Virus record (IMG/VR): IMGVR_UViG_3300027896_001999
Coordinates: 1-64,000 of that record
Strand: one strand, 5' to 3'
Length of the DNA: 64,000 nt
DNA from: a virus
Program-made: the position numbers and the translations under genes
In this document: piece after piece, positions 1-64,000 of the stretch
How positions within the stretch are numbered: position 1 is the first letter of the stretch
Layout: each line of letters opens with the position of its first letter
Notes under the pieces: model-generated
Seen by the model: the letters and a program-made list of their open reading frames with translations, nothing else
What the model was told of the DNA's origin: nothing
The model's database searches: none

Positions 1-51
1 TACATGGGCTTGCCCACCTCCGGTCAACCAACCTTTGCTTGCAGTAATCAT
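1..51 (-). CDS. Partial CDS, start of a further tail-region gene
   Basis: An ATG (complement of 49-51) lies two bases after the TAA stop of the neighbouring gene and opens a frame (MITASKGWLTGGGQAHV) that runs off the left edge of the window. The tight spacing fits the leftward tail-fibre operon. Only 17 residues are visible, so no function can be given. Confidence 0.5.
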   Translation of the reverse strand, partial: MITASKGWLTGGGQAHV

Positions 52-53
52 AT

Positions 54-575
54 TTAGTCCTTTGTCACCAAATAACTGGTGCATTCATATCCTGAAAAAG
101 TTGCAGTGACTGTATATGTGGCCAATGGATGGGTGTTTGCTATTGCATCTGCCTTCGTGGGATACGTTCTTACTTTGCAACTTGTCATACTCCCATTTCC
201 ATCATACACTTGATTATATAGCTTAAAATTTTCTTGACTTAATCCTAAAATATATTTGATCTTATCTGTCTCTGACCCGACTGAATCAATATCATTTGTA
301 TAGATTTGATGGTCTTTCGACTTCCCTGTCGGGAAATACGTCGAATGAAACACAGATAATTTCCACAGTCCTTTGATATTCGGAGTATAGCTTGCTCGGT
401 AATCTCCGTTACCAAGCTCTACGATAGTCACAGGAATAGCTCCACTAACTTCCGTCCCCGCAGGATTATAAAGAGTTTTTGTAAAGTTTGTCAGAGTGAT
501 CCCAGGTTTCAAATTTCCATTCAAATCTAAAACCGTGAAATCATCATACATTATTTCATCAACTTTGCCGTTCAT
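54..575 (-). CDS. Putative tail-fibre-associated or baseplate accessory protein
   Basis: 173 residues, mostly beta-strand pattern. The first ~95 residues look like an Ig/jelly-roll type domain: a segment IPVTIVELGNGDYRASYTP followed by GLWKLSVF is typical of phage receptor-binding accessory proteins. The start overlaps the preceding stop as ATGA, so it is co-translated with the 85-aa protein upstream. The position after the fibre gene suggests a virion surface or host-recognition role. This is inference from context; I do not recognise a named family. Confidence 0.55.
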   Translation of the reverse strand: MNGKVDEIMYDDFTVLDLNGNLKPGITLTNFTKTLYNPAGTEVSGAIPVTIVELGNGDYRASYTPNIKGLWKLSVFHSTYFPTGKSKDHQIYTNDIDSVGSETDKIKYILGLSQENFKLYNQVYDGNGSMTSCKVRTYPTKADAIANTHPLATYTVTATFSGYECTSYLVTKD

Positions 576-829
576 TTTATAATTTCCTTCGCCGCGATCC
601 GCTCTTCAGCCATAGCCCTGAGTTCGGCGTTTATTTTAGCCTCATATTCCTGTTGAGGTTTCCTTGATAGTTCAAGAGCTTCACGGTCTGCGCGGGATTT
701 ATCGTTTATCTCTTTCGATAATTTGTCATGTTCTTCTTTTGTAATTTCAGATGTAATATCCGAACTAAAATCCTGCGTGCTGTAAAATACTCCTTGAACT
801 TTTCCATTTACGACAGTTTTGAAATACAT
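572..829 (-). CDS. Small hypothetical protein, possible tail-fibre assembly factor
   Basis: 85 residues from ATG 829. I prefer this start over ATG 844 because GGAGGG sits 8 bases upstream of it and the codon overlaps the fibre stop as TAATG. The N-terminal part is beta-rich (MYFKTVVNGKVQGVFYSTQ). The C-terminal 50 residues are a charged, Glu/Lys/Ala-rich helix likely to form a coiled coil. Small helical proteins immediately after a fibre gene are often assembly chaperones, but nothing in the sequence proves that here. Confidence 0.55.
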   Translation of the reverse strand: MYFKTVVNGKVQGVFYSTQDFSSDITSEITKEEHDKLSKEINDKSRADREALELSRKPQQEYEAKINAELRAMAEERIAAKEIIK

Positions 830-3800
830 TAACTTACCCTCCATGCACGAATGAACATTGGATTTAAAGATTCCCCATACATTGCATTAGTGGTAAGGGT
901 CTCTTCGTTAGAAGATGCCATCGCTTTCATATATATCGTTTTTGTTCCGGATGTGACAATATACTCAAAATCAATAATGTTTCGGGAGTAATTACCGCCA
1001 TAAAGAGTATTCGTGACAACATAAGTGTTCTCCTTCCCATCAGTGACAATATCGGGAGCGTTGTTCCCCGAAGTTACCCCCAATCCAAAATAAGAGTCAG
1101 TATGCGCCTGCAAATCAGAATCGTAAATATATTGTCTGCCATGAGCATATAGTTTCCATCTACCTATTCCAAGAGTGATAGTTAAAGGATTTGCGCCGCC
1201 ATTTACAGATACGTCATCCCATACATTTATTACCGTAGTCATGCTATCTGCTGTTGTAGTAGATGTCTCTATCTTCGTACTATTCCCGTCAGTTATGCCC
1301 CGCCATTCTGTCGCTGTGCCTATCAGCTTCCACCAACCCCCAACTTCTGTAATATCAATATTCGAATGATAGCCGTTTGCTAATTCAGCTCCCTCCAAAA
1401 CTATTGTTGCTTTCTTCCCCGCAGTTGTTATGCTTGCGACTATAACCATAATTTCTCGATTCTGATTAGCGGCAAGAGTCGGAGCAAAACAGCTTCTATC
1501 TGCTGTCAACCCTCTAAAAATTACAGTCAGCGGAGTGTTGCCGTCTGAAATTGTATAATCCGCATCCCCGGCTTCTACGATCTGCATAGGCAAGGTTGCA
1601 ACTTCCGAAGGATATGCAGAGAGTGAATAAGAACGAACAGCACGGACATAACATACCGTTATTGCCTTAGCCACTGAATTTTGACTCCCGTCTAAGAATC
1701 TTTGATCCCATGCCTTAGCTGCTTCAGATTCTGACGAACTCCAATAAAAATCAGTCCCAAACCCCCCAATTCCTGCCACATACAAATTATCGTATATTGC
1801 ATCAAGTTCATCTTTTGAAGGTAAGAACCAATCTGAATATGCTCCCACCACTAAATCAAGACATACTTTTGCCGCGCCTCCGGTATATCCATCATCTGCC
1901 GCCATCTTATCAGTATTATCTTTTCCAGTTCCAACAGCTGTTCCTGTTGTACCAATTAACTCAGTTTGTGAATCTCCGCCAGTTATCCAGGCAATGCCCG
2001 CACTCTGATCTGAAGGCGCACATTCATAAACTTTATTATTAGCTTCATCTACATAAAATACCCAACCTCCAGCTTGTCCTATATCTCCAACTTGAGGAAA
2101 TATAAGAGGAGGATGTTCAAACGTCTTAACTCCATCTATAGTCTGTGCAGATGTTATATCTACTGCTCCGATGTCTCCAATAACCTCAGATACACTTCTA
2201 CTCTCAAGACCGTTAGCTGTGAACCTTGCATACTCGTTATCAGCAACACTTGCTGAATCTATACCTACAATATTACCGTCTAAAATACCAACTGTCGGAA
2301 CTGACGCAGACGCACCGCCTCCGCTTGTAATCTTACCCCTGCAATCTTTATAATAAATTCCAGTATCAAATGTTATAAAAGCGGGTGTTGAAGGTCTAAC
2401 AATAGTCCTGCAAACCGGCACAAATACATTTTTCAATACCGATAAAGGAGGGAAATAATTAGTTGCGTCGTATAAATCCTGCCTAACTTGCGCATCCGTA
2501 GTATATACAACTGTCGGCTCTGATTGTAAACAAGCAACCAATCTTACAGTGGTTGCAACCGTACCGCCGACTGTTATTGTAGTCGGCACAACTCCCCAAA
2601 CAATATTCTGCCTATGCGTTCCTCCAAGCGCCACTCCGTTTGCATAAACATTCAATTCTGAAAGTAAAGTACATCGAACGAACTGACCTGCCGCATTGAT
2701 ATAAAAGAATCCCCCGGCGGCTGTGACTGCATTGCCGGCGGTCATTTTAAAAATACCGTTCATAAAATTTCCGACTGCTATACTGAGAGCCACCGCCGTA
2801 ACTGTCGGCAAGAATCCATCTATATATAAAGTCCCGCTTTCTTCAAACCTCTGAATTACTCTTTTAACGAAGCTATCGATTTCATATCGATTTCTACTAT
2901 AAGCGTAAGATGTATAATTAACGCCCGCGACCGCGCCGATTATAAAAGTTGCAACATCTATATGTACCTCTGTCGGATAAATCGCCGAGGCTGTCATAGT
3001 CGGAGTATTTCCAACCAATCTGAAATAAACATAATTAATAACTGGCGCAAGGTCTGTACCACCAGTCAAAACAACCGAAGCGGAATTAACTTCGTTAGGA
3101 TAAACAATACCATTAAAATTAAAAGTCCCTTTTCCAAAAATTGCATATAAAGTATAGGTGAGAACTCCACCCACGCAAGTTAAAGCACTGCACGACTTAT
3201 CAAGAAGCGTGTCCATTTGCTCTTCACTTAAATGCTGTGCCATGTGCGCTAATCTTCTTGGGTGTCCTCTTGAGTCATGGAAGTTTATTTCGTTAAGAAC
3301 ATCTAAAACTCCATCTGACATTTCTTTGACAGATACTAACGTAATGACTCCCGCAAAATTGGCATCAGGTGTAAAGATTAAATTTCCGGTTGTGAATGGA
3401 GAATAGTGAAGATGTACCACTTGATTACCGGAAAGAAGCGTACTCACAACTCCTCCCAAAGTGCAGGTTATGTATCCCGCCGTCCAACCCGAAATGGTAA
3501 ATTCAACCACGTAATCTTTTGTAATATTCGGTACTATCGGAATTGTCGGTACTAATGTCGTAACTGCCGAAACACCTCTTGTCGCTGTGCCTAAACCATC
3601 ATTTATCGTCCAGCCTGCGCCCCCAGTCCATAACGCTTGAGTTATTGCTGGAGCAAGTTCTGCTCCTTGCTTTGCCACTATATTTACATTACCAGCAACC
3701 GCAGAAGTTCCGACTGTGACTGTACCTGTAAAAAAAGGATTATCAACTGGAGGCAATTCTATCCATATTGCCGCAGTTGCAGTATTATCTTTACAAATAA

Positions 3801-4131
3801 ATATCCCATCATCCCCTGTATTTATCCATATATCACCTCTACTAAAAAGAACACCACCTCCCGCAGTATCCACATTATCGTTATTCGCCGTAGGATCTGC
3901 CGCAATTTCAACTGTTCGACCTATTCTTTTCCATAAGGTATTTCCCGCGCCATATTTCTCCCATGTCACAGGTCTTTTCCCCGCAGGCACCTGAATCAAT
4001 ATTGACCCTTCGGGCGCTTCTGTCCCGCCTCCGGTAGAAGGATCTGAACCAACATAGCCGAAACCTATATTGTCCCCTATTGTGAGTCCTGTTTCAACTC
4101 TGGTTGCTTTTGCAAAAAAACCTGCCAGCAT
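829..4131 (-). CDS. Large tail fibre / receptor-binding protein with DUF1566 domain
   Basis: 1100 residues, the largest protein in the window. A segment near residues 650-680 (ITSAQTIDGVKTFEHPP) matches the recurring phage tail-fibre motif of the type 'T-x-Q-T-I-x-G-x-K-T-F'. Residues about 680-840 form a DUF1566/Lcl-C-terminal-like domain (GGWVFYVDE, AWITGG, DWFLPSKDEL, YWSSSE, YVRAVRS), a family related to C-type-lectin folds and found in adhesins. The rest is Gly/Thr/Val-rich beta structure. RBS AGAGGAA precedes ATG 4131. Likely role: distal fibre binding the cell surface. No reverse transcriptase or template repeat accompanies the lectin-like domain, so diversity generation is not supported. 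Confidence 0.8.
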   Translation of the reverse strand: MLAGFFAKATRVETGLTIGDNIGFGYVGSDPSTGGGTEAPEGSILIQVPAGKRPVTWEKYGAGNTLWKRIGRTVEIAADPTANNDNVDTAGGGVLFSRGDIWINTGDDGIFICKDNTATAAIWIELPPVDNPFFTGTVTVGTSAVAGNVNIVAKQGAELAPAITQALWTGGAGWTINDGLGTATRGVSAVTTLVPTIPIVPNITKDYVVEFTISGWTAGYITCTLGGVVSTLLSGNQVVHLHYSPFTTGNLIFTPDANFAGVITLVSVKEMSDGVLDVLNEINFHDSRGHPRRLAHMAQHLSEEQMDTLLDKSCSALTCVGGVLTYTLYAIFGKGTFNFNGIVYPNEVNSASVVLTGGTDLAPVINYVYFRLVGNTPTMTASAIYPTEVHIDVATFIIGAVAGVNYTSYAYSRNRYEIDSFVKRVIQRFEESGTLYIDGFLPTVTAVALSIAVGNFMNGIFKMTAGNAVTAAGGFFYINAAGQFVRCTLLSELNVYANGVALGGTHRQNIVWGVVPTTITVGGTVATTVRLVACLQSEPTVVYTTDAQVRQDLYDATNYFPPLSVLKNVFVPVCRTIVRPSTPAFITFDTGIYYKDCRGKITSGGGASASVPTVGILDGNIVGIDSASVADNEYARFTANGLESRSVSEVIGDIGAVDITSAQTIDGVKTFEHPPLIFPQVGDIGQAGGWVFYVDEANNKVYECAPSDQSAGIAWITGGDSQTELIGTTGTAVGTGKDNTDKMAADDGYTGGAAKVCLDLVVGAYSDWFLPSKDELDAIYDNLYVAGIGGFGTDFYWSSSESEAAKAWDQRFLDGSQNSVAKAITVCYVRAVRSYSLSAYPSEVATLPMQIVEAGDADYTISDGNTPLTVIFRGLTADRSCFAPTLAANQNREIMVIVASITTAGKKATIVLEGAELANGYHSNIDITEVGGWWKLIGTATEWRGITDGNSTKIETSTTTADSMTTVINVWDDVSVNGGANPLTITLGIGRWKLYAHGRQYIYDSDLQAHTDSYFGLGVTSGNNAPDIVTDGKENTYVVTNTLYGGNYSRNIIDFEYIVTSGTKTIYMKAMASSNEETLTTNAMYGESLNPMFIRAWRVS

Positions 4132-4146
4132 AAATTCCTCTTTCGC

Positions 4147-5361
4147 TTATGAAAGTATTCTTTCTATTCTTATGTCGAGATTATTTGTAGCGTAAATCTG
4201 TAATTCAACATTGGCAACATTTATTGCAGGTTCTATTGTCAATCCTGCAATCACAGCGCCCAACTCTACCACGGCGAACTTATCCCAATCTATAACCGCT
4301 CCCGCCCATGCACAATTCATAACTAACGAGTGAACATTCGCCGGAGTTCCTGTCTCCCTCACTGTTATTTTCCACAACGCCGACCAATAATTTGCCAAAA
4401 CAACTGAATCCGCCACAAATGCGGGATCGCAGTCTTGATTCGGAATTACTATTTTATACGGATTCCGTGCTTTCAATTCAGCATCAAGGGCGGATAGATT
4501 TTCGTTTGTCGTTTTATTCGTCTTTACGATATTCGTGCTTACAAGGTGAGCATCCGTACCAATTGCGGCGTCAAGAGCAGATACATTACTGTTCACTGTT
4601 CCGGCGTCGGTTCCAGGAACGGACGCATCAGGAGTACAATTCAGCCCAGAAGCTCCGAAAAGATCAACCGCTCCTCCTGCTGTCAAAGCAATACTTGAAG
4701 TCGCCCCTTTGTCTAAAGAGGTAATCCTGAAATCGCCTGCAACTATTGTCATTAAAGCAATTGCACTGATCTGAGTATTTACCAATGCCATCAATGCGGT
4801 ATTGGTGATTGGACCAGCAGCGACCGTAATTGTATATCCAACCGCAGCATGACCGTCTTTTGCCATTTTAAACTTATATGTCGCATCCGCCAGAGGGCTA
4901 TTATTTCCTGCTATGATCCCGGCCAGCCCGAATTCCTGATAACCCGGAGTCGGAGTCGCTATTGGATTTTGTGTTCTTGCTACCGGAGTCGGATCTTCTC
5001 CAAGATAAGTATCGAGTTTACTGATTGCCAAAGCAAGCGAATCGCCATCTATAATATGCCATTCATCCGTATAGACCGGAGTTTCACTGCCAAGCCCTGT
5101 CTTTCCGGTATAGGCATTTTGATAACCGTCTTCAGTAGACGCTCCTGCCGAATCCAGCATCTTGCTCCATATCGTGTCCCCAGCAGCAGTCTTATGCCAT
5201 AACTCTCCCGTCGCGCCGTTTTTCCTTAAATACAGAGAACCGAGATTTGCTACAACTCCAAGACCCGCAGTAGGGTCAGCAGTTCCGTAAAGAACTTCAA
5301 CTTGGTCTGCCCCGACGATTATTCCAAGCCCTTTAAATATTTTAGTTACTACTAATGGCAT
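4147..5361 (-). CDS. Tail fibre / virion structural protein
   Basis: 404 residues. The N-terminus (FKGLGIIVGADQVEVLYGTADPTAGLG, then LGSLYLRKNGATGELWHKT) resembles the proximal part of other phage fibre proteins, in which a 'GSLYLR..G..WHKT' segment recurs. Its neighbour at 829-4131 carries a similar start (GLTIGDNIGFGYVGSDPSTGG), so the two may share an attachment domain. Residues 120-330 are an Ala/Thr/Gly-rich repetitive region with several 'NSNVSALDAAIG' and 'TNENLSALDAEL' motifs suggestive of a trimeric shaft. It sits between the lipase cluster and the main fibre. Function inferred. Confidence 0.65.
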   Translation of the reverse strand: MPLVVTKIFKGLGIIVGADQVEVLYGTADPTAGLGVVANLGSLYLRKNGATGELWHKTAAGDTIWSKMLDSAGASTEDGYQNAYTGKTGLGSETPVYTDEWHIIDGDSLALAISKLDTYLGEDPTPVARTQNPIATPTPGYQEFGLAGIIAGNNSPLADATYKFKMAKDGHAAVGYTITVAAGPITNTALMALVNTQISAIALMTIVAGDFRITSLDKGATSSIALTAGGAVDLFGASGLNCTPDASVPGTDAGTVNSNVSALDAAIGTDAHLVSTNIVKTNKTTNENLSALDAELKARNPYKIVIPNQDCDPAFVADSVVLANYWSALWKITVRETGTPANVHSLVMNCAWAGAVIDWDKFAVVELGAVIAGLTIEPAINVANVELQIYATNNLDIRIERILS

Positions 5362-5371
5362 TGAATTTCTC

Positions 5372-5704
5372 CTATACGAAAATTCTTACAAACTTTATAA
5401 TGATTGAACTGCCTTCGTTGTTTGTAATAGACAATTTCATTTCAAGACCATCTATCACTACATCTAAAGCATAATTTATATAGTCCCCGGATACACCATA
5501 TCGGATATGTTCAATGTCCGCAAGAGTTTTAATCCCTGCGACAATACTATGTTCTGACTTGGTACCGCAAACGACTTGTAATATCCATGTATTGCTTAAA
5601 CTGGTTGTAAACAATATCGCGTCTACCGTTTCCGTGGCAGTGGTCAGTATGGTTTTTTGGCCACCATGCAACTTAATCCCAATGTCTACATTTTCCAGCA
5701 TTTC
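5372..5704 (-). CDS. Hypothetical beta-rich protein next to fibre genes
   Basis: 110 residues from ATG 5704, which follows the TGA of the 28-aa membrane ORF (TGAAATG). An upstream in-frame ATG at 5740 would overlap that membrane ORF and is less likely. The protein is predicted mostly beta (VDIGIKLHGGQKTILTTAT, IIIKFVRIFV) and ends 11 bases before the next structural gene. Possibly a small virion or fibre-base protein; family not recognised. Confidence 0.5.
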   Translation of the reverse strand, partial: EMLENVDIGIKLHGGQKTILTTATETVDAILFTTSLSNTWILQVVCGTKSEHSIVAGIKTLADIEHIRYGVSGDYINYALDVVIDGLEMKLSITNNEGSSIIIKFVRIFV

Positions 5705-5789
5705 AACACATCCAATAAATGATATATATTGCCATTGCAAACATTACAATAACCCATGCTATAAACAATTCTTTTTGAGATTCTTTCAT
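5703..5789 (-). CDS. 28-aa single-pass membrane peptide
   Basis: A very short ORF reading MKESQKELFIAWVIVMFAMAIYIIYWMC. Its ATG overlaps the lipase stop (AATGA) and its TGA is one base short of the next ATG, so it fits the operon's translational coupling exactly. Residues 9-27 form one strongly hydrophobic transmembrane segment. With the two other membrane proteins around the lipase it may be a holin-type or spanin-type lysis factor. That is inference from position and topology only. Confidence 0.5.
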   Translation of the reverse strand: MKESQKELFIAWVIVMFAMAIYIIYWMC

Positions 5790-6448
5790 TTCAGTAATGC
5801 TTTTGAAATCTCTGTTTCATAGTTGTCAATACAATGATCTTCTTTCTTTTTGACCAAACTTATCTTATCTAACAAAGTAATTTTCCCTAATGCTATGTGA
5901 CCTTTCGTATGTGAGAAATTCATCCAGGATGCAGGGAGATGTGGTACTATGTCGCTCTTATAAGTAAATCTTTTAGACATTTCTATACTCTTATCGTAAT
6001 ACCTGGCCGTTCTGTAGTCCATCACACGTAAAGATCCGAACGTATTCACACGGAATCTCTTCTTATCTATATAATCAATTGCTGCTCTTTGCGCCAATCC
6101 CCCACCAAGGGAGTGCCCATTGAATATGAAATCATTTTCTTTTTCTAAAATTCTATAGACCAATGGCTTAATGGTATCCCATTGTTCGTCAACACCATGA
6201 TGGAACTTAGCCAGAAAGGTTTTCATCTTTTCTTTTTCTTTACAGAACTTAAGATCATCTAAGGCATCGGCTGTTCCATCTGTGCCCATGAAAGTCAATA
6301 TTGGTCTATCTTCGTAATAGCCAAAAGAAAATTGCGTATGCCCTCTTTCAAAGACACCACATTTTTCTAAGATTTTTTGATTTTCATTGTGGTAAAGATT
6401 TTTTGATTCTCTTGCACAAATTAAATCAAGATTATCGATTCTGTTCAT
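5786..6448 (-). CDS. Class 3 (alpha/beta-hydrolase) lipase
   Basis: 220 residues from ATG 6448, chosen because GGGAGG lies 6 bases upstream and the codon overlaps the preceding stop as ATGA; the longer reading from 6607 would bury the membrane-protein gene in another frame. The nucleophile elbow GHSLGG has the catalytic serine at S113. MGTDG near residue 54 fits the oxyanion region, and Asp in YKSDIVPHLP with a later His (SHTKGH or DHCID) can complete the triad. This is the Lipase_3 fold. No signal peptide is seen. A lipase between small membrane proteins could assist envelope disruption at lysis or act as a virion-associated esterase. Confidence 0.8.
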   Translation of the reverse strand: MNRIDNLDLICARESKNLYHNENQKILEKCGVFERGHTQFSFGYYEDRPILTFMGTDGTADALDDLKFCKEKEKMKTFLAKFHHGVDEQWDTIKPLVYRILEKENDFIFNGHSLGGGLAQRAAIDYIDKKRFRVNTFGSLRVMDYRTARYYDKSIEMSKRFTYKSDIVPHLPASWMNFSHTKGHIALGKITLLDKISLVKKKEDHCIDNYETEISKALLK

Positions 6449-6630
6449 TTGGAACCTCCCAAACTCTTTGGTATTGGCATAGGGTCTTTTTGAAACCATT
6501 TGGTTGTGAACGTACCAAATATGCACATGAAAGCAATAACTAAAGTGAATATCAAAGCTATCAACTTCCATGTATGCTTTTCTGCCATTTCCCAGAATCC
6601 TTCCCAAAATGGTTTTAGATTTTTATGCAT
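6445..6630 (-). CDS. Small single-pass membrane protein (lysis candidate)
   Basis: 61 residues: charged N-terminus (MHKNLKPFWEGFWEMAEKHTWK), one transmembrane segment at about residues 22-41 (LIALIFTLVIAFMCIFGTF), then a Lys/Pro-rich tail. The start overlaps the upstream stop by 8 bases and its stop overlaps the lipase ATG. The size and topology would suit a holin or antiholin, but no family signature is recognisable. Confidence 0.6.
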   Translation of the reverse strand: MHKNLKPFWEGFWEMAEKHTWKLIALIFTLVIAFMCIFGTFTTKWFQKDPMPIPKSLGGSK

Positions 6631-6850
6631 TCTGTTTCATAGCTCCTTTCATTTCATGTACAATTTTTGAAAGATCGTTCTGCTCTGTTTCAACTTTCCC
6701 TATACGACCGGTGCAGTTTTCTTTACAGTCCTTTATCTTATCGCGGAAAGAGTTGATGATGAAAGCGAAATAACTCCCGACAATACCAACAAACAGGCCA
6801 ACAATAATAACAAGGATGCTAATAAACGTCCCATCAGAATTATCTTGCAT
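6623..6850 (-). CDS. Small membrane-anchored coiled-coil protein (holin/spanin candidate)
   Basis: 75 residues: a transmembrane segment at about residues 9-32 (FISILVIIVGLFVGIVGSYFA) followed by a soluble amphipathic helix rich in Lys, Glu and Asn with two Cys (KDCKENC). This N-in membrane anchor plus C-terminal coil resembles XhlA-like or i-spanin-type proteins. RBS AAGGAG lies 8 bases upstream of ATG. It is first in the run of overlapping genes leading to the lipase. Confidence 0.6.
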   Translation of the reverse strand: MQDNSDGTFISILVIIVGLFVGIVGSYFAFIINSFRDKIKDCKENCTGRIGKVETEQNDLSKIVHEMKGAMKQNA

Positions 6851-6919
6851 TCACTTATCTCCTTCATTTCATAACCTCATGCAGTATAGTTTATCCTATT
6901 GTCCCACCTGAGTACACCG

Positions 6920-7033
6920 TCAATCTGGAAGTGGTGGGGTCTGTCGCAAAGACCAATCTTCAGCAAATTGATATGCTGATAAATTGACAGTGAAAATTAT
7001 CATCATTATTAACATTAGCACCATCTTCTTCAT
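6920..7033 (-). CDS. 37-aa exported peptide with signal sequence
   Basis: Short ORF preceded by GGGAGATAAACAA. The N-terminus (MKKMVLMLIMMIIFTVNLSA) is a textbook signal peptide with a likely signal-peptidase I cut after LSA, leaving a mature peptide of about 17 residues (YQFAEDWSLRQTPPLPD). There is no lipobox cysteine. It sits upstream of the two membrane proteins and the lipase. A secreted peptide this small could be part of the lysis module, for example an o-spanin-like periplasmic partner, although the usual lipoprotein cysteine is missing. Confidence 0.5.
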   Translation of the reverse strand: MKKMVLMLIMMIIFTVNLSAYQFAEDWSLRQTPPLPD

Positions 7034-7054
7034 TTGTTTATCTCCCAATATATC

Positions 7055-8800
7055 CTATGTCCAGTATGTTGCATGACTGCTAAATTGTGCTACTATTGCT
7101 ACATCTGTTGTATCAATATTAGTGTTCAACGTATTACCAGTAGCATCGGGAAGCAAAGAAGAACCATAAGAACAGCTATGGAATCCTTCATGGACATTGC
7201 CCAAAATGGTGCCAGTAGCACATGCAGAAAGTACATTACAATTTTCAAACCCATATCCTAAGTCACCTGCACCTGCACCGCCAGTAACTCCATGAGCAAA
7301 ACATCCTGACATATATGAACAAGTCTTAAACCCAGTAGCATGAGTGTTGGTCGATACAATATCACTTGCTCCGCACCCTGACATTGTATAACATAAACTG
7401 TGTCCAACAGATATCCCATTTGTAGACCTGCTATCATCCACCTGACAAGCAGACATTTGGTTACAAGAATAAAAACCATAGACCGCACCATCTGTTGATG
7501 TTAAACCACTGGCGAAACATCCTGTTATTTGAGTGCAACCATAGAAGGCTCTAATCTCTGGAGTTGTCGTTGTTATGGTTTTTATCATACATCCTGTCAC
7601 TTGGGAGCATTGATAAAATCCATACACAATATCCCCTGTTCCAGTTATGTTATAAACTAAGCAATTTGATAAATTGCCACAATCTTTAAATCCGTAAATC
7701 TTATCTGTTCCATTAATCGCAAAAACTGAGCAATCTCTGTACTTACTTGTCGTGTTATGTAATGCCGTTCCACTTCCCTGAAATCCTACAAAATCAACGT
7801 TACTCAATCTATTGCTTGTCTTGCAGTTATCAAACGTAACATAATTTGCACCAAGTTTAAATGATTCAGTTATGCTCGCTACTGTCACACCTGTTCCTTT
7901 TATCCAGACATTTTTAAGATAGCAATGGTCTGTATTGACAGTCATATTCCCTTTCAATTCAGCAGCACCAGCACCACTCGCACTAAATTGGATAAATGTT
8001 CCAGATTCCATCGTGACCTCAGAACAAGCATTGGTATATAAGTCACCCCACGTATCACCACCGGATAATAAACTGTATGGTTGATACCCTCCTGACAAAT
8101 ATCTGAAGTGAATTGATTTTATATGAGGCTTGAGATAATAAGCATTTGCACCAAACCGATAAAAAGCATTATTGAAAGAGGTCTGGTCATACACAACCAC
8201 TTGTGAATTTTTATTCCCAACTTTGTGAGGCATATATTGGGAAAATGTAAAAGTGCTTCCTGCTTCAGTAAATGTGCAAAGGCATAATTCATAAGCAGTT
8301 GGAGCAACAGTTGATGCCGTGAACACAAATGACGGTGATGAATCATATGCCCATGTTCCTGCTTTCTTTGCTCTGGACCTTGCAGTACCATCCAGATCCA
8401 CATAAGCAACCTTCAAATAATTGACTGCACCACCAGCAGTCCATCCAGCAATCGTTAGATCTGTCTGAGCTGTCCATGCTACTCTGATTGCTTCAACATC
8501 CTCATCCTGAGTGGTTGGTGGTGTTGGCACATAACTCAAGACAGTCTGAAAAGATTTTTTGACATATCCCACTCCAGCGGTGATATTAAAGTTTGTACCA
8601 GCACCCTGAGATGCTTCACCGCCTTCAGTATGGAAAGGAATTTGTTTTAGCTGGTCTTTGAAGGAAAGACCCACCCTGTCCATTAGATACAGCAGGTCTC
8701 TCATCAAGTCTTGTGAATAATACCGGTCACCCGCACCATCAGGCACTCCATTCGGTGCAACAGCATCAAAGCCCCAGTTGATTTTCTTTTTTATAGCCAT
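7055..8800 (-). CDS. Tail spike with cysteine-rich right-handed beta-helix
   Basis: 581 residues. Residues 1-50 (INWGFDAVAPNGVPDGAGDRYY) look like a virion-attachment head. Residues ~230-560 form a beta-helix built from about 12 repeats of ~22-25 residues with the pattern G-F-x-x-C-x-x-x-S/T-G-C (for example YGFYQCSQVTGC and GFKTCSYMSGC). The stacked Cys pairs fall at the same place in each coil. Such folds are usual in depolymerase spikes and adhesins. No catalytic acidic pair can be assigned by eye. It lies directly after the gpI/baseplate genes. Confidence 0.7.
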   Translation of the reverse strand: MAIKKKINWGFDAVAPNGVPDGAGDRYYSQDLMRDLLYLMDRVGLSFKDQLKQIPFHTEGGEASQGAGTNFNITAGVGYVKKSFQTVLSYVPTPPTTQDEDVEAIRVAWTAQTDLTIAGWTAGGAVNYLKVAYVDLDGTARSRAKKAGTWAYDSSPSFVFTASTVAPTAYELCLCTFTEAGSTFTFSQYMPHKVGNKNSQVVVYDQTSFNNAFYRFGANAYYLKPHIKSIHFRYLSGGYQPYSLLSGGDTWGDLYTNACSEVTMESGTFIQFSASGAGAAELKGNMTVNTDHCYLKNVWIKGTGVTVASITESFKLGANYVTFDNCKTSNRLSNVDFVGFQGSGTALHNTTSKYRDCSVFAINGTDKIYGFKDCGNLSNCLVYNITGTGDIVYGFYQCSQVTGCMIKTITTTTPEIRAFYGCTQITGCFASGLTSTDGAVYGFYSCNQMSACQVDDSRSTNGISVGHSLCYTMSGCGASDIVSTNTHATGFKTCSYMSGCFAHGVTGGAGAGDLGYGFENCNVLSACATGTILGNVHEGFHSCSYGSSLLPDATGNTLNTNIDTTDVAIVAQFSSHATYWT

Positions 8801-8809
8801 TTCTTTACC

Positions 8810-9451
8810 TCATCCCATAATTGCATAAACTGTCCATATCGATACATTAAAATATCCTAACACCACTCGAAAATACACAGGCACAACATCTGTTAAAGAA
8901 ACAACCAGCTGTTCCACTTGAAGCACTGTGAGGAAACCATTATCAACGTCTATCCACACTACTCCAGCAATCTCACACTCATCTCCAGCACCAATCAAGT
9001 CAATACCAAGCTCATCATCAACACCATCTGTACCAATAGTTGCCGTATAATCTGAAGAGTCCGTACTTTCCTTTGCCCACAACAACCAATCAGCATTATA
9101 GTAGGACGAGACAATTACAGAACTGCCACCTGCGATGGAATCAATGATAATCTTTGCATCATTTACCCAACTCCCACGATTCTTATGTCTCTGTACGGCA
9201 GTATATATTTTTATTCTTTTTGCTGTTTCTGCGTCAAATGGTAAAATATTTGCTGAAAGCATATAACCGAGTTCATCAAGTAGATGTGATGGACATCTTT
9301 CCGCTAATTTAAGAAATGCCATTTCAGTGATTTCCTTTTTCCAATCTGCTACATGAGTATCAGACTTGGCAATCAGGGCTATTGCAGAAAGATCAGATGT
9401 CGCTGTCTTTTTTAACAGTTCTGGAATGTCTCTTGAAAATTCTGGCAACAT
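8810..9451 (-). CDS. Baseplate/tail protein I-like
   Basis: 213 residues following baseplate J in the order seen in P2-like baseplates (J then I). The first 90 residues are alpha-helical (MLPEFSRDIPELLKKTATSDLSAIALIAK, then LDELGYMLSANILPFDAETAKRIKIY). This resembles the helical N-terminus of gpI-family proteins, which bind the J wedge and the fibre or spike. The rest is beta-rich and diverges. Called mainly from position and general pattern. Confidence 0.55.
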   Translation of the reverse strand: MLPEFSRDIPELLKKTATSDLSAIALIAKSDTHVADWKKEITEMAFLKLAERCPSHLLDELGYMLSANILPFDAETAKRIKIYTAVQRHKNRGSWVNDAKIIIDSIAGGSSVIVSSYYNADWLLWAKESTDSSDYTATIGTDGVDDELGIDLIGAGDECEIAGVVWIDVDNGFLTVLQVEQLVVSLTDVVPVYFRVVLGYFNVSIWTVYAIMG

Positions 9452-9453
9452 AC

Positions 9454-11214
9454 TTAAATCTCCGTAAGTGTCATAACACCATCTGTGCTGATTTCATCTA
9501 TTGCATTAGTGAAAGGGAACGCCGGAGCTGCCCAAGTAACGTAATCACATCCGTCTATGAACATATTTATAAACCCAAGAGTTTCACTTTGGTCATGAGT
9601 TTGCCCAAAATATGGTGCAAGGCCACGACCATCTATTTCATCAAGAAACACTTGAATTTGAGGATAGTCCTCTGAGACGAACGTAGTAGTCCATTTTGCA
9701 TTTATCAAAGTCACAGCACTTTCAATTCCATTGGTAAAATAATCGTTTATTATTTCTGTAGTATACTCACTCATAAGTAGCCGAACACAGAGAGTATAAA
9801 AAGGCAACATATCTGCAAACACGAATCCGGTCTTTACCTTCATGGCTGAAGTGACGTTTCTTGTGTTATAAGTTGGGTCTTCTACTCTAACATCTATAGA
9901 TCCAAGTATAGTTCTATCTATCAAATAATTTTGAAGAGCTGTTTTAAATGCCCCAGAAGGAACTCCTCCCCCCGTTGGAACAACCACAACCTGGGCAGAA
10001 AGAAGACCATAGACATTCTTATTGACCGCAACTATAGAGACTCCTCCGTAAGCTTCTGCCAATGCTTGTCCATCTTCTACTGTTATAAATCTATCACGAG
10101 CCTTTAAAAGAAGCGGGGCAAGTCTTTTTGCAGATTCAATAGACTCTTCGTCACTACCACCAGTAAAAGTAGCAGGGTTAGAAACACCTTCTATATTGGC
10201 ATCAGAACCAGAATACATGGAAACTCTATTCACAACACTCACATTCCCGTCTAAGCCGCCACCATGAGCGTACATCGCATAGACCGGAAATGCACCAGGA
10301 AGAACTCCGTACACTCCGTCACCAAATCTTATTTTGCTTTTCCCATTCTTATCGTAAAGAATCTTGTAATGAGTATCCGCTACTCCTGAATTAACAAAAG
10401 TGTCTACTCTTGTCCAAACGACAGCATTTATAGTTATCACCAAGGTATTCTCCAACACCCATAAATGAGGCAAGGCAAACTCCTGCCATTCTGTGATAGC
10501 ATCAGCAGTGCCAAGAGATATAGATGCAGATAAAGAATCTTGTTGATAACAAGTGACTGGGAATGAATAGAGATGGATTATGTGAGCAGGAGTCCCTGCA
10601 TCAAGAATATCTATGTATGTGCCTGCGTAAGCACCCGCGAGGGTGGTTGATAGACGAATATGAGTAGCATCTACATAGATAACGTAATAGTCTGTATTTA
10701 TCAAAAGAGGAGAAGGCAAGTCTGCTGCTGCGGTGGTCAATCGTACCTTTTCACCGGTCGTGTACACTCTGGCAACAGTGAGTTTATCGTCTCCAGCAAC
10801 AGCTACAAAAGTTTCACTTGAAGCCGCAATGGTAACCGCAGCTCTTGCTTCATATTTCTTACCAACCATCACGGAGGAACCAACAGTCTTCCCTGATAAG
10901 TTTGCAGGGACTATTGTTACAGGGAACACAGTTGCTCCCTTAAGATAAAATAAAAGAATGCCCGAACTCTCTACTTGTGGTGTCAAGTCATAGTCTATCA
11001 ATTCACATAGATCTATAACGGCTTGACGAGTGAATGCTGTTCTTAGATATGCTTGATTGGCAGATGCATTTTCTATCATAGATAACATATCACCAACTCC
11101 AGCCCAAATACGTTTGAACCATTCTGGTTTGTCTACCAGATATGGATCGGAGTTGATATCATTCATAATAGTAGAGAATGTTCTTGAGGTATAACGAATT
11201 GGACTGGTTGTCAT
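9454..11214 (-). CDS. Baseplate J-like wedge protein
   Basis: 586 residues. Helical N-terminus (TFSTIMNDINSDPYLVDKPEWFKRIWAGVGDML), then beta domains with the conserved J-family segment KSKIRFGDGVYGVLP at about residue 295, followed by GGLDGNVSVVNRV and a helical SAKRLAPLLLKARDRFITVEDGQALA region. The C-terminal part carries the repeated domain with PSGAFKTALQNYLIDR. A distinct insert (VYTTGEKVRLTTAAADLPSPL, TDYYVIYVDATHIRLSTTLAG) near residue 170 looks like a small beta domain. It forms the wedge ring joining the hub to spikes and fibres. Starts ATGA-coupled to the gene upstream. Confidence 0.88.
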   Translation of the reverse strand: MTTSPIRYTSRTFSTIMNDINSDPYLVDKPEWFKRIWAGVGDMLSMIENASANQAYLRTAFTRQAVIDLCELIDYDLTPQVESSGILLFYLKGATVFPVTIVPANLSGKTVGSSVMVGKKYEARAAVTIAASSETFVAVAGDDKLTVARVYTTGEKVRLTTAAADLPSPLLINTDYYVIYVDATHIRLSTTLAGAYAGTYIDILDAGTPAHIIHLYSFPVTCYQQDSLSASISLGTADAITEWQEFALPHLWVLENTLVITINAVVWTRVDTFVNSGVADTHYKILYDKNGKSKIRFGDGVYGVLPGAFPVYAMYAHGGGLDGNVSVVNRVSMYSGSDANIEGVSNPATFTGGSDEESIESAKRLAPLLLKARDRFITVEDGQALAEAYGGVSIVAVNKNVYGLLSAQVVVVPTGGGVPSGAFKTALQNYLIDRTILGSIDVRVEDPTYNTRNVTSAMKVKTGFVFADMLPFYTLCVRLLMSEYTTEIINDYFTNGIESAVTLINAKWTTTFVSEDYPQIQVFLDEIDGRGLAPYFGQTHDQSETLGFINMFIDGCDYVTWAAPAFPFTNAIDEISTDGVMTLTEI

Positions 11215-11621
11215 TTCACTCCTGCCATTGGTACGTTTATCGTTCTGTAATTATTGAAATTGTAATAAGGAATAAACAAGACTATTACGTCTAATTCTCC
11301 GCCAGACTTAAGAAAACTGATACTGGTTTGACTCACTGCAATTCTACGATCTGGAAGACCGTTCAAACCATCCGCAACAACACTATTCTTCCATGCAATA
11401 GCATTGGCGGCATTATATCTTATATTCACTTGAAGACCAAGGTCGTTCGGATGATTTTCATACCCAGAAACCCCACCCGACTCTCTTCTGTCGTAGTACA
11501 AACTTCTATCCCGTTGATACATAAGCAACATCAAATCTGAACTCAGTTCTAAGTCCAAATTATTTTTTCCGTAATAGAAAAATATATCCCAACTGCTGAG
11601 TTCATCTATAGAATAATCCAT
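11211..11621 (-). CDS. Putative gp25-position baseplate wedge protein
   Basis: 136 residues between the spike protein and baseplate J, exactly where T4 gp25/P2 gpW-like proteins are found. It begins MDYSIDELSSWDIFFYYGKNNLDLELSSDL and has a mixed alpha/beta pattern. A clear gp25 motif cannot be seen, so the assignment rests on synteny. ATGA coupling to J supports joint production. Confidence 0.5.
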   Translation of the reverse strand: MDYSIDELSSWDIFFYYGKNNLDLELSSDLMLLMYQRDRSLYYDRRESGGVSGYENHPNDLGLQVNIRYNAANAIAWKNSVVADGLNGLPDRRIAVSQTSISFLKSGGELDVIVLFIPYYNFNNYRTINVPMAGVK

Positions 11622-12218
11622 CTATTTTCCTTTCAAGAGTAAACTTATGATCGTACTCAGATTCGTCCTTATTGCCACAAATGCAGCAACATTAACAGGA
11701 ACCCCTGAAGGGACCCCTCCAGTAACCACAGTCAAAGCTTCTATGGCAGATATCAAGTTCGTAAGAGTTGTCTTCAAGATATTACCTAAGACGAAAGGTT
11801 CAGTCCCTTCCAAGAAGACCAACTCTTTGGTGTCGTCACTATACTTTATACTTTCTTTAGTGATAGGACTTTCAAAAATCACTCTTGTTGCCGGCTGGCC
11901 ATCAAACTTTGATGGGATCATGCTGTCCATTTCACTTGCGTAATGTAGATATCGAGGCTTATTCGGATCACCCGAAGCAAAGTACACATCTACCCAGGAA
12001 CCTTTCTCTGGGACACTCATAGAGTTCCCTTGTCTTGGAAAGCACCACATCCCTTTGTCTTCTGTATAGAAACCCAGTTCCGGTATGACGACCTTCACTC
12101 GCCCTTTCTTTAAAGTATCAAAGTTGTTTACGACTTCAGATTCGTAATGCCTCAACCATTTAGTCTCTTCACGAATAACCTGATCAAGCTGAGCTCGGAC
12201 ATCTCTTTGAAAACTCAT
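11622..12218 (-). CDS. Baseplate spike protein (gpV/gp45-like)
   Basis: 198 residues. After a helical start, residues ~45-105 match the OB-fold of contractile-tail spike proteins (GRVKVVIPELGFYTEDKGMWCFP, then VPEKGSWVDVYFASGDPNKPRYLHY). The C-terminal part (TRVIFESPITKESIKYSDDTKELVF) is the short beta-helix needle stem, followed by a helix. It would cap the tail tube and pierce the outer envelope. Overlaps the hub gene stop as ATGA. Confidence 0.75.
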   Translation of the reverse strand: MSFQRDVRAQLDQVIREETKWLRHYESEVVNNFDTLKKGRVKVVIPELGFYTEDKGMWCFPRQGNSMSVPEKGSWVDVYFASGDPNKPRYLHYASEMDSMIPSKFDGQPATRVIFESPITKESIKYSDDTKELVFLEGTEPFVLGNILKTTLTNLISAIEALTVVTGGVPSGVPVNVAAFVAIRTNLSTIISLLLKGK

Positions 12219-13462
12219 ATAATAAAGCTTCCTCCGGTATATGTAAGAGTGTCCATCGCTTCTGCTGAAATACGATAACCGTCTTTGTCTATGGTGTGAT
12301 CAACTTTCGATAAAAATAATGGTGCCATATAGTTTGACAAATTGTCTGGAAAACCCTTTCCAAATTTAGCAAGTATTGGGGGAGTGATCATCGGATTTCC
12401 AAGCATCTGTAGATTCACGCTGTATCCAATTCCTTGTGGGGCGGTCGTTTCATCATAAGGAACAAATATACCTTTCTTGACCAATTCACCGAAGTCTGTT
12501 ACGTCCATCGCCCATTTCATATAGTCATTCATTGAAGATATACCGCCTTTGGAATTTCTTCTTTTAAGTTCATCACTTATTTTTTCTGGAACGAACCTAT
12601 ATGCTTTCACCGTTTCAGTTTCAGCTATGTATCTAATGAATGTGGTCTTACCATTTATCATGACCAGTCTTACATTATCACCGGTCCCTGATTCCCCCAT
12701 ATGATTTTGCCAAGAATAACTTGTGACATTAGCCAAACCCCATTTGTAATCCAAATAGATGGAGTTTCCGTATGATGCCCCTGTTACTTCCTTATTAAAT
12801 TGTACCAAATTAAATTTGTCATGATCAACGAACATTCCATATAGAAGTCCACTTGGAGTAGCCCCAACTCTAAATATGCAGTGCCAATCCCTTGCACATC
12901 TTTGAAGGAATTTGAAGTCGGATTCCCACTGAAGAATCTGTGTATCTTCTTGAATACGTTCAGATCCTTTCTCAAACATGATATCCCAAAAAGAAACTCC
13001 CATACGTGTGAATATTTCTACAACCACGCTGGTCTTATCTCCTGTGGTATAAACTTTTTGTTCTTTCGTCTTACTCCATTCAGTCCCAATGAAATTACAA
13101 TTATATTGGATACGTCCATCTTGGCTACCAGACCCAGAAGGAGCCATTATGTATCCAGTCATTCCTTCACGAACCATGCTTCCACCCATTTCTTGTGGGT
13201 TCTTAACCAAGGCCAATGCTGTTCTTATATTCGTATCTACATCTTTATATCCCCAAGCTATTTTCACTTTCATCCCCATTCTAAGAAGACGGGGATAGTT
13301 CGCATTGGGATCAAACAGAGACAGAGTTCCAGAGGAAGCTTTTTGAATCTCTTCCGTCACGGTCAAACTTATGATGTCTTGACTTATTATTTTCTTTTCT
13401 ATACCAACATCTTCTATCTCAACACTAAAGAAAGAAGAGTCAGCATTGTATAGACCAATCAT
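12215..13462 (-). CDS. Tail hub / late control gpD-like protein
   Basis: 415 residues placed upstream of the spike protein, as in gpD/gp27/Mu gp44 hubs. It opens with beta hairpins (FFSVEIEDVGIEKKIISQDIISLTVTE), has SGTLSLFDPNANYPRLLRMGMKVKIAWGY typical of hub domain 1, and a middle segment SFWDIMFEKGSERIQEDTQILQWESDFKFLQRCARDWHCIF matching the 'Q-x-x-E-S-D-x-x-F-L-x-x' signature of gpD proteins. It connects the tape-measure end of the tube to the spike. Confident assignment. Confidence 0.8.
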   Translation of the reverse strand: MIGLYNADSSFFSVEIEDVGIEKKIISQDIISLTVTEEIQKASSGTLSLFDPNANYPRLLRMGMKVKIAWGYKDVDTNIRTALALVKNPQEMGGSMVREGMTGYIMAPSGSGSQDGRIQYNCNFIGTEWSKTKEQKVYTTGDKTSVVVEIFTRMGVSFWDIMFEKGSERIQEDTQILQWESDFKFLQRCARDWHCIFRVGATPSGLLYGMFVDHDKFNLVQFNKEVTGASYGNSIYLDYKWGLANVTSYSWQNHMGESGTGDNVRLVMINGKTTFIRYIAETETVKAYRFVPEKISDELKRRNSKGGISSMNDYMKWAMDVTDFGELVKKGIFVPYDETTAPQGIGYSVNLQMLGNPMITPPILAKFGKGFPDNLSNYMAPLFLSKVDHTIDKDGYRISAEAMDTLTYTGGSFII

Positions 13463-14299
13463 TTATATCTCGTCCAATATAATCTTATACTTATTTTTAC
13501 CAGTAGACACCAAGTTCTTCACCTTCCATTTTGTCTTTGAAGAATGAAGGACCTCGTTTTCTTTTCTATGAGAAGACATAGACTTTAAGGAAATGCCTTT
13601 TTTATTGGGGCTTTCAAAAACTATAGAGATAGAGTCACCTATTCCAGTGCCTTCGGAAAATTTTTCAGCAATTCTATGATCTGACGACCAAGAAGATAAT
13701 CCTTTCATGTCCACTGTAGAGCCTTTTCTAAAGGTATTATTTACATCAAAATCCGACCATCCTTCTGCTAAATCCAAACTGACTCCTCTATAAATTTTAC
13801 TGTATCTATCTTTATAGACAGGGTAAAATTCAAACAGATTTTCTATTTTGTTTACATCATCTTTGTATTGCTTTTTACGGGACTCTGAACCATCAAACTT
13901 TCCCTGTTGAATTAATCTAAAGTCTGAAGGATCATTAGACCAACTTAAACAAGATTGATAATATTCTTTTGCTTTTTGTTTTGTTATTGGAAATTTTGCG
14001 TCTAAGGCACAATTCATTAAATCTTTTATAGAATCTTCTTCTCCATAAATTGTATCTATGTGCCCTCTTTCCCCTCGCACGGATTTCCCAGGAATGTTAT
14101 TTGGGTCTTCTTTTTTCCCAGAAGACCGTTCTTTCGGAACTTCTTTCTTCGGACCCGCCTTGTCCGGGACCCATTTGCTTCCAGCGTAATGAAACGGACG
14201 ACCGAAGATCATCTTCTTTTGACCTTCCTCCGCTTTCATGACATTAAGAAGTTCCATCACTATGGCTTTCTGTAGTTTAAAAGAATTTTTATTTATCAT
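13463..14299 (-). CDS. Putative ADP-ribosyltransferase effector with shared N-terminal module
   Basis: 278 residues. Residues 8-47 are the recurring leader (AIVMELLNVMKAEEGQKKMIFGRPFHYAGSKWVPDK), followed by a low-complexity Lys/Glu/Ser linker to ~75. The C-terminal half fits the R-S-E class of ADP-ribosyltransferases: YRG with R171, the serine motif LSSWSS (202-206) followed by an A-x-x-F helix, and an E-x-E pair at E247/E249 in KENEVLH. An E-x-E pair suggests arginine-directed transfer. The gene sits as an extra unit between two tail genes, with ATGA coupling upstream and a 0-base gap downstream. I infer a virion-delivered effector that modifies a host protein, like T4 Alt. Activity is unproven. 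Confidence 0.75.
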   Translation of the reverse strand: MINKNSFKLQKAIVMELLNVMKAEEGQKKMIFGRPFHYAGSKWVPDKAGPKKEVPKERSSGKKEDPNNIPGKSVRGERGHIDTIYGEEDSIKDLMNCALDAKFPITKQKAKEYYQSCLSWSNDPSDFRLIQQGKFDGSESRKKQYKDDVNKIENLFEFYPVYKDRYSKIYRGVSLDLAEGWSDFDVNNTFRKGSTVDMKGLSSWSSDHRIAEKFSEGTGIGDSISIVFESPNKKGISLKSMSSHRKENEVLHSSKTKWKVKNLVSTGKNKYKIILDEI

Positions 14300-14565
14300 C
14301 TTATGGGTATCTTCAACGACCTTATTTTTGATAAATCAAAACCGGCTTCAAATAGATCTTCAATATTATGTTCTACAGCTTTATAGACTTCGCCCTCGGT
14401 CCCATCTCCATATCTTGCCGTAACAATTTCATCTATGGCATCACCAACTCGAATATTAGACAAAGAAGCCGTAGAATATTTCGGGTATTCCCTTAGATCC
14501 TTCACTGCGTAATGATCTCCATAAATATCTATGAAAGGAACAGTTTCTATCGTTTGATATCTCAA
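14296..14565 (-). CDS. Small putative baseplate protein
   Basis: 89 residues: TVPFIDIYGDHYAVKDLREYP, then a helix-rich C-terminus. It is ATGA-coupled on both sides, between the LysM-position tail protein and the ART gene. The compact alpha/beta pattern and the place between tape measure and hub suggest a baseplate or tail-tip component. No family recognised. Confidence 0.5.
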   Translation of the reverse strand: MRYQTIETVPFIDIYGDHYAVKDLREYPKYSTASLSNIRVGDAIDEIVTARYGDGTEGEVYKAVEHNIEDLFEAGFDLSKIRSLKIPIR

Positions 14566-15152
14566 TATGACTTCTCTCCGTTCATGCTTTTGTAAATATC
14601 GTAAGCCCCATACACCATCCCAGTAAGAGCCGCCATCTTTCTGAAAATTTCTTCAGACTTGTACAACGGATTCGTTTCGTCTAACCAAAGTTCCATACTT
14701 ATCTCAGAGTACTGAGGTTGCCCAAGAGCGTTCACCCATCCTTGTTTATGGGAAGCATCACATTTCTTCACCCAATAAACCAATGGAACTGAACCGGTCC
14801 CCCAATAATACAGAACTCTCGGGGTAGTTTCAAACTGATCAGAAAAGAAATCCGTAAGACCAACTGCATTCTGTCTAAGCATGTCAAATTGCTTTAGCAT
14901 AAGAACATTGCCAACGGTATTATTTCGTTTCATAAGTGGCAAAGTAAAAGCAATTTTCCGATTCCCGGCTCCGCCAGGAGTGATCGGTGAAAAGTTTAAG
15001 CCGGGAATCGGAGTTTCACTTAAGACTATATCTTTAGTGTCAGATATATCCCCAGGAATGGTTACGCTGGTTATCAATTGATAATTGTCTATATCAAACA
15101 AGAACCATGGAATATGAAAAGAATACCTTGCTATGTCTAAACTCAGTTTCAT
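14562..15152 (-). CDS. Tail protein between tape measure and hub
   Basis: 196 residues, beta-rich, with the stretch GAGNRKIAFTLPLMKRNNTVGNVLML and later TPRVLYYWGTGSVPLVYWVKKCD. The second stretch resembles the tube-like N-terminal domain of the LysM/XkdP-type or gp53-like proteins that cap the tail tube next to the hub. No LysM repeat is present. ATGA-coupled to the tape measure. Role inferred from order and pattern. Confidence 0.6.
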   Translation of the reverse strand: MKLSLDIARYSFHIPWFLFDIDNYQLITSVTIPGDISDTKDIVLSETPIPGLNFSPITPGGAGNRKIAFTLPLMKRNNTVGNVLMLKQFDMLRQNAVGLTDFFSDQFETTPRVLYYWGTGSVPLVYWVKKCDASHKQGWVNALGQPQYSEISMELWLDETNPLYKSEEIFRKMAALTGMVYGAYDIYKSMNGEKSY

Positions 15153-16471
15153 TTGTGGGCAACTCCCTCCCCTTCAAAACCAAGATTGTTTCTTAGACCA
15201 TCCTTAAGGCTCCAAGCAATTCCCGCTCCAACTTCTACACCAACTTGTTTCGCATTTGACGGAGCAGAAACATTGACATTTATCGTACTGTCTATCTTGC
15301 TATTTATATTAGTCGAACTTGAAGATTTCTTTGCCAGAACCTCCTTTGTTGGTTCTGATACAAATGTTTCTTTTATATCTTTAAGGTTATTTGCCCAACC
15401 CTTCCAATTCGCATCTCCTAATGCCTTGAATCTCTTTTGATACTCATCGGCCATTTTTTCTTTTTCTTCATACAGTCTTTTCATCTTTACACGATCGTTT
15501 TCTCGCCATGCCGAAAACATTTCACCTGCGTTCACTGCTCTTTCTATAGTGAAAGCCAATACATCAAAGATCAATGCCAAAAGTCTTATAGCCGGTGCAA
15601 GAATCATTCCCACCAAGTTTCCTATCGTTCTAAAGAGAGCAACCACAAATCCTCCTTTGGTCAATACCTTGTCCAATGCTTCGTACAGTCTTACGAAAGA
15701 ACCTACGAAAGATGCGATCAAAGGTCCTGCATCTTCAAATCCTTTTGAAAGACCGATAACAAACGCACCCACCCATTCAATCAGTTTTGCCCACCGGCTG
15801 GTGAGTGTTTCAAAGAAAGGTTTCATGACTTCCAATATGTAAAGTGCTACCACAGTAATCTTAAACATTATGATATTTATAATATCGCTCATTGTCTTTG
15901 TAGTTCTACCAAAGATGGCTTCTAATTTTCGTGTCAGAGACTCCATCATAGTATGAACGACATCTACTATTGCCTTTACAATAGTATAGACCGCCCTAAA
16001 AGCATTAGCGATCATCACTCCCCACTTTACGAACATCACTCGGTGTTCTCTTGTCCAGTCTAAAATCTTTTGTAATATCGGAATGAGTAGTCTTCGTAAA
16101 GGCCAAAAAAGACTTCTTTGTATGATGTCCCCCACGTGGGAGAATGTTCTTCCTATTTCAGGGACACCTTTCATCACAGACTGAAGACTGACATATGCCG
16201 TAGCAAGGCCAACAAGTTTCTTGGTCAATGCAGATATCATTGCACTGGACCCTTCAGAAAAATTACTGACACTGGTCTTTAGTGCACTGCTGGCTTCTTT
16301 TGTCTTAGTCTTAGTCTTTCCAGTGACTTCATCAACACCAGATCGTATTTTCTCCCCTGCGCTGGTGGTCATGCTTTCAATGGTGTTCTTCAAACCGACC
16401 ATGCTGTCCGCAATGGTGTTTATAGAACTTTGCATAGACTTTGTATCAAATGTGAATATCGCATCTTCCAT
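15149..16471 (-). CDS. Tape measure protein
   Basis: 440 residues. N-terminal helical heptads (SMQSSINTIADSMVGLKNTIESM), a Lys/Thr linker, then long hydrophobic helices between residues 85 and 330 (AMISALTKKLVGLATAYVSLQSVMKG; MSDIINIIMFKITVVALYILEVM; VGMILAPAIRLLALIFDVLAF), a charged helix and a Ser/Asn/Val-rich tail. It lies directly after the frameshifted tail-assembly chaperone, the standard position. Tape-measure length correlates with tail length, and 440 residues at about 0.15 nm each implies a tube near 65 nm. Confidence 0.85.
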   Translation of the reverse strand: MEDAIFTFDTKSMQSSINTIADSMVGLKNTIESMTTSAGEKIRSGVDEVTGKTKTKTKEASSALKTSVSNFSEGSSAMISALTKKLVGLATAYVSLQSVMKGVPEIGRTFSHVGDIIQRSLFWPLRRLLIPILQKILDWTREHRVMFVKWGVMIANAFRAVYTIVKAIVDVVHTMMESLTRKLEAIFGRTTKTMSDIINIIMFKITVVALYILEVMKPFFETLTSRWAKLIEWVGAFVIGLSKGFEDAGPLIASFVGSFVRLYEALDKVLTKGGFVVALFRTIGNLVGMILAPAIRLLALIFDVLAFTIERAVNAGEMFSAWRENDRVKMKRLYEEKEKMADEYQKRFKALGDANWKGWANNLKDIKETFVSEPTKEVLAKKSSSSTNINSKIDSTINVNVSAPSNAKQVGVEVGAGIAWSLKDGLRNNLGFEGEGVAHK

Positions 16472-16654
16472 TCAAACCACCTTCGTATTGTCACTTTTAC
16501 CCTGTAAAACGTTAAAACCGGTCTTTTACCTGTTTTAATACCGTTTTATACAGCACCGGTGACTCCCAGCAAGGTTTTATAAAGTTCCCGCTCATAAGGG
16601 TATTATGCTAAAAATAAAACCTTTATTTATTGATATGTATAGTAAAAAAGATGA
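16472..16654 (-). other. 184-nt untranslated spacer with nested inverted repeats
   Basis: The only sizeable gap inside the tail operon. On the minus strand it contains ACCGGT twice about 40 bases apart, and TAAAACG paired with CGTTTTA across the same interval, so the transcript can fold into nested hairpins before the tape-measure RBS (GAAGGTGG). A run AAAGGTTTTATTTTTA follows the chaperone stop. It may tune chaperone-to-tape-measure ratios by attenuation or mRNA processing; this is inference. Confidence 0.35.
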
Positions 16655-16867
16655 CTACTCCGATTGATCTGTGTCTTTTCTTTTTTGTAAAGCATCTGCG
16701 TAATTCACCGTGAACAAATAATCTTTCATGCTCATGTCACAAATGTCTTTCATTGTAATCCCACCACTACTCTGTCTACATATAAGAAAGCTTTCTTTGA
16801 CAATGTCTTGGAACTCTACATCAATATGACAAACATTAGAAAACAACCATAACCAGTCAGGACTCAC
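16655..16867 (-). CDS. Tail assembly chaperone, -1 frame extension
   Basis: 70 residues if read from GTG 16867, but this GTG has no good RBS. The same frame is entered without interruption from the preceding gene by a -1 slip at the heptamer at 16897-16903: after the slip codons run F-R-F-R-T-Y-S-L-R-W and continue directly into V-S-P-D-W-L-W. I therefore read it as the C-terminal extension of the upstream protein, giving a fusion of about 350 residues, the G/GT arrangement of tail-assembly chaperones just before the tape measure. Confidence 0.7.
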   Translation of the reverse strand: MSPDWLWLFSNVCHIDVEFQDIVKESFLICRQSSGGITMKDICDMSMKDYLFTVNYADALQKRKDTDQSE

Positions 16868-16872
16868 CCATC

Positions 16873-17706
16873 TTAGAGAGTAAGTCCGGAAACGAAAAAA
16901 TTTGACAGATTGATCGGAACTCTAAATTTTTTGTCGCAAGAGGGACAGACTTTGTCAACGTTCGGATTGATACCATATTTTGAGACTTCGGTATTGAGTG
17001 CCCCCAAGTCTACTCGTGCATCTTTGATATTTTCAAATATCAATATGCCATATAGACTTTTATCTTTCTTTTCAACTTCCATCCCGTTTATCTTTTCCAT
17101 GGCTTCTACATACATAGCAAACTGCATACGCACACTATCGTTAGAGCCATATTTTCTTTCTGCAACCATACAGTCATTTAGAGTCGGATGACGAAGTGTC
17201 ATGGACTCTACGGACAAAAGAACATCTTTTGTACTTTGATTTATTATATTCACGGGCTGAGAAAGACTTACCGTAAAATTTGGGACTATCTCTTCCATGA
17301 AAGTCGTTTCAAGTTGAGAAATGAAATCTCTTGTGTCAATCTCCATTTCCCCTTCTTTCACAAATTCATTCACAATTCTAAACCCGCAACGAGGGCATCT
17401 ATAAACCCCTTCCGCTCCATCATTGTCTGGGTCATATAGAATCATAATCTGAATCATGCAAAATTCTGCCGACCGATATGGTATAAATCCTACCATATTC
17501 TTAATATCCGTCTTATCTGAAATAACCCTTTCGTCACTTTTAATAGATTCTATGCAACCAGATAAGAAAGACTTGACAGCGGACATGACCATACCGCTGT
17601 CAATGAATTTCTTAGCATCAGCTATGACTATCGCCTTTGGACGAACTATCTCTACTTCAGTAAAAATATTTCCTGAGGGCATAAAGACAGGAATTGGTAA
17701 TTTCAT
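16873..17706 (-). CDS. Tail assembly chaperone / baseplate-hub assembly protein with two zinc ribbons
   Basis: 277 residues. N-terminal beta strands (LPIPVFMPSGNIFTEVEIVRP), a Cys pair C104-P-R-C107, a helical middle (LNDCMVAERKYGSNDSVRMQF), and a second pair C254-P-S-C257 close to the end. The two CPxC pairs could together bind one zinc or each anchor a knuckle, as in T4-type base plate proteins in the same position. It lies between tube and tape measure and ends in the slippery sequence A-AAT-TTT, so it is the abundant zero-frame form of a frameshifting pair. Confidence 0.7.
   Translation of the reverse strand: MKLPIPVFMPSGNIFTEVEIVRPKAIVIADAKKFIDSGMVMSAVKSFLSGCIESIKSDERVISDKTDIKNMVGFIPYRSAEFCMIQIMILYDPDNDGAEGVYRCPRCGFRIVNEFVKEGEMEIDTRDFISQLETTFMEEIVPNFTVSLSQPVNIINQSTKDVLLSVESMTLRHPTLNDCMVAERKYGSNDSVRMQFAMYVEAMEKINGMEVEKKDKSLYGILIFENIKDARVDLGALNTEVSKYGINPNVDKVCPSCDKKFRVPINLSNFFVSGLTL
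16897..16903 (-). promoter_or_regulatory. Programmed -1 ribosomal frameshift site AAATTTT
   Basis: On the coding strand the zero-frame codons read TCA AAT TTT TTC, so A-AAT-TTT is a canonical X-XXY-YYZ slippery heptamer seven codons before the TAA. The -1 frame has no stop between the heptamer and the downstream ORF and joins it in frame. Another T-TTT-TTC slip is possible just after it. This arrangement is conserved in tail-assembly chaperone pairs across tailed phages. Confidence 0.7.
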
Positions 17707-17715
17707 AAATACTCC

Positions 17716-18138
17716 TTATACGGCATCAATCGGCGTTATTTCCCATGGCAGTATTGTAATGGCCATCTGGGCATAAGCCGGATTGGCTAAATCTGTGTCG
17801 GGCATCAATTGGATTTTCAGACCTTCACATTGAGATAAAAGAACTCTACCGAACTCCGCTCCATGGGCGTCTGTCCGAACTATAACAACATCTTTTATCT
17901 CATCATCTAAAAACCAGTTCGTAAGAAACTCTTTGGTGTTGGTTCCTCGATTGAGTTTGTATTTCAACTCGTATGGAGGATACTTGATAATACCATTTTG
18001 GATATTTCTTATCCTACGAAACTCGGGTATTTCAACTGAACCCTTTTCCAAAAGCATTTCCCCGGCAAATACAAGTCCTGCAAGCTCTACTCCATCTATT
18101 AGGACTTTTTTCTTTTCTACCATTTCATTTGGTTGCAT
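17716..18138 (-). CDS. Tail tube protein
   Basis: 140 residues, immediately after the sheath gene and before the chaperone. All-beta pattern with one helix (EFLTNWFLDDEIKDVVIVRTDAHGAEFGRVLLSQCEGLKIQLMPD), which suits the tube fold of contractile tails (gp19/FII type). It forms the inner tube through which DNA passes. Assignment is by order and pattern. Confidence 0.7.
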   Translation of the reverse strand: MQPNEMVEKKKVLIDGVELAGLVFAGEMLLEKGSVEIPEFRRIRNIQNGIIKYPPYELKYKLNRGTNTKEFLTNWFLDDEIKDVVIVRTDAHGAEFGRVLLSQCEGLKIQLMPDTDLANPAYAQMAITILPWEITPIDAV

Positions 18139-18149
18139 CTATTTTCTCC

Positions 18150-19970
18150 TTAACTTAAAAGTAATATACCAACACCAATCTTAATGCTTCCAGCCGGTGC
18201 AGGATAAGAAAACCAAACATCCAAGTTTCTTTCTCCTGCTTGAATGCTTGTCTGTGGATTATTTATGGCATCTGCCTGAACCTGGAGATGGTCTGACCAT
18301 TTCGTAGGCTTGCCATTCACATCTTCAGATTGGCCAAAGGTTTCCCCTTCTGTCACATATCCGGTTGATCCCTTTAACCATAAGCGTAATAGGAACTGCA
18401 ATATTGCATCCCTATCTGATAAGATTCTATTGAAGCTGTTTGGCGTGTTCTCGGAAGACTGAAGTGAATCTACCGCAGAAACTTTTATAAACTCTCTCAT
18501 AAGAATTCCATTGCCAAACTGAAACTCAACACTTGTTGAAGGTGTGAAGAAATTCCTTATTACAAATCCTGAACCGTTTATAAAATCGATTACGTTCACA
18601 CCATTCTTTGCCAAGTCTGTACGATCCGTATCACTCCACATGGTTGTCCTAACAATATTGTTGATACCATAAAGAGGGATTTCTTTTACTGCAGGAATAA
18701 CATGAATACCCAACTTAGATATCGTTCGTATCCATGCGCCCATCACATGACCAACACTGGGGATTTCTCTATCTGCGGCCAATGCAGAAGAAGCAAATGG
18801 GTCATTAACCTTCAGCCAATCACAAACAATAACTCCAAGAACATCGTCTGATCTCTGGTAACCATTTCCTATGGTTATGTATTGAGCCTTCGTTTGATTT
18901 TCGGCCACATTATAAATAACTTTTGGCAAGTCCCATCTTGTCCTGGAATATACTTCAATCGCCTTCTGAAGAGCGACATCAGTCGTTTCCGGATTGGCTA
19001 TGAATCTTATGGGCAACAAATTAAAGGCAAGCAAATCACTTGCCCAATGCGCCACAGTCGTAGGTGCCGTTCCGTTCGCTCCTGTTGTCAAATACGTAAC
19101 GGTAGCAACTGTAGCGGGAAGAGTAGTCCCAAGAGCTCCAATAGAATGTAGATCTGTCACTTTGACATATTTGCTACTTGCAAACACGTTTTCAACAAAG
19201 TAGTCAGATACAGCATCTTCCATCGTACAATAAATTTTGCCAAGTTCTTCTTCCACCTGAGTGATTATGCCAAGAGGAGACTTTCGCCATATCTTAAGTT
19301 GAAAACCTGGAACCGTGACTATGTCATTGTCTTTAAGATAAGCAGCTGCGTCGAATGCTGCAGCAAATGTTATTTTCCCCAAGGTTTCATCAACCGTTAA
19401 GACAATTTTATAGACGGTCACTACCGCATCTCCGGTCGCCATAAACTTTACGACATCCCCGACCTTGACATCAGAAACACTGTCAAGGATAGCCCAAGTG
19501 TTTGTCTTCACTCCAGACCCACTGGCGGCAGTAGTAAACCTTGAACCCTGTGTGATAGTGTACCCTGTTCTATTACCCCATGTGGAATAGTCAAGAGCAC
19601 CTTCGTAAGCTGAATCTAAACGAAACGAGGGCAATGCTGTGTCCAATATAGTATTGCCTGTGGTAGCAACCACTCCGTCTATTGCCGCAGCAAACCCTAC
19701 ATGGCTGCAAACATACAGTTTCGCATCTACACCAGCAACATTGTCAAAAAAACCTTTAACCGAGTCCCATCCGTAATATGTAGACGTTTCTTGATTGCCA
19801 AATATCTGAGCAAACTCTGTAATATTGTTGCAAAGTTTTGGCAGAACGTATTTCCGTTCAAACAGTCCAAGAATTCCCCCAATATTGAAATCAGAAGCAC
19901 GAACGGTCTTTGACTTCTTGGTAGGGAGAGAATCTCCATATACTCCGAGTCTTCTTAAATTTGTAGGCAT
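18150..19970 (-). CDS. Tail sheath protein
   Basis: 606 residues. The N-terminus (MPTNLRRLGVYGDSLPTKKSK, then ASDFNIGGILGLFERKYVLPKLCNNITEFAQIFG) is the typical sheath start with 'G-x-x-G-x-x-E' and 'E-F-x-x-x-F-G' elements. A beta-rich insertion with LDSVSDVKVGDVVKFMATGDAVVTVYKI follows. The C-terminus has the conserved 'W-S-D-T-D-R-T-D-L-A-K-N-G-V-N' segment, RILSDRDAILQFLLRLWLKGSTGYVTEGETF and a closing beta strand. This is the contractile protein around the tube; its presence makes the phage a myovirus. Confidence 0.92.
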   Translation of the reverse strand: MPTNLRRLGVYGDSLPTKKSKTVRASDFNIGGILGLFERKYVLPKLCNNITEFAQIFGNQETSTYYGWDSVKGFFDNVAGVDAKLYVCSHVGFAAAIDGVVATTGNTILDTALPSFRLDSAYEGALDYSTWGNRTGYTITQGSRFTTAASGSGVKTNTWAILDSVSDVKVGDVVKFMATGDAVVTVYKIVLTVDETLGKITFAAAFDAAAYLKDNDIVTVPGFQLKIWRKSPLGIITQVEEELGKIYCTMEDAVSDYFVENVFASSKYVKVTDLHSIGALGTTLPATVATVTYLTTGANGTAPTTVAHWASDLLAFNLLPIRFIANPETTDVALQKAIEVYSRTRWDLPKVIYNVAENQTKAQYITIGNGYQRSDDVLGVIVCDWLKVNDPFASSALAADREIPSVGHVMGAWIRTISKLGIHVIPAVKEIPLYGINNIVRTTMWSDTDRTDLAKNGVNVIDFINGSGFVIRNFFTPSTSVEFQFGNGILMREFIKVSAVDSLQSSENTPNSFNRILSDRDAILQFLLRLWLKGSTGYVTEGETFGQSEDVNGKPTKWSDHLQVQADAINNPQTSIQAGERNLDVWFSYPAPAGSIKIGVGILLLS

Positions 19971-19971
19971 T

Positions 19972-20271
19972 TCAATTCTCCTTTACTATAAAATATTTTG
20001 CTTGACTTTGAAAATCTGGATGGGTCAATACACTACGAGGAACAGACACACTGCTTCCTCTTCCGTAAAAAATATAGATCACCCCATCAATGTGCAATTC
20101 TTTTTTACGATCTTGATTAAAGTACAGAATGACTCTTCTTAAAATCGGAGTAATCTGCCCTTCCTGAGTTGCTTCATATCTATCCTCCTTGGTATTTTCA
20201 TATACATCTTCTAAACCGGTTCCACTTGGAAATTCGTTGTCGTCACCAGAGGTAAACTTGCCCTTTCCCAT
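19972..20271 (-). CDS. Small neck/tail protein
   Basis: 99 residues: acidic N-terminus (GDDNEFPSGTGLEDVYENTKEDRYEATQEG), then beta strands (IYFLGRGS-like segment IYIFYGRGSSVSVPRSVLTHPDF). RBS AAGGAGG precedes ATG 20271; the start overlaps the previous gene by 61 bases. Located directly before the sheath, so probably a tail-terminator or completion component. No family identified. Confidence 0.5.
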   Translation of the reverse strand: MGKGKFTSGDDNEFPSGTGLEDVYENTKEDRYEATQEGQITPILRRVILYFNQDRKKELHIDGVIYIFYGRGSSVSVPRSVLTHPDFQSQAKYFIVKEN

Positions 20272-21398
20272 AATTCCTCCTTCAATTCTAAACTACATTC
20301 ATACTGAATCTTTGGTATAATGTCGTAAGCCTCAGTTGGTTCTACGTTTGAGGGAACTCCCTCAAATTTCACTGTCATCTTTCTATTGTTCAACCATAAT
20401 TCTTCTCTTCCTATAAACTTTCTAACTATTTCTGAACAAAGAGCAACGAGTTCACTTTCCCTTGCTTCACAGTCTATAAGAACATTGAACTTCAGTATCT
20501 GACCTTCTTGTCGTTCCGATACCCCGGAAGCAAGATTCCAACTGTCGTATATCTTTTCCAACTTACTACCCCTCAATATAAATTGAGGACTCATTCCCCA
20601 TATAGATATAGAAGGGAGCATTATTTCTCTTTCATAGTTTCCGAAACTCACAGGAATCTGAAGATAAGTATTCGCGGCAGTGTATTTATGGAGTGTCTCT
20701 TTTCCATCAAACAGAGTTCCAAATATACAAGCACCGTCAGAGATTTCTTGAACCTGATGAATCTCTGAGTTGGTTATATCCTTTATTTTCAATACAGAAT
20801 ATCTTTCTAAGAATCCCACGTAATTGTCTATAGATACATTCTTTTCCCCCAATAGAGTAGTGATGGTCCCAATAAGAATTCCATCACCTACGACTGCCGT
20901 AATGTCTAATTCTAATTGATCTTTGATTGCAACAAATATATCGTAAGGGAATTCATCTTTAACTGCCATCACTTGAGACACAATTATATAATCTTCATCG
21001 TTGTGAAGGGCAGTTATGGTTATTTCAGTTAGAGTAGCCAATGAAGATATATCAAGAACTACGTAATTCAATTGGCTCTTGGTTTCTATATAATATTCTA
21101 CTCCTACCGCAAGTTTTATTTTATAGTAGTAGTCTGACACCTTTGTGAAGGTTTCGCTCTTCTTGTTTCTACTCCATATATGCAACACCAATTCATCGTA
21201 TGCGGAAACATTCACATTAAAGGTCTTAGTGACATACCCATTAAGACAACCATCAGGGAACTCAAATATAACAGAATTGGCATTCCCACCTGCAATAAAT
21301 TCTTTATGTTGATTAAGACCATAAATGATTGGAATTGGTAATGCTACAGAAGCACTCCATCCCGCTGACGCATTCATATTGTCTATAAGTAGTTTCAT
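20211..21398 (-). CDS. Tail-associated structural protein
   Basis: 395 residues. The first ~150 residues look like a carbohydrate-binding or jelly-roll domain (NSVIFEFPDGCLNGYVTKTFNVNVSAYDELVLHIWS). The remainder is alpha/beta, and ends with a segment NRKMTVKFEGVPSNVEPTEAYDIIPKIQYECSLELKEELW that could be a tail-terminator-like domain. It stands between the gp10-like protein and sheath. Probably a neck or tail-completion protein with an extra binding domain. Not recognised as a family. Confidence 0.5.
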   Translation of the reverse strand: MKLLIDNMNASAGWSASVALPIPIIYGLNQHKEFIAGGNANSVIFEFPDGCLNGYVTKTFNVNVSAYDELVLHIWSRNKKSETFTKVSDYYYKIKLAVGVEYYIETKSQLNYVVLDISSLATLTEITITALHNDEDYIIVSQVMAVKDEFPYDIFVAIKDQLELDITAVVGDGILIGTITTLLGEKNVSIDNYVGFLERYSVLKIKDITNSEIHQVQEISDGACIFGTLFDGKETLHKYTAANTYLQIPVSFGNYEREIMLPSISIWGMSPQFILRGSKLEKIYDSWNLASGVSERQEGQILKFNVLIDCEARESELVALCSEIVRKFIGREELWLNNRKMTVKFEGVPSNVEPTEAYDIIPKIQYECSLELKEELWERASLPLVTTTNFQVEPV

Positions 21399-22042
21399 AC
21401 TTGCTCAAATTTCTTTCCCAGTTTTCTGAACCCTGTTATGACCTTAATCAAGTTCGTATCCCCGGTTTCTGCATATATCTGAATTGCTTTTCTCATTTCC
21501 TTAATTCTGGTCTTATGAAGACTCTTGGCCTCTTTTCTACCCTTCTTTACAGAACAACTAAAAGCAGGACGAGCCGGAATTCTTATTACCATTGTAGTTG
21601 GCTTCAGGTGCAACCCAATATAATGTAAGAATCCCCTCATTTTTTCCGTGACTTTTATAATGGCTCCATGTTCATGGATAGCAAACAAATCACTCATCTT
21701 CATATTCGCTGTATGATGCTTTTCTTCTGAAACAAAGACCCGAGATCCATTGGGCAACTTTTCTAATCTTAGACTATTATATATAGACTTCTTATCGGAT
21801 GGACCTTTTCCCATCAAAGGAATTCTGGGGAACTTGTAACCCATTTCTTTTTTTCTCTGAATAGTCAAAGGATGAAGCTCTTTAAGGTTATACATATTCT
21901 TTTTCAGACTGCTCTGAAAATCTACAATCGTACTGAACGCATCCATGTGAGCATAACCAAGTACCATTCCTTCCATAAACTCGGAAGCCTTCTTATATCG
22001 TTCTACTTTTTTCTTAAGCCCTTTCAATTCTACATTGATCAT
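21395..22042 (-). CDS. HK97 gp10-like / virion morphogenesis protein
   Basis: 215 residues. The central segment KMSDLFAIHEHGAIIKVTEKM followed by MVIRIPARPAFSCSV matches the 'H-E-x-G ... I-P-A-R-P-F' signature of the gp10/virion-morphogenesis (tail-completion) family. N- and C-termini are basic helices. ATGA-coupled to both neighbours in the connector-to-sheath section. Acts in head-tail joining. Confidence 0.75.
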   Translation of the reverse strand: MINVELKGLKKKVERYKKASEFMEGMVLGYAHMDAFSTIVDFQSSLKKNMYNLKELHPLTIQRKKEMGYKFPRIPLMGKGPSDKKSIYNSLRLEKLPNGSRVFVSEEKHHTANMKMSDLFAIHEHGAIIKVTEKMRGFLHYIGLHLKPTTMVIRIPARPAFSCSVKKGRKEAKSLHKTRIKEMRKAIQIYAETGDTNLIKVITGFRKLGKKFEQV

Positions 22043-22467
22043 ATCTTAGTAAGTCCAAAAGTGACGTAAAGAAAAGATGTAGTAAATCTGTCACTGTATC
22101 CTTTCTCTTTCATTCGAAAACTGCACCCATCCATCAATATGGTCATTCGGGTCAAGTCTAAGGCATCTACATCATAACCAAAATCTGACCAGTCCTTATA
22201 AGCGGTATGAATCATACACTCACAAACTTCTTTCAACCCTGCCTTTTCAATTTGCTTTCTGCTTGGAGAATATTCTACAGGGAATGCCTTGAACTGCAAT
22301 GTTACGCTGTCCGCTCCAATTCTTCTCTTAATAGAATTATACTTATCTCTTGTTATATCTGGCTCTCCAGAAATAACTATTTCAATCTCCGTTCCATACT
22401 CATTCACTACACTTTGAGTATCTATTAAAGCATTTTCTACTTCTAATTCAACACCAACTGGAATCAT
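22039..22467 (-). CDS. Head-tail joining protein
   Basis: 142 residues, beta-rich N-terminus (ALIDTQSVVNEYGTEIEIVISGEP) and a helical C-terminus. It lies between the gp6-like connector and the gp10-like protein, the usual site of the stopper or adaptor. The sequence itself shows no recognisable motif, so the call is positional. Confidence 0.5.
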   Translation of the reverse strand: MIPVGVELEVENALIDTQSVVNEYGTEIEIVISGEPDITRDKYNSIKRRIGADSVTLQFKAFPVEYSPSRKQIEKAGLKEVCECMIHTAYKDWSDFGYDVDALDLTRMTILMDGCSFRMKEKGYSDRFTTSFLYVTFGLTKI

Positions 22468-23084
22468 CCAACAATCCTTGTAATATATTTACTAAGAATA
22501 GAATGTGCTTGCCTGGCCAAGTCATTTCTAATGTCTTGATATTTTCCACGATTACCAAAATTCCTATTGTACGCATGAACACCAAGAGAACCGCCACCGG
22601 TCCTTGCTCCAACGAATCCGAGTATCTGTTCGCAAGCCAAATATATCATAGCCTCTTTGACATCAGCCGGAGGGGATGCATAACCATATGTATAGGTTAT
22701 TTTCAGATTTCGTTTTCCTTTTGCAAAGACGGGCAACATATATGTTTCATCATAATTAGCTTTTGATTTAATGACTCCCTCAGAGTTGATCTGTTCTACT
22801 CTGGTCAAGTCTATAAATCCCTGAACATTGCTCCCAAGAACATAGCTTATCGCAGTTATAGCAACTATCGGTCTGCGATTCAGTATCAATATGTTTGATC
22901 CATTCCCACTATAATATTCAGTGACAGAAGCAACTGCATTGAAACTCTGACGAGTGACTCTTTCTACATAAGGAACAATGAACCCAGTTATCCGGTCTTC
23001 TATCCACTTATCGGAAAGTTTCGCAGAGTCTATTCCATAGCCTTCAAGGAAAGCTCTCACCTCTGTTGGTGTTGGTAAAGGCAT
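22464..23084 (-). CDS. Head-tail connector (gp6/YqbG-like) protein
   Basis: 206 residues. Helical N-terminus (TPTEVRAFLEGYGIDSAKLSDKWIEDRITGFIVPYVERVTRQSF), beta hairpins SGNGSNILILNRRPIVAITAI, then LKITYTYGYASPPADVKEAMIYLACEQILG. The order 'ILNRRPI-I-x-I ... Y-x-Y-G-x-x-x-P-x-D-V-K-E-A' is characteristic of gp6-like DNA-packaging connectors that bind below the portal. Confidence 0.75.
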   Translation of the reverse strand: MPLPTPTEVRAFLEGYGIDSAKLSDKWIEDRITGFIVPYVERVTRQSFNAVASVTEYYSGNGSNILILNRRPIVAITAISYVLGSNVQGFIDLTRVEQINSEGVIKSKANYDETYMLPVFAKGKRNLKITYTYGYASPPADVKEAMIYLACEQILGFVGARTGGGSLGVHAYNRNFGNRGKYQDIRNDLARQAHSILSKYITRIVG

Positions 23085-23087
23085 CAG

Positions 23088-23453
23088 TTACTCCTTCATA
23101 TCATAAACTATAGAATAAGGCACATCTCTCACCGCCGTTTCGTCTACCCCTTCTATATAACGAACCTCAAGATCATTCGTTATTCCCATGTTCAGATCAA
23201 TATACAATCCATCAGGGTCTGTCAAAACAACGAATGCATATGATCTAAAAAGTCTATAGTTCGTTCCATCAATCTTGTAATACAATCTTACCGTTCCGTT
23301 CTGTGTCATGTTCACAAGATCAAGCCAAATACCTGAAATCAGTTTCCGAGTCGTTGTGGCTATTTTGATTACAACTTGTTCTCCCCCAGCATCCGTATAA
23401 GAATAGATACCGGAAGAATCATTGGAACCGTTTATCTTTTCATGACCACCCAT
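23088..23453 (-). CDS. Tandem paralog of the 132-aa protein, virion surface candidate
   Basis: 121 residues sharing the core of its upstream neighbour: SYTDAGGEQ, then a short variable stretch, MTQNGTVRLYYKIDGTNYR, DGLYIDL and AVRDVPY. All-beta. Two adjacent paralogs after small decoration-type proteins point to a gene duplication and to capsid or neck surface subunits. No known family seen. Confidence 0.55.
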   Translation of the reverse strand: MGGHEKINGSNDSSGIYSYTDAGGEQVVIKIATTTRKLISGIWLDLVNMTQNGTVRLYYKIDGTNYRLFRSYAFVVLTDPDGLYIDLNMGITNDLEVRYIEGVDETAVRDVPYSIVYDMKE

Positions 23454-23851
23454 TACTTAGACTCCTGAAATTTATTTTCATATCCAAAATTATAAGGAAT
23501 AGCACGGACAGCACCTTCATTGCTCTCTTCAGTATACGTCACTTTTAAAGAATGATTAAAAGCAAAGTAAAGGTCTATATGAACTCCGTCTAAACTCACT
23601 CCCTTTGTAAAAGAAATAGATTTAATTTCCCTGTAATTGGTTCCGTCTATCTTATAATAGACCTTTACAGTTCCATTCTGAGTCATAGTTGTTAAGTCTA
23701 TGAATATTCCACGTAATATCTTTCCTCTACTCTTAGTACTGACCAACTCGTATACTGTCTGTTCCCCACCTGCGTCAGTGTAGGAATAAGAACCTTCTTT
23801 AAAAGGAAAACCAACCCATATGAAAGCACCCATTACATTATCTCCTTCCAA
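23453..23851 (-). CDS. Tandem paralog, virion surface candidate
   Basis: 132 residues. Starts upstream of the obvious homology with MEGDNVMGAFIWVGFPFKEG; MGAFIW (ATG 23833, with GGAGATAAT upstream) is an alternative start that overlaps less. The core SYTDAGGEQ / MTQNGTVKVYYKIDGTNYR / DGVHIDL / AVRAIPY matches the 121-aa neighbour. All-beta; likely a multimeric surface or neck subunit. Confidence 0.55.
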   Translation of the reverse strand: MEGDNVMGAFIWVGFPFKEGSYSYTDAGGEQTVYELVSTKSRGKILRGIFIDLTTMTQNGTVKVYYKIDGTNYREIKSISFTKGVSLDGVHIDLYFAFNHSLKVTYTEESNEGAVRAIPYNFGYENKFQESK

Positions 23852-24078
23852 AGAATTGATATATCAAGACCTTCTCCACCGTAATTGCAAGCACATTTTG
23901 CATACACTGGATATCCTCTTTGTATGATCCCAGTATGAATCGGAACAGAACGACCGCCTACGACTGGACCATTAAACCAAGACAATGGAATCGCTGTTCT
24001 TGTTCTCCCAAGTTCTATTGTGCATAAGGCATCTCCGTATAGCACTATTTCAAATACCAGTCCTTCCCAAGTTGCCAT
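23833..24078 (-). CDS. Small head-region protein
   Basis: 81 residues: MATWEGLVFEIVLYGDALCTIELGRTRTAIPLSWFNGP, beta-rich, ending in a short helix. Its ATG shares a base with the previous stop (24078). Part of a run of three short proteins between the decoration-like protein and the tandem paralogs. Function unknown. Confidence 0.5.
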   Translation of the reverse strand: MATWEGLVFEIVLYGDALCTIELGRTRTAIPLSWFNGPVVGGRSVPIHTGIIQRGYPVYAKCACNYGGEGLDISILWKEIM

Positions 24079-24302
24079 TACAGTTCTCCTTCGTCAATCC
24101 AGGCGGACAGATCACATTCAATAATGACATCCGTCACAATGAAGTTCCTGGAAGCAGTATTTGCATCCATAATCTTTACTGCCGATCCAAGAACCCAATC
24201 AACTGGATCAGACACCAGTGTCTTGCCATATTCGAGAGAAGGGGCACATTTCCCCGCAGTCAAGTCTGATCTTTGATGAACTATCTTTTCGTGTATTCCC
24301 AT
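24078..24302 (-). CDS. Small head-region protein
   Basis: 74 residues, MGIHEKIVHQRSDLTAGKCAPSLEYGKTLVSDPVDWVLGS, then beta strands ending in DLSAWIDEGEL. End-to-end overlap with the genes on each side (single-base stop-start sharing at 24302 and 24078). Unknown function; context suggests a capsid or neck accessory. Confidence 0.5.
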   Translation of the reverse strand: MGIHEKIVHQRSDLTAGKCAPSLEYGKTLVSDPVDWVLGSAVKIMDANTASRNFIVTDVIIECDLSAWIDEGEL

Positions 24303-24658
24303 TACTGCGCCCTCACTGTCAACTTAGAAGCACCCGCCCCGACCTGGGTCATTTTCAAAGCAGTTACAGGATAGAACACTCCCCCAGTTGCTACAATTAC
24401 AGCCCCAGCAGCCCACGGAACCCAGGTCACGGTTCCTGCCACAATTGCCTTAACTACAGAAACAGGGTCTGTCGTAGAATAGATAGTTGCTGTTGCTCCA
24501 CCTGAAGCTTCCGCTGTGACAGAAATACCTTGAACATCGTCAGGCATAATTATATCTTTTGTAGAACCCGCAGCAGCCAGTGATCTTGAGATCTCGAATG
24601 CGAAACCTTTCTCCCCTCCATCACCAGTTGGGGCAACTTGTAATTCTTCCCAAGCCAT
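24302..24658 (-). CDS. Putative capsid decoration protein
   Basis: 118 residues rich in Ala, Gly, Thr and Val with strand-turn repeats (ISRSLAAAGSTKDIIMPDD, VTAEASGGATATIYSTTDP, GTVTWVPWAAGAVIVATGG). This composition and size are common for trimeric head-decoration proteins. First gene after a probable terminator hairpin. Assignment is by composition and context. Confidence 0.5.
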   Translation of the reverse strand: MAWEELQVAPTGDGGEKGFAFEISRSLAAAGSTKDIIMPDDVQGISVTAEASGGATATIYSTTDPVSVVKAIVAGTVTWVPWAAGAVIVATGGVFYPVTALKMTQVGAGASKLTVRAQ

Positions 24659-24690
24659 TTTATTTCTCCTTTAATTTATTTTAGAAAGAA

Positions 24691-24715
24691 GAAGAACCGC
24701 GTGAGCCGGCTCTTC
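24691..24715 (-). terminator. Probable transcription terminator after the capsid genes
   Basis: On the leftward transcript a 9-bp stem (GAAGAGCCG with CGGTTCTTC, one G-U pair) closes a 7-nt loop and is followed by the pyrimidine-rich TTCTTTCT. It lies between the stop of the beta-helix gene at 24752 and the next RBS. The tail is not a pure U-run, so termination is probably partial and would lower expression of the downstream genes relative to capsid. Confidence 0.45.
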
Positions 24716-24751
24716 CTCAAACTGAATTAAATTAGTGTTTACAATTTACAA

Positions 24752-25759
24752 TTATCCCTGAACCACCCCAAGACCAGCGGAATCATCACCAAGATAGCTA
24801 TTGGTGATAAGAACATTGTTGGAGGATCCAGACCATGCACTTACTCCCGCAGCTCTACATTGATCAAGAATAATTTTCCCCACTGTGGGTGCTGTCAGTA
24901 GCACAGACACTCCTGTAGACAATGCCAAAAAAGAGCATTCTTTGAAATGAACATAACCAGGAGGATTGCCACCACCTATGTCTACCGCTGCCTTTATTGC
25001 AACAAGTCCAGCTTTATCGGTATTGACTATAAGAGTACATCTGTCAAACAAGGTTCCTGCATTGACTCCCTTAAAATCGATTAATGCCCCAGTTGATGCT
25101 GAAGGAGCAGCTGTCCAGTCTCCAAACGTACATTCAATGAATTTATTTGATCTTGCTCCGATAGGAGTTGATGCTGTGCCTCCTAAGACAAGAACTCTGT
25201 ATGCTTGAGCTCCTTCTGTAGCATTAAGAGGAGAATCAAAATGGCAATTTATGAACGTATTGTAATTTGCCGTTTCATCAACCCATAAACAATTGATGTT
25301 CGTTGAACTGCCTCTTCCTTGCTGCCAATGAATATTTTTAAAGAGGCAACCATTTGCCTTGACGGTGAATAAAGTAGTGAAATTGGCGTTATGACCAATT
25401 CTTGCACGACCATAAGCACCCCCCGCACAGAGACCAACAAGGTGAGTATAAGACTTCTCCCATGAAAATGTCACTGCCAGATTTAATGCTGATGCTCCCC
25501 CCACTATATAAAGAGTTTCGTTCTTATTTGCTGTAAGAAGAGCATAACCCACTGGAAAAGATTTAACTGCTGTGGCATAACTGAGCCCATCATTGGAATC
25601 ATTTCCGTTGACAGGATCTATATAAAACTTTTTTCCGATTGGCGTAAGACCAAAAAGAGCCTGTTGCAATTTGCTGCCCACTCTTATGTTTTGATTTCCA
25701 GGCATCAAATTATTAAAGACATCAGCCTCCGCATCGGATAAGAACATATTATTATCCAT
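24752..25759 (-). CDS. Beta-helix virion protein in the capsid cluster
   Basis: 335 residues. A short head domain (LSDAEADVFNNLMPGNQNIRVGSKLQQALFG), then FYIDPVNGNDSNDGLSYATAVKSFPVGYAL, the start typical of pectate-lyase-like right-handed beta-helices. Coils with N-x-F-I-N-C/F-I-E-C turns follow (NTFINCHFDS, NKFIECTFGD, VHFKECSFLA). No catalytic residues are obvious. Its position between capsid protein and decoration-like genes suggests a head fibre or capsid-surface adhesin instead of a tail spike. Confidence 0.6.
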   Translation of the reverse strand: MDNNMFLSDAEADVFNNLMPGNQNIRVGSKLQQALFGLTPIGKKFYIDPVNGNDSNDGLSYATAVKSFPVGYALLTANKNETLYIVGGASALNLAVTFSWEKSYTHLVGLCAGGAYGRARIGHNANFTTLFTVKANGCLFKNIHWQQGRGSSTNINCLWVDETANYNTFINCHFDSPLNATEGAQAYRVLVLGGTASTPIGARSNKFIECTFGDWTAAPSASTGALIDFKGVNAGTLFDRCTLIVNTDKAGLVAIKAAVDIGGGNPPGYVHFKECSFLALSTGVSVLLTAPTVGKIILDQCRAAGVSAWSGSSNNVLITNSYLGDDSAGLGVVQG

Positions 25760-25773
25760 GTGTCTTCTCCCTA

Positions 25774-26100
25774 TTATAAGTCTTTGCGAAGCATGAGAAG
25801 GAACCCTTGTGCTACAAGTTTATCCTTCACTTCATCGCTGTCTGTTATTACTCTTCCCCCGACAATCGGAAGTTCTACTTTCTTCTTACCAAGTTCTACA
25901 ATAAACATTCCCTTGTTACTGAAGCATCTATCCGTGTCGGGATGGAGCAATCTATATTCAAACCTCGGAACAGCAACCTTTTCCATTGGTTTAATAATGA
26001 TTTCCGGTTCGCTGTTCTTCGGTTTGACGGTCTCAAGTTTATTTTTCTTCTTAGAGACCTTGGAGTCTTGCGACTCCTTGTACGTCATTACTTTACGCAT
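25774..26100 (-). CDS. Small head protein after the capsid gene
   Basis: 108 residues. Lys/Glu-rich N-terminal 45 residues (SKVSKKKNKLETVKPKNSEPE), then a compact beta domain (RFEYRLLHPDTDRCFSNKGMFIVELGKKKVELPIVGGRVITDSDEV). The start abuts the capsid stop. Possibly a capsid-vertex or head-completion protein. No family recognised. Confidence 0.5.
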   Translation of the reverse strand: MRKVMTYKESQDSKVSKKKNKLETVKPKNSEPEIIIKPMEKVAVPRFEYRLLHPDTDRCFSNKGMFIVELGKKKVELPIVGGRVITDSDEVKDKLVAQGFLLMLRKDL

Positions 26101-27549
26101 TTATACGACCCTGAGACCCCTGACCATCGCGCAAGTGGCTTCGAATGAATCCGCCAGAGCTCCGTATGTCTTGATAAGGAACGGTAAGAAGTCATCAGTC
26201 CTTGCAAGGTCTTCAATTGTAACAAGACCATTGAACTGTGAACCGCCTTCGTTCGTATAAGGCATACGACCAATTCCCTGGAACTCGTCTAAGTCCCAAA
26301 GAACGACCACTTCCGGGGGTATTAGAGCTGTCAAATTCAGAGGAATGTCCAGCCTCATTCCGACGGGAACTTCTGCACCCACAGTGGCCGGAGTTGTCTG
26401 AAACCTCATAGACGTAACGTTTCCATTGGCGTCTGAAGTCCATCTCTTGTCGGCTGCTGCCGATATGTCGGTGTCTGAAACTGTCTTTGTTCCGTTTGCA
26501 TCGTATGTGAACCCCGGAATTATGTGCCTCAGATATACTGTGCCGGCAACTGTTCCGACATATATCTTATAGCGATAACACTGAGTGTTCGCCGCCCATG
26601 TGAGGGTGATGTAATTATCGTTACCACCACCACCAGCGGTCGTGACAGTCACTTCGGCGCAAGCAATTTCTTCACCGTTTTTTGTGATTCCGGCAACCTG
26701 GAAAAAGAAAGGAAGATTATCTGCGATAGCACCGGTTCCGATAACTGCCGCCGGAGTTACCACAGGCATCGTGGTCTTAGGTCTGCAACCACTGGAGACT
26801 ATGATCGGAACATCCCGATAAGCATTTAATCTCCATCCACCCGGGATATCAACCTGTGAGAAAGATCCGCTCAGACCCTGATTCAACCTGACGTTGGTTA
26901 GGAGTTGCGAAAACTTTGATAACATCTGAGGGGACATAACGAATGCTTTTTTATGAGCCATCCCCTGAAGTTCAAAGTTCGCATCAATCAGGTCATCAAG
27001 CTCTTTCAGATTGGTAGGAACGACCCCACCTGAAGTTTTATTGAATCTGTTGGTGGCGATGAAAGTGTCCAGACCGCTGTATTCCCACGGATTCGCTACT
27101 GCGTTTCCATACATATTGTAATTACAGAGGTCATGAACATGCGAAATGAGTTCCGACTCAATGTTTGTCGCGGCGGAATCCACATTCTTTTTGCTGGCAT
27201 TCTGTAAGAAGTTGGTTGTTGCTCCCTTCCTTCTTACGACTTTCAGAGCAACATTCGCTCTTGTGAAAGTCGGCTGAGTTACTGGCGTTACTGCACTTTC
27301 GCCCATCGCTCCACCGATCCCGCCGAGTGCCGTTAATCGGTTAAACTCATGAGTTGACTGATTGTCAAACTGAGGTGTGACCATCGCTAATTCCGGGGAA
27401 ATCCTCGGTAAAGCGTTGGTTATGATTGCTTCCAAGTGCTGTGGGATAAGAGCTCCGCCGGAGTTCGCTGCTCCAGTCAAGGCTTTCGCCAACTGGCTCT
27501 TATTCTCACCAGCCCAACGATTAAATTGCTGAATTATCTCGTTGTTCAT
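26101..27549 (-). CDS. Major capsid protein, HK97 fold with Ig-like insertion
   Basis: 482 residues. N-terminal helix (IIQQFNRWAGENKSQLAKALTGAANSGGALIP), E-loop region with THEFNRL and the spine helix NIESELISHVHDLCNYNMYGN, then MSPQMLSKFSQLL and GWRLNAYRDVPIIVSSGCRP, all typical of HK97-fold capsid proteins. Residues ~261-353 (PFFFQVAGITKNGEEI, TLTWAANTQCYRYKIYVGT) are an extra Ig/fibronectin-like domain inserted before the C-terminal strands. The fold resumes with PLNLTALIPPEVVVLWDLDEFQGIGRMPY. No clear protease site is seen at the N-terminus. Confidence 0.88.
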   Translation of the reverse strand: MNNEIIQQFNRWAGENKSQLAKALTGAANSGGALIPQHLEAIITNALPRISPELAMVTPQFDNQSTHEFNRLTALGGIGGAMGESAVTPVTQPTFTRANVALKVVRRKGATTNFLQNASKKNVDSAATNIESELISHVHDLCNYNMYGNAVANPWEYSGLDTFIATNRFNKTSGGVVPTNLKELDDLIDANFELQGMAHKKAFVMSPQMLSKFSQLLTNVRLNQGLSGSFSQVDIPGGWRLNAYRDVPIIVSSGCRPKTTMPVVTPAAVIGTGAIADNLPFFFQVAGITKNGEEIACAEVTVTTAGGGGNDNYITLTWAANTQCYRYKIYVGTVAGTVYLRHIIPGFTYDANGTKTVSDTDISAAADKRWTSDANGNVTSMRFQTTPATVGAEVPVGMRLDIPLNLTALIPPEVVVLWDLDEFQGIGRMPYTNEGGSQFNGLVTIEDLARTDDFLPFLIKTYGALADSFEATCAMVRGLRVV

Positions 27550-27610
27550 ATTTTAGATTCTCCTTTAATGTGATTTTACTTATTTAGAAAGAACTCCGAT
27601 TGAACCCTTT

Positions 27611-28444
27611 CTACTTCTTTAACGTATTTTTTGCGTTGATAGCGAATATGGACGCAAGGCCAAGGCCATTGTTGTCTGTCAAGGATTTTCTTAATGAATT
27701 GTTCCCATTGTCGGGAGCAGCCACATCGGAATTCCCTCTAACACCAAGAGCGGTCTTAAGAAAGTCAAGGGTCTTTTGAAGATCCTGTGAATCGTTAGGA
27801 ACCTTGCGAGCTTCCATGGACTTCTTTAATTCTGTCTCTTGAATCTTCACCTGTTCCGCAATACCCATTCCTTCAAGTATATTGGAAAGAGCTTTTTTGA
27901 TTTCATGATTTTCCGCTCTTACAGATTCAAGGGATTTCCTTAGCTTAAGATTTCCTTTTGACGTTTTCTGTACTGTTCTTTTTGAGGACTTTCCGCCCAT
28001 CAGGCTCTTTACAATAGCTTTCGCCACTGCATCGATGTTCTTGTCATTGATATCACCGAGATCATTAACGACCTCTTCAGCATCATCTGATGCATTGGTG
28101 CCTTCATCTGACTTATCAACATCTTCGTCCTCATCTTCGTCATCGGACTTTCCGAGTTCGTCATCATCTTCGTCCTCATCTTCGTCCTCTGCTTTTTTCA
28201 AGTCTTCGTCTTCATCTTCGTCCTTTGCTTTTTTCAAGTCTTCGTCTTCATCTTCGTCCTTTGCAGGACCATCGGACTTCTGTAGCCATTTAAGAACAGA
28301 TTTCGCCACTTCAGGACTCATCTCAGCTTCCCCAGGTTTTTTCCCGGGTTCAAGAGGCTCATTACCGGTCATCATCTTGGCTTCTTCTACAAGAGAGCCG
28401 ATATTTGAAAGAACGGTATTCAATTCTGGTTTTTCCATAAACAT
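27611..28444 (-). CDS. Acidic capsid scaffold-like protein
   Basis: 277 residues between prohead protease and capsid protein, the normal scaffold position. Residues ~60-115 are runs of Asp/Glu broken by LKKA, from an imperfect 36-bp DNA repeat around 28185-28262. The C-terminal half is helical with Lys/Glu heptads (NLRKSLESVRAENHEIKKALSNILEGMG), the region that would contact capsid subunits. Probably digested by the neighbouring protease during maturation. Confidence 0.7.
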   Translation of the reverse strand: MFMEKPELNTVLSNIGSLVEEAKMMTGNEPLEPGKKPGEAEMSPEVAKSVLKWLQKSDGPAKDEDEDEDLKKAKDEDEDEDLKKAEDEDEDEDDDELGKSDDEDEDEDVDKSDEGTNASDDAEEVVNDLGDINDKNIDAVAKAIVKSLMGGKSSKRTVQKTSKGNLKLRKSLESVRAENHEIKKALSNILEGMGIAEQVKIQETELKKSMEARKVPNDSQDLQKTLDFLKTALGVRGNSDVAAPDNGNNSLRKSLTDNNGLGLASIFAINAKNTLKK

Positions 28445-28449
28445 TCTCC

Positions 28450-29361
28450 TTAATTTAAAGATTTGATCAGAGTATCTATCTCTGATATTAAAGATTTGAT
28501 TACAACGATCTTGTTGTTCGGATTATGAACTTTCTCTTCTTGAGACTTCTTGTAATCAAATATACTTTCGGAACCAACAATAAGATCCGTCATCACGGAT
28601 CCGTACTCGCTAAACAATCTCCCAAGAGCTTCTCTCTTGTCTCTGAGGCTCTTGTTCACCATAATGCTTTCTATCATATCTTCGAACTTATCTTGGTACT
28701 GATATCTCTTTTTATAATAAGTGCCTTGAATATTGTCAGCTTCCAATGAAGCCTTGAACGTGTTAATTTCTTTGTCCAAAAGATAAGGGGAATTCTCTCC
28801 CAGTGCCTTGAAAACGGCATGAGCCACGGATGTCTTATAGGCTGGCCTCGGAACAACCACAGCTCCGTCTAAAGCTACATCGTCGATCACTCTTCGTCCG
28901 TCGCTTGCCATTGAAAGAATACCGTTTGGTGGAATGTACCCTTCTACTGAAAACCCCTTCTGTTTGGGAACTGCATAAGGCGGGAGTCCAAGCATCTGTT
29001 TCCACATCTTATCACACCTTTCTAAAGTGTTTGCCCCAACATCATCCGATTCATCGTACAATCTCCACTCCGCGTACCAGTCATTTTCAGGGGTGATCGC
29101 TGATGAAGTCAGTATACCTATGTCATCCGTGAATCGGATTCCATGCTTATCCGCGTAAAGAAGAAGACAACCTTTATTGGCTTGTTCATGAAAGGACTTT
29201 ATGCACTTTTCTGTAATCCTTTCGCCCTGTCCGTCGGTCTTCGTTCCAGATACGATACCTTTCAAGTATCTTCTCTTCCGTCCTCCTTCGTCTTTTTCAA
29301 CATAATGCCCTTTGTTGTCAAAGTCAAACGGCTGATACTGGAACTCTATTCTTTCTTCCAT
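28450..29361 (-). CDS. Prohead protease, XkdF-like serine protease
   Basis: 303 residues. LKGIVSGTKTDGQGERITEKCIKSFHEQAN fits the N-terminal beta-barrel opening of phage prohead proteases; H73 in YADKHGIRF and S138 in GFSVEGYIP are the likely catalytic His and Ser, and ALDGAVVVPRPAYKTS follows as expected. The helical C-terminus (from ~190) may be scaffold-binding. It would cleave scaffold and possibly leader peptides inside the prohead. It is preceded by a 45-bp sequence duplicated at 31836-31880. Confidence 0.75.
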   Translation of the reverse strand: MEERIEFQYQPFDFDNKGHYVEKDEGGRKRRYLKGIVSGTKTDGQGERITEKCIKSFHEQANKGCLLLYADKHGIRFTDDIGILTSSAITPENDWYAEWRLYDESDDVGANTLERCDKMWKQMLGLPPYAVPKQKGFSVEGYIPPNGILSMASDGRRVIDDVALDGAVVVPRPAYKTSVAHAVFKALGENSPYLLDKEINTFKASLEADNIQGTYYKKRYQYQDKFEDMIESIMVNKSLRDKREALGRLFSEYGSVMTDLIVGSESIFDYKKSQEEKVHNPNNKIVVIKSLISEIDTLIKSLN

Positions 29362-29384
29362 CGTCTTTCCTCACTCTTGTATTG

Positions 29385-29596
29385 TTAAGACCAATTGAGG
29401 TCTCTATTTACTGATTTCGGAGTTTCTTTCTTCCCACCAGCTCCGCCCTTATCAGAGACCCACTTGCCTCCGGAATACGTGAAAGGTTTTCCGAAGATCA
29501 TTTTCTTTTGACCTTCGTTTGCCTTCATGATGCAATTTACAAACTCCTCGCGATTGCTTTCCGAAGTCTGGACTTCACAGACTTTTGCACTTTCAT
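29385..29596 (-). pseudogene. Broken copy of the shared leader-module ORF (1-nt deletion)
   Basis: From ATG 29596 the frame reads MKVQKSVKSRLRKAIARSL then stops. Compared with the intact relative at 30365-30814, one base is missing (GCGAGGAG against GCGATGGAG). Restoring it gives a 70-residue ORF that runs through KANEGQKKMIFGKPF and GGKWVSDKGGAGGKK to a stop at 29385. The 212-nt length is one short of a multiple of three, as expected. The copy has no effector domain. A sequencing error is the main alternative. Confidence 0.65.
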
Positions 29597-29597
29597 T

Positions 29598-30365
29598 TCA
29601 CGCCCTCTTTATAAGATATTGAACTTCACAATTACAGTTTATCTTTTCCCCAATAGGGAGACCCGTCCAATGAGGATGTGGAGTCTTATACACTTTCTTA
29701 TCTTTCGAATTCAGTATGAACATGTCTTGAAACATGATCGGGTCTCTTTTCGCTATGTCTCTATGATGTTCACGTGGAACCTTAGAAAGTCTTGCATTAT
29801 GAATCCACCGTTTCATGACAGCGGAATCTTTATTTTGCTTTATAAACTCCCTGAAATAGTCGTGCTTAGACTCATTTGAGGCAGTTCGTAAAGCTGTCGT
29901 TGCTATGCCTTTACAGTTCTTCGGAACTCCGAATACCTTGTCTATCTTAGTGTAATTCTTAAAGATCCGTTTCGTTTCGTCCTGAAACTGCTTTATCGTA
30001 TTTTTCTTCGTCGTACCGGCTCTCACTCCGGTTCGTACGTCTACCTTAGAATCATTAAGTATTCCGGTTAATCTACTGTTCAGTATCCGTTTCAGTTCGT
30101 CTGTTATGGAATTCCCAGTTTCTGTGCTCTTTATTCTATTGAACTGATGTGTTGGCTTGATCACCCTGATCTCAGGCAAATTCATCCTTTTTGAAGTGTC
30201 ACTTATCCTTGCATTTTGAGCGGAAAAGAAATCATCGAACATCCTTAAAGTCAGGTCTTGAATCTTCTCTGTATTATACTGTAGAACCCGCTGTATGATC
30301 CCACGATACGAGCCGGTCGTGAAATCATAACGCATGGATAATCTTTTCTTATGTATCTTTCCCAT
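29598..30365 (-). CDS. Minor head protein, SPP1 gp7/MuF-like
   Basis: 255 residues, helical throughout. The C-terminal part carries the typical MuF-domain order: RTGVRAGTTKKNTIKQFQDETKRIFKNYTKIDKVF, then KGIATTALRTASNESKHDYFREFI, MKRWIHNARLSKVPREHHRDI and finally HPHWTGLPIGEKINCNCEVQYLIKR (the 'C-N-C-x-V' ending). It binds the portal inside the head and is often ejected with DNA. It is short for a MuF protein and carries no C-terminal toxin; the toxin-like domains here are on separate ORFs. Confidence 0.75.
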   Translation of the reverse strand: MGKIHKKRLSMRYDFTTGSYRGIIQRVLQYNTEKIQDLTLRMFDDFFSAQNARISDTSKRMNLPEIRVIKPTHQFNRIKSTETGNSITDELKRILNSRLTGILNDSKVDVRTGVRAGTTKKNTIKQFQDETKRIFKNYTKIDKVFGVPKNCKGIATTALRTASNESKHDYFREFIKQNKDSAVMKRWIHNARLSKVPREHHRDIAKRDPIMFQDMFILNSKDKKVYKTPHPHWTGLPIGEKINCNCEVQYLIKRA

Positions 30366-30814
30366 CAGCTACTAATATCAAAGTCTGGATTTTGGTAAGC
30401 ATTCATTTCAGCTTTCATTTGCATAATTTGATCTTTCACTTCAGAGTGAACATCCTTTAGTCTTTTCTTATCTTTTGGTGTCAAAGATTTATCGTTCTGC
30501 AGTACGTGAGATAATTTTTTATGGTATCTCTTTAAGTCATCTCCATCCATCCGATAAACATCGTCAACTTTCAAATCTCTTACCTTTGGTTCATTGGCTT
30601 CATTTATACTTCGTCCAGAATCTTCTGTTTCTTGGGAAACATCTTTCTTCCTACCAGCTCCGCCCTTATCAGAGACCCACTTTCCTCCGGAATACGTGAA
30701 AGGTTTTCCGAAGATCATTTTCTTTTGACCTTCATTTGCCTTTGTGATATAGCTCACCAACTCCATCGCTACTGCCTTTCGGAGTCTGGACTTCAGGTTC
30801 TTTTGTACTTTCAT
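30365..30814 (-). CDS. Shared leader module fused to a charged helical domain
   Basis: 149 residues. Residues 8-55 are the clearest form of the shared module (LKSRLRKAVAMELVSYITKANEGQKKMIFGKPFTYSGGKWVSDKGG). The rest is a charged helical region (DLKRYHKKLSHVLQNDKSLTPKDKKRLKDVHSEVKDQIMQMKAEM). TGA overlaps the minor-head ATG. Its upstream 37 bp (30808-30844) duplicates the 3' end of the minor head gene plus the start of the broken copy. Likely a virion-packaged internal protein; inference from the module and its position. Confidence 0.6.
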   Translation of the reverse strand: MKVQKNLKSRLRKAVAMELVSYITKANEGQKKMIFGKPFTYSGGKWVSDKGGAGRKKDVSQETEDSGRSINEANEPKVRDLKVDDVYRMDGDDLKRYHKKLSHVLQNDKSLTPKDKKRLKDVHSEVKDQIMQMKAEMNAYQNPDFDISS

Positions 30815-30860
30815 TTCACACCCTCTTTATAAGATATTGAACTTTCGCACTATTTGATAT

Positions 30861-31838
30861 TTACTCTATATCCATCTTCTGGCTCTTCGGCTTGCTTATT
30901 TCTTCATTACGTTTACTCAAGTACTCATCTTCAAGATAATTCGACAAAGATTGAAATTCCTTACTCTCATCATTATCAAGGCTCTTGTACCCACTCCGTT
31001 TAACGGTCGCCCATGCTTGCTTGGAACAAACTTCCTTATTTCCTCCACCTGAACGACATGATTCATAAACGTGTTGAAGTTGTCTTGCTCCTTTCGGCTC
31101 CATCCCTTTTCCAGGGGAAAGACCTTCTTTGACTTTCTTACCGCAGCCTTTGTCCACATTTTCAAGACCTTTGTCTTTGGATTCAAGGTTTTTCTTTCCA
31201 CAATTCTTTTCTATCTTGCTAACAAAATTGTCGAGTTCTGGGAACATCCCTTTCTCTTTGCCTTCGCTGTAATACTTTGGATTCTCCGTCAGATGATCAT
31301 TAACAATCTTCTTTATTAAAACAGGGTCAGCCGTATGTTCCGCTTCAACTATCATTCCCATAGCAACTTCATCTGAATCATGCGTTCCTTCGTCTCCCTT
31401 CGACGTTCCTCCTGCGAGGAAGCTCTTTAAGATTTCATATATCTTATCTTCGACCTGGGAAGGTTCGATCCTCAATTTAACGGCCAATCCATGAATGTCG
31501 GAGTCCGTTGGGTTCTTAACCAAACGGAACAACTTCAGTATTTCTTTTTCGAGTGAGTCGTCTTTTCGTTCTTCTTTCTTCAAAAGAAACTGAAGCTGTC
31601 CTTTACAGACAACAAGTTTATTTCTCAGTTCCGCCTTCCTTATGTCTTGGTAAGAAACTCCCGACTTACGCATCCCATAAGCGATCGCCTCTGAATGTTC
31701 TACAATAGGTTTATTGTTCTCATCTTTTAGAACACCATTCTTATAGTCTATCATAGCTTTCGTAAAATAGTTGGTCATCGTATTTCGTTTCGCTTTACGA
31801 TTTCGTCTATCCTGAGAGTTCTTAAACTGTTTACTCAT
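30861..31838 (-). CDS. Head-region protein with DUF5661-like segment
   Basis: 325 residues. A basic N-terminus (MSKQFKNSQDRRNRKAKRN), helical region with AIAYGMRKSGVSYQDIRKAEL, then residues ~154-192 (DSDEVAMGMIVEAEHTADPVLIKKIVNDHLTENPKYYSE) match the DUF5661 pattern 'M-x-x-E-x-E-H-T ... I-x-x-D-H-L-x-E-x-P-x-Y-Y'. A Gly/Lys stretch with CGKK repeats and 'HVYESCRSGGGNKEVCSKQAWATV' follows; that last segment resembles a ChaB-like or small helical Cys motif. Role unknown; encoded among portal-side head genes. Confidence 0.55.
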   Translation of the reverse strand: MSKQFKNSQDRRNRKAKRNTMTNYFTKAMIDYKNGVLKDENNKPIVEHSEAIAYGMRKSGVSYQDIRKAELRNKLVVCKGQLQFLLKKEERKDDSLEKEILKLFRLVKNPTDSDIHGLAVKLRIEPSQVEDKIYEILKSFLAGGTSKGDEGTHDSDEVAMGMIVEAEHTADPVLIKKIVNDHLTENPKYYSEGKEKGMFPELDNFVSKIEKNCGKKNLESKDKGLENVDKGCGKKVKEGLSPGKGMEPKGARQLQHVYESCRSGGGNKEVCSKQAWATVKRSGYKSLDNDESKEFQSLSNYLEDEYLSKRNEEISKPKSQKMDIE

Positions 31839-31887
31839 CGTCTTTCCTCACTCTTGTATTGTTAAGACCAATTGAGGTCTTTATGTT

Positions 31888-32377
31888 TTACCATTCACTA
31901 TCACCACTGTTTCTTCTTTTCCAATCTTCACTAAGATCCCTATGCGCACTCTTTATTTCTTTAGGGCTCATTGTTGAAAGTTCTTTCGGTGTGAACATCA
32001 TAACCGACTCCAGTTCTTCTGCCATGTCTTGAACCTTAAAACTTCTTTCTTCTTTGCCTTTTGGTTCAATCTTCTTTGGTGCTTCCATAGATCTCCCGGA
32101 ACTTTTCCCACCAGCTCCGCCCTTATCAGAGACCCACTTTCCTCCGGAATATGTGAAAGGTTTTCCGAAGATCATTTGCCTTTCCAACACAATTAAGCAC
32201 TTCCATCGCGACCGCCTTCCGTAGCTTGGACTTCAGGTTCTTCTTTGCTTCTTTGTATGAAATCTTATTAGTTCTGTCAGCTGTTCCGTCGTGTATCAGT
32301 TTCCCATCTTGATCATACACAGCGAAAATGGAATCAGTCTTTTGTCTTTCCTTTAAATTCTCTTTTGTTCTTGCCAT
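31888..32377 (-). pseudogene. Leader-module gene split by a 17-nt deletion
   Basis: Two overlapping frames. The 5' part (from ATG 32377, RBS GAGGAG at 7 bases) encodes MARTKENLKERQKTDSIFAV, then LRKAVAMEVLNCVGKAN and changes to an unrelated tail ending at 32126. The 3' part (31888-32190) resumes at MIFGKPFTYSGGKWVSDKGG and continues with 75 more residues. Against the intact copy, 17 nt are missing exactly between two AAATGA repeats, a slippage-type deletion. The 3' fragment could still be made by re-initiation at ATG 32190 or 32175. Confidence 0.65.
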
Positions 32378-32381
32378 CATA

Positions 32382-32561
32382 CTACTCCTCAAATAATTTA
32401 TCAACAGCTTTAATCATTTCTTCGGGCGTCTTATCTTCATCAAGAATTCCATATACAGAATCTTCAATGAGTTTAAAGACCGCCATAAGATCAAGCTCCA
32501 ACGGAGACTGAAGATCATCGAACTCCGATTGAGTTGTTTTGGGAATCTTAAATTCACTCAT
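32382..32561 (-). CDS. 59-aa acidic helical protein
   Basis: ORF reading MSEFKIPKTTQSEFDDLQSP then LELDLMAVFKLIEDSVYGIL and ending KAVDKLFEE. Its stop lies 2 bases before the start region of the next gene and GAGGAG inside its 3' end serves as that gene's RBS. Mostly helical and acidic. Unknown role; the spacing supports a real gene between portal and the split module gene. Confidence 0.5.
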   Translation of the reverse strand: MSEFKIPKTTQSEFDDLQSPLELDLMAVFKLIEDSVYGILDEDKTPEEMIKAVDKLFEE

Positions 32562-32680
32562 TTTTGCCTTATAGCAAAGGGAGCAAAGAAGTATCGTGCT
32601 TTTTTATTTGTCGGTCTCCCAACCTCTTGATCCAGATACTCTTTGCTTCCCCAACTTTCATTTATGCTACTGACTTCAAT

Positions 32681-34270
32681 TTATTGTTGCCCACCGACGT
32701 TCTTCATATTGAAAGGATTTCCGCCTGAACCATCTGGAGGCTGTCCCCCCGGTTGCCCTGAAGGCTTATCAAACTGTTCACCTTCAAATGGATCATCCCC
32801 GCGTTCTCCACGCAACTCGTTGATAGCAAACACTCCCGTCTGGACCTTCATTTGAAGTATCTCTAAATCTTCCTTGTCTGACTTCCCGCCTCTGTATTCC
32901 ACTTTCCAACCAACTCCGTAACGAAACGGTAAGATCTCCCGATTATACAAAGTTTCAATCGTCTTAACGATAGGAAGAACAGCTTTAGAATGATACATCT
33001 GACTCTGAATCTCTGACGTAGAACGACCTGACGTATTGTCGCTCCCCGCCAAGTTCATTTCCATCGGAGTTGCTTGAAACACAAGACCGACTTCTTCGCG
33101 TATATCTTTTTGTCTTTGCATCTGAATACTCATCGTATCTCGTCTTGACAAATCTACAACCTGCACATTATTCCCACTGAAGGTCATCACTGCTCCGAAC
33201 TTCGGAGTATTGATTTTTTCCTCAAGACGATTTTGCTCGGTCACTTCCATCGGAGCCTCAAACTCCTTTGACAAATCTCCGAACGGTGATTGTTCCGTAA
33301 CAATTACAAGTTTCTCCGGAGGACGAGTTCCATCGGACTCTTCTGCCATAAGCCGATCAAAGAACAGCGTTTCAATTATAAGATTTATAAGTGCTTCCAA
33401 GGGAACGAGTCCGTACGCTCTTGCAGTAGTCGGAATATAGTTTGCGAAAGCAATTTCATCGCTGAAGTATATCTGAGGCTGATCATAGCCATGGATTACT
33501 TGAACGTATGCATTAGGACCTCCGACAGTCTTAGTTTTCAACGGAAGGACCGTTCCTCCGGGAAGTGCGTATATGTTCTCCAGTCTATTGTCTTCATGTT
33601 GTTTATAAAGAGCGATAGAACCGTGAATCATCAAATCAAACACCATAGCTTTGACGAATTCTTCGTATCTATAGTTTATATTGGGCTCAGCCATCCATTC
33701 TTTAATGATTTCAGATTGATCTGTCTTTTGATTCTGTATTTTTTTCTTCCATCTCAACAGAGATGTATCAAAATTAGAAAGATCAGGGAGCGCATCGGTA
33801 AGCGTCTCCCTGATCTCTTTCACCAGGAAGGTTCGTGCTACTAAGAACTTCGGTTCGGTCGACTTAGCATATTCTTTATATAAATTACGATAATTTTTTA
33901 ATCTCTGTGCAATGCGATCTTCGTCTTTCTTGTCAGATACAATATCAAATTCCATGGTAGATATTGTATGCATTCTTGAAGCGACCACCGCGTGGACTGG
34001 AACGCACATACGAAACATCATTATCCGTTCTTCAAGTGTCAAAAAGAACAGAGACTGATCATAAGAGCCGGTGATCAATCGTCCGTCTTTGTCAGTACCA
34101 GATATGTTTCTTAGCTGTGAAGTCGTATAGACCTGAACTCCACGTTCGGGCTTCCTATGACCAAACCCGGACAGAGGCTGAATGGAGTCGTTCGTTGTGG
34201 CTAAAGACTTCTGAACTGTGTCTTTCTTCGCCGGTAGAACTCTATTTCTTATAGTTTGTACTATACCCAT
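32681..34270 (-). CDS. Portal protein
   Basis: 529 residues following the terminase section. N-terminal part with MFRMCVPVHAVVASRMHTISTMEFDIVS, core YEEFVKAMVFDLMIHGSIALYKQHEDNRLENIYALPGGTVLP, the clip/stem region EIAFANYIPTTARAYGLVPLEALINLII, then REEVGLVFQATPMEMNLAGSDNTSGRSTSEIQSQMYHSKAVLPIV and a Gly/Pro-rich tail (PSGQPGGQPPDGSGG). This is the standard portal pattern. It forms the dodecameric DNA gate at one vertex. Confidence 0.88.
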   Translation of the reverse strand: MGIVQTIRNRVLPAKKDTVQKSLATTNDSIQPLSGFGHRKPERGVQVYTTSQLRNISGTDKDGRLITGSYDQSLFFLTLEERIMMFRMCVPVHAVVASRMHTISTMEFDIVSDKKDEDRIAQRLKNYRNLYKEYAKSTEPKFLVARTFLVKEIRETLTDALPDLSNFDTSLLRWKKKIQNQKTDQSEIIKEWMAEPNINYRYEEFVKAMVFDLMIHGSIALYKQHEDNRLENIYALPGGTVLPLKTKTVGGPNAYVQVIHGYDQPQIYFSDEIAFANYIPTTARAYGLVPLEALINLIIETLFFDRLMAEESDGTRPPEKLVIVTEQSPFGDLSKEFEAPMEVTEQNRLEEKINTPKFGAVMTFSGNNVQVVDLSRRDTMSIQMQRQKDIREEVGLVFQATPMEMNLAGSDNTSGRSTSEIQSQMYHSKAVLPIVKTIETLYNREILPFRYGVGWKVEYRGGKSDKEDLEILQMKVQTGVFAINELRGERGDDPFEGEQFDKPSGQPGGQPPDGSGGNPFNMKNVGGQQ

Positions 34271-34273
34271 TAT

Positions 34274-34537
34274 TTATTTCTCTTCCAGTGTCTTTCGGCA
34301 ATCGCCCATAAGAGCCTTACGGATGTTTGACTTGATAGAAAGCTTCTTAATCAGGTCTTCCTCTGAAGCTCCCTCCGATAATCTGTATCCCCATTTAGCA
34401 ACAAGAGCGAGCGCATAATTAGGATTATCTACCTTCGGGTATTCCTTCTTGTCCTTCTTATCTTTTTTATTTTGAACGATCCACTTGTCTCCGTCATCAT
34501 AGACGTCATACGAACCGTTCTCACAGAGTTTCTTCAT
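34274..34537 (-). CDS. Small protein whose tail resembles the shared module's first helix
   Basis: 87 residues: NGSYDVYDDGDKWIVQNKKDKKDKKEYP, then a helical NYALALVAKWGYRLSEGASEEDLIKKL. It ends with SIKSNIRKALMGDCRKTLEEK, which resembles the start of the next upstream protein (SVKNNLRKALISDCLSVLKAEE). The order of these parts differs from the other module proteins. ATGA-coupled to the effector gene upstream. Could be an immunity or partner protein of that effector, but this is a guess. Confidence 0.5.
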   Translation of the reverse strand: MKKLCENGSYDVYDDGDKWIVQNKKDKKDKKEYPKVDNPNYALALVAKWGYRLSEGASEEDLIKKLSIKSNIRKALMGDCRKTLEEK

Positions 34538-35592
34538 ATTTGAGCCCTTTCAAACTCTATTCCATTTTCTTTAGCAAACTTTTCTAATTGTGCCTTTTCT
34601 TTTTCCCAACCTGTATCATGTCTTGGAACCACTATTTTTGCAATATGCTCTTTCAGTTGAATCCCGCCATGAATCTGTGCTTCAATGTACCCTTTGCCGG
34701 ACTTTGTCTGTTCTACATTGTGCACAGACATATCCAACCAATTTCTTCTGAATTGGTCTTTCACATCAAACAACTTTTTGGCCTGTCCTCTTACAAATGC
34801 TCCCGACGCATCGGAAGAATCTGAAGGGGTGAATGTGGATCTGTCTTTTATGTCATCTTTAAAAACAAGTTGGACATCTCCGTATTGAGAAGTATTGAAC
34901 TTCCCAGAAGAAGTAGCTATAAAGCCATACAAAGGTTTAGAGGCAGGATGACTGTTAAAGTATTCATCTTTCTCTAATTCTGAATCACTCTGATTCATTT
35001 CTTTTTCATAATTTCCATCGTCAATAATTCTATGCTCCCAATGATTTCTGCCTTGTCTGGACAAACTCCCACCACTTGTCCTGGTTTCCCACTGATTCTT
35101 TAATTCTCCTGAAGCCAAAATAGATTCTACGTTTTGAAAATCCACTCGAATCATGATTGGATTTTCTTCAATAGAATTGTCTAAATAATCTACCCAATCT
35201 TTAAGGTCTTCTTCATATGGTTCTTTAGAACCTGTAGAAGATCGAAGATTCGGGTCTTCCAAGTCTTTTGCTATATCCTCTATAGACCGATCAGTGCTAT
35301 TATTCTTCTTAGCAGTTTCAAATCTTTCTAAACCTATTTTATATTGCTTTTGACGTTCTACTTTCTCCTTTTCTTTCTTCTCTTTAGGAGAATCCGTCCA
35401 TCCTCCGTCTTCTTCTTTTTTAGACCGTTCTTTTGAACCCTCTTCCTTCTGACCTTCCTTGTCTGGAACCCACTTGCCTCCGGCGTAATGAAACGGACGT
35501 CCGAAGATCATCTTCTTTTGTCCTTCCTCTGCTTTCAGTACACTAAGACAATCGGAAATGAGTGCTTTTCTTAAATTGTTTTTTACACTCAT
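34534..35592 (-). CDS. DUF3626-like putative effector with shared N-terminal module
   Basis: 352 residues. Residues 6-45 are the module (LRKALISDCLSVLKAEEGQKKMIFGRPFHYAGGKWVPDK), then a Lys/Glu linker to ~110. The C-terminal domain has R149 in MIRVDFQNVESILASGELKNQW, the W-E-H-R segment near 185, KPLYGFI (219-225), YGDVQLVFK (237-245), STFTPSDS (252-259) and YIEAQIHG (302-309). That order fits DUF3626-type domains, which I associate with ART-like/MuF-linked toxin folds. Head-packaged, host-directed effector is my inference. Lies between terminase and portal. Confidence 0.6.
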   Translation of the reverse strand: MSVKNNLRKALISDCLSVLKAEEGQKKMIFGRPFHYAGGKWVPDKEGQKEEGSKERSKKEEDGGWTDSPKEKKEKEKVERQKQYKIGLERFETAKKNNSTDRSIEDIAKDLEDPNLRSSTGSKEPYEEDLKDWVDYLDNSIEENPIMIRVDFQNVESILASGELKNQWETRTSGGSLSRQGRNHWEHRIIDDGNYEKEMNQSDSELEKDEYFNSHPASKPLYGFIATSSGKFNTSQYGDVQLVFKDDIKDRSTFTPSDSSDASGAFVRGQAKKLFDVKDQFRRNWLDMSVHNVEQTKSGKGYIEAQIHGGIQLKEHIAKIVVPRHDTGWEKEKAQLEKFAKENGIEFERAQI

Positions 35593-35595
35593 ATA

Positions 35596-37185
35596 TCAAG
35601 TTGCCATCGTTAAGATTTTCTTAGCTAAGCACATATAATTGAAGGCATGAAAATAGTGATCCGGACCCGATTCCACCCATTCATACCTATCTTTCTCTTC
35701 ATTATAGCTTCGTACGGAACTGGACATCTGATCATACAAATCTTTGATACTCCGCGCATTCGCCGGTAGAACCATCTTCTGTAAGACAAACGACTCCTTC
35801 AACGTATCTAATGACACCGTTCTATCGGCACTCAAAATACAGTCTTTCACATTCACTATGAGTTCTTTCTTGAACTGGCTGTAATAACAAAGGAATCCGA
35901 CCTTATACAAAGAGCTCAGTTTCCGTGCGAACCTGGTTTCAGGAAGAGCGTCTATGACGTATATCTTTACTCTGAACCGCTTAAATATTTCAATGATTTC
36001 GTAAGGCTCTTGAATCGGAATCTCTGCGACGTACACTATTCGTATCGTGTCGTTCACCGGAAGACCGATGACAATGTGACAGAGCGTTCCAACGTCGATG
36101 CCCGCAATAGTTGGATACGTACACGATTCGGGCATGTGATACGTTTCGTCTACACAATCATCTAAAGACTGTTCAGTGAGCCTGGATCCTTCCGCGGTAA
36201 ACGATTCACCAAGATCGGAGTTATAGAACCGCTGAAGCTTATAATCATTCTCAAGTGCTTTTGAAAAATTATCAACCAGCCCAAGTAGAGTTGAAGCGCC
36301 ACTGAACAAGCGCGATACATGCTTTCCGCTGAACTCCGCTTGATCTACCTCATTCACATACTCGCCGTACCCAAATCGGTCAAAAGGCTTATCGCATATA
36401 TCACAGATCGGGCGGACGTCTCGTCCAACACCGATCTCAAACTTCTTGTCTCGAATTACATAAGTGTTGTCTTCAACTTGTCTAACAACATGCTTAAAGA
36501 AGTCTATCTGAATTCTATGACCACAATCAGCATTGATGAACCACCTGGACTTCGTTGACAGGTTAAACTTTTGATCTAAGAAAGACCCGACGAATGTTGG
36601 GTTTCCTACATAGATTTCATGTGGATCGCTGGAATGACCCAACCGCTCTAAGCCCATCTGAAGACGGTTCGCATCGCACTTATCTGCTTCGTCAACTATA
36701 AAGAAGTCCGCCGGAATTTCAATGAAGGGTACATCGCTCCCGCTTCCAGCGAAGTTGATCACTCCTTTCCCTATATCTTTAAGCGATCGGTTATCAATGT
36801 TTTCCTTTCTGTAAGCCTGACTCCGTCCTATCGCTCTTTGAGTTCTGTAATGATCTGTATAGAATAAAGACTTTTCAAATCGGTTAGAAACGAATCTGTT
36901 CTTGAGTTGATCTGTTGGTAAGACATAGAACACTACGAAACCCTCGTTCGCTGCGTTCCAACTTATTATAATCAAACACTCAGAGATACCGCCCTGAGTG
37001 GACTTCTTCAGGACACGCTTTTTAGCAGTGTCCATTAAGATTGCCTTTAAGTAGAAGTGACCCTTGAAGGTCATCTTTTTGTTTGTATGAGTACGATGAT
37101 GATTCACGGCAAGCCAGAGGGTCTTGTGTCTATGCTCTAAGTAGATTCCGAACTCCTTTGCACCGATGACTCCATCATCCTTCAT
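35596..37185 (-). CDS. terL: Terminase large subunit (gpA-like)
   Basis: 529 residues from ATG 37185, which overlaps the small-subunit stop by 11 bases; a longer start at 37224 would overlap 50 bases. The ATPase has a Walker A variant STQGGISE (about residues 62-69) and Walker B FFIVDEAD (~161-168). A zinc-type segment CGH...CDICDKP follows, as in gpA terminases. The nuclease half shows AGIDVG (first Asp), YVIDALPE (second) and SGPDHYFHAFNY (third Asp and His), a complete RNase H-like set. It drives DNA packaging through the portal. Confidence 0.9.
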   Translation of the reverse strand: MKDDGVIGAKEFGIYLEHRHKTLWLAVNHHRTHTNKKMTFKGHFYLKAILMDTAKKRVLKKSTQGGISECLIIISWNAANEGFVVFYVLPTDQLKNRFVSNRFEKSLFYTDHYRTQRAIGRSQAYRKENIDNRSLKDIGKGVINFAGSGSDVPFIEIPADFFIVDEADKCDANRLQMGLERLGHSSDPHEIYVGNPTFVGSFLDQKFNLSTKSRWFINADCGHRIQIDFFKHVVRQVEDNTYVIRDKKFEIGVGRDVRPICDICDKPFDRFGYGEYVNEVDQAEFSGKHVSRLFSGASTLLGLVDNFSKALENDYKLQRFYNSDLGESFTAEGSRLTEQSLDDCVDETYHMPESCTYPTIAGIDVGTLCHIVIGLPVNDTIRIVYVAEIPIQEPYEIIEIFKRFRVKIYVIDALPETRFARKLSSLYKVGFLCYYSQFKKELIVNVKDCILSADRTVSLDTLKESFVLQKMVLPANARSIKDLYDQMSSSVRSYNEEKDRYEWVESGPDHYFHAFNYMCLAKKILTMAT

Positions 37186-37603
37186 TGTTTGTTTTCTTGT
37201 CTTTAAACTTTTTTGGGTTACCAAGCAAGGTTCCGTACTCTTCTTCTATCCTCTTGGTTTCTTCTGGATCTTCTTTGTTCAAGTTCACATTGACATTGAG
37301 ATCCTTAACTCCTTTCCCAAGAGCGGTAAAGAAGTCCTTATACAGCACCTGAGCAAGGTCGGTCGTCGCTTTAAACGCGGTCTTTTCATCTTCCGAGTCC
37401 ATGAACCTACGAAGCTTAGCAATTATCTTTTCTCGTTCCTCAATTAAAAAAATAGCAAGGCGGTCTTGGAATTCTTTATCTTCGTCCGCCTCCGCTCGCT
37501 CTGTGTCAGTAAGACCAACCTTTACATACGCCATCTCCTTGTCGAAGGTCTTAGAATAAGATTGTACGATTAACTCCTTTTGCTCGTCAGTGACCATCTC
37601 CAT
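37175..37603 (-). CDS. terS: Terminase small subunit
   Basis: 142 residues, first gene of the leftward operon. N-terminal helix-turn-helix-like start (VTDEQKELIVQSYSKTFDKEMAYVKVGLTDTERAEADEDKEFQDRL) as in small terminases that recognise the packaging site, then a long oligomerisation helix (REKIIAKLRRFMDSEDEKTAFKATTDLAQVLYKDFFTAL) and a Lys-rich tail. RBS GAGG 13 bases upstream of ATG. Directly precedes terL. Confidence 0.8.
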   Translation of the reverse strand: MEMVTDEQKELIVQSYSKTFDKEMAYVKVGLTDTERAEADEDKEFQDRLAIFLIEEREKIIAKLRRFMDSEDEKTAFKATTDLAQVLYKDFFTALGKGVKDLNVNVNLNKEDPEETKRIEEEYGTLLGNPKKFKDKKTNNEG

Positions 37604-37647
37604 TCACTCTTTGTCGTTCCTCTATTTTCTTCTGTTATTATATTTTT

Positions 37648-37677
37648 AATATAATAAAAAAACCGTACACTTGACAA
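37648..37677 (-). promoter_or_regulatory. Leftward sigma-70-like promoter for the structural operon
   Basis: On the minus strand TTGTCA, an 18-bp spacer and TATATT stand about 45 bases upstream of the terS start, giving a short leader. The -35 shares its bases with a rightward TTGACA on the other strand (37671-37676), so two RNA polymerases could compete here. No other strong candidate lies nearer to terS. Confidence 0.5.
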
Positions 37678-38128
37678 GAAGTTTTTATAATTTTTTTAAT
37701 ATGTTTATTAGTGTATACATAATAAAAGATACTTCTACAAATAATGAACTCCAACTCCACTCAGTCGGAGTATTTACAATAACACTTTCTATAGACTCTT
37801 ACAGACCTTTACACGGATTAGAGTAATAGGCTACTACTGGCTATGTCCTAAGAGCGTACAGACCTGCTTAAAGCAAACGGGGAATATATACTATAGTACA
37901 ATATAACAGGGTTTTCCACCCTGTAAAAAGCTATTATATAGTAGACAACTCTCCAAAGGTCATAAACCTGAATTTTAAGTCCGTTATTTTAACTATTTAC
38001 AAAAGTGCGAACTTTTTTTGAAGAAGCCCTGTTAAACGTAAAATTGTTCTTGCCAATAGTAAGAATGTATATTATATTGTTGGTGTAAGGAAAGTTAAAA
38101 AATTAAAGAATAAAGGAAAGGTAAAGTT
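37678..38128 (+). other. AT-rich divergent control region
   Basis: About 450 bases without a supported gene. It holds a rightward TTGACA (37671-37676, with TTTAAT 18 bases on), a hairpin ACAGGG-TTTTCCA-CCCTGT at 37906-37924, the sequence TAGACTCTT that recurs at 39529 and in a variant (CAGACTCTT) at 39677, and the rightward promoter at 38050. It most likely controls the choice between early and late transcription. Confidence 0.45.
38050..38078 (+). promoter_or_regulatory. Rightward early promoter
   Basis: TTGCCA, a 17-bp spacer and TATATT, with the start of transcription expected near 38085 and the first rightward ATG at 38129. AATGTATATT around the -10 also occurs in the promoter candidate at 40330-40359, so the two may be read by the same factor. 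Confidence 0.5.
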
Positions 38129-38359
38129 ATGAACAACAAATTAAACAAGGGCGAAAGAATAGTAAGAATGGCTTCAGAAAAAAGAAATCTCAACGTTCGT
38201 CGGTCTTCAAGAAAATTAAATCAGAATGTTGATGCGTTCAAGCTTATGTTAAATCGCTTATCCAGGAAAGGTCTTATCAATTACACTGTGACCGGAAATC
38301 GCGTTCAGCTTCATCTCACACAAGAAGCCTATTACAGAAGAGCCTATGTTGTAATGTAG
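38129..38359 (+). CDS. Small winged-helix-like DNA-binding protein
   Basis: 76 residues, very basic. MNNKLNKGERIVRMASEKRNL, then SRKLNQNVDAFKLMLNRLSRKGLINYTVTGNRVQLHLT: helix, helix, beta-hairpin in the order of a small winged helix with the wing at TVTGNRV. First gene of the rightward operon, preceded by GGAAAGG. Probably an early transcriptional regulator of the phage. Followed directly by the first tRNA-minihelix-like element. Confidence 0.6.
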   Translation: MNNKLNKGERIVRMASEKRNLNVRRSSRKLNQNVDAFKLMLNRLSRKGLINYTVTGNRVQLHLTQEAYYRRAYVVM

Positions 38360-38371
38360 ATTCCAATTCAA

Positions 38372-38428
38372 GCTGGTCGGAATTCAGCCGGTTCAACTCC
38401 GGCTCCAGCGAATGCCTCTTTAGAGGCG
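38372..38428 (+). ncRNA. tRNA-minihelix-like RNA element, copy 1
   Basis: A 5-bp stem GCTGG/CCAGC (38372-38376 with 38405-38409) encloses a T-arm-like hairpin: GCCGG, loop TTCAACT, CCGGC (38387-38403). Stem plus T-arm stack with one T between, as acceptor and T arms do in tRNA, and the loop fits the TTCRANY consensus. GAAT and a perfect GCCTC-TTTA-GAGGC hairpin follow. D and anticodon arms are absent, so this is not a tRNA. A second copy with different stem bases but the same pairing lies at 38917-38974, which supports a conserved RNA structure. Confidence 0.6.
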
Positions 38429-38456
38429 AGTAAATTAAAAACCAGGAGGCCTCAAA

Positions 38457-38906
38457 ATGGCTGAACAAACAAAAGTAGAAGTAAAGGCAGTAAATCCGAA
38501 AAGGGAAGCACGGAAAGCTCTGAAGAACTCCGCTCTCGCAGTACTGAAAGAACTCTGCGATTCCCAAAAAGACGCGAAATATAAATCGGCTCTCGCGGCC
38601 ATTCGCCCTTCATTGTACGGCGGGATGATTCGCACTTCAGGCGGAACCAGCTTCGCGAAATTCGTAGCCTTCGTAGCCGGGAAAGTAACGGTCAGCGAAG
38701 ACGAAGTCTTCAAGACAATGAAGCTCGGAAGAAAGGACTGCGCCGGTATGATTCGCAAACATCTGAAGAAGTCCGCTCCGGCTGATCGGATATGGATCGT
38801 CTTCAATGCTGAAACCGGCATTTACAAAGTGGAAGGAAAGGGAGCTGTTCCCCCGAAGGGATATGCTGGCTTCATTCCGACAGACGAGAACACTCTTCTG
38901 AAATAA
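38457..38906 (+). CDS. Basic Ala/Lys-rich early protein between the two RNA elements
   Basis: 149 residues. Helical, strongly basic N-terminal half (NPKREARKALKNSALAVLKELCDSQKDAKYKSALAAI), then a mixed domain with GRKDCAGMIRKHLKKSAPADRIWIVF and YKVEGKGAVPPKGYAGFIPT. Base composition is clearly more GC-rich than the neighbours, which suggests separate origin or high expression. SD AGGAGG (38444-38449) is embedded in a sequence complementary to the preceding hairpin. Possibly nucleic-acid-binding. Family not recognised. Confidence 0.6.
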   Translation: MAEQTKVEVKAVNPKREARKALKNSALAVLKELCDSQKDAKYKSALAAIRPSLYGGMIRTSGGTSFAKFVAFVAGKVTVSEDEVFKTMKLGRKDCAGMIRKHLKKSAPADRIWIVFNAETGIYKVEGKGAVPPKGYAGFIPTDENTLLK

Positions 38907-38916
38907 GTTTTCACAA

Positions 38917-38974
38917 GCGGTATCGGTCGCTCGGCGGGTTCAACTCCCGCTACCGCGAATGCCTCGGATGAGGC
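38917..38974 (+). ncRNA. tRNA-minihelix-like RNA element, copy 2
   Basis: GCGGTA (38917-38922) pairs with TACCGC (38951-38956) around a T-arm-like hairpin GCGGG, TTCAACT, CCCGC (38934-38950). GAAT and GCCTC-GGAT-GAGGC follow (38961-38974). Compared with copy 1, bases differ on both sides of each stem while pairing, loop TTCAACT and spacing are kept: covariation from just two copies. It follows the stop of the basic protein by 10 bases. Confidence 0.6.
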
Positions 38975-39009
38975 GGAAAGAAAGAACTAAAGAATAAAGG
39001 AATAAAGGT

Positions 39010-39429
39010 ATGGGTTGGGAAAACGAACAAAGAATTCACACTATGAACGAAAGGAGGAACCGTCTGTTAAATCTCTCTTATGAAGAAGGGGAAAGAATAG
39101 CTTCGCAGATTGAAGATGAGGTCTTCAAAGCAAAGAATCCAGGGATAGATATAGAACCTCCGACTCCACCCTCTGAAGAAGCGCAGGATAAAGTAAAGTA
39201 TTGCCAATGTAAATGGATCTTAGCTTTTTACTGGAATGACCAAGTGAGCCTATTCTGCTTTGTAAATATCTTCAATAGGCTCTCCAAAGTTTTGGGTTGG
39301 GTAGAAGTAGTCGTAAAAGAAGATGAGATCTACTGGGATTCCAACCTACAAATAGGCAAATGGGAATACGCTAACCATGGATCTCCATGTAGAGCTGACC
39401 AAGTGTGGCAATTAAAAGAGGAAGAATAA
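39010..39429 (+). CDS. Hypothetical early protein
   Basis: 139 residues. Charged helical N-terminus (NEQRIHTMNERRNRLLNLSYEEGERIASQIEDEVF), a Pro-rich joint, then an alpha/beta domain (YCQCKWILAFYWNDQVSLFCFVNIFNRLSKVLGWVEVVVKEDEIYWDSN). RBS AAAGG at 7 bases. Followed by a strong hairpin. No family recognised. Confidence 0.55.
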   Translation: MGWENEQRIHTMNERRNRLLNLSYEEGERIASQIEDEVFKAKNPGIDIEPPTPPSEEAQDKVKYCQCKWILAFYWNDQVSLFCFVNIFNRLSKVLGWVEVVVKEDEIYWDSNLQIGKWEYANHGSPCRADQVWQLKEEE

Positions 39430-39453
39430 ACATTACCCGCTTACGAAACTTAA

Positions 39454-39481
39454 AAGAGCCCTGTAGAAATACAGGGCTCTT
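39454..39481. terminator. Strong 12-bp hairpin, likely bidirectional terminator
   Basis: AAGAGCCCTGTA, loop GAAA, TACAGGGCTCTT: a perfect 12-bp stem 25 bases after the stop at 39429. On the minus strand it is followed by TTTTAAG, so it would end leftward transcripts best; on the plus strand only CTT follows. It separates the first rightward operon from the non-coding block. Confidence 0.6.
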
Positions 39482-39965
39482 CGCGCATGTACCCTGTATC
39501 TTATTACAAGTAAATCTACGGACTCCTGTAGACTCTTTAAATCTGCCGGCCAATAGTACGCTACTGCTTTAATATTAAAACCCCGCCTGGACCTGCCTGG
39601 AGTCACTGTATAGCTATTTTAACAAGGTACAACAAGTTCTTCTATACACTACAATAAACGGCTCCGTGCTCTTTCTACAGACTCTTGTACGCTCTTTTAA
39701 ATAGACGCCCAGTACAAGTCCACCCGCCCGGGAAACAAAGAGTCCCTATATAGGATATATTTACACAGTAGAGCCCTTATATGACAAATTTCCAGTTCCG
39801 GTCAAGTTGCTTTCTCAAACTATAAGAAGATGGTGTGAACGGACATGGAAGAATGTCCATCTCCGGTCGCTCTTCAAAATTTTTTTAAGGTTATGTAATT
39901 TTGTACTCAATGTACTCAAAAACGGGCAAGCCTTTACTATACAAATTTTTATAAAAACTATTTCT

Positions 39966-40176
39966 AAAAGCTCATAAAATAAAGGGCTCCGTCAATTACA
40001 AAAATTTTAAAAAAACCCTGTTGAGTACAAAATTACATAATTATACAGATTTTGGAGTCTAAAAAAATGAACCCCCAAAAATTAAGATTCCAAAAAGTGT
40101 ATAATTATGTAATTTTGTACTCAAGAAAAAATTATAAAAAAGTAATTTTTAAAAGTGTAATGTTTTATGAGCTTTT
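39966..40176. repeat. 211-bp concentric palindrome
   Basis: Outer arms AAAAGCTCATAAAA (39966-39979) and TTTTATGAGCTTTT (40163-40176) are perfect 14-bp complements. Inner arms at 40021-40047 and 40098-40124 are a perfect 27-bp inverted repeat, extended by an imperfect 11 bp each (TTTTGGAGTCT with AGATTCCAAAA). Both pairs share nearly the same centre (about 40072), leaving a 24-nt loop. It can extrude as a cruciform or be transcribed into a long hairpin. Confidence 0.75.
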
Positions 40177-40329
40177 GGAAAAAGTGACTATACAAATTTG
40201 TACGTTAGACTGAGTACAAAGTTCACCCCTTATAGCCGTACTCAACGAACTGAAAACTTTAATTTTATATATAAATTTATATATACAAAATAAACGGGAG
40301 TTTTTTTACAGGGTTTGTAAATAAAGTTC

Positions 40330-40359
40330 TTTACATATATATAATAAATAATGTATATT
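40330..40359 (+). promoter_or_regulatory. Rightward promoter for the 40-63 kb operon
   Basis: TTTACA, an 18-bp spacer and TATATT in an AATGTATATTTTA context that matches the -10 region at 38066. Transcription should start near 40366, about 30 bases before the leader ORF and the heptanucleotide repeat. Confidence 0.5.
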
Positions 40360-40395
40360 TTACTTAATTATTATTCTCACACAAGACGAACGGAG

Positions 40396-40458
40396 ATGGT
40401 TATTGGTTATTGGTTATTGGTTATTGGTTATTGGTTATTGGTCATTGGTTATTTATGA
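40396..40458 (+). CDS. 20-aa leader peptide encoded in the heptanucleotide repeat
   Basis: ATG 40396 follows CGGAG and reads MVIGYWLLVIGYWLLVIGYL before a TGA (40456-40458) that overlaps the ATG of the HTH protein (40455) as ATGA. It has the only plausible RBS here, so the downstream gene, which lacks its own, may depend on translational coupling. Each change of one 7-bp unit shifts the frame and would uncouple the two or fuse them. Hydrophobic; probably regulatory. Confidence 0.45.
   Translation: MVIGYWLLVIGYWLLVIGYL
40398..40453 (+). repeat. Tandem heptanucleotide repeat (GGTTATT)8
   Basis: Eight contiguous units GGTTATT, the seventh being GGTCATT, between a promoter and the first codon of a DNA-binding protein. 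The unit length is not a multiple of three and the tract is translated, the arrangement of slipped-strand phase-variable switches in bacteria. Confidence 0.85.
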
Positions 40459-40868
40459 ATAAAAGAAAACTCACAGAAGAACAAGTACAAGAGATAAAAA
40501 GTTCCCCTTTTCATTATAGAGAACTTATGGAAATGTATAGAGTCAGTAGAAGCTGTGTCAGTAAGATACGAAGAGGAGAAAGAAGAAAGGACTTTAGAGG
40601 AAACCTCACAGATGAACAAGTCCAAGAAATAAAAGTATTCCCCCTTATTCATCGTAAAGATCTTGCAGAAAAATATGGGGTCAGTGTCTCCTATATCGGT
40701 AAGATACGAAGAATGGGGTATAAAAGAAAACTTACAGACGAACAAGTACAAGAAATAAGGGATACCACACTTCTTCAGTACAAAGATCTGGCGAAAATAT
40801 ACGGAGTCAGTAAAAGTTGCATAAGTAAGATCAGAGCGAACGGAGATGGTCAATGTCTACAAGTGTAA
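40455..40868 (+). CDS. Triple helix-turn-helix protein related to HNH C-terminal domains
   Basis: 137 residues from ATG 40455. Three repeats of ~45 residues: KRKLTEEQVQEIKSSPFHYREL, GNLTDEQVQEIKVFPLIHRKDL and KRKLTDEQVQEIRDTTLLQYKDL, each followed by a recognition helix of the type Y-x-V-S-x-S-x-I-S-K-I-R. The same HTH is the C-terminal DNA-binding part of the two HNH endonucleases in this window (SKLTEAQVLEIRKS), so this is a nuclease-free array of it. Likely sequence-specific regulator. A TTG start at 40410 would add 15 repeat-encoded residues and is less likely. Confidence 0.7.
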   Translation: MNKRKLTEEQVQEIKSSPFHYRELMEMYRVSRSCVSKIRRGERRKDFRGNLTDEQVQEIKVFPLIHRKDLAEKYGVSVSYIGKIRRMGYKRKLTDEQVQEIRDTTLLQYKDLAKIYGVSKSCISKIRANGDGQCLQV

Positions 40869-41311
40869 ACTTCAATAAGGGGAAAAGAAAGCTAACAGAT
40901 TCTCAAATTCAATTCGTTCTATCTTCTACCCTACCATTGAAGACTCTCGCGAAAGGACTCAAAGTGAGTGTATCTTACATAAGCCATATCAGAACAGGAA
41001 AACGGCGACAGGGCGAACCCTGGGTTAATCGTAAGTGCGCCAAGACAGACCATAGAAAAAAGCTGACCGAAGATCAAGTGAAAGAGATAAGCGTATCCCC
41101 TCAGCCATTAAGAGAAATAGCGGAAAAGTACTCTATCTCCATTGCTTCTGTATGTAGAATAAAGTCGGGGTCACAAAGATTTTCTAAAGAAGATAATTTA
41201 GAACAGACTAAGATGTTCTATGACGCCATAAAAGAATTAGACGCCGACGACCGGCGAATGGACTTAGAAGATAAGACAGAAACGGAGATTGAACATGAAG
41301 GAACAAATTAA
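40853..41311 (+). CDS. Double helix-turn-helix protein
   Basis: 152 residues with two repeats of the same HTH (KRKLTDSQIQFVLSSTLPLKTLAKGLKVSVSYISHIR and RKKLTEDQVKEISVSPQPLREIAEKYSISIASVCRIKSG), followed by an acidic helix (EQTKMFYDAIKELDADDRRMDLEDKTETEIE). Overlaps the preceding gene by 16 bases; its upstream GAACGGAGATGG repeats the sequence before the leader ORF, hinting at tandem duplication. Probable DNA-binding regulator. Confidence 0.65.
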   Translation: MSTSVNFNKGKRKLTDSQIQFVLSSTLPLKTLAKGLKVSVSYISHIRTGKRRQGEPWVNRKCAKTDHRKKLTEDQVKEISVSPQPLREIAEKYSISIASVCRIKSGSQRFSKEDNLEQTKMFYDAIKELDADDRRMDLEDKTETEIEHEGTN

Positions 41312-41462
41312 AGAACACCATAAAAGCGGAGTTTACGAAACAGAGTACGGTAATGCTTGTAATTATTACGAAGGGGACGAAACGGCTTACGATATAGATA
41401 TGCTTGACACTATACCCATTGAGATGGTGGATTTCACAAAGTTCATAAGAGACTTTGAATAA
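41295..41462 (+). CDS. 55-aa acidic hypothetical protein
   Basis: ORF from ATG 41295, overlapping the previous gene by 17 bases and preceded by CGGAG: MKEQIKEHHKSGVYETEYGN, then NYYEGDETAYDIDMLDTIPI and a short C-terminal helix. Compact acidic protein of a type common in phage early regions; unknown function. Confidence 0.5.
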   Translation: MKEQIKEHHKSGVYETEYGNACNYYEGDETAYDIDMLDTIPIEMVDFTKFIRDFE

Positions 41463-41472
41463 GGATAGACCT

Positions 41473-41901
41473 ATGACAAACGAAAATACCACATCAGGTT
41501 CTGTTGCCCCAAACGAACAAGAACTGAGTGTCTGTCCATATTGTAGAAAAGAACTACATGACCATAAGAAACAGATTTTTCAGTTTCAGGGGAAAGAGAT
41601 TAGAATTCTCCGGGAAGGGGGAGAAATCTGGTACGTGGCGAAAGACGTATGCAAAGTGTTTGAGGTGAAAAGAATTAAAACGATTCTCAAGTTCATGAAC
41701 CCAGAACAAAGGAAAGTTGTGGAGAAGTCCAAGGTCGCTCGCTTAGATAAAAGGGATTCTAATGGAAATGCGAGTATAAACGTAATCCATGAGACTGGAG
41801 TGAGAAAACTTATTTCTATAGCAAGTAAAGAGGCCAACGCTTTAAAATTTGGTGAATGGATGGATGATATGAGCAAGGTCTTAGAGGAGAACGGAGAATG
41901 A
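41473..41901 (+). CDS. BRO-N domain protein with N-terminal zinc-like motif
   Basis: 142 residues from ATG 41473 (RBS AAGGAT; a TTG at 41455 would overlap the gene before). Residues ~18-35 contain CPYCRKELHDHKK, a possible CxxC-x5-H-x-H zinc site. Residues ~37-140 are a BRO-N domain: QGKEIRILREGGEIWYVAKDVCKVF, LKFMNPEQRKVV, NVIHETGVRKLISIASK and ALKFGEWM. BRO-N proteins act as antirepressors or other DNA-binding regulators in phages. This is the only lysis-lysogeny-type regulator seen. Confidence 0.8.
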   Translation: MTNENTTSGSVAPNEQELSVCPYCRKELHDHKKQIFQFQGKEIRILREGGEIWYVAKDVCKVFEVKRIKTILKFMNPEQRKVVEKSKVARLDKRDSNGNASINVIHETGVRKLISIASKEANALKFGEWMDDMSKVLEENGE

Positions 41902-42059
41902 AGATAGACGGTATTCGTAGTGTCTATATGGGAATGAAACAGAAAAGAAAGGTTATTTCTTTTAAGAAAAGAGTGGAAGCAATACAGGAAACGAACAGAA
42001 TATTCGAAGTTTACGATAAGAACGGAAACTCCGTCTATTCTGGTGTTCCTAAGAAATAA
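41898..42059 (+). CDS. 53-aa hypothetical protein
   Basis: ATG 41898 overlaps the previous stop (ATGA), RBS ACGGAGA. Sequence MKIDGIRSVYMGMKQKRKVI, then NRIFEVYDKNGNSVYSG and ending VPKK. The segment IFEVYDKNG resembles IFAVYDQDG in the split module gene near 32.3 kb, a small beta-hairpin element. Its last codons and the following leader form one half of the 36-bp direct repeat that flanks the pentapeptide gene. Confidence 0.5.
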   Translation: MKIDGIRSVYMGMKQKRKVISFKKRVEAIQETNRIFEVYDKNGNSVYSGVPKK

Positions 42060-42081
42060 AAGAAAGGAGAACGAAGAATGA
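42046..42081 (+). repeat. 36-bp direct repeat, left copy
   Basis: TTCCTAAGAAATAAAAGAAA followed by GGAGAACGAAGAATGA, identical to 42747-42782. It contains the last codons of the 53-aa gene, a purine-rich leader with RBS AAGGAG, and the ATG of the next gene. A 26-bp part recurs at 42951-42976. Confidence 0.85.
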
Positions 42082-42743
42082 GTATTAAAATTAAGAACAG
42101 ATTTAAAGGCACAGTAATTCTATCGGGAGAATATGAAAGTTTAAAGGATTGCTTAGAAAAAAATTCCGGAGCCGATTTATCCGGAGCCGATTTACCCGGA
42201 GCCAATTTATACAGAGCCAATTTATCCGAAGCCGATTTATCCGGAGCCGATTTATCCGGAGCCAATTTACACAGAGCCAATTTACACAGAGCCGATTTAT
42301 CCGGAGCCTATTTAACCGAAGCCTATTTAACCGGAGCCTATTTAACCGGAGCCAATTTATCCGGAGTCTATTTAACCGGGGCCGATTTAACCGGAGCCCA
42401 TTTATCCGGAGTCTGTTTAACCGGAGCCGATTTATCCGGAGCCCATTTAACCGGAGCCAATTTATCCGGAGCCAATTTAACCGGAACCAATTTATCCGGA
42501 GCCTATTTAACCGGAGCCAATTTAACCGGAGCCAAAGGAATAATCCTTCCCGTAATTTCAATATCCGGTACTCGAAATAATTTTTATTATTACAATGGGA
42601 TCGTAAGAATCGGATGCGAAAGCCATACAGTTGATGAATGGATGGAAAAATACGTAAAAATCGGCGCGCAGGCAAATTACACGGAATCGGAAATCTCTGA
42701 ATATTATCAGTATATTAAATTTTGCGCGGGAATTAAAGTTTAA
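42078..42743 (+). CDS. Pentapeptide-repeat protein
   Basis: 221 residues. After ~30 residues there are about 25 near-perfect A(D/N)LSG-type pentapeptides (residues ~32-155; e.g. ADLSGADLPGANLYRANLSE), encoded by a 15-bp DNA repeat, then a short C-terminal domain with SHTVDEWMEKYVKIG. This forms the square right-handed beta-helix seen in MfpA/Qnr DNA mimics and many phage proteins. The flanking 36-bp repeats suggest insertion or duplication as a unit. Possible roles: gyrase protection or protein-protein scaffold; not provable here. Confidence 0.85.
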   Translation: MSIKIKNRFKGTVILSGEYESLKDCLEKNSGADLSGADLPGANLYRANLSEADLSGADLSGANLHRANLHRADLSGAYLTEAYLTGAYLTGANLSGVYLTGADLTGAHLSGVCLTGADLSGAHLTGANLSGANLTGTNLSGAYLTGANLTGAKGIILPVISISGTRNNFYYYNGIVRIGCESHTVDEWMEKYVKIGAQANYTESEISEYYQYIKFCAGIKV

Positions 42744-42746
42744 GTA

Positions 42747-42782
42747 TTCCTAAGAAATAAAAGAAAGGAGAACGAAGAATGA
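42747..42782 (+). repeat. 36-bp direct repeat, right copy
   Basis: Identical to 42046-42081. Just after the pentapeptide stop it recreates ATTCCTAAGAAATAA, a relic of the VPKK-stop ending of the 53-aa gene, before supplying an RBS and ATG for the following ORF. This shows that a segment ending inside the upstream gene was copied. Confidence 0.85.
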
Positions 42783-42947
42783 ACGAAAAGAAACAAGAAG
42801 CTATAAAGCACTATAAAGAGATGATAGAGTGGGCCAAGTGGATTCTGTTGTGATGGTTACTGGTCCAGGATGAATGGTGCGAAATCTTGGGGTCAGTGGG
42901 TGCCCTATGCAGTTCTTGTCTTACGGCATATAGAAGAACATGGTTAA
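42779..42947 (+). pseudogene. Short frameshifted ORF
   Basis: From ATG 42779 (RBS AAGGAG) the frame gives MNEKKQEAIKHYKEMIEWAK WILL and stops. The +1 frame continues with DGYWSRMNGAKSWGQWVPYA and VLVLRHIEEHG to a TAA at 42945-42947. Together they make a plausible ~55-residue protein, so a 1-base change has probably split it. A sequencing error or two separate tiny genes are the alternatives. Confidence 0.35.
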
Positions 42948-42972
42948 ATAATAAAAGAAAGGAGAACGAAGA

Positions 42973-43416
42973 ATGAAGAAAGAAAAAGCAGGGAAAGAGT
43001 TAATTCTACAGGACATACGTCTGATGGCGATTGACGTACTCACTAAAAATCCAGAAGCCAAACAAAAAGTATCGGAACTGGTGGAAGATCTACCTTCCGA
43101 AGGAAGAGGGGCGACTCTAAAGTATCTCACAGAGGTTTACAATGGTCTTGAGAAATTGTTGCCAGCACAAAAAGATATATTCAAAGAAACAGTGGACTTC
43201 GTGATCAAGAATAGGTATAGGGCGGATATTCCTTCTTACTCTGATAAGATCAATTCCCCAACATCACTTCACTGGGAGCTCTACAACTTTATAATTCCGA
43301 AGTTACCACAAACGACGACCGTCGGTAGGGCAAGGGACATCATCGCTCTTCTGGAAGAGGAAATACGTAAAGAGTGGGTTGCGTGGAAAATATCAAAGAT
43401 GAAGGTAAAGAAATGA
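42973..43416 (+). CDS. Hypothetical helical early protein
   Basis: 147 residues, RBS AAGGAG in the third copy of the purine-rich leader. Fully helical: LILQDIRLMAIDVLTKNPEAKQKVSELVEDLPSEGRGATLKYL, and a C-terminal helix RDIIALLEEEIRKEWVAWKI. No motif recognised. Confidence 0.55.
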   Translation: MKKEKAGKELILQDIRLMAIDVLTKNPEAKQKVSELVEDLPSEGRGATLKYLTEVYNGLEKLLPAQKDIFKETVDFVIKNRYRADIPSYSDKINSPTSLHWELYNFIIPKLPQTTTVGRARDIIALLEEEIRKEWVAWKISKMKVKK

Positions 43417-43682
43417 AAGTGATATACAAGTATCCCATACTAGTGGGGTCTGCCCATATTTATCTTAACGAAGACGCAGAGTTGCTGTCTGTTGGTATTC
43501 AAAAAGATAAAATAGTTATTTGGGCCATAGTAGACCCTGAAAAATCTTTTCTCAAACTTTTTATTTTTCATTGCTACAATACAGGAGGTCCATCCCGAGA
43601 GAAGTTCCTTGGGGAATACTTTGGTACAGTGACTTCTTCCAATGGAATAGTGTGGCATGTTTTCGTAGAGGAAGTGAAATGA
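43413..43682 (+). CDS. DUF7352-like small beta protein
   Basis: 89 residues from ATG 43413, overlapping the stop before it (ATGA). The pattern IYKYPILVGSAHIYLNEDAELLSVGIQKDKIVIWAIVD ... FLGEYFGTVTSSNGIVWHVFVE matches a widely distributed phage family ('I-Y-K-Y-P-I', 'L-S-V-x-x-Q-x-x-x-x-x-x-W-A', 'F-x-G-T-V', 'V-W-H-V-F'), which I know as DUF7352. Function unknown. Confidence 0.7.
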   Translation: MKVIYKYPILVGSAHIYLNEDAELLSVGIQKDKIVIWAIVDPEKSFLKLFIFHCYNTGGPSREKFLGEYFGTVTSSNGIVWHVFVEEVK

Positions 43683-43786
43683 AATTTAAGTTTGAACCAC
43701 TTGCATGGTTGTTCACATCTCTATTGGTATTGGTCATAGTATGGAATATCTTTTTAATATTCCTTCTATGTGGAGGTGTGAAGTGA
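43679..43786 (+). CDS. 35-aa single-pass membrane protein
   Basis: ATG overlaps the previous stop. MKFKFEPLAWLFTSLLVLVI then VWNIFLIFLLCGGVK: one long transmembrane segment with a short cytoplasmic start. Its GGAGG (43772-43776) serves as RBS for the ligase. Unknown role, perhaps superinfection exclusion; not supported beyond topology. Confidence 0.5.
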   Translation: MKFKFEPLAWLFTSLLVLVIVWNIFLIFLLCGGVK

Positions 43787-44700
43787 ACAATGGGTACACG
43801 ATGAAAATACGAGGCAAGTTCCCTCTTGCGGAACAAGCGAAGGAAAAGGGGAATCTTAGAGATGGGTTCTTCTCCGTCCCATTTGACTGGAGCAAAGACT
43901 ATATATGCCAAGAGAAGCAAGATGGATGGAACGCGGTGGTCATAAAAGAGAACGAGGAAACACGATGGGATGCGGAATGGTCGATGTATTCTGCTCTCCA
44001 AGCTATGTTGCCTACATTGAACAAGTATTTGCCAGACAACTCCATCCTTGTGGGCGAAGCAGGGTACGGAACGAATTCAGAGACAGAACTCGCATTGAAG
44101 AATGGTTATCATAGATTTGTAATATTTGATGTCATTCAATGGGAAGGGAAGAATGTTTGCTCATGGACGACCGAGGAACGGCTTAAGATCATTCAGGAAC
44201 ATCAAGATAAGTATTCTCGGTATCCCAAAATACAAGTGGTACCAACTATCTATCTCACTGCGGGGAACAATCAAGAAGCTTGCTGGTCGTTCTTTAAAAG
44301 TATTGTAGACCGGGGAGGAGAGGGTTGCGTTCTAAAAGAAATGGGTGCCCCATATATCATCGGTGGCGAAACGAAACAGATGTACAAGATAAAGAAATTT
44401 TTAACTAAAGATTTCGTGTTGCTGGGATTTGAAGGGACTGACTCACTCACGTATCTAGAACAGGGAATGACTGTGAGTGCGATGTATTGCGGACTCTATG
44501 TGAATGGGGTATTGACGAACGTCACAAAGACCAGTGGATTTAATTTTAAATGGCGAAAGGCGTTCTCCGATCATCCGGAGCTATATATTGGTAGAGTCGT
44601 AGAGCTGGGTGGGAATGAGATATTTAAGACAGGGGCGATGCGTCACTCATCGTTTTTAAGATTCAGAGATGACCGGAAACCTGAGGAGTGTACGCTATGA
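43783..44700 (+). CDS. ATP-dependent DNA ligase
   Basis: 305 residues from GTG 43783, with GGAGG 6 bases upstream and GTGA overlap with the preceding stop; ATG 43801 without RBS is the alternative. Nucleotidyltransferase motifs are in order: I, K45-x-D-G in CQEKQDGWNAVV (the adenylated lysine); III, LVGEAGY; IV, GGEGCVLKE; V, MYKIKKF. An OB-fold follows. It seals nicks during phage replication or recombination. The EAGYG and C-terminal pattern fit DNA more than RNA ligase; that distinction is moderately sure. Confidence 0.82.
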   Translation: MNNGYTMKIRGKFPLAEQAKEKGNLRDGFFSVPFDWSKDYICQEKQDGWNAVVIKENEETRWDAEWSMYSALQAMLPTLNKYLPDNSILVGEAGYGTNSETELALKNGYHRFVIFDVIQWEGKNVCSWTTEERLKIIQEHQDKYSRYPKIQVVPTIYLTAGNNQEACWSFFKSIVDRGGEGCVLKEMGAPYIIGGETKQMYKIKKFLTKDFVLLGFEGTDSLTYLEQGMTVSAMYCGLYVNGVLTNVTKTSGFNFKWRKAFSDHPELYIGRVVELGGNEIFKTGAMRHSSFLRFRDDRKPEECTL

Positions 44701-44852
44701 CAGTTGAAGCAAGAGTCGATGGTAAAGAATATATTTATATAGAAGAAGTAGATGTATGGCAATGCTGTTACTGTGGTGTCCACGCTGATAAGATAGAGAA
44801 CGTAAAGCATTATGATGGATGTAAAGAAGAACATTATGATTATAATGAATAG
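44697..44852 (+). CDS. 51-aa protein with zinc-finger-like Cys cluster
   Basis: ATG 44697 overlaps the ligase stop. MTVEARVDGKEYIYIEEVDV, then WQCCYCGVHADKIENVKHYDGC: Cys-x2-Cys and a later His/Cys pair could bind zinc. Its stop lies in the 5' strand of the RNA stem described next. Confidence 0.55.
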   Translation: MTVEARVDGKEYIYIEEVDVWQCCYCGVHADKIENVKHYDGCKEEHYDYNE

Positions 44853-45007
44853 GTCAGGGCATGGTGGAATAAGGCAACTCGTTTCCGGAAATAGGTTGTT
44901 AGACACGACCTGCAGTTCGCTACTGCTTTGCTACCAAGTGCAAATTGTGGAACTTGGTGTGAAGGTAGAATTCCTACGGGAACTCAAGTCCTTCTGCCCT
45001 GACCTAT
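44849..45007 (+). ncRNA. Structured RNA candidate closed by a 13-bp stem
   Basis: ATAGGTCAGGGCA (44849-44861) and TGCCCTGACCTAT (44995-45007) are perfect complements 133 bases apart. Inside are local hairpins: the palindrome TTTCCGGAAA, AGGTTG-TTAGACA-CGACCT, GCAGT-TCGCT-ACTGC, ACCAAGT-(12 nt)-ACTTGGT, and TTCC-TACG-GGAA with a UNCG-class loop. The only ORF spanning it (44812-45033) has no RBS, overlaps a better gene and looks non-protein-like. I do not recognise the class. It could be a regulatory RNA or processing element of the early operon. Confidence 0.6.
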
Positions 45008-45052
45008 CCATTATATGGATGGTAAAAGAATAATACAAAAGGAGAAAGTCTT

Positions 45053-45415
45053 ATGGGAAAGAATTACAAAATGATGGTAGAAGGAAGAGAAGACAAAGAC
45101 AATGTCTTATTGAAGACATTTGAAAACCTTGAACTGGAAGAAGCGAAGATCCAGGGAGAGAGTTTGATAATGGACTGGGAGGAAGAATACGAAAACTTTA
45201 TAGATGAACATGAAGATAACGAAACCATAAGCCTCGAGATGTTCTGCTCTAAGGTATTGCCTGAACTGAAAAGCGACGATGAGAGTGTGCTACTGCTCAG
45301 TGAAGATGGGGAAGAACAATTTATATACGAAGGGAATTGGGAACTCTATTCTGATGACATAGAAGTAGTTGATGACGATATAGAGGACGAAGACGAAGAA
45401 GAGGTGACTGAGTAA
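45053..45415 (+). CDS. Acidic hypothetical protein
   Basis: 120 residues, RBS AAGGAG. Beta-alpha start (YKMMVEGREDKDNVLLKTFENLELEEAKIQGESLI), very acidic end (DDIEVVDDDIEDEDEEEVTE). The charge is typical of phage proteins that mimic DNA or bind basic host factors, but nothing specific is seen. TAATG overlap with the next gene. Confidence 0.55.
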   Translation: MGKNYKMMVEGREDKDNVLLKTFENLELEEAKIQGESLIMDWEEEYENFIDEHEDNETISLEMFCSKVLPELKSDDESVLLLSEDGEEQFIYEGNWELYSDDIEVVDDDIEDEDEEEVTE

Positions 45416-45681
45416 TGTCTAACGTGATAAAGAAATATATGCCTTTCGCGTTAAGTCCTATGGATCTCTTTTTGTTGGACAAACGAGGAAGGTCCGAAGA
45501 TGATCCACTGTATGGGATAGATATAGAAAAAGAATATCTACTCGTACAAGAAAAAAGAAGTGCCTTGTCCGCAAGGTTACGAAGACTGGTCGTATTGAGA
45601 TATGAAAGAGCAAAGGCTATGGCGAAAGCAGAGGCGGACAGTGAAGCCAAAGAGAACACAGAAGAGGTGGTAAAAAAATGA
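45415..45681 (+). CDS. Hypothetical helical protein
   Basis: 88 residues: SNVIKKYMPFALSPMDLFLLDKRGRSEDDPLYGIDIEKEYLL, then a basic helix (KRSALSARLRRLVVLRYERAKAMAKAEADSEAKE). Coupled to both neighbours by stop-start overlaps. No family recognised. Confidence 0.5.
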   Translation: MSNVIKKYMPFALSPMDLFLLDKRGRSEDDPLYGIDIEKEYLLVQEKRSALSARLRRLVVLRYERAKAMAKAEADSEAKENTEEVVKK

Positions 45682-45893
45682 AGACGCTGACATTTCTTAA
45701 AAAAGATGTAGTGAGCGGAATCATAAATACAGAAAGAATATCTTGTTGTGATGTATGTGGTTGTGATGAAGAATGCCCAAAGAGACGGAATTGCCACATA
45801 TGGCACGAGTATTCTTCTAATCCAAATGAATGGAGAAAAGAATACATAGAAAGAATGGAGGAAATCTCAAATGGCTCTAAAAGTAAGGTGTGA
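45678..45893 (+). CDS. Cys-rich small protein
   Basis: 71 residues. Residues 23-39 contain CCDVCGCDEECPKRRNC, six Cys suitable for a zinc cluster, then IWHEYSSNPNEWRKEYIERMEE. ATGA overlap upstream; its 3' end overlaps the next gene by 23 bases. Unknown function. Confidence 0.5.
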   Translation: MKTLTFLKKDVVSGIINTERISCCDVCGCDEECPKRRNCHIWHEYSSNPNEWRKEYIERMEEISNGSKSKV

Positions 45894-46059
45894 AGTCTAT
45901 TCCAGAGTAGTTGGGTACTTTAGACCGCTATCTCAATGGAATCCTGGTAAGCAAAAAGAATTCAAGGACCGAAATACATTTAAGATCACGGAAGAAACAA
46001 TAAATAAAGCAAGAAAGAGACAAGATGAAACTGTTTCCAAAGAACTAAAAGAATTTTAA
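45871..46059 (+). CDS. Solo NrdD-like glycyl-radical tail
   Basis: 62 residues. KVRCEVYSRVVGYFRPLSQWNPGKQKEFKDRNTFK is the C-terminal loop of anaerobic ribonucleotide reductase: R-V-x-G-Y with G15 as the glycyl-radical site, then R-P-x-S-x-W-N-x-G-K. The whole catalytic barrel is missing. YfiD/GrcA-type 'spare parts' repair cleaved pyruvate formate-lyase in the same way, so this may repair or replace the radical loop of host NrdD. It starts inside the preceding gene, RBS AATGGAGG. Confidence 0.65.
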   Translation: MALKVRCEVYSRVVGYFRPLSQWNPGKQKEFKDRNTFKITEETINKARKRQDETVSKELKEF

Positions 46060-46082
46060 ATAAACTAAGAACGAGGTGAAAG

Positions 46083-46814
46083 ATGGGACGAGAGAACGAT
46101 ATAGTTAGGCACTCCTTTTCAGAGTTTGAAAAGTCATGGGGAATTCTCAAAGAAGCGACAAGAAGTGGTTCTATGAAATGCGTAATAGACAATGAAGAGT
46201 GTGTGGTAGATGTAATTGAAAGGTACGGATGGACTAAATGGGGCTTCGCGAAAAGAATACGATTCAAGGGGAATGATTTTAACATAGTTAGAAAAGAAGA
46301 TATATGGGTTTCTTTAAAGGAATCCGCCCCATTAACCCCTCTCCCTGTGAAAGAACAGTGCAGGCAGGTCCCAGAGGAAGTCTTGATATTCCCACTGAAT
46401 TGGGTTGGGGAAAACGTGCCAATGTTTTATTACGATTCCGAAAGATTCGGTCAAGTCACATGGTTGTCAAGAAGATGTAAAGAAGAAGGGATAAAGACTC
46501 ACATGGAATCAGATTACATCCTTCTTTACGCCAAATCTAAGGCGGAAAGATTTAAGGAACTGGTGAAGGAATCCTTCAAATATGACGACATAAGACCCGC
46601 CCCCATTAAAGGAAAGAGTGCCACTTTTCACATAGGTCATGCACTTGCTTGTGTATTGGTGGGCGAAGAGTCTTTCGTTACAGAGCCACATGTCCCAGAC
46701 TTGGTAGAATTCATATTCAAGAAACAGATACCCCACACCAAGGTGTTTCGTATCTTCCCCACCAAGGTTGAAATGGTGGAAGCATTGTTAAAAGAACATA
46801 GGATAATTGTATAA
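46083..46814 (+). CDS. Hypothetical protein
   Basis: 243 residues, RBS GAGGTG. Alpha/beta: the N-terminal part has IDNEECVVDVIERYGWTKWGFAKRIRF and the C-terminal part ATFHIGHALACVLVGEESFVTEPHVPDLVEFIFKKQIPHTKVFRIFPTK. Possibly a small nucleic-acid-binding or enzyme domain; I do not recognise it. Confidence 0.5.
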   Translation: MGRENDIVRHSFSEFEKSWGILKEATRSGSMKCVIDNEECVVDVIERYGWTKWGFAKRIRFKGNDFNIVRKEDIWVSLKESAPLTPLPVKEQCRQVPEEVLIFPLNWVGENVPMFYYDSERFGQVTWLSRRCKEEGIKTHMESDYILLYAKSKAERFKELVKESFKYDDIRPAPIKGKSATFHIGHALACVLVGEESFVTEPHVPDLVEFIFKKQIPHTKVFRIFPTKVEMVEALLKEHRIIV

Positions 46815-46875
46815 ACAGAATAAAGAAATGATGAACGAATGGCGACAATAAAATTATTTCACTAAGAGGAAGGAT

Positions 46876-47211
46876 ATGCCAATCACGATAGAAGATGAAA
46901 CCACTGTTAGTATAGAAGGGGAAGACTGTTGGACCGTGAAACAGTTTTCTGCATTGACAGAGAAAGAACCCGGGACTATTCGTATGCTCGTCTCAAAAGG
47001 AAATCGAATAAGACGACTGAAAGTCATTAAGGTGGCCAACAAGCCATTCATATTGGCCAATGAATTATTCGACTTTCCTTTTGTTATTAATGGAAGACCT
47101 GATGGATTCGCGAACAGCACTTGCGTCACTCGTTACTTTATACGCGAGGATGGGGAACTGGTCAGTAAGGAAGAACAGTACAAACTTGCAGAAAAAATTG
47201 TTGATCAGTAG
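46876..47211 (+). CDS. Putative helix-turn-helix DNA-binding protein
   Basis: 111 residues. After a beta start, EDCWTVKQFSALTEKEPGTIRMLVSKGNRIRRLKVIKVANKPFI has the excisionase/MerR-like order of helix, recognition helix (GTIRMLVSKGNRI) and wing. RBS AGAGGAAGG. It precedes the primase gene. Probably a small DNA-binding regulator or replication accessory. Confidence 0.55.
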   Translation: MPITIEDETTVSIEGEDCWTVKQFSALTEKEPGTIRMLVSKGNRIRRLKVIKVANKPFILANELFDFPFVINGRPDGFANSTCVTRYFIREDGELVSKEEQYKLAEKIVDQ

Positions 47212-47291
47212 AATAAAGCCATTTCATTATTCTTTAAAATGTCTTATGAATATGATTAAAATAGCTTTAAGAGAAAGGACTACTGATCGTA

Positions 47292-48890
47292 ATGACAATA
47301 AGCCAAATGCAAATACAGAGCTTCATGAAATTCTTTACCGGAGCCCAACATTCATACGGAGAATGTCTATACAGTGGTGAAAAGATAAAGGGAAAGTTGA
47401 CAGGGGCATGTAGGACGATCACAGATAAGCTCATAACCATCAAAGATTACAAAGATCATTTAGAAGGAGTCCGGGGTCTTGGTATCGTTCCTATATCAGA
47501 AAACAGTAAATGCCTTTTTTCTGTAATAGACATAGACATATATGATGCGGATCTTTCTATCTATACAGAAGCCATAGAAAGAGGTGGTCTTCCCCTTATC
47601 CCATTCAGAAGCAAGAGTGGTGGTCTTCATATCTATATGTTTCTTAAGGAAGAAGAAAATGCTAAAGATGTGATAGAAGTGATGCGTAAATTTTCTTTTC
47701 TTTTATCCATAGACTCTTTCGTTAGAAATAAGAAGAATGGGTTGGTAGAAATTTTTCCAAAGCAAACGAAACTGAAGAAGGGTGATGCGGGAAGTTGGAT
47801 CAATCTTCCGTACTATGGAGCGGTTGAATCTTCCCAATACGCGATTCGGAATGGTTCTCCGTTATCTTTTAATGATTCTTTAACCTATATCGCAGAGAAG
47901 CAAACATCTTTGAGGCAGGTGGAAGACTTATTTGAAAACATGGTGTTCAATGATGCTCCACCTTGTCTACAGCTATTGTATCTTCTTAACCCATTTGATT
48001 CTAATTCAAATCGCAATAATTTTTTATTTTCATTCGGAGTTTATCTAAAAAAGAAAGATGAAGATTTCTTTGAACAAAGTCTTAAGGAAATCAATGATAG
48101 CATAAGAGAACCATTGGAAGAGAAAGAAGTAGAAAGGACCATTCTTTCTTCTTTACGTAAAAAAGATTATGTCTATAAGTGTAAAGAAAGTCCCTGTAAA
48201 GAATTCTGTAATAAAAAGGAATGCAGGAACCGGGAGTTCGGAATAGGAAAGAACGAGGGGTATTTCAGTTCTGTAGAAGTGGGTATTCTTTATCAATACA
48301 AGACTTCTTCCCCATACTACGAATGGGAAGTCCGTCTACAAGGGCAAGAGGAATTTAAGAGGTTACGATTTAAGACTGAGGATGAAATAATAAGACAAGA
48401 CATGTTCTTACGGCTGTGCATGAGGGAACTGTTTGAACTCCCTTCTAAGTTGAAACAGTCCGAATGGTTTGACAAAGTAAATAGTGCATTGAAAGCCATA
48501 GTTCCCGTGGTCGTAGAAAGGGAAGATGACACATCACCCTTTATGATGATTAAGAGCATGATAACGGAATTCTTAACCGGTCGTGCTATGGCGGAAACTA
48601 AGGATCAAATAGAAGCCAAGAGAGTATTCTATGATAACACTACTGATGATTACCTATTTCGTACAAAGGATTTATTGGAATATGTCTATGTTCAAAAGCA
48701 GTTCAAATACTTCAATCCATCGGAACTCCATGGCATATTAAAAGATCTGGGTTGCAGTTCAAGGAAACTAACTACTGAATCCAGGAAACAATTGAGAGTG
48801 ACAACTATGGGTAAGAAAAACTTAGATCTGTACGAAGCGAAAGAATTATTCTCACCCGACTTTTCTAAATTCTCAGAAGAAGATTTTTAA
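47292..48890 (+). CDS. Archaeo-eukaryotic-type (AEP) primase
   Basis: 532 residues. The catalytic core shows D80-x-D82 in CLFSVIDIDIYDADLS and the S-G-G-L-H motif (109-113) in PFRSKSGGLHIYMFLKEE, in the order of AEP primases of the TOTE-associated/PrimPol kind. A C-terminal half contains ILSSLRKKDYVYKCKESPCKEFCNKKEC, a four-Cys zinc site, then helical domains. It makes RNA or DNA primers for phage replication and sits with a helicase downstream. Confidence 0.75.
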   Translation: MTISQMQIQSFMKFFTGAQHSYGECLYSGEKIKGKLTGACRTITDKLITIKDYKDHLEGVRGLGIVPISENSKCLFSVIDIDIYDADLSIYTEAIERGGLPLIPFRSKSGGLHIYMFLKEEENAKDVIEVMRKFSFLLSIDSFVRNKKNGLVEIFPKQTKLKKGDAGSWINLPYYGAVESSQYAIRNGSPLSFNDSLTYIAEKQTSLRQVEDLFENMVFNDAPPCLQLLYLLNPFDSNSNRNNFLFSFGVYLKKKDEDFFEQSLKEINDSIREPLEEKEVERTILSSLRKKDYVYKCKESPCKEFCNKKECRNREFGIGKNEGYFSSVEVGILYQYKTSSPYYEWEVRLQGQEEFKRLRFKTEDEIIRQDMFLRLCMRELFELPSKLKQSEWFDKVNSALKAIVPVVVEREDDTSPFMMIKSMITEFLTGRAMAETKDQIEAKRVFYDNTTDDYLFRTKDLLEYVYVQKQFKYFNPSELHGILKDLGCSSRKLTTESRKQLRVTTMGKKNLDLYEAKELFSPDFSKFSEEDF

Positions 48891-48902
48891 AAGGAGTACA
48901 AC

Positions 48903-49010
48903 ATGAGTATAGCATTGCGATTTCAAAGGGGTAATAATCCACGCAGAAGCGGGATATATTATATTATCGGAATTACGTTCATCCGGGCAATGGAGTTGTC
49001 AAATGAATAA
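48903..49010 (+). CDS. 35-aa hypothetical peptide
   Basis: ATG 48903, RBS AAGGAG 6 bases upstream. MSIALRFQRGNNPRRSGIYY then IIGITFIRAMELSNE. Its stop overlaps the start of the helicase gene by 8 bases. Small and weakly hydrophobic; may be only a coupling leader for the helicase. Confidence 0.35.
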   Translation: MSIALRFQRGNNPRRSGIYYIIGITFIRAMELSNE

Positions 49011-50421
49011 CATAAAAATGATCTTTGGCGCGCCAGGATGTGGAAAAACTACTTTTCTTTTGCATCTATTAGAACAGATACTGGAAGAGAACGAACCGGG
49101 TAAGGTTGCCTTCGTTTCATTCACTAAGAAAGGTAGTTATGAAGGGCGAGACAGAGCGATGGACAGGTTCTCACTTAGAGAAGATGATCTACCCTTCTTT
49201 CGTACAATCCATTCCCTCGCATTCCGTGATCTTGGAGTTTCCAGGTATGATATGATATCAAAACGACACTACAAGGAGTTCTCAACAGCGATGGGAATGA
49301 ATTTCGTGGGATACTATACAACTGACTATAACCACGGAGACGATAGATATTTATTTATGGTTTCTTTAGAAAAGAATAATAAGTATGTCTTTGAAGCAAT
49401 GGTAGATGATATGGACTTTGAAAAGTTCAGTGTGATAAGACGGAATTACGAAAGATATAAAAAGGAATACGTAATAAAGGACTATGACGATCTTTTGGTA
49501 GAGTTTATAGACAAAGGAGAGTCTCTTCCAGTGGACATTGCAATCATAGACGAAGCACAAGATTTGACATCCCTTCAATGGCGTTTCTGTGAGGTTGCCT
49601 TTAAAGATTGCAAAGAAGTCTATATTGCGGGGGACGATGATCAAGCGATATATGGATGGAGTGGGGCGGATACTCCGTACTTTCTAAACAAGACAAAGGG
49701 AAATGATGTAGTGGTTTTAGATAAGTCTTATAGATTGAAAAAGAATATACTGGAACTGGCGAAGAGCGTGTCTAAGAAAATTTCTATGAGAATACCAAAA
49801 GACTTTTCTGCGGTAGAGGAAGGAGGAAATATATTCTACCATAACTGTATTGAAGACATTCCCATCAATAGTGAAGAGTCTTATTATTTTCTATCACGCA
49901 ATAACTATTTCTTACCCGCTATAGATAATCACTTAATGCGAATGGGTGTGGTGTTTTCTCATAAAGAAAAGCCAAGCGTGAATCCTGCTATTCTAAACGC
50001 AATAAGACGATATGAAGGTCTTAGAAAGAGTGCTCCATTAGAAATAGCCGGGGACAAACTTCTTTCTTTGTATCTTAAGAAAGACAGAATCAAGGGAGAT
50101 CCTTGGTTCAGTTCTTTTAATCTTGAAATAAATGAAAGCAACTATTATAGGGATTTATTTAAGAATAAAACAGATACAAGTGTCAATAGAATTATGGTGA
50201 ACACAATTCATGGAGTGAAGGGTGGAGAGGCGGACAATGTGGTCGTTCTATTAGATATGACTAAGACAGTTTATAAGAATCTAACAGGGAGTACGTTAGG
50301 AATGGACTCGGAACTCCGATGTCTGTATGTGGCGCTCACAAGGACAAAAAAGAATTTGCACATAATCCATGCTAATTCAAAATTTGGTTATGGAGAAATT
50401 ATAAACGAGGTGAAAAAATGA
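49003..50421 (+). CDS. SF1 DNA helicase, UvrD/Dda-like
   Basis: 472 residues with the SF1 motifs in order: I, GAPGCGKTT; Ia region FVSFTKKGS; II, IIDEAQD; III, GDDDQAIYGWSGA; IV, LDKSYRLKKNI; V, NTIHGVKGGEADNVVVL; VI, YVALTRTKKNLHI. At 472 residues it is shorter than UvrD but similar to T4 Dda. Likely unwinds DNA at replication or recombination forks. Confidence 0.9.
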   Translation: MNNIKMIFGAPGCGKTTFLLHLLEQILEENEPGKVAFVSFTKKGSYEGRDRAMDRFSLREDDLPFFRTIHSLAFRDLGVSRYDMISKRHYKEFSTAMGMNFVGYYTTDYNHGDDRYLFMVSLEKNNKYVFEAMVDDMDFEKFSVIRRNYERYKKEYVIKDYDDLLVEFIDKGESLPVDIAIIDEAQDLTSLQWRFCEVAFKDCKEVYIAGDDDQAIYGWSGADTPYFLNKTKGNDVVVLDKSYRLKKNILELAKSVSKKISMRIPKDFSAVEEGGNIFYHNCIEDIPINSEESYYFLSRNNYFLPAIDNHLMRMGVVFSHKEKPSVNPAILNAIRRYEGLRKSAPLEIAGDKLLSLYLKKDRIKGDPWFSSFNLEINESNYYRDLFKNKTDTSVNRIMVNTIHGVKGGEADNVVVLLDMTKTVYKNLTGSTLGMDSELRCLYVALTRTKKNLHIIHANSKFGYGEIINEVKK

Positions 50422-50630
50422 GTGATAGAATTAAGGGATTGTCTGTAGTCTTTACGAAAGATATAGGAGGAGAATATTGCCAAAAAATCATAGATGCCAT
50501 TCTTATGATTAAAGGAGTTGAAAATGTGACTCCCAGTATTTCCGATTCCGATGACTGGATGAATAGGGAACAAGTTAAAAGTGAACTACGAAAAAAGATA
50601 TATTCCTTCTTTTCAGAAGGACTATTTTAA
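50418..50630 (+). CDS. Conserved small phage protein
   Basis: 70 residues, ATGA overlap with the helicase. KGLSVVFTKDIGGEYCQKIIDAILMIKGVENVTPSI and KKIYSFFSEGLF form a small alpha/beta protein frequently seen in phage replication regions. Function unknown. Confidence 0.6.
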   Translation: MSDRIKGLSVVFTKDIGGEYCQKIIDAILMIKGVENVTPSISDSDDWMNREQVKSELRKKIYSFFSEGLF

Positions 50631-50651
50631 TTTATAAAAAGAGGAAACAGT

Positions 50652-50828
50652 ATGAGCGATAAAAAAGTGTACTTGGGGGATTCAGTGTACGTAGAATACG
50701 ATGGGTATAATTTTGTACTGACCACAGATAATGGTATGGGTGCATCAAACACCATTGTACTGGAACCGACTGTGTACGTTGCACTAACAAGATTCGTAAA
50801 CAATTTAAAGAATAAGGAAGGTGGATGA
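50652..50828 (+). CDS. Conserved 58-aa phage protein
   Basis: RBS GAGGAAA. SDKKVYLGDSVYVEYDGYNFVLTTDNGMGASNTIVLEPTVYVALTRFV: a short all-beta protein whose pattern 'V-Y-L-G-D-x-x-Y-V-x-x-D-G ... I-x-L-E-P-x-V' recurs widely in phages. No known function. Confidence 0.6.
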   Translation: MSDKKVYLGDSVYVEYDGYNFVLTTDNGMGASNTIVLEPTVYVALTRFVNNLKNKEGG

Positions 50829-50829
50829 T

Positions 50830-51723
50830 ATGCCAATAACAAAAGATTTACTTGACAAGAAAAACTACATGATCGGAATTCCGTCGAGAGAACGGAGCTT
50901 CATGATAAGGGAAAGAAAAGGTTTGTGGTTACACACAGACCCCATTGAGAAATACCCTGTGAGAGCCATTGTGAGAGAAAGTGAAAAGGACAATTATGAA
51001 ATGGTTCCGGCCATACTTTGTCCAGACTCTTGCACTATTGCTAACAAGAGACAAAGATTAATGGAATACGCCATTGCTTGCAATTACGAATTTCTTTTTA
51101 TCATAGATGACGACGTGGCGCTCTATTATAGGGATGAAAATTTATCCTCTAAATACACATCCAAGCGAGAGACATTTCAGGCTGAGGATTGCTTTAATCG
51201 TATTCTTTATGAAGCGATTATGCTCTGTGGGGAGAAGGCACCGATAATTGGACTTCCGTTGAAGTTGGGCAGTTTCGGACTGAAATGGAAATTCCCTAAA
51301 AATATTCCCGTAATAAGATTCGTCTGTTATCATGTTCCAACTCTGGTGAAAGAAAACATAAAGATGGATGGCATGGGGACGATGTTCATGAGTGACAGAT
51401 TCACTCACCTTTCACTTTTGAACAAAGGGTATTATTCACTAAGCAACTGCGGGTATGCAGTTGGGGATCAGGGGACTGGATATAAAGGAGGGTGCAGTGT
51501 AACCAGAACAGTCGAACTCCAGTCTGCCTCGGCCATTGCTTTAAGAGATGCTTTTCCGAATCATGTTGAATTGAAAATTAAAAACAATGGGCTCTGGGAC
51601 GCGGAAAGATTGGACTGCCGTATCTCATGGCGGAAGTTCTTAAAAGAAGGAGAAAGCAATTTCCTACCAGCAGAGGAAGGGAAAAGATTAATCGAAAGCG
51701 AGGGGTATAGATGCAGAATATAG
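50830..51723 (+). CDS. GT-A glycosyltransferase-like, TET-associated (TAGT/GREF) type
   Basis: 297 residues from ATG 50830 (RBS AAGGTGG; GTG 50821 is possible). GT-A features: PSRERSF near the start, ANKRQRLMEYAIACNYEFLFIIDDDVALY with the D-D-D metal/UDP-binding motif at ~97-99, and later KYPRIC-like basic stretches. Its downstream paralog (52577-53452) shares PS-R/K-D/E-R-S, DDDV and VPTLV. Such enzymes glycosylate modified bases in phage DNA (TAGT family). First gene of the base-modification operon, beside the aGPT-PPlase. Sugar and acceptor are unknown. Confidence 0.7.
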   Translation: MPITKDLLDKKNYMIGIPSRERSFMIRERKGLWLHTDPIEKYPVRAIVRESEKDNYEMVPAILCPDSCTIANKRQRLMEYAIACNYEFLFIIDDDVALYYRDENLSSKYTSKRETFQAEDCFNRILYEAIMLCGEKAPIIGLPLKLGSFGLKWKFPKNIPVIRFVCYHVPTLVKENIKMDGMGTMFMSDRFTHLSLLNKGYYSLSNCGYAVGDQGTGYKGGCSVTRTVELQSASAIALRDAFPNHVELKIKNNGLWDAERLDCRISWRKFLKEGESNFLPAEEGKRLIESEGYRCRI

Positions 51724-52574
51724 ATTTCAACCAAAAATTCTTAGACAAGTTCATTGAAGTCGCGATAGAGAGACATAAGATATATAAGCTCCGAGAAAGT
51801 GGAGCTCCCCGTCCTTGGACGAACAACGAAATTCTACGGGACTTCTTCTTTTGCAATCTCTTTCGGCAATACGACAGATGTTCAAAATGGATTATAGAAA
51901 ACATAGTTCCTTATGAAAGGTGGGATCTACTGGTTCTGTATCGTTTCATTTCAACGTACACCACATTTGAACATATAAAAGCATCATGCCAATTAGACAA
52001 CTTACCACTTATCCATGATCTATTAAGAGAAATGAAAAATGCAGATTTGAAGATCTTCAGCGGATGTTTTATCCGGAATCCCAGAATCCCGGGTGGTTGG
52101 ACTGAAACTTACAATGTTCCATTTGTTTTGATAGACGAAATAAAGAAAGATGGCACCATTGAATTGGTAATAGCTCTTAATTCTTTAAAGAAGATGGTAG
52201 ACTACTTTTCAAGATTCCCTGGTACAAAATTCTTCATGGGGTACGAATACGCATGTGATCTTGAATACACCAAGTTCTTTAACCCAACCGATAAATTTAC
52301 GTGGGCGAACATGGGGCCAGGAGCGATGAGAGGCATGAGTCTACTGCTCCATGGGAGTGCTTTCCAAAAGATGAAGCAAGACTTTTGGTTAGAGAAAGCA
52401 CAAGAGCTACTGGGAATCATGACCAAGGAAGTCGGTTCCATATTCCCTGAGGAAACCATCACTATGCGGGAAGTAGAACATCAATTATGCGAATTCCAAA
52501 AGTATGTAAAATATGGTTCTATGTCCGAGGGAAGTGAAAGAGTGAAGCATAGAAAATTCAACGGGAGTATATAG
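51711..52574 (+). CDS. Alpha-glutamyl/putrescinyl-thymine pyrophosphorylase-like protein
   Basis: 287 residues. ERHKIYKLRESGAPRPWTNNEILRDFFFCNLFRQYDRCSKWI matches the N-terminal signature of the aGPT-PPlase families ('R-x-x-I-x-x-x-x-x-x-G-x-x-x-P-W-T-x-D-x-I-L-x-x-x-x-F-x-N-x-F-R-x-x-D-R'), which replace pyrophosphorylated 5-hydroxymethyl-thymine with an amine or amino acid in DNA. The C-terminal part has FTWANMGPGAMRGM and REVEHQLCEFQKYVKY. Overlaps the glycosyltransferase by 13 bases. Strong marker of hypermodified pyrimidines. Confidence 0.8.
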   Translation: MQNIDFNQKFLDKFIEVAIERHKIYKLRESGAPRPWTNNEILRDFFFCNLFRQYDRCSKWIIENIVPYERWDLLVLYRFISTYTTFEHIKASCQLDNLPLIHDLLREMKNADLKIFSGCFIRNPRIPGGWTETYNVPFVLIDEIKKDGTIELVIALNSLKKMVDYFSRFPGTKFFMGYEYACDLEYTKFFNPTDKFTWANMGPGAMRGMSLLLHGSAFQKMKQDFWLEKAQELLGIMTKEVGSIFPEETITMREVEHQLCEFQKYVKYGSMSEGSERVKHRKFNGSI

Positions 52575-52576
52575 AT

Positions 52577-53452
52577 ATGAAACACGCAACAATAATTCCG
52601 TCTAAAGACCGGTCTCATCTATTACTTAGATATGCGGATCTGCCGGCACGGAGATTCAATCATCCAATATTCAATACAAAGTTATGGGTGAGCGAAAAGG
52701 AGTACGACACGTATAAGAAAGTGGTAGACGAACTGCGATTGGAACACGTGGAACTGATCGCCGACGATCATGCTAATATAGCGGAATGCCGTCAGAATAT
52801 CTTAATGTATTGCCACGAACATGGGTATGATTATTTATTCTCGCCGGATGACGATGTGCGGTTCCATGCAAGAGAAAGTAATTGGAAAGTAGTTCCATTA
52901 GAGCTGGAGGAAAACGTAAATCTCTTCAATCACATGTCGTCTATCTGTAGTACGGAAGTTCCTCTGGTTTCACTTCGATACAGATTCATGGTCCAGAATT
53001 GCAATACAGCTTATGAGAAGAATTATAAAATCATTATTTTGTATTTCGTTCACGTTCCAACGTTGGTGAACAATGGCGTTTCTTTTAAGCATGAAGGGTT
53101 TCAATTCTACGAAGACAAATATATGCAACTACAACTCTATTCAAAGGGATTCCGTTCCTGCACTTCATCTATGTATGCGACATCTCAACGTCAGCCAGAT
53201 AACACAGAAGGAGGTTGCTTCGCTTATAGAAACATAGAAGAGGCTAATCGTCACTCGCGGATTATGCACGAAGAGTGGCCCGAGTACTCGAAGCTGGTGA
53301 TTAAGAATAGTTGGAAGGAAGGTCCAAGGTTAGAGAACATATGGTACTTCAAAAAATTTTTAAAACCAGATGAATTACGGTATTTCCCAAAAGAACAGAT
53401 GGAACGATTTATGGGAAGAGAAGGTGCTTATAGGCTGGAGGTCCCTGTATGA
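52577..53452 (+). CDS. Second GT-A glycosyltransferase-like enzyme
   Basis: 291 residues. ATIIPSKDRSHLL, ADDHANIAECRQNILMYCHEHGYDYLFSPDDDVRFH (D-D-D motif ~93-95) and the paralogous closing stretch ENIWYFKKFLKPDELRYFPKEQ parallel the enzyme at 50830-51723. Two different GT-A enzymes suggest two sugars or sugar plus chain extension. RBS GGGAG; ends ATGA-coupled to the inserted HNH gene. Confidence 0.7.
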   Translation: MKHATIIPSKDRSHLLLRYADLPARRFNHPIFNTKLWVSEKEYDTYKKVVDELRLEHVELIADDHANIAECRQNILMYCHEHGYDYLFSPDDDVRFHARESNWKVVPLELEENVNLFNHMSSICSTEVPLVSLRYRFMVQNCNTAYEKNYKIIILYFVHVPTLVNNGVSFKHEGFQFYEDKYMQLQLYSKGFRSCTSSMYATSQRQPDNTEGGCFAYRNIEEANRHSRIMHEEWPEYSKLVIKNSWKEGPRLENIWYFKKFLKPDELRYFPKEQMERFMGREGAYRLEVPV

Positions 53453-53907
53453 TCTATGCGGAAGTGGTAGTTGGTAGAAGAAAAATAAGAGCCATAGAAT
53501 ACGAAGTCAATGAGAATGGGTGCTGGATCTGTACGAGTCACTGCTTAGCTTATGGGTATCCTGTAATAGAATTAAACGGAACTAAGAAGTTAAGCCGAGT
53601 TGTCTTGGAACGGTCTTTGGGAAGAAAAATAAAAGAAGGGCTTTGGGCTCTTCATAAGTGCAACAATCGTGCATGTATCAATCCAGAGCATCTGTATGAA
53701 GGCACTCCGGAGGAAAATACAAAGGATTCTATGGAAGCGGGAACCCTTGTTTCTAAGCTGACAGAAGCTCGGGTCTTAGAAATAAGAAAGTCTACTTTGT
53801 CTGGTTCTAAGTTGGGGAAGATTTATGGGTGACCAGAAAATGCATCAATGAGATTAAAAGAAGAGACACATGGAAGCACGTTAAGGAGAAACAAGATGGA
53901 GTATAGT
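53449..53907 (+). pseudogene. HNH endonuclease with frameshifted C-terminal HTH
   Basis: The HNH domain is intact: NGCWICTSHCLAYGYPVI, RVVLERSLGRKIKEGL and HKCNNRACINPEHLYEG. Its HTH begins (SKLTEARVLEIRKSTLSGSKLGKIYG) and then hits TGA at 53830. In the next frame VTRKCINEIKRRDTWKHVKE continues to 53907, matching the intact relative at 62658; one base (GGTGTGG to GGGTGA) is missing. Truncated product 127 aa keeps the nuclease but loses half the DNA-binding domain. The 3' end overlaps the radical SAM start. Confidence 0.65.
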
Positions 53908-54972
53908 AAAGAACGAGTAGAACAACTACGAAAAAACAAACTGACTGTCTTCGAAGACATTCATTATTTAAAAGTCGAACCCAGTCATATCTGTAATCGT
54001 AAATGCAATTTCTGTGGAATCTCCCACAGAGAGTCTGGCATGATGACTATGGAAACTTTTAATAATCTTATAAATGGAGCAGGGAATTCCCTGAAAAGAA
54101 TAGACTTTAGTCTTCAGGGAGAACCGACACTCAATCCCTTGCTACCAGACATGATTGAATTGGTTAGGAACGATTATCCTGATTGCCAAATAATGGTTAT
54201 ATCTAACATGGACAAGATCAAAAGAGAAGGGATGGAATGGTTGTTTGATTTATATGACAGAGGTCTCAATATTTTACAAGCAGATTTATATGACAACGAC
54301 ACAGAGCGATGGTTCTTAGATGATGTAAGAAAACATAAAGAGCACTTTATAAAACGAGACATAGCACTGCACAATGTATATGAAACTAACGATAACCCTT
54401 TCCACTATGCTGGACCAAAGAAGAAGGATATTTATTATATAGTAGAACGATCTGACCATGATGATATGGTTGGTAAAAAGAATTCGGCACGCAATATCCA
54501 TACTTGGGGAGGCAATCTTCCTTTAGAGAAATGGGAACCCTATGGATTATCTTTATCTGACTTCCCTATGAAAAAGAAATGTACGGAGCCTTTGAAATAT
54601 GCCACTATCCGTTTCAATGGCGAGGTTGCTCCTTGTTGCTTTGACGGCGCATGCACAACGACTATTGGAAATGTTAATGACGAACCCATAAATGACATCT
54701 GGAAAGGCAAGAATTTCCAAATGATAAGATTAGTAGCTTCCCTCGGAATGCGAGAAATGATGCTCCCATGTATTCTATGTAATAGATTAAGTTTTAGAAT
54801 TGGTTTGAATCCATACTGGGGGAAAGAGTACTCTTTACAAGAAGTGATAGAAACTCTTAGAACTATCCAAGTTTTATACAAAGAAGAATCTTTATATGGA
54901 AATCTAATGGAATTGAGATCTACTCGTAATCTTCCTCTACATATACAGGAGTTGATAAGCAATGCTCGATAA
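53896..54972 (+). CDS. Radical SAM-SPASM enzyme 1
   Basis: 358 residues from ATG 53896 (RBS AAGGAG, 7 bases). The 4Fe-4S site CNRKCNFC (C-x3-C-x2-C) lies at residues ~33-40, followed by the SAM-binding QGEPTLNPLL. The SPASM-type tail has CTEPLKYATIRFNGEVAPCC ... PCILCN for auxiliary clusters. Such enzymes carry out radical chemistry on peptides or, in phages, on modified nucleobases. Paralog of the next gene. Substrate unknown; position argues for the modified base. Confidence 0.85.
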   Translation: MEYSKERVEQLRKNKLTVFEDIHYLKVEPSHICNRKCNFCGISHRESGMMTMETFNNLINGAGNSLKRIDFSLQGEPTLNPLLPDMIELVRNDYPDCQIMVISNMDKIKREGMEWLFDLYDRGLNILQADLYDNDTERWFLDDVRKHKEHFIKRDIALHNVYETNDNPFHYAGPKKKDIYYIVERSDHDDMVGKKNSARNIHTWGGNLPLEKWEPYGLSLSDFPMKKKCTEPLKYATIRFNGEVAPCCFDGACTTTIGNVNDEPINDIWKGKNFQMIRLVASLGMREMMLPCILCNRLSFRIGLNPYWGKEYSLQEVIETLRTIQVLYKEESLYGNLMELRSTRNLPLHIQELISNAR

Positions 54973-56014
54973 AGAAAGAGTAGCCCATCTGAAGTCAAAG
55001 AATCTTACCGTATTCGAGGAAGTCTACAGCCTTCGCTTAGAGGTCTACAGCGGATGCAATCTAAACTGCTGGTCATGTGGTAGAGGAAGGACGAACCACG
55101 GTACGATGGATTTCTTTACGTTTGAAAAGATATTATCAGACCTCACTGATCGTTGCACTCGTATGGAATTTGGGGTTCAGGGGGAACCATCCCTTCATCC
55201 GGGGTTGGTAGATTTTGTAGCAATGGCAAGAAAAAGATTACCCAAGGCACAACTACTTATAATTTCAAATACAGAGGCTTTCCGTAATGATGGGCACTAT
55301 ACAGTAAAAAGTCTATTTGATGCAGGGTTGAACTTCCTTCACGCAGACATTTATAACGAAAGACAAATGGAGTGGATCTCAAAGTTGAACATAGAGGGAG
55401 TGTCTATTCAAGACTACTATAAACAGAATGTAAATGCCTTTTCTTACAAGGGAAATGCCCAAAAGACCATGATTATCACAAACGAAATTGAAGGGTTCGG
55501 AGCTACAAGAAGCGCCACAAGAGTTCCCCATAATTTTGGTGGGAACCTTCCATATATGCATTGGCAAAAATTGATAGGGATGCAGATAAAGGATTTTCCA
55601 TTAGAAAAGACTTGCGTAGAACCTCTCAAGTATATGACAGTCAACTGGAACGGAGACGTAAACTTGTGTTGCCGGGAAGGGGCGAAAGCTGTCGTAGTTG
55701 GAAACACCAACAACGAAAACCTGCAAGACATATGGCAGGGTGAAGCAATGCAGAAGATACGACTATTGCTATGTAATAAGAAACGAAAGGATATCATACC
55801 TTGCGTACTGTGTAATGCAAGATCTTTCCGTTCAGGGCTCTATCCATATTGGGGACCGTCGTACGGATATGAGGATATAATAAAAGACATTGATAAATAT
55901 TTTTCTTTAAACAAAAAAGAACACATGCATGAAAATCTATTGAGTCTGTTGAGCATAAAAGAATTACCCATACATATAACAAATTATCTAAGGAGGAAGG
56001 ACGAATGCAGTTAA
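54962..56014 (+). CDS. Radical SAM-SPASM enzyme 2
   Basis: 350 residues, overlapping the first by 11 bases. CNLNCWSC (C-x3-C-x2-C) at ~32-39, GVQGEPSLHPGL, and the C-terminal TCVEPLKYMTVNWNGDVNLCC ... PCVLCN. Shares with enzyme 1 the N-terminal DKERVAHLKSKNLTVFEEVYSL and the NFGGNLP/TWGGNLP motif, so it is a tandem duplication followed by divergence. Two sequential radical steps or a heterodimer are possible. Confidence 0.85.
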   Translation: MLDKERVAHLKSKNLTVFEEVYSLRLEVYSGCNLNCWSCGRGRTNHGTMDFFTFEKILSDLTDRCTRMEFGVQGEPSLHPGLVDFVAMARKRLPKAQLLIISNTEAFRNDGHYTVKSLFDAGLNFLHADIYNERQMEWISKLNIEGVSIQDYYKQNVNAFSYKGNAQKTMIITNEIEGFGATRSATRVPHNFGGNLPYMHWQKLIGMQIKDFPLEKTCVEPLKYMTVNWNGDVNLCCREGAKAVVVGNTNNENLQDIWQGEAMQKIRLLLCNKKRKDIIPCVLCNARSFRSGLYPYWGPSYGYEDIIKDIDKYFSLNKKEHMHENLLSLLSIKELPIHITNYLRRKDECS

Positions 56015-56595
56015 AAGATTATTTAGAAAAATATGATACCTTGAAGAACATCAAGCGTTTCAACATGGAAACGGTGATAGAGCCTCAAAATCTTTGCGAC
56101 CATGGACATGGTGTCGGAACTTTGTATTATCTATTGTGCAAAGAAATGGGGGTGCTTATTTCCGTAGACACTTTGTTTATGGTCATGAATCACGACTTCG
56201 CGGAAGCATACACAAGTGACCTGAACAGAAGGGTGAAGGATAAGACAAAAAAGACTTCAGAAGCATGGAAAGTAATAGAAAATTCCAATCTTCCTTTGTC
56301 GTTGATTTGTTGGACAGATGAATCCATAAAGAGTTCATTGGGTGGGTTTGATGAATCTATCCGGTACATGGTATTTCAAATCGCAGATGAATGGGAAGCC
56401 ATGCAATATTGCTTAAGGGAAGTCAACAAAGGTAATTCTTATATGAAAAGACCTCTTGGGGTCTACATGGAAATGGTTAATGAAAAGATAAGATCCCTTA
56501 GATCTTGCGGTAAGAATTATGAAATATGCTGTGACTATCTTCTTTTACTTATAGAAAGAATAGACGTAGAATACGACTTGGGGGCAAATATATGA
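56005..56595 (+). CDS. HD-domain phosphohydrolase, YfbR-like 5'-deoxyribonucleotidase
   Basis: 196 residues, RBS GGAGGAAGG. HD motifs: CDHGHGVGTLYYLLCK, then VMNHDFAEAYTSDL (H-D and the E-x-x-T-x-D signature of YfbR) and a late Asp in FQIADEWEA. YfbR-type enzymes dephosphorylate dNMPs. Here it may remove a competing canonical nucleotide so that the modified one is used. ATGA-coupled to the thymidylate-synthase-like gene. Confidence 0.7.
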   Translation: MQLKDYLEKYDTLKNIKRFNMETVIEPQNLCDHGHGVGTLYYLLCKEMGVLISVDTLFMVMNHDFAEAYTSDLNRRVKDKTKKTSEAWKVIENSNLPLSLICWTDESIKSSLGGFDESIRYMVFQIADEWEAMQYCLREVNKGNSYMKRPLGVYMEMVNEKIRSLRSCGKNYEICCDYLLLLIERIDVEYDLGANI

Positions 56596-57428
56596 ATCAC
56601 ATTATTGATGAATATGAAAGCATGAATAAAGCATACTTATCTCTTCTCTTCCAATTACTTAATAGTCCCACATATATTTCCACCACTCGGAAAGGGGAAA
56701 CCATATCCGAGATGCTTAATGCGGGGTTCATTTTGAAAGATCCTACAAAATGTTTTGCCACTTGCAGGAATATGTCTTTAAAGTATCTTGATGGGGAATT
56801 GGAGTTCTATTTAAGTGGAAGCCCTTATCTTAAGGACATAACCAAGCACTCTAAGTTCTGGGAGAAAGTCACAGATGATGATAGAACAGTGAATTCCAAT
56901 TATGGGAAACTACTATTCTATGACAGAAACCATCACAACTACACTCAGTTTGAATATGCTAAACGAATGTTGTTGGAAAATCCAGACAGTAAGAAAGCGG
57001 TCATGGTCATTTACAGTAAAGAAAACGCACACGACAGCCAGGACAATCCATGTACGATGTTCCTGCAATTTTTCATAAGGGAAAAGAAACTCCACCTCAT
57101 AGTAAAGATGCGCTCATCAGACATATGGTATGGTCTTCCGTACGATGTACCATTTTTTGTTTTCGTTCAGTACAAGATGTTGCATGCTCTTGAAAGATAT
57201 TATCCATCACTACGAATGGGTCTGTACAACCATCAGTCTGGTAGCCTTCATCTATACAGTAGGAATGCATCGGTGGCTCACAGTACTCTGAAAAGAGATA
57301 GAGAGCTTTGGGAAAATCTAAGTCTGACTGAGGAGTTCTTAGATTTTTGTGAATCGATTCAAACAGAGCTCTTTATCAAGTATATTAAAACCAAAGTAGG
57401 GGAGGGGAAAGGAGATGTCGAATATTGA
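56592..57428 (+). CDS. Thymidylate-synthase-family (deoxy)nucleotide hydroxymethylase
   Basis: 278 residues. Motifs: R33 in STTRKGE, the substrate loop ELEFYLSGSPYLKDI, catalytic C154 in DNPCTMFLQF, phosphate-binding R174-S-S-D177 and GLPYDVPFF. At the position of the dUMP-selecting Asn of thymidylate synthases there is Asp (D185), as in T4 dCMP hydroxymethylase, so it may make 5-hydroxymethyl-dCMP instead of acting on dUMP. The next gene but one is dCMP deaminase. Product assignment is open. Confidence 0.78.
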   Translation: MNHIIDEYESMNKAYLSLLFQLLNSPTYISTTRKGETISEMLNAGFILKDPTKCFATCRNMSLKYLDGELEFYLSGSPYLKDITKHSKFWEKVTDDDRTVNSNYGKLLFYDRNHHNYTQFEYAKRMLLENPDSKKAVMVIYSKENAHDSQDNPCTMFLQFFIREKKLHLIVKMRSSDIWYGLPYDVPFFVFVQYKMLHALERYYPSLRMGLYNHQSGSLHLYSRNASVAHSTLKRDRELWENLSLTEEFLDFCESIQTELFIKYIKTKVGEGKGDVEY

Positions 57429-57693
57429 AAGAATCATAGACCATAGGAATGGGAAATTGTCTTATGTAACCAAATCTTTGGTATTCCCCCCAGACGGAAG
57501 TGTGAAAAAGATTTGTTCAAAATGTAAAAAATCTTTACCAATAGAAAGTGGATTCCATGTGACTTCACGTATAAAAGGAGACACGAAATACTTGTATAAT
57601 CATTGCAAGTGTAAAGAGTGTAGAAGAGCAGAAAGAAGAAGCTACTATAAAGATGGACCAAAGATAATATCAAAAGGAGAAAAGAAGAAATGA
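57415..57693 (+). CDS. Zinc-ribbon protein, endonuclease-VII/HNH-like fragment
   Basis: 92 residues. ICSKCKKSLPIESGFHVTS ... YLYNHCKCKECRRAERRSY: two CxxC knuckles with the spacing of phage zinc ribbons that precede HNH/endonuclease VII domains, followed by a Lys-rich tail. No nuclease residues remain. Overlaps both neighbours by stop-start coupling. May bind DNA on its own. Confidence 0.55.
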   Translation: MSNIERIIDHRNGKLSYVTKSLVFPPDGSVKKICSKCKKSLPIESGFHVTSRIKGDTKYLYNHCKCKECRRAERRSYYKDGPKIISKGEKKK

Positions 57694-58169
57694 CTATACT
57701 CAAACCAAAAGATGTGGAAACTCTAATTCAAATGGCTCATGCTCAAACTCGTTTCTCTATGTGCCTTAAAAAGAAGGTTGGAGCAGCTCTATACAGCACC
57801 ACCGATAGAGCCATCTACGGATTAGGTCATGGGGGACCAAAGATTCCATGTAAAGAATGTGTAAGAAAAAAGTATGAATGGACTCAAGATGGGTGTTGGT
57901 CCATTCATGCAGAGATACGTGCAATATTTGATTATTTCAAAAAAGAAGGGTACAACAATCCATTCATTTCTTGTGTCATGTTCACCACCCATGGTCCTTG
58001 TGATGGGTGTTTGAAATATATGAACTATTTTGGGATAGGTTCTGTTGTCTACGATATCCCTTATCACAATGACTATTCAAAGTGGGTTGGAAAGATAAGA
58101 GTATTCTCTAAAGAAGAATATCTTAAGAACTGTTACGACATAGACGAACCATGGGAGCCAAAAGAATGA
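57690..58169 (+). CDS. dCMP deaminase
   Basis: 159 residues with the zinc-deaminase motif: HAEIRAI (His ligand and catalytic Glu) and PCDGCLKYM (PCxxC), in the order and spacing of deoxycytidylate deaminases. RFSMCLKKKVGAALYSTTDRAIYGLGHGGP is the usual N-terminal part. It makes dUMP from dCMP, feeding thymidylate or 5-hydroxymethyl-dUMP. ATGA coupling on both sides. Confidence 0.85.
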   Translation: MTILKPKDVETLIQMAHAQTRFSMCLKKKVGAALYSTTDRAIYGLGHGGPKIPCKECVRKKYEWTQDGCWSIHAEIRAIFDYFKKEGYNNPFISCVMFTTHGPCDGCLKYMNYFGIGSVVYDIPYHNDYSKWVGKIRVFSKEEYLKNCYDIDEPWEPKE

Positions 58170-60010
58170 AAACATATTATGACTTCAGAAAAGATCCATT
58201 GATAGCAGTTGATATAGAGTCTAAAGACCCTATGTTGAAAGAGAAAGGACCTGGAGTGTACAGAAAAGACGGATATGTGATTGGGTGTTCTTTTTCAAAT
58301 GGACCAGTGTCCGAATACTGTCCTATAAAACATCCTGACACTACCACGGAAGAATCTGAAAAGAATCGTAAGTATATGGAAGAGCAGTTATCGGGGACCA
58401 ACAGAAAAGTCTTTGCCAATGGCTTATACGACCTTGATTGGTTAATAAACTTCGAAGGATTCAAAGTCAATGGTACGTATGAAGATGTACAAATAGCAGA
58501 ACCAATACTTGATGAATACAGAAGATCCTACTCTTTGAATTCATTGTCGGGTATCTATTTACAAGATGCCAAAGGCTATTCCCCTATAAGAGAGTATTGT
58601 CTACAGCAAGGATGGAAGATGGGTCCTAAGGATCAAGGAATAAATCATCTATGGAAAATTCCCTCTACTGTGGTAGAAGACTATGCAAGAAAGGACTCGG
58701 AACTGACTTTAAAGATATTCAAACTACAAGAAGAAGCCTTAAAAGAAAAGCATTTAGATTTTATATACAATATGGAAATGAAGCTATTTCCTCTTCTATT
58801 ACAAATGAGAAAGAACGGAGTTCGTTTGAATATGGGGAAATTGACTAAGACAGGGTTGGCCTTGGCGGACTTGGCTTATGATATTCAAGAAGAATTGGAA
58901 AAGATCGATGGATCAGAAGTGAATCCTAATTCGTCCAATGACTTAGAAAGAATATTTATGAAGCTCCATCTCCCTGTGCATTACGGTGAACCAACAGACT
59001 TGATGATGATGAAAGGTCTTACCAGGGGAAATCCTCGTTTTGATAAGAATACTTTGAACAGAATAGATAATCCCATCGTAAGAAAGATATTAGAGCTTCG
59101 CCATATAAAGACTCTCCTAAGTCTGTTCATAAATCAATACCCGGAGTTAGTGACGGACGACCGTCTTCATTGTCAATTCAATCAATTAAGAAGTGATGAA
59201 TATGGAACGGTGACAGGAAGGTTCTCTTCTTCTAATCCAAATCTACAACAAGTGAGTTCTAAAGAAGAAGAAGACTATCTCCATTCCAACAGTGAAATAC
59301 TGAGTGGATTAGTTATAAGAAAGTTGTTTGAACCTGAAGAAGGTTGTGATTGGCTACAAGGTGACTGGAATCAGATAGAGTACAGACTAATAGCACATTA
59401 TGCTTTGGGGGAAGGTTCAGAAAAGATAAGGAAAAGATACAATGAAGATCCCAATACAGACTATCACAGTGAACTTGGAATTATGACGGGAATAACTAAT
59501 AGAAAGACTATCAAGACTCTGAACTTCGGAGCGGCTTACTCTATGGGTGCAAGACGGATGGCAGAAACTTATAGTTGGGATCTTGAAGAAGCCCGAGAAG
59601 TCTATAAGATGTATCACGACAAAGTCCCATTCATAAAAGAGACCAGCAACAGAGTTGGTATGAAGGCAAAGAGAGTTGGCTTCATAAGAACCATATGCGG
59701 TAGAAAGGCAAGAATCCCTTCTGAAGACAAGTCGTATGTAATGTTCAATAGACTAATTCAAGGGAGTGCTGCTGATATTATGAAGAAGGCTATGGTAGAC
59801 GCTTATGAGGCAGGAATATTTGAAACTTTGGCACCTCATTTAACCATTCATGATGAATTGGATTGTAGTATCCCACGTACAAAGGAAGGGACCGAAGCCG
59901 GTAAAGAATTAAAGCACATAATGGAAAATTGCGTAAAACTAAAAGTTCCCATCATAGCCAATTTTAAAATTGGTCCAAATTGGGGAGAACTAAAAAATTG
60001 GGAGGAGTAA
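58166..60010 (+). CDS. DNA polymerase I family (family A), with 3'-5' exonuclease
   Basis: 614 residues from ATG 58166 (ATGA overlap, GGAG at 8 bases). The exonuclease has IAVDIESKDP (Exo I), NGLYDLDWL (Exo II) and DYARKDSELT (Exo III). Polymerase motifs: A, GDWNQIEYRLIAH; B, R-K-T-I-K-T-L-N-F-G in the O-helix with Phe; C, TIHDELDCS. Motif A has W-N where Y-S is usual. Replicative enzyme; accepts or tolerates modified templates by implication. Confidence 0.92.
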   Translation: MKTYYDFRKDPLIAVDIESKDPMLKEKGPGVYRKDGYVIGCSFSNGPVSEYCPIKHPDTTTEESEKNRKYMEEQLSGTNRKVFANGLYDLDWLINFEGFKVNGTYEDVQIAEPILDEYRRSYSLNSLSGIYLQDAKGYSPIREYCLQQGWKMGPKDQGINHLWKIPSTVVEDYARKDSELTLKIFKLQEEALKEKHLDFIYNMEMKLFPLLLQMRKNGVRLNMGKLTKTGLALADLAYDIQEELEKIDGSEVNPNSSNDLERIFMKLHLPVHYGEPTDLMMMKGLTRGNPRFDKNTLNRIDNPIVRKILELRHIKTLLSLFINQYPELVTDDRLHCQFNQLRSDEYGTVTGRFSSSNPNLQQVSSKEEEDYLHSNSEILSGLVIRKLFEPEEGCDWLQGDWNQIEYRLIAHYALGEGSEKIRKRYNEDPNTDYHSELGIMTGITNRKTIKTLNFGAAYSMGARRMAETYSWDLEEAREVYKMYHDKVPFIKETSNRVGMKAKRVGFIRTICGRKARIPSEDKSYVMFNRLIQGSAADIMKKAMVDAYEAGIFETLAPHLTIHDELDCSIPRTKEGTEAGKELKHIMENCVKLKVPIIANFKIGPNWGELKNWEE

Positions 60011-60684
60011 TGGAAAAAGTCAAATCGTGTCTTGTCACAACGAGTTTGGTTGGAGCTGTGAAATGGAGTATGACCGCCCCAAATATCGTCATTAAAGACG
60101 ACAGAGGTGGCGATGGTCATTTGACATGGAGGGAAAAGGCCATTAAAGATTTAGAAAACACTTTGAACAGAGTCAAAGGAACTTTCCCAAAAGAAGCCGA
60201 ACAGGGAATGGTGTTTGAAAAAATGGTTTACAATAATGCCAATAAGGATAAGCTGACAGGAACAGAAAAATTTCAAAGAGTGTGCAAGGAAGTGAAAGGG
60301 TATGAATTCTATAAGAAAGGTGGTATAGAAGAAACCATTCAAGGGGAAAAGTGTTATCTGTACGCAAAATATGATGCCATAGTAAAACTGCCAGAAGTGA
60401 AGTTGAAAGATATAAAGACCACCGGTTCATACAGTCCTGGTAAGTACTTGAATGGGTTTCAGCATAAATTGTATTGTCTTATTTCTGGGGCAAACGAGTT
60501 CGACTATGTGATCGCAGAGTGGCTTCAATACCCTGTAATCAAAGATATATACATAGAAAGATTCATAGTAGAAGACAGAGAAAAGATGAAGAATGAAGTG
60601 ATAACAGAGATTGAAGAGTGTTTCAATGTAATTAAGGACCTGGAGTTATGGGAAACTTATAGAACAAAATTTTGCTTGTATTAG
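60010..60684 (+). CDS. PD-(D/E)XK nuclease, Cas4/RecB-like
   Basis: 224 residues from ATG 60010 (TAATG with the polymerase stop). EQGMVFEKMVY, then GEKCYLYAKYDAIVKLPEVKLKDIKTTG (the D-x-I-K motif) and FQHKLYCLISG form the core of PD-(D/E)XK exonucleases. It lacks the Cys cluster of Cas4. Likely a recombination or DNA-end-processing nuclease paired with the polymerase. Confidence 0.7.
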   Translation: MEKVKSCLVTTSLVGAVKWSMTAPNIVIKDDRGGDGHLTWREKAIKDLENTLNRVKGTFPKEAEQGMVFEKMVYNNANKDKLTGTEKFQRVCKEVKGYEFYKKGGIEETIQGEKCYLYAKYDAIVKLPEVKLKDIKTTGSYSPGKYLNGFQHKLYCLISGANEFDYVIAEWLQYPVIKDIYIERFIVEDREKMKNEVITEIEECFNVIKDLELWETYRTKFCLY

Positions 60685-60699
60685 AAAGGAGATGGTGTC

Positions 60700-60990
60700 A
60701 TGAAAAAACTTTTAATTTTTATTAGTCTAACCATAGCCGTATCCGTATTCGCGGACAGAAGATCTTTCTTAGAAGGGTGGAATCAACAGATGAGGGACTA
60801 CTATAAGTTATATAGTGGAGGGGACAATATAGATGAAAAACAATTATCTATTTGTCGCACCATCCTGATTCAATGCCTAACAGAAGTTTCTTTTGTCCAT
60901 GACAAGACACTTGAAGCTCAACTCGGGTCTACTTGTTTCGCAGAAGCAAGAGTCTGTGTTGGTTCCATTTATGCCAATACAATAAAATAA
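60700..60990 (+). CDS. Exported Cys-containing small protein
   Basis: 96 residues. MKKLLIFISLTIAVSVFA is a signal peptide, cut before DRRSFLEG. The mature ~78 residues carry four Cys (CRTILIQC, CFAEARVC), two helices likely joined by disulfides. RBS AAAGGAG. A secreted protein between replication enzymes suggests an envelope-acting function such as superinfection exclusion or receptor blocking. Confidence 0.6.
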   Translation: MKKLLIFISLTIAVSVFADRRSFLEGWNQQMRDYYKLYSGGDNIDEKQLSICRTILIQCLTEVSFVHDKTLEAQLGSTCFAEARVCVGSIYANTIK

Positions 60991-61004
60991 AGAAAGAGGA
61001 ACGA

Positions 61005-62645
61005 ATGAACGAAGAAAAGAATGTACCAAAATTATATCAACACCAAATAGATGCTCTAAAGTTTATAGAAGATAAAAGTATCTTCGCTCTCTTCATGGAG
61101 ATGGGAACAGGGAAGACGAAGATCATCATAGAGAGAGCTCATGATCTATTCGTAAAAGGGAAAATCAACTGTGTGATTATCATAAGCCCAAATGCGGTGA
61201 AAGAGCAATGGATAACGGAGCAGTTCCCTGAACATTGTCCTTCCGAAAATTGGACTGGATATGTTTGGGACAAAATCAAATCTCAAAAGTCTAAAGATAC
61301 TTATTCTATTGCTGGAAACAAGGAAAACAGTCTGTTTGTCCTGTCAGTCAACGTTGAGGCATTTCAGACAGACAAGGTAGACCCCTTCATTAAGGAGATT
61401 CTTGCTAAGAAGAAGGTCTTTGTGGTAATAGACGAAAGTACAAGGATAAAGAGCGGTCGCAGAAAACCTGCGAAAGGCAAACGAGGTGGTGCGAAGAGAA
61501 CTAATAAGATAATAGACCTGTTTAAGAATGTGCAGTATAAGGCTATTCTGACAGGTACCCCAACTCCTAATAATCCGTTTGACCTATGGAGTCAGTTTGA
61601 GTTCTTGAAGTTTGACTTCTTTAGAATGGACCATTTTCTGTTCACCCATTACTATGGAATCATGGTACAGAAAGCAACCCAGGAAGGACGGAGATACACT
61701 ACTGTCCTGGATGAAAAGACTTTTAATATTGTAAAGAGCCGGCTCAAGAAACATGAAAAGTTGACTCCGTCTATTGTAGAAGAGATATCCATTTCCTCTG
61801 GTATCAAGACGAAGGATATTATTCTTATTAACAATATGACCGTTTACAATGGGTACAAGAACTTGGAGGAACTCCGAAAGAAGATCGGCGAAATCACTTT
61901 CTTTGTGAAAAAGAAAGACTGCCTGGACCTGCCAGAAAAGGTCTACGAAAAGTTATATTGTAAAATGTCAGACAAACAGATGGATATCTATAAGACCTTG
62001 AAGAGTACGATGTACGCAGAATATATGGGATCGGAACTAACTGTGAATACAAAGATGGTGATGTATCTTCGTCTTCAGATGGTCACCGGTGGTCTTTTTC
62101 CGTATTCAAATTCTGTAATAAAAATAGATCAAGACGGAGAGGAATTCTTCGATTTTTCTTACGAGCACAAAAAAATAGAGAACAGCGTGAAGTTGAACGT
62201 CCTATTAGAAGATCTGGAAGAAGTGAGTGAGGAAACTTCCATAATCGTCTGGGCACGTTTCCGTGGGGAAATCGAGATGATTAATGATAGATTATTGGAA
62301 GCAGGATATAGCAGTGAGAAATATTATGGCGGTTCAAGCGGAGATGTGATTGACAGATTCAAAGCTGGGGAAACGAAGATCCTGGTGGCTAATCCGTTGA
62401 AGGGGGGAGAAGGGTTAAATCTTCAAATTGCCACTTTGCATTATTTTTATAGCAACTCATTCAAGGCAGATAGCAGGCTCCAGGCTGAAGATAGAAGCCA
62501 TCGTATTGGGCAAATGAATAAGGTTACTTATAAAGATATTCTGTGCAGAAATACCGTTGATGAGAGAATATACCAGGTGCTCAAAAATAAAGAGAATCTA
62601 ATAAATTATTTCCGAACACGAAGCGACTCGGAAATCTTTGAATAG
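61005..62645 (+). CDS. SNF2-like DEAD/DEAH helicase
   Basis: 546 residues from ATG 61005 (RBS GAGG; the longer reading from 60933 would overlap the previous gene). Motifs: Q-x-x-x-L-K-F; I, EMGTGKTK; Ia, VIIISPNAVKEQW; II, VVIDESTRIKS; III, LTGTPTPNNPFDLW; IV, IIVWARFRGEI; V, GGEGLNLQIA; VI, QAEDRSHRIGQ. DESH-type box and RIGQ mark the SNF2 branch. Widely found in phage replication modules. Confidence 0.88.
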   Translation: MNEEKNVPKLYQHQIDALKFIEDKSIFALFMEMGTGKTKIIIERAHDLFVKGKINCVIIISPNAVKEQWITEQFPEHCPSENWTGYVWDKIKSQKSKDTYSIAGNKENSLFVLSVNVEAFQTDKVDPFIKEILAKKKVFVVIDESTRIKSGRRKPAKGKRGGAKRTNKIIDLFKNVQYKAILTGTPTPNNPFDLWSQFEFLKFDFFRMDHFLFTHYYGIMVQKATQEGRRYTTVLDEKTFNIVKSRLKKHEKLTPSIVEEISISSGIKTKDIILINNMTVYNGYKNLEELRKKIGEITFFVKKKDCLDLPEKVYEKLYCKMSDKQMDIYKTLKSTMYAEYMGSELTVNTKMVMYLRLQMVTGGLFPYSNSVIKIDQDGEEFFDFSYEHKKIENSVKLNVLLEDLEEVSEETSIIVWARFRGEIEMINDRLLEAGYSSEKYYGGSSGDVIDRFKAGETKILVANPLKGGEGLNLQIATLHYFYSNSFKADSRLQAEDRSHRIGQMNKVTYKDILCRNTVDERIYQVLKNKENLINYFRTRSDSEIFE

Positions 62646-62657
62646 GGGGAAATAGAT

Positions 62658-63140
62658 ATGATCTATGCGGAAGTGGTCAGTTTAAGGAAAGGGTACAAAA
62701 GAAAATCCATTGAATACGAAGTCAATGAGAATGGGTGCTGGATCTGTACGAGTCATTACTTAAGAGATGGGTATCCTCAAATAGAGTCAAATAGAGAAAT
62801 GAAAAACTTGAACCGAGTCGTCTTAGAACGGTCTTTGGGGAGAAAGATAAAAGAAGGGTTTGGGGCTCTTCATAAATGTGGCAACAGAGTATGCATCAAT
62901 CCAGATCACATCTATGAAGGTTCTCGTGAAGACAATGCAAGGGATTCTAAAAGACATGGTACTTTCGTACAAGGAGAAGATCATCCAAAATCTAAGTTGA
63001 CGGAAGCTCAGGTCTTAGAGATAAGAAAATCCATTTTGTCTGGACCGGAGTTGGGTAAGATTTATGGTGTGGGAAGAGGTTGCATCAATAATATCAAAAG
63101 AAGAGTCACATGGAAACATCTTAAGGATCAACCATCATGA
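62658..63140 (+). CDS. HNH homing-type endonuclease with HTH
   Basis: 160 residues. HNH core NGCWICTSHYLRDGYPQIES, LERSLGRKIKEGFGALHKCGNRVCINPDHIYEGSREDN, then the C-terminal HTH SKLTEAQVLEIRKSILSGPELGKIYGVGRGCINNIKRRVTWKHL. Intact sister of the broken gene at 53449 (the N-terminal ~60 residues are nearly the same). Free-standing homing endonucleases of this type spread between phages. No intron or inserted target is visible. Confidence 0.82.
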   Translation: MIYAEVVSLRKGYKRKSIEYEVNENGCWICTSHYLRDGYPQIESNREMKNLNRVVLERSLGRKIKEGFGALHKCGNRVCINPDHIYEGSREDNARDSKRHGTFVQGEDHPKSKLTEAQVLEIRKSILSGPELGKIYGVGRGCINNIKRRVTWKHLKDQPS

Positions 63141-63490
63141 CCGAGAGCGAACTGTATCAGCATCATGTAAAACCTTATTGTAAGAAGTTGGGGATATTGT
63201 GCATTCGTTTCGAAAGTCCCGGAGTCCCTGACATCTATCTAAGTAAGAACAACAGAGTGATATGGGCAGAGATGAAATGCATAAACAATCCGCAAAGTTT
63301 GATCTGTCCGTCTTGGCGACCGGGTCAGCTTGCATGGATTAAGAAACATGAAGAATATGGTTGTTTCAATATATGTTTGGTATTATTTTATTACGGTGGA
63401 ATCTATGTACTACCACCGAAAGAATTTTATAACCAGGAGGAATTAGTATGTCAGAAGGAAATCTATTTGAAGATGCTAAAGAGGATTTGA
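63137..63490 (+). CDS. VRR-NUC domain nuclease
   Basis: 117 residues. ESELYQHHVKPYCKKLGILCIRFESPGVPDIYLSKNNRVIWAEMKCINNP ... WRPGQLAWIKKHEEYG: G-x-P-D ... W-x-E-x-K is the PD-(D/E)XK core of VRR-NUC nucleases, with the R-P-x-Q-x-x-W-I helix. Probably a structure-specific or Holliday-junction-type nuclease for the phage. ATGA overlap with the HNH gene. Confidence 0.75.
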   Translation: MTESELYQHHVKPYCKKLGILCIRFESPGVPDIYLSKNNRVIWAEMKCINNPQSLICPSWRPGQLAWIKKHEEYGCFNICLVLFYYGGIYVLPPKEFYNQEELVCQKEIYLKMLKRI

Positions 63491-63999
63491 ACGGAGACTC
63501 TTTAAAAATCTTGTCAGATCTATGTGACAAGTATTTGAATCTAAAAAGAGGGATCGAAGAACGAGAAGAAGAACTAAAAACATGGAAGGAATCTTTAGAA
63601 GAAGTCTCAAGAATATCTATTCCCGCTATAATGAATAGCAGTGGACTGTCAGACGTTAGACTGGCCACGGGACAAAAGATAGAAGTGAGGGACAAGCTGA
63701 AGGCCAGCGTAACAGAATCAAATTACTCGCTGGCATATAGAAACATGACGAACGCAGAAGGAGGTGATGCAAATGCCACAAAGATCGTAGATTCATTATT
63801 CAAAAGTCAAGTAGTAATCGAAAACACTTCAGATGAAGTGCTCGAGTTGCTACTGGAAAACGACATACCATATGAAACGAAACGGTCAATCCACTGGCAA
63901 ACTCTCAACAAGTATTGTAGAGAGAAGCTGGACAAAGGTGAACCGATTCCGGAAGGTATATCAACATTCCAGTATCAAGAAACAACAATAAAAATTTAA
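63448..63999 (+). CDS. Conserved phage replication-region protein
   Basis: 183 residues, RBS AGGAGG at 9 bases; overlaps the nuclease by 43 bases. SLKILSDLCDKYLNLKRGIEEREEELKTWKESLEEVSRISIPAIMNSSGLSDVRLATGQKIEV, and a C-terminal part HWQTLNKYCREKLDKGEPIPEGISTFQYQETTIKI that matches a common phage family ('T-L-x-x-x-x-x-E-x-x-x-x-G-x-x-I-P-x-x-x-x-x-x-x'). I do not know a proven function; a DNA-binding role has been suggested for relatives. Confidence 0.6.
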   Translation: MSEGNLFEDAKEDLNGDSLKILSDLCDKYLNLKRGIEEREEELKTWKESLEEVSRISIPAIMNSSGLSDVRLATGQKIEVRDKLKASVTESNYSLAYRNMTNAEGGDANATKIVDSLFKSQVVIENTSDEVLELLLENDIPYETKRSIHWQTLNKYCREKLDKGEPIPEGISTFQYQETTIKI

Positions 64000-64000
64000 A

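Follow-up and report, generated by a model that had tools for sequence, protein, structure and literature searches.

A 175-base element in the early operon of a tailed phage is noncoding and probably encodes a small structured RNA. If the product is a discrete structured RNA, it is slightly more likely to be antisense to the operon than to be a spacer excised from it. The reading we favour, at a probability of roughly 0.35, is a discrete RNA made from the minus strand that would base-pair with the spacer of the operon, leaving the duplex open to RNase III. The evidence consists of an inverted repeat, missing coding signals and a fold that is not random.

The window analysed here, a stretch of 64,000 nt, comes from a viral record of 66,469 bases that also carries a terminase large subunit gene (35596-37224). 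The record is that of a tailed phage whose late half runs leftward and whose early half runs rightward. Within the early operon, a 51-aa zinc-finger-like gene follows an ATP-dependent DNA ligase gene (43705-44700), and the 200-nt gap between this small gene and the gene for a 120-aa acidic protein houses the element (Table 1). Family searches returned no match for either flanking protein. The surrounding genes all lie on the plus strand, which is the sole strand certain to be transcribed. A sequence-only reading had described the genes here as packed end to end, which is partly true; other gaps of 229, 399, 261, 248 and 980 nt are present.

Table 1 Positions of the element, its parts and the flanking genes, numbered from the first letter of the window
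Feature	Position	Strand	Details
51-aa gene	44697-44852	+	CxxC...HxxxxC, zinc-finger-like; Shine-Dalgarno GAGGAG upstream
Left arm, 21-nt inverted repeat	44841-44861		Spans the end of the 51-aa gene (final codons, TAG stop); from repeat search
Candidate minus-strand RNA, putative body	44853-45003	-	Predicted from promoter-like site and fold
133-nt interior	44862-44994	-	Five hairpins: 44994-44961, 44958-44933, 44926-44912, 44911-44893, 44886-44866
Right arm, 21-nt inverted repeat	44995-45015		From repeat search
Promoter-like site	45010-45038	-	TTGTAT (45038-45033), 17 nt, TATAAT (45015-45010)
120-aa acidic protein gene	45053-45415	+	Shine-Dalgarno AGGAG

Several other features of the window deserve record. 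At the turn between the late and early operons, positions 39430-40409 form a 980-nt AT-rich noncoding region where GAGTACAAAATTACATAATTATAC-type sites occur repeatedly and in inverted form, with 43-nt arms (40021-40063/40082-40124, 91%). In folding, no other part of the window departs further from expectation (z -9.5) than this region, which is probably the early control region or origin. Tandem 7-nt repeats (ggttatt) at 40395-40450 run on past 40410, where a predicted HTH gene begins, and form a possible slippage site. Further into the early operon, 42078-42743 encodes a pentapeptide-repeat protein (Pfam PF00805, E 2.8e-70), and the nearest relative has a repeat protein related to it. Genes of a thymine hypermodification pathway occupy 50821-58169: a 5-hmdU DNA kinase (51711-52574, E 1e-41), two TET-associated glycosyltransferase-like genes (50821 and 52577), and genes for radical SAM-like (53848), thymidylate-synthase-like (56592) and dCMP deaminase-like (57690) proteins. 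An HNH endonuclease gene lies at 53449-53832, and the N-terminal part of a second gene, at 62658-63140, is apparently paralogous to it; both are possible free-standing homing endonucleases.

Judged from its sequence, the 200-nt gap looks noncoding. A single open frame (73 aa, 44812-45033) runs across the element, and we rejected it as a protein-coding gene: it had no Pfam match, its codon score did not exceed that of stop-free stretches read off-frame, and it lacked the Shine-Dalgarno sequence that was present in 6/6 neighbouring genes checked. The missing Shine-Dalgarno and the ordinary codon score support the earlier statement that the region has no credible ORF.

The inverted repeat is larger than first described. 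A perfect 13-bp stem enclosing 133 nt had been noticed, and it is exact, with 44849-44861 pairing with 44995-45007; its perfect core stands, and its length was understated. On the plus strand the core is followed by one A-C mismatch (44848/45008) and then 7 further pairs, giving 21-nt arms that are 20/21 complementary (95%) at a spacing of 133 nt. On the minus strand the mismatch becomes a G-U pair, leaving the helix unbroken. In 25 Markov-simulated windows, perfect 13-bp repeats occurred at a mean of 0.16 per window, none with at least 6 G/C, and a 20/21 repeat was absent from all of them; across 518 kb of related-phage loci, 20/21 repeats came solely from one tandem array. Because the simulations offered no comparable repeat and these loci none outside that array, the closing stem is real and beyond chance. 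With 13 perfect pairs and 20/21 overall, it also has the length that RNase III needs, a 12-bp stem being enough for cleavage by the E. coli enzyme (PMC8708148). The element is GC-rich for its region (top 2% of 159-nt windows) and has TA at both edges, which is uninformative as a target-site duplication because the DNA is AT-rich.

Folding analyses separated the contribution of this stem from that of the interior. Nowhere in the window was a lower minimum free energy (MFE) found than in the element, at about -60 per 160 nt. Against shuffles the whole element scored z -4.3 on the plus strand and -6.1 on the minus strand, with no shuffle equally good. The closing stem alone accounts for much of this signal. 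The interior by itself was matched by 23/200 shuffles on the plus strand (z -1.24) and by 2/200 on the minus strand. When the closing stem was held constant and only the interior was shuffled, with 500 shuffles per strand and standard (Turner) parameters, 64/500 shuffles equalled the native MFE on the plus strand and 1/500 on the minus strand; for ensemble spread the corresponding counts were 330/500 and 1/500. Langdon parameters gave 0/400 for the minus strand and 12/400 for the plus strand, whereas Andronescu parameters reversed the ranking (4/400 on plus, z -2.3; 19/400 on minus). The minus strand thus has the stronger fold in two of the three parameter sets. Its hairpins were identical across all three, and the plus fold was different in each. 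These results qualify two earlier claims. The five plus-strand hairpins, including a UNCG-class loop (cUACGg), do appear in the MFE fold, but their standing beyond chance did not survive the arms-fixed test. The label of structured RNA candidate fits the fold z-scores, the noncoding status, the high local GC content and the lack of an Rfam class, but much of the plus-strand signal comes from the closing stem.

Context had divergent effects on the two strands. In 1.1 kb of natural sequence the predicted closing-stem probability was 0.02 on the plus strand and 1.0 on the minus strand, where it remained 1.0 in every context; on the plus strand it recovered in shorter contexts, to between 0.44 and 0.98 (the latter at 460 nt). 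One interior hairpin is continuous on the minus strand only, and another has a G-U pair on the plus strand that is a mismatch on the minus strand. As modelled, the interior leans to the minus strand. On either strand, a hairpin loop and the junction next to it are complementary (UUUGC/GCAAA, 44912-44958) and could form a pseudoknot, but the linker is probably too short.

A promoter-like site facing the element on the minus strand is consistent with this lean. It scores 8.09, the top of its 400-nt neighbourhood, and of the roughly 128,000 sites in the window 81 reach that score or better; it is a moderate match, under the cut-off of a strict consensus scan. A copy of TATAAT stands on each side of the element because the inverted repeat itself duplicates it. 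A minus transcript from this site would begin at the base of the closing stem. A terminator scan found no intrinsic terminator for such a transcript.

From these features we infer the transcription, strand, ends, pairing and cleavage of a minus-strand RNA. We hypothesize that the element gives rise to a separate structured RNA, about 150-175 nt long, whose transcription would start at the promoter-like site and run counter to the early operon; its closing helix of 21 pairs (one G-U) would be unbroken and enclose five hairpins. Since the operon mRNA carries its exact complement, this RNA would pair with the spacer between the 51-aa and 120-aa genes, and the host double-strand nuclease RNase III would cut the duplex, so that the flanking genes would be expressed less or separately. 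The RNA may also function in trans. We lean to the minus strand because of the interior shuffles, the stem probability, the G-U pairing and the promoter-like site; the 20/21 repeat, the z of -6.1 against -4.3, the arms-fixed result and the stability of the fold across parameters lean the same way. The missing homolog and terminator, the moderate promoter, the TATAAT copies that the repeat itself produces, the Andronescu ranking, the plus-strand G-U and the plus orientation of every surrounding gene count against it.

Phage antisense RNAs that work through RNase III are known, lambda OOP among them (PMC12197685). As with lambda OOP and P22 sar (PMC12197685), the candidate would be a small RNA transcribed opposite to a phage operon, close to the 3' end of a small gene, and by analogy RNase III action on the duplex would be the expected mode. 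Unlike those RNAs, the element overlaps the gene by about 12 nt only, is larger and multi-branched, lacks a terminator and has a target that is predicted from position.

Searches for relatives placed the element in no known family. Rfam 15 at gathering threshold returned 0 matches in the window, and a local scan to E 10 on both strands found none in the element, its best match (IMES-1, 12.7 bits, E 3) lying outside. An Rfam comparison, proposed when the element was first noticed, therefore matched no class on either strand, and assignment to a known RNA class was rejected at both thresholds. The phi29 pRNA, C4 antisense RNA and HEARO classes of Rfam are structured noncoding RNAs of similar size in or near phage genes, but the element matches none of them on either strand, even to E 10 in the local scan. 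A search for tRNA and tmRNA found none, and ribozyme activity has no support. Retron ncRNAs are likewise closed by repeats (a1/a2), but the reverse transcriptase gene that accompanies them did not occur among the early proteins scanned. At the DNA level, blastn found nothing similar in 50,697 phage records or 72,556 plasmid records. IMG/VR searches with the ligase, the primase and the 120-aa protein gave no close relatives, and a DNA polymerase search gave 27 related loci, the nearest 60% identical. The element was absent from the DNA-polymerase relatives searched, both as DNA and with single-sequence covariance models on both strands; the genes around it were likewise not kept in the related loci. 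Degenerate motif and arm patterns gave chance matches only in viral and genome collections, where terminal-repeat patterns gave isolated single arms, and a lone 20-nt arm match in a Bacteroidetes MAG was intergenic and had no partner arm; given the low sensitivity of single-sequence models and exact patterns, these results do not imply the absence of distant homologs. The record holds one copy of the element.

An excised plus-strand spacer is somewhat less likely than the antisense reading. Here the stem in the early operon mRNA would be an RNase III processing site that releases the structured fragment and separates the flanking messages; cutting would depend on translation, because a ribosome terminating on the 51-aa gene, whose stop codon lies in the first arm, would melt the stem. 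Phage T7 early mRNA and rRNA spacers or intervening sequences offer precedents. Gene order predicts transcription of this strand, the stem is longer than the roughly 12 bp sufficient for E. coli RNase III, and the enzyme is known to excise intervening sequences of 100-200 nt (PMC8708148). The stem is predicted with high probability at 460 nt, and the UNCG loop and the Andronescu result also belong to the plus strand. That strand nevertheless has an interior near chance with Turner parameters, a stem that is outcompeted in 1.1 kb and an A-C mismatch within the arm. Stems of T7 early mRNA and intervening sequences of 23S rRNA (PMC8708148) share with the element a long stem in a phage early operon and 100-200 nt between the arms, respectively; the element differs in not lying in rRNA, in a multi-branched insert closing the stem in place of the T7 hairpin form, and in cleavage that is only predicted.

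The terminal inverted repeat, the strongest feature of the element, would also be explained at the level of DNA, by a miniature insertion (175 bp, 21-bp terminal repeats, TA edges) or a protein-binding or cruciform site whose RNA fold is a by-product. We consider this unlikely. Occurrence in one genome, absence from the relatives searched and a composition without the purine excess seen on the operon plus strand fit such an origin, and miniature inverted-repeat transposable elements (MITEs) are similarly short and noncoding, with terminal inverted repeats and possible TA edges. In contrast to MITEs, the element is single copy, without a parent transposon or copies elsewhere: phages and plasmids hold none, and the pattern searches yielded unpaired arms. 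TA edges say little in AT-rich DNA, and a minus interior that folds better than chance would be unexpected. Still more improbable is a neutral intergenic origin, in which the repeat is due to chance or in decay and has no function. This reading accords with the lack of detectable conservation, the several other gaps of the operon and the many windows and repeats implicitly examined, but a 20/21 repeat arose in 0/25 simulated windows and nowhere in the 518 kb of relatives outside the tandem array, and the element has the lowest MFE of the window. Least probable, in our view, is an undescribed class: a multi-branched phage RNA with its own promoter and 21-pair helix, transcribed counter to the early operon, that targets the phage's own early message or a host factor. 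The element is ordinary in kind, probably a phage small RNA or processing element, and new as a sequence.

Beyond model phages, catalogues of small phage RNAs are poor. A processing stem or an insertion would be nothing unusual; a discrete RNA, antisense or other, would add an orphan without an Rfam relative. Both strands of such elements should be tested, as the strand with the stronger fold in two of three parameter sets is here not the coding one.

Follow-up and report, generated by a model that had tools for sequence, protein, structure and literature searches.

Among the closest described systems are the thymidine hypermodification clusters of the Pseudomonas phages M6 and PaMx11, Salmonella phage ViI, Delftia phage phiW-14 and Bacillus phage SP10. 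M6 and PaMx11 encode an HMUDK_hel protein, a thymidylate synthase (TS)-fold hydroxymethylase, an HD phosphohydrolase, a dCMP deaminase and a family A DNA polymerase (PolA) in an order similar to that of the locus described here. Unlike this locus, their hydroxymethylase is of the dUMP type (Asn at the specificity position) and they carry a P-loop DNA kinase and an amino acid:DNA transferase together with other enzymes, which in M6 are a PLP enzyme and a gp53-type radical SAM enzyme. Another close system is that of gentiobiosyl-5-hydroxymethylcytosine (5-hmC) in T2 and T6, consisting of the dCMP hydroxymethylase gp42, an alpha-glucosyltransferase and TAGT, which attaches the second glucose on 5-hmC (PMC13216743, PMC13390438); in a T6-like phage, gp42 lies directly beside the TAGT gene. 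Furthermore, aminoglycoside and nucleoside antibiotic pathways contain the radical SAM enzymes BtrN, SpeY and BlsE, of which BtrN oxidises a cyclitol alcohol (PMC9012708).

The present locus was found in the IMG/VR virus record IMGVR_UViG_3300027896_001999 (66,469 bp), of which positions 1-64,000 constitute the window analysed. The original prediction of an operon for a hypermodified DNA base with an uncommon gene set has been borne out: every gene it named was found in its place on the plus strand in a coupled run (50821-58169) in which neighbouring genes overlap at start and stop or lie no more than 15 bp apart, and PolA adjoins the 3' end, as it had also proposed (Table 1). In contrast to M6 and PaMx11, the window has a dCMP-type (Asp) hydroxymethylase, two TAGTs and twitch-domain radical SAM enzymes, and lacks the kinase and the transferase. 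With T2 and T6 it shares the dCMP-hydroxymethylase signature, a TAGT-family glycosyltransferase and the dCMP deaminase, but HMUDK_hel and the radical SAM enzymes are added. The predicted product of the cluster, which we favour with some reservation, is a glycosylated and radical SAM-edited 5-hmC, that is, probably a hydroxymethylated cytosine which receives one or two sugars and is later edited by radical enzymes. A near-identity search in phage isolates gave no match. The same architecture was found again in six independently sequenced relatives and therefore is not a chance arrangement.

Table 1. Genes and features of the modification operon and the adjoining polymerase gene.
Feature	Position	Strand	Evidence and remarks
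GT1, GT-A glycosyltransferase, TAGT / beta-glucosyl-HMC-alpha-glucosyltransferase family	50821..51723	+	phrog_842 6e-18, PF20691 7e-4; ATG alternative start 50830
HEL, HMUDK_hel (aGPT-PPlase clade 1) helical protein without P-loop	51711..52574	+	PF18723 1.1e-41; M6 gp55 homologue
GT2, second GT-A glycosyltransferase of TAGT family	52577..53452	+	PF20691 7e-7 (above cut-off), phrog_842 8e-20
HNH endonuclease, probable homing-type insertion, outside pathway	53449..53832	+	HNH_3 3e-7; missing in relative L004
RS1, twitch-domain radical SAM enzyme, BtrN-like	53848..54972	+	PF13186 1e-12, PF04055 6e-8; seven cluster cysteines kept
RS2, twitch-domain radical SAM enzyme, BtrN-like	54962..56014	+	BtrN 4e-11 (phmmer), 5e-20 (profile); fold match E 1.6e-13, prob 1.00
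HD phosphohydrolase, YfbR-like	56005..56595	+	PF12917 2e-12; phrog_7076 'dATP triphosphohydrolase' 1.5e-7
Predicted dCMP 5-hydroxymethylase, thymidylate-synthase fold	56592..57428	+	T4 dCMP hydroxymethylase top PDB match 5e-22; Thymidylat_synt 2e-22
Asp185 codon, base-specificity residue of hydroxymethylase	57144..57146	+	E. coli ThyA alignment: GLP-YDV under GLP-FNI
92-aa zinc-ribbon/HNH-like ORF, probable insertion	57415..57693	+	weak endonuclease PHROG matches; missing in L004
dCMP deaminase	57690..58169	+	PF00383 2e-10, phrog_174 3.5e-18
Family A DNA polymerase, presumed replicase	58151..60010	+	PolA models 6e-63 to 1e-86

The base is indicated mainly by the hydroxymethylase. Its membership of the TS family, as originally proposed, stands, but the thymine-type chemistry that went with it needs revision, since the enzyme has Asp185 at the position of Asn177 in E. 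coli ThyA, the catalytic Cys and the NSNYG motif as in T4 gp42, and the T4 enzyme is also its best PDB match; therefore the predicted precursor is 5-hydroxymethyl-dCMP and not hmdUMP. The Asn/Asp rule for base specificity is experimental (PMC8670742, PMC5175136, PMC6400193), and the Asp makes cytosine more likely than thymine. It is present in the window enzyme and in all six relatives, whereas all other loci with a readable position in the first HMUDK_hel scan have Asn. In a tree, the hydroxymethylases of this clade, which has a support of 97, group with Asp-type enzymes of phages, and the Asp group is supported at 92. On the other hand, the phosphate-binding pair at ThyA Arg126/127 is Lys-Lys in 7/7 clade members instead of the paired arginines of the T4 gp42 type, and because of this difference at conserved residues the enzyme is described only as predicted dCMP-type. 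The CMP hydroxymethylase MilA likewise has Lys at the first position of the pair, so the substrate may be CMP instead of dCMP, although Ser at the ThyA-167 position favours the deoxy form.

A thymine-type pathway must be weighed here, because HMUDK_hel is homologous to M6 gp55, the backbone of TS, HD enzyme, PolA and dCMP deaminase is that of M6, and most HMUDK_hel loci encode dUMP-type enzymes. In such a pathway the HMUDK_hel route would activate hmdU in DNA, an amine or amino acid would be attached, radical SAM enzymes would rearrange the product, and glycosylation would occur as well. Besides the Asp-type hydroxymethylase, the missing genes argue against it. The P-loop 5-hmdU DNA kinase (M6 gp54 family), already noted as lacking in the window, was also not found in the whole 66,469-bp record, which is linear and may be incomplete, while seven control records were positive; the amino acid:DNA transferase (PF18724) was likewise not found in the record, with a positive M6 control (2.3e-48). 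Consequently the amine- or amino-acid-linked base that had been suggested is unsupported. Moreover, the radical SAM enzymes are of the twitch/BtrN type and an M6 gp53 query gave no match in the record, so that the thymine-type pathway is quite improbable.

The nucleotide supply genes give rise to another reading, in which dCMP is hydroxymethylated first, the deaminase then converts hm-dCMP to hm-dUMP, and the DNA carries a glycosylated, radically edited hmU. The dCMP deaminase gene adjoins the hydroxymethylase gene in 7/7 clade members and is rare in other HMUDK_hel loci, and dCMP deaminases accept some 5-substituted dCMPs. However, T4 has the same hydroxymethylase/deaminase pair and its DNA contains hmC. 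In addition, it is specifically in contigs selected for modified cytosine that dCMP deaminase domains and TS-family enzymes are found together (PMC8670742), and we regard this deaminated route as rather unlikely. A TET route was also searched for, but Tet_JBP dioxygenase gave no match in six records, nor in the control genomes. The dATPase-like HD enzyme and the DpoZ-like polymerase had brought up the idea of a Z-genome (2-aminoadenine), which was rejected, as an adenylosuccinate synthetase homologue was not found and the DpoZ match was below its cut-off.

Both GT-A glycosyltransferases of the original prediction were confirmed and lie on either side of HMUDK_hel. They belong to the DNA-glucosyltransferase (TAGT) family, GT2 by its PF20691 match and GT1, which is below that cut-off, by its phrog_842 match, and the DDD (DXD-type) motif is invariant in the glycosyltransferase alignment, which is too divergent to serve as a scan query. 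They are predicted to transfer sugar to 5-hydroxymethylpyrimidine DNA. As for the radical SAM-SPASM pair, its assignment was correct (SPASM 1e-12 and 2e-12), and the enzymes resemble the cyclitol dehydrogenase BtrN. Fourteen proteins have invariant C32, C36 and C39 as a CX3CX2C motif and C218, C236, C281 and C284 as a four-cysteine auxiliary site, which together with the twitch fold is the BtrN-type arrangement. BtrN is the top match in both profile and fold comparison, SuiB, BlsE and SpeY ranking lower, although the structure model is only moderate (pLDDT 72). RS1 and RS2 share with BtrN, SpeY and BlsE the radical SAM core, the one-cluster twitch domain and the cysteine positions, but they are phage-encoded in a DNA-modification operon, their substrate is presumably polymeric glycosylated DNA and the identity is about 20%. 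By analogy they are predicted to act on sugar hydroxyls, homology being no predictor of the substrate.

Alternatively, the DNA may simply contain 5-hmC glucosylated in the T-even manner, with the radical SAM enzymes serving peptide or cofactor maturation or the like and HMUDK_hel being vestigial. TAGT with a dCMP hydroxymethylase is indeed the T6 arrangement, the radical SAM proteins have sub-threshold NCBIfam matches to metalloenzyme maturases, and no twitch radical SAM enzyme was matched in the relative L018. Nevertheless, the twitch enzyme adjoins a glycosyltransferase or HMUDK_hel in several HMUDK_hel clusters (glycosyltransferase-RS association, p=0.003); among the six relatives it occurs in three, and in two (L017 and L185) a B12-radical SAM enzyme takes its place in the same operon. 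A single radical SAM protein as a query found no match in IMG/VR or phage isolates, whereas an alignment query worked. As HMUDK_hel is also well conserved, simple glucosylation is unlikely.

Thus, for the edited 5-hmC preferred here, the following pathway is proposed. The TS-fold enzyme would convert dCMP to 5-hydroxymethyl-dCMP, while the HD phosphohydrolase is predicted to remove a competing canonical nucleotide, probably dCTP/dCMP, perhaps replacing the gp56 dCTPase of T2/T6, and the deaminase would, as in T4, turn dCMP into dUMP and so feed the supply of dTMP. Neither a T4 gp1-like P-loop hm-dCMP kinase nor MazG was found, unlike in T2/T6; phosphorylation would probably be carried out by host kinases, before the family A polymerase inserts hm-dCTP. 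HMUDK_hel would then bind the DNA and present the hydroxymethyl base to GT1, which would attach a sugar, a second possibly coming from GT2. Finally, RS1 and RS2 may apply 5'-deoxyadenosyl-radical chemistry to sugar hydroxyls; by BtrN analogy the most likely reaction would be a two-electron dehydrogenation that yields a keto sugar, or else an epimerisation. The modification would presumably serve evasion of host nucleases.

The protein originally called aGPT-PPlase-like was verified as PF18723 (143.5 bits, cut-off 25), now named '5-hmdU DNA kinase, helical domain', with the kinase missing here. The viral models (BFVD) nearest to its AlphaFold model (pLDDT 92) are 5-hmdU DNA kinase helical proteins, among them the SP10 kinase (637 aa), which it matches over about half of the latter's length. 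OGG/MagIII were among its top PDB fold matches, but these and an hhalign comparison with E. coli Nth were non-significant, leaving an HhH DNA glycosylase as a lead only. Among 90 HMUDK_hel loci, TS occurs in 82, TAGT in 45 and the kinase in 13, the last two never together; methyltransferases or GT-B enzymes occupy the kinase/TAGT slot in other loci, and the HMUDK_hel tree has at least six kinase/GT changes. Therefore HMUDK_hel looks like a shared partner of exchangeable hydroxymethylpyrimidine-tailoring enzymes, and the family named for a DNA kinase also occurs, and presumably is used, without one. The family was first described as a pyrophosphorylase and now bears the name of a DNA kinase, and these findings suggest that it need not be either. 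HMUDK_hel and the hydroxymethylase would form the stable core of a modular system in which the tailoring enzyme is swapped, and a phage lineage may, by replacing a single hydroxymethylase, redirect an otherwise unchanged decoration machinery from thymine to cytosine. It is possible, if less than probable, that the twitch enzymes rebuild the base-attached sugar in place (e.g., a keto or epimerised hexose on 5-hmC) and that HMUDK_hel is a base- and reaction-agnostic DNA-presenting subunit accepting a kinase, GT-A, GT-B or methyltransferase. If the system is modular, DNA bases modified with sugars, with methyl groups or by radical chemistry should form a large class in environmental phages, a prediction partly testable in isolated phages such as Brevibacterium phage LuckyBarnes (TS, TAGT, TAGT, HMUDK_hel). 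Like the window, LuckyBarnes has two TAGTs beside HMUDK_hel and a hydroxymethylase, and its complete genome gave no kinase; unlike the window, the hydroxymethylase is Asn-type (dUMP) and a twitch radical SAM enzyme is missing in the stretch examined.

As to the remaining features of the run, a sigma-70 promoter scan showed no excess versus shuffles. The HNH endonuclease and the 92-aa ORF are probable insertions because both are missing in the relative L004, and the former has a paralogue at 62658-63140.

The ten ORFs at 50821-58169 (+ strand) of the window, which comprises bases 1-64000 of a linear virus record of 66,469 bp, show complete or near-complete translational coupling and are followed directly by a family A DNA polymerase (PolA). 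Pfam and PHROGs assign them to two TAGT / 'beta-glucosyl-HMC-alpha-glucosyltransferase' family proteins (GT1 and GT2), an HMUDK_hel protein (PF18723) encoded between these two, an HNH endonuclease, two Radical_SAM+SPASM proteins (RS1 and RS2), a YfbR-like HD protein (phrog_7076, 'dATP triphosphohydrolase'), a thymidylate synthase (TS) homologue, an unassigned 92-aa ORF and a dCMP deaminase; all the members that the original prediction had placed in a coupled run before the polymerase were identified, including its aGPT-PPlase-like protein. The latter is the PF18723 protein, since the older annotation of this family is aGPT-PPlase clade 1 and the present Pfam name is '5-hmdU DNA kinase, helical domain', both labels being in use among isolates of the phage collection. 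The HNH endonuclease, located between GT2 and RS1, is a shorter paralogue of a second one in the window and is likely to be a homing-type insertion.

The TS-fold enzyme points to cytosine. T4 dCMP hydroxymethylase (4.8e-22) and the CMP hydroxymethylase MilA rank above any thymidylate synthase, and in the alignment with E. coli ThyA, 'GLP-YDV' of the window lies beneath 'GLP-FNI', placing Asp185 at Asn177, the position which governs pyrimidine specificity (Asn for uracil, Asp for cytosine) according to mutagenesis and structures (PMC8670742, PMC5175136, PMC6400193). The enzyme and T4 gp42 have in common the motif NSNYG (Ser94, Tyr96), and Tyr96 of gp42 contacts the cytosine amino group. Among the matches listed in the first HMUDK_hel scan, Asp occurred only in the window, L004, L017, L018 and L019, and Asn in every other locus with a readable position; Asp is likewise present in two additional relatives, L185 and L186. 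In the TS tree the window group falls among Asp-type phage enzymes, opposite the Asn enzymes of the other HMUDK_hel loci (support 92 and 95); several of the Asp rows in this tree have long branches. The simplest reading of these sequences is that the window lineage swapped its hydroxymethylase and so would have shifted the decoration from thymine to cytosine. A caveat is that ThyA Arg126/127 is Lys-Lys in the window clade (MilA has Lys at the first of these positions), even though Ser at ThyA-167, which favours deoxynucleotides, is retained.

The HMUDK_hel protein is homologous to gp55 of Pseudomonas phage M6, and the two phages have a common backbone because M6 also has a hydroxymethylase, HD protein, PolA and dCMP deaminase. 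Directly upstream of gp55, M6 encodes gp54, a P-loop kinase with the Walker A motif MKYINVRGCNGSGKTTLL; gp54 is labelled 'terminase small subunit' in RefSeq, as are homologues in many other phages. No homologues of gp54, gp51 (amino acid:DNA transferase), gp52 or gp53 were found in the whole record, whose only convincing canonical Walker A protein is a UvrD-like helicase at 49003, and PF18724 (amino acid:DNA transferase) gave no match (M6 control, 2.3e-48). The 5-hmdU DNA kinase usually expected, which the original prediction did not find in the window, is missing from the rest of the record as well: a profile from four kinases was positive in 7/7 control records and in 0/30 others, among them the window, its relatives and the complete genome of Brevibacterium phage LuckyBarnes, and a repeat search agreed.

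Scanning IMG/VR with the alignment gave at least 80 loci. Profiles built here were applied to 90 loci, of which 82 have TS, 45 a TAGT-type GT and 13 the kinase. GT and kinase never occur in the same locus (0/90, Fisher p=9e-5; 12 versus 16 with no overlap, p=1e-3, after clustering of HMUDK_hel at 60% identity), these p-values being guides only because the loci were cut at 10 kb and are related by descent. At 45% identity, kinase and GT kinds are mixed within two clusters; there is a strong association between the kinase and the amino acid:DNA transferase. Small Walker A proteins of any kind lie within 6 kb in 11/13 kinase loci, 2/44 GT loci (where they look like other P-loop proteins) and 0/14 methyltransferase-class loci. 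The HMUDK_hel tree requires at least six switches of kinase/GT state and at least eight for the twitch radical SAM. The AlphaFold model of HMUDK_hel (pLDDT 92) matches the SP10 '5-hmdU DNA kinase', whose 637 aa fit a P-loop and helical fusion, with weaker matches to amino acid:DNA transferase proteins. The similarity of HMUDK_hel to HhH glycosylases, which flip bases, is below significance and only suggestive. HMUDK_hel would, we infer, bind the hydroxymethyl base or present it to exchangeable tailoring enzymes.

RS1 and RS2 belong to a 14-protein family from HMUDK_hel loci with seven invariant cluster cysteines (in RS2, C32, C36 and C39 for the SAM cluster and C218, C236, C281 and C284 for a one-cluster twitch site). 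Profile search matched the twitch dehydrogenase BtrN over both domains (5e-20), and fold search, with an only moderate model, ranked BtrN first (1.6e-13), then SuiB, anSME, BlsE and SpeY. The reaction of BtrN is the two-electron oxidation of an alcohol group on a cyclitol (PMC9012708); that of BlsE is decarboxylation of the sugar in cytosylglucuronic acid (PMC3715490). TAGT is present in 13/15 twitch loci (p=0.003, for 10-kb loci related by descent), and in Asn-type clusters such as L036, L070 and L091 the twitch enzyme is immediately 3' of the GT. Two members of the Asp clade, L017 and L185 (the latter assigned via similarity to L017) have a B12-binding radical SAM enzyme in its place in the same operon, an exchange that would fit a variable slot for sugar or base tailoring.

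In the proposed pathway, dCMP would be converted to hm-dCMP, the HD enzyme would clear a competing nucleotide (the choice of which is conjectural), PolA would incorporate the hm-dCMP-derived nucleotide, GT1 would glycosylate it with the help of HMUDK_hel, GT2 being optional, and RS1/RS2 would then edit the product by radical chemistry. HMUDK_hel and at least one GT are present in 7/7 clade members, the second GT and RS being variable. No hm-dCMP kinase was found in the record; the host may supply it. Phage hypermodified-pyrimidine clusters are a known kind, but the combination of dCMP-type hydroxymethylase, TAGT pair, kinase-less HMUDK_hel and twitch radical SAM is unlike every characterised system found here; the literature comparison was partial and priority is not claimed.

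Where kinase and TAGT are both lacking, HMUDK_hel is often adjoined by a class I methyltransferase (recognised by Pfam in L049; L068 and L034, close homologues judged by eye), a GT-B enzyme (L021, L023, L040) or, with less confidence, a sulfotransferase-like protein (L029).

Positions of candidate tailoring enzymes and other features
Feature	Locus	Position	Remark
Candidate tailoring enzyme, methyltransferase	L049	9126-9965	near HMUDK_hel
Candidate tailoring enzyme, GT-B	L040	10921-12213	near HMUDK_hel
Candidate tailoring enzyme, sulfotransferase-like	L029	2402-3022	near HMUDK_hel
Candidate tailoring enzyme, PIG-L deacetylase-like	L064	11668-12282	by eye; no Pfam match
Candidate tailoring enzyme, FkbM methyltransferase	L058	11139-11837	near HMUDK_hel
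B12-binding radical SAM	L017	8699-9985	
B12-binding radical SAM	L185	1689-2996	
HNH endonuclease, operon	window	53449-53832	
HNH endonuclease, second	window	62658-63140	
M6 gp54	L003	5686-6249	
Lucky3 HMUDK_hel and hydroxymethylase	L183	1353-2823, 4944-5750	
LuckyBarnes cluster	L016	8830-11292	

Isolated phages also carry HMUDK_hel. Microbacterium phages Lucky3 and Chepli (L184) have HMUDK_hel and an Asp-type (dCMP-like) hydroxymethylase annotated as 'thymidylate synthase', and in Lucky3 a Walker A protein is immediately upstream of HMUDK_hel; this arrangement is possibly a 5-hmC DNA kinase pathway. LuckyBarnes has an Asn-type hydroxymethylase, two TAGT glycosyltransferases and a previously unrecognised HMUDK_hel protein, gp38, making its DNA a candidate for glycosylated hmU. 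In the cellular collection, L185 comes closest to a 7.4-kb contig assigned to a Thermoplasmata archaeon MAG; this contig is either viral and mis-binned or hints at an archaeal host.
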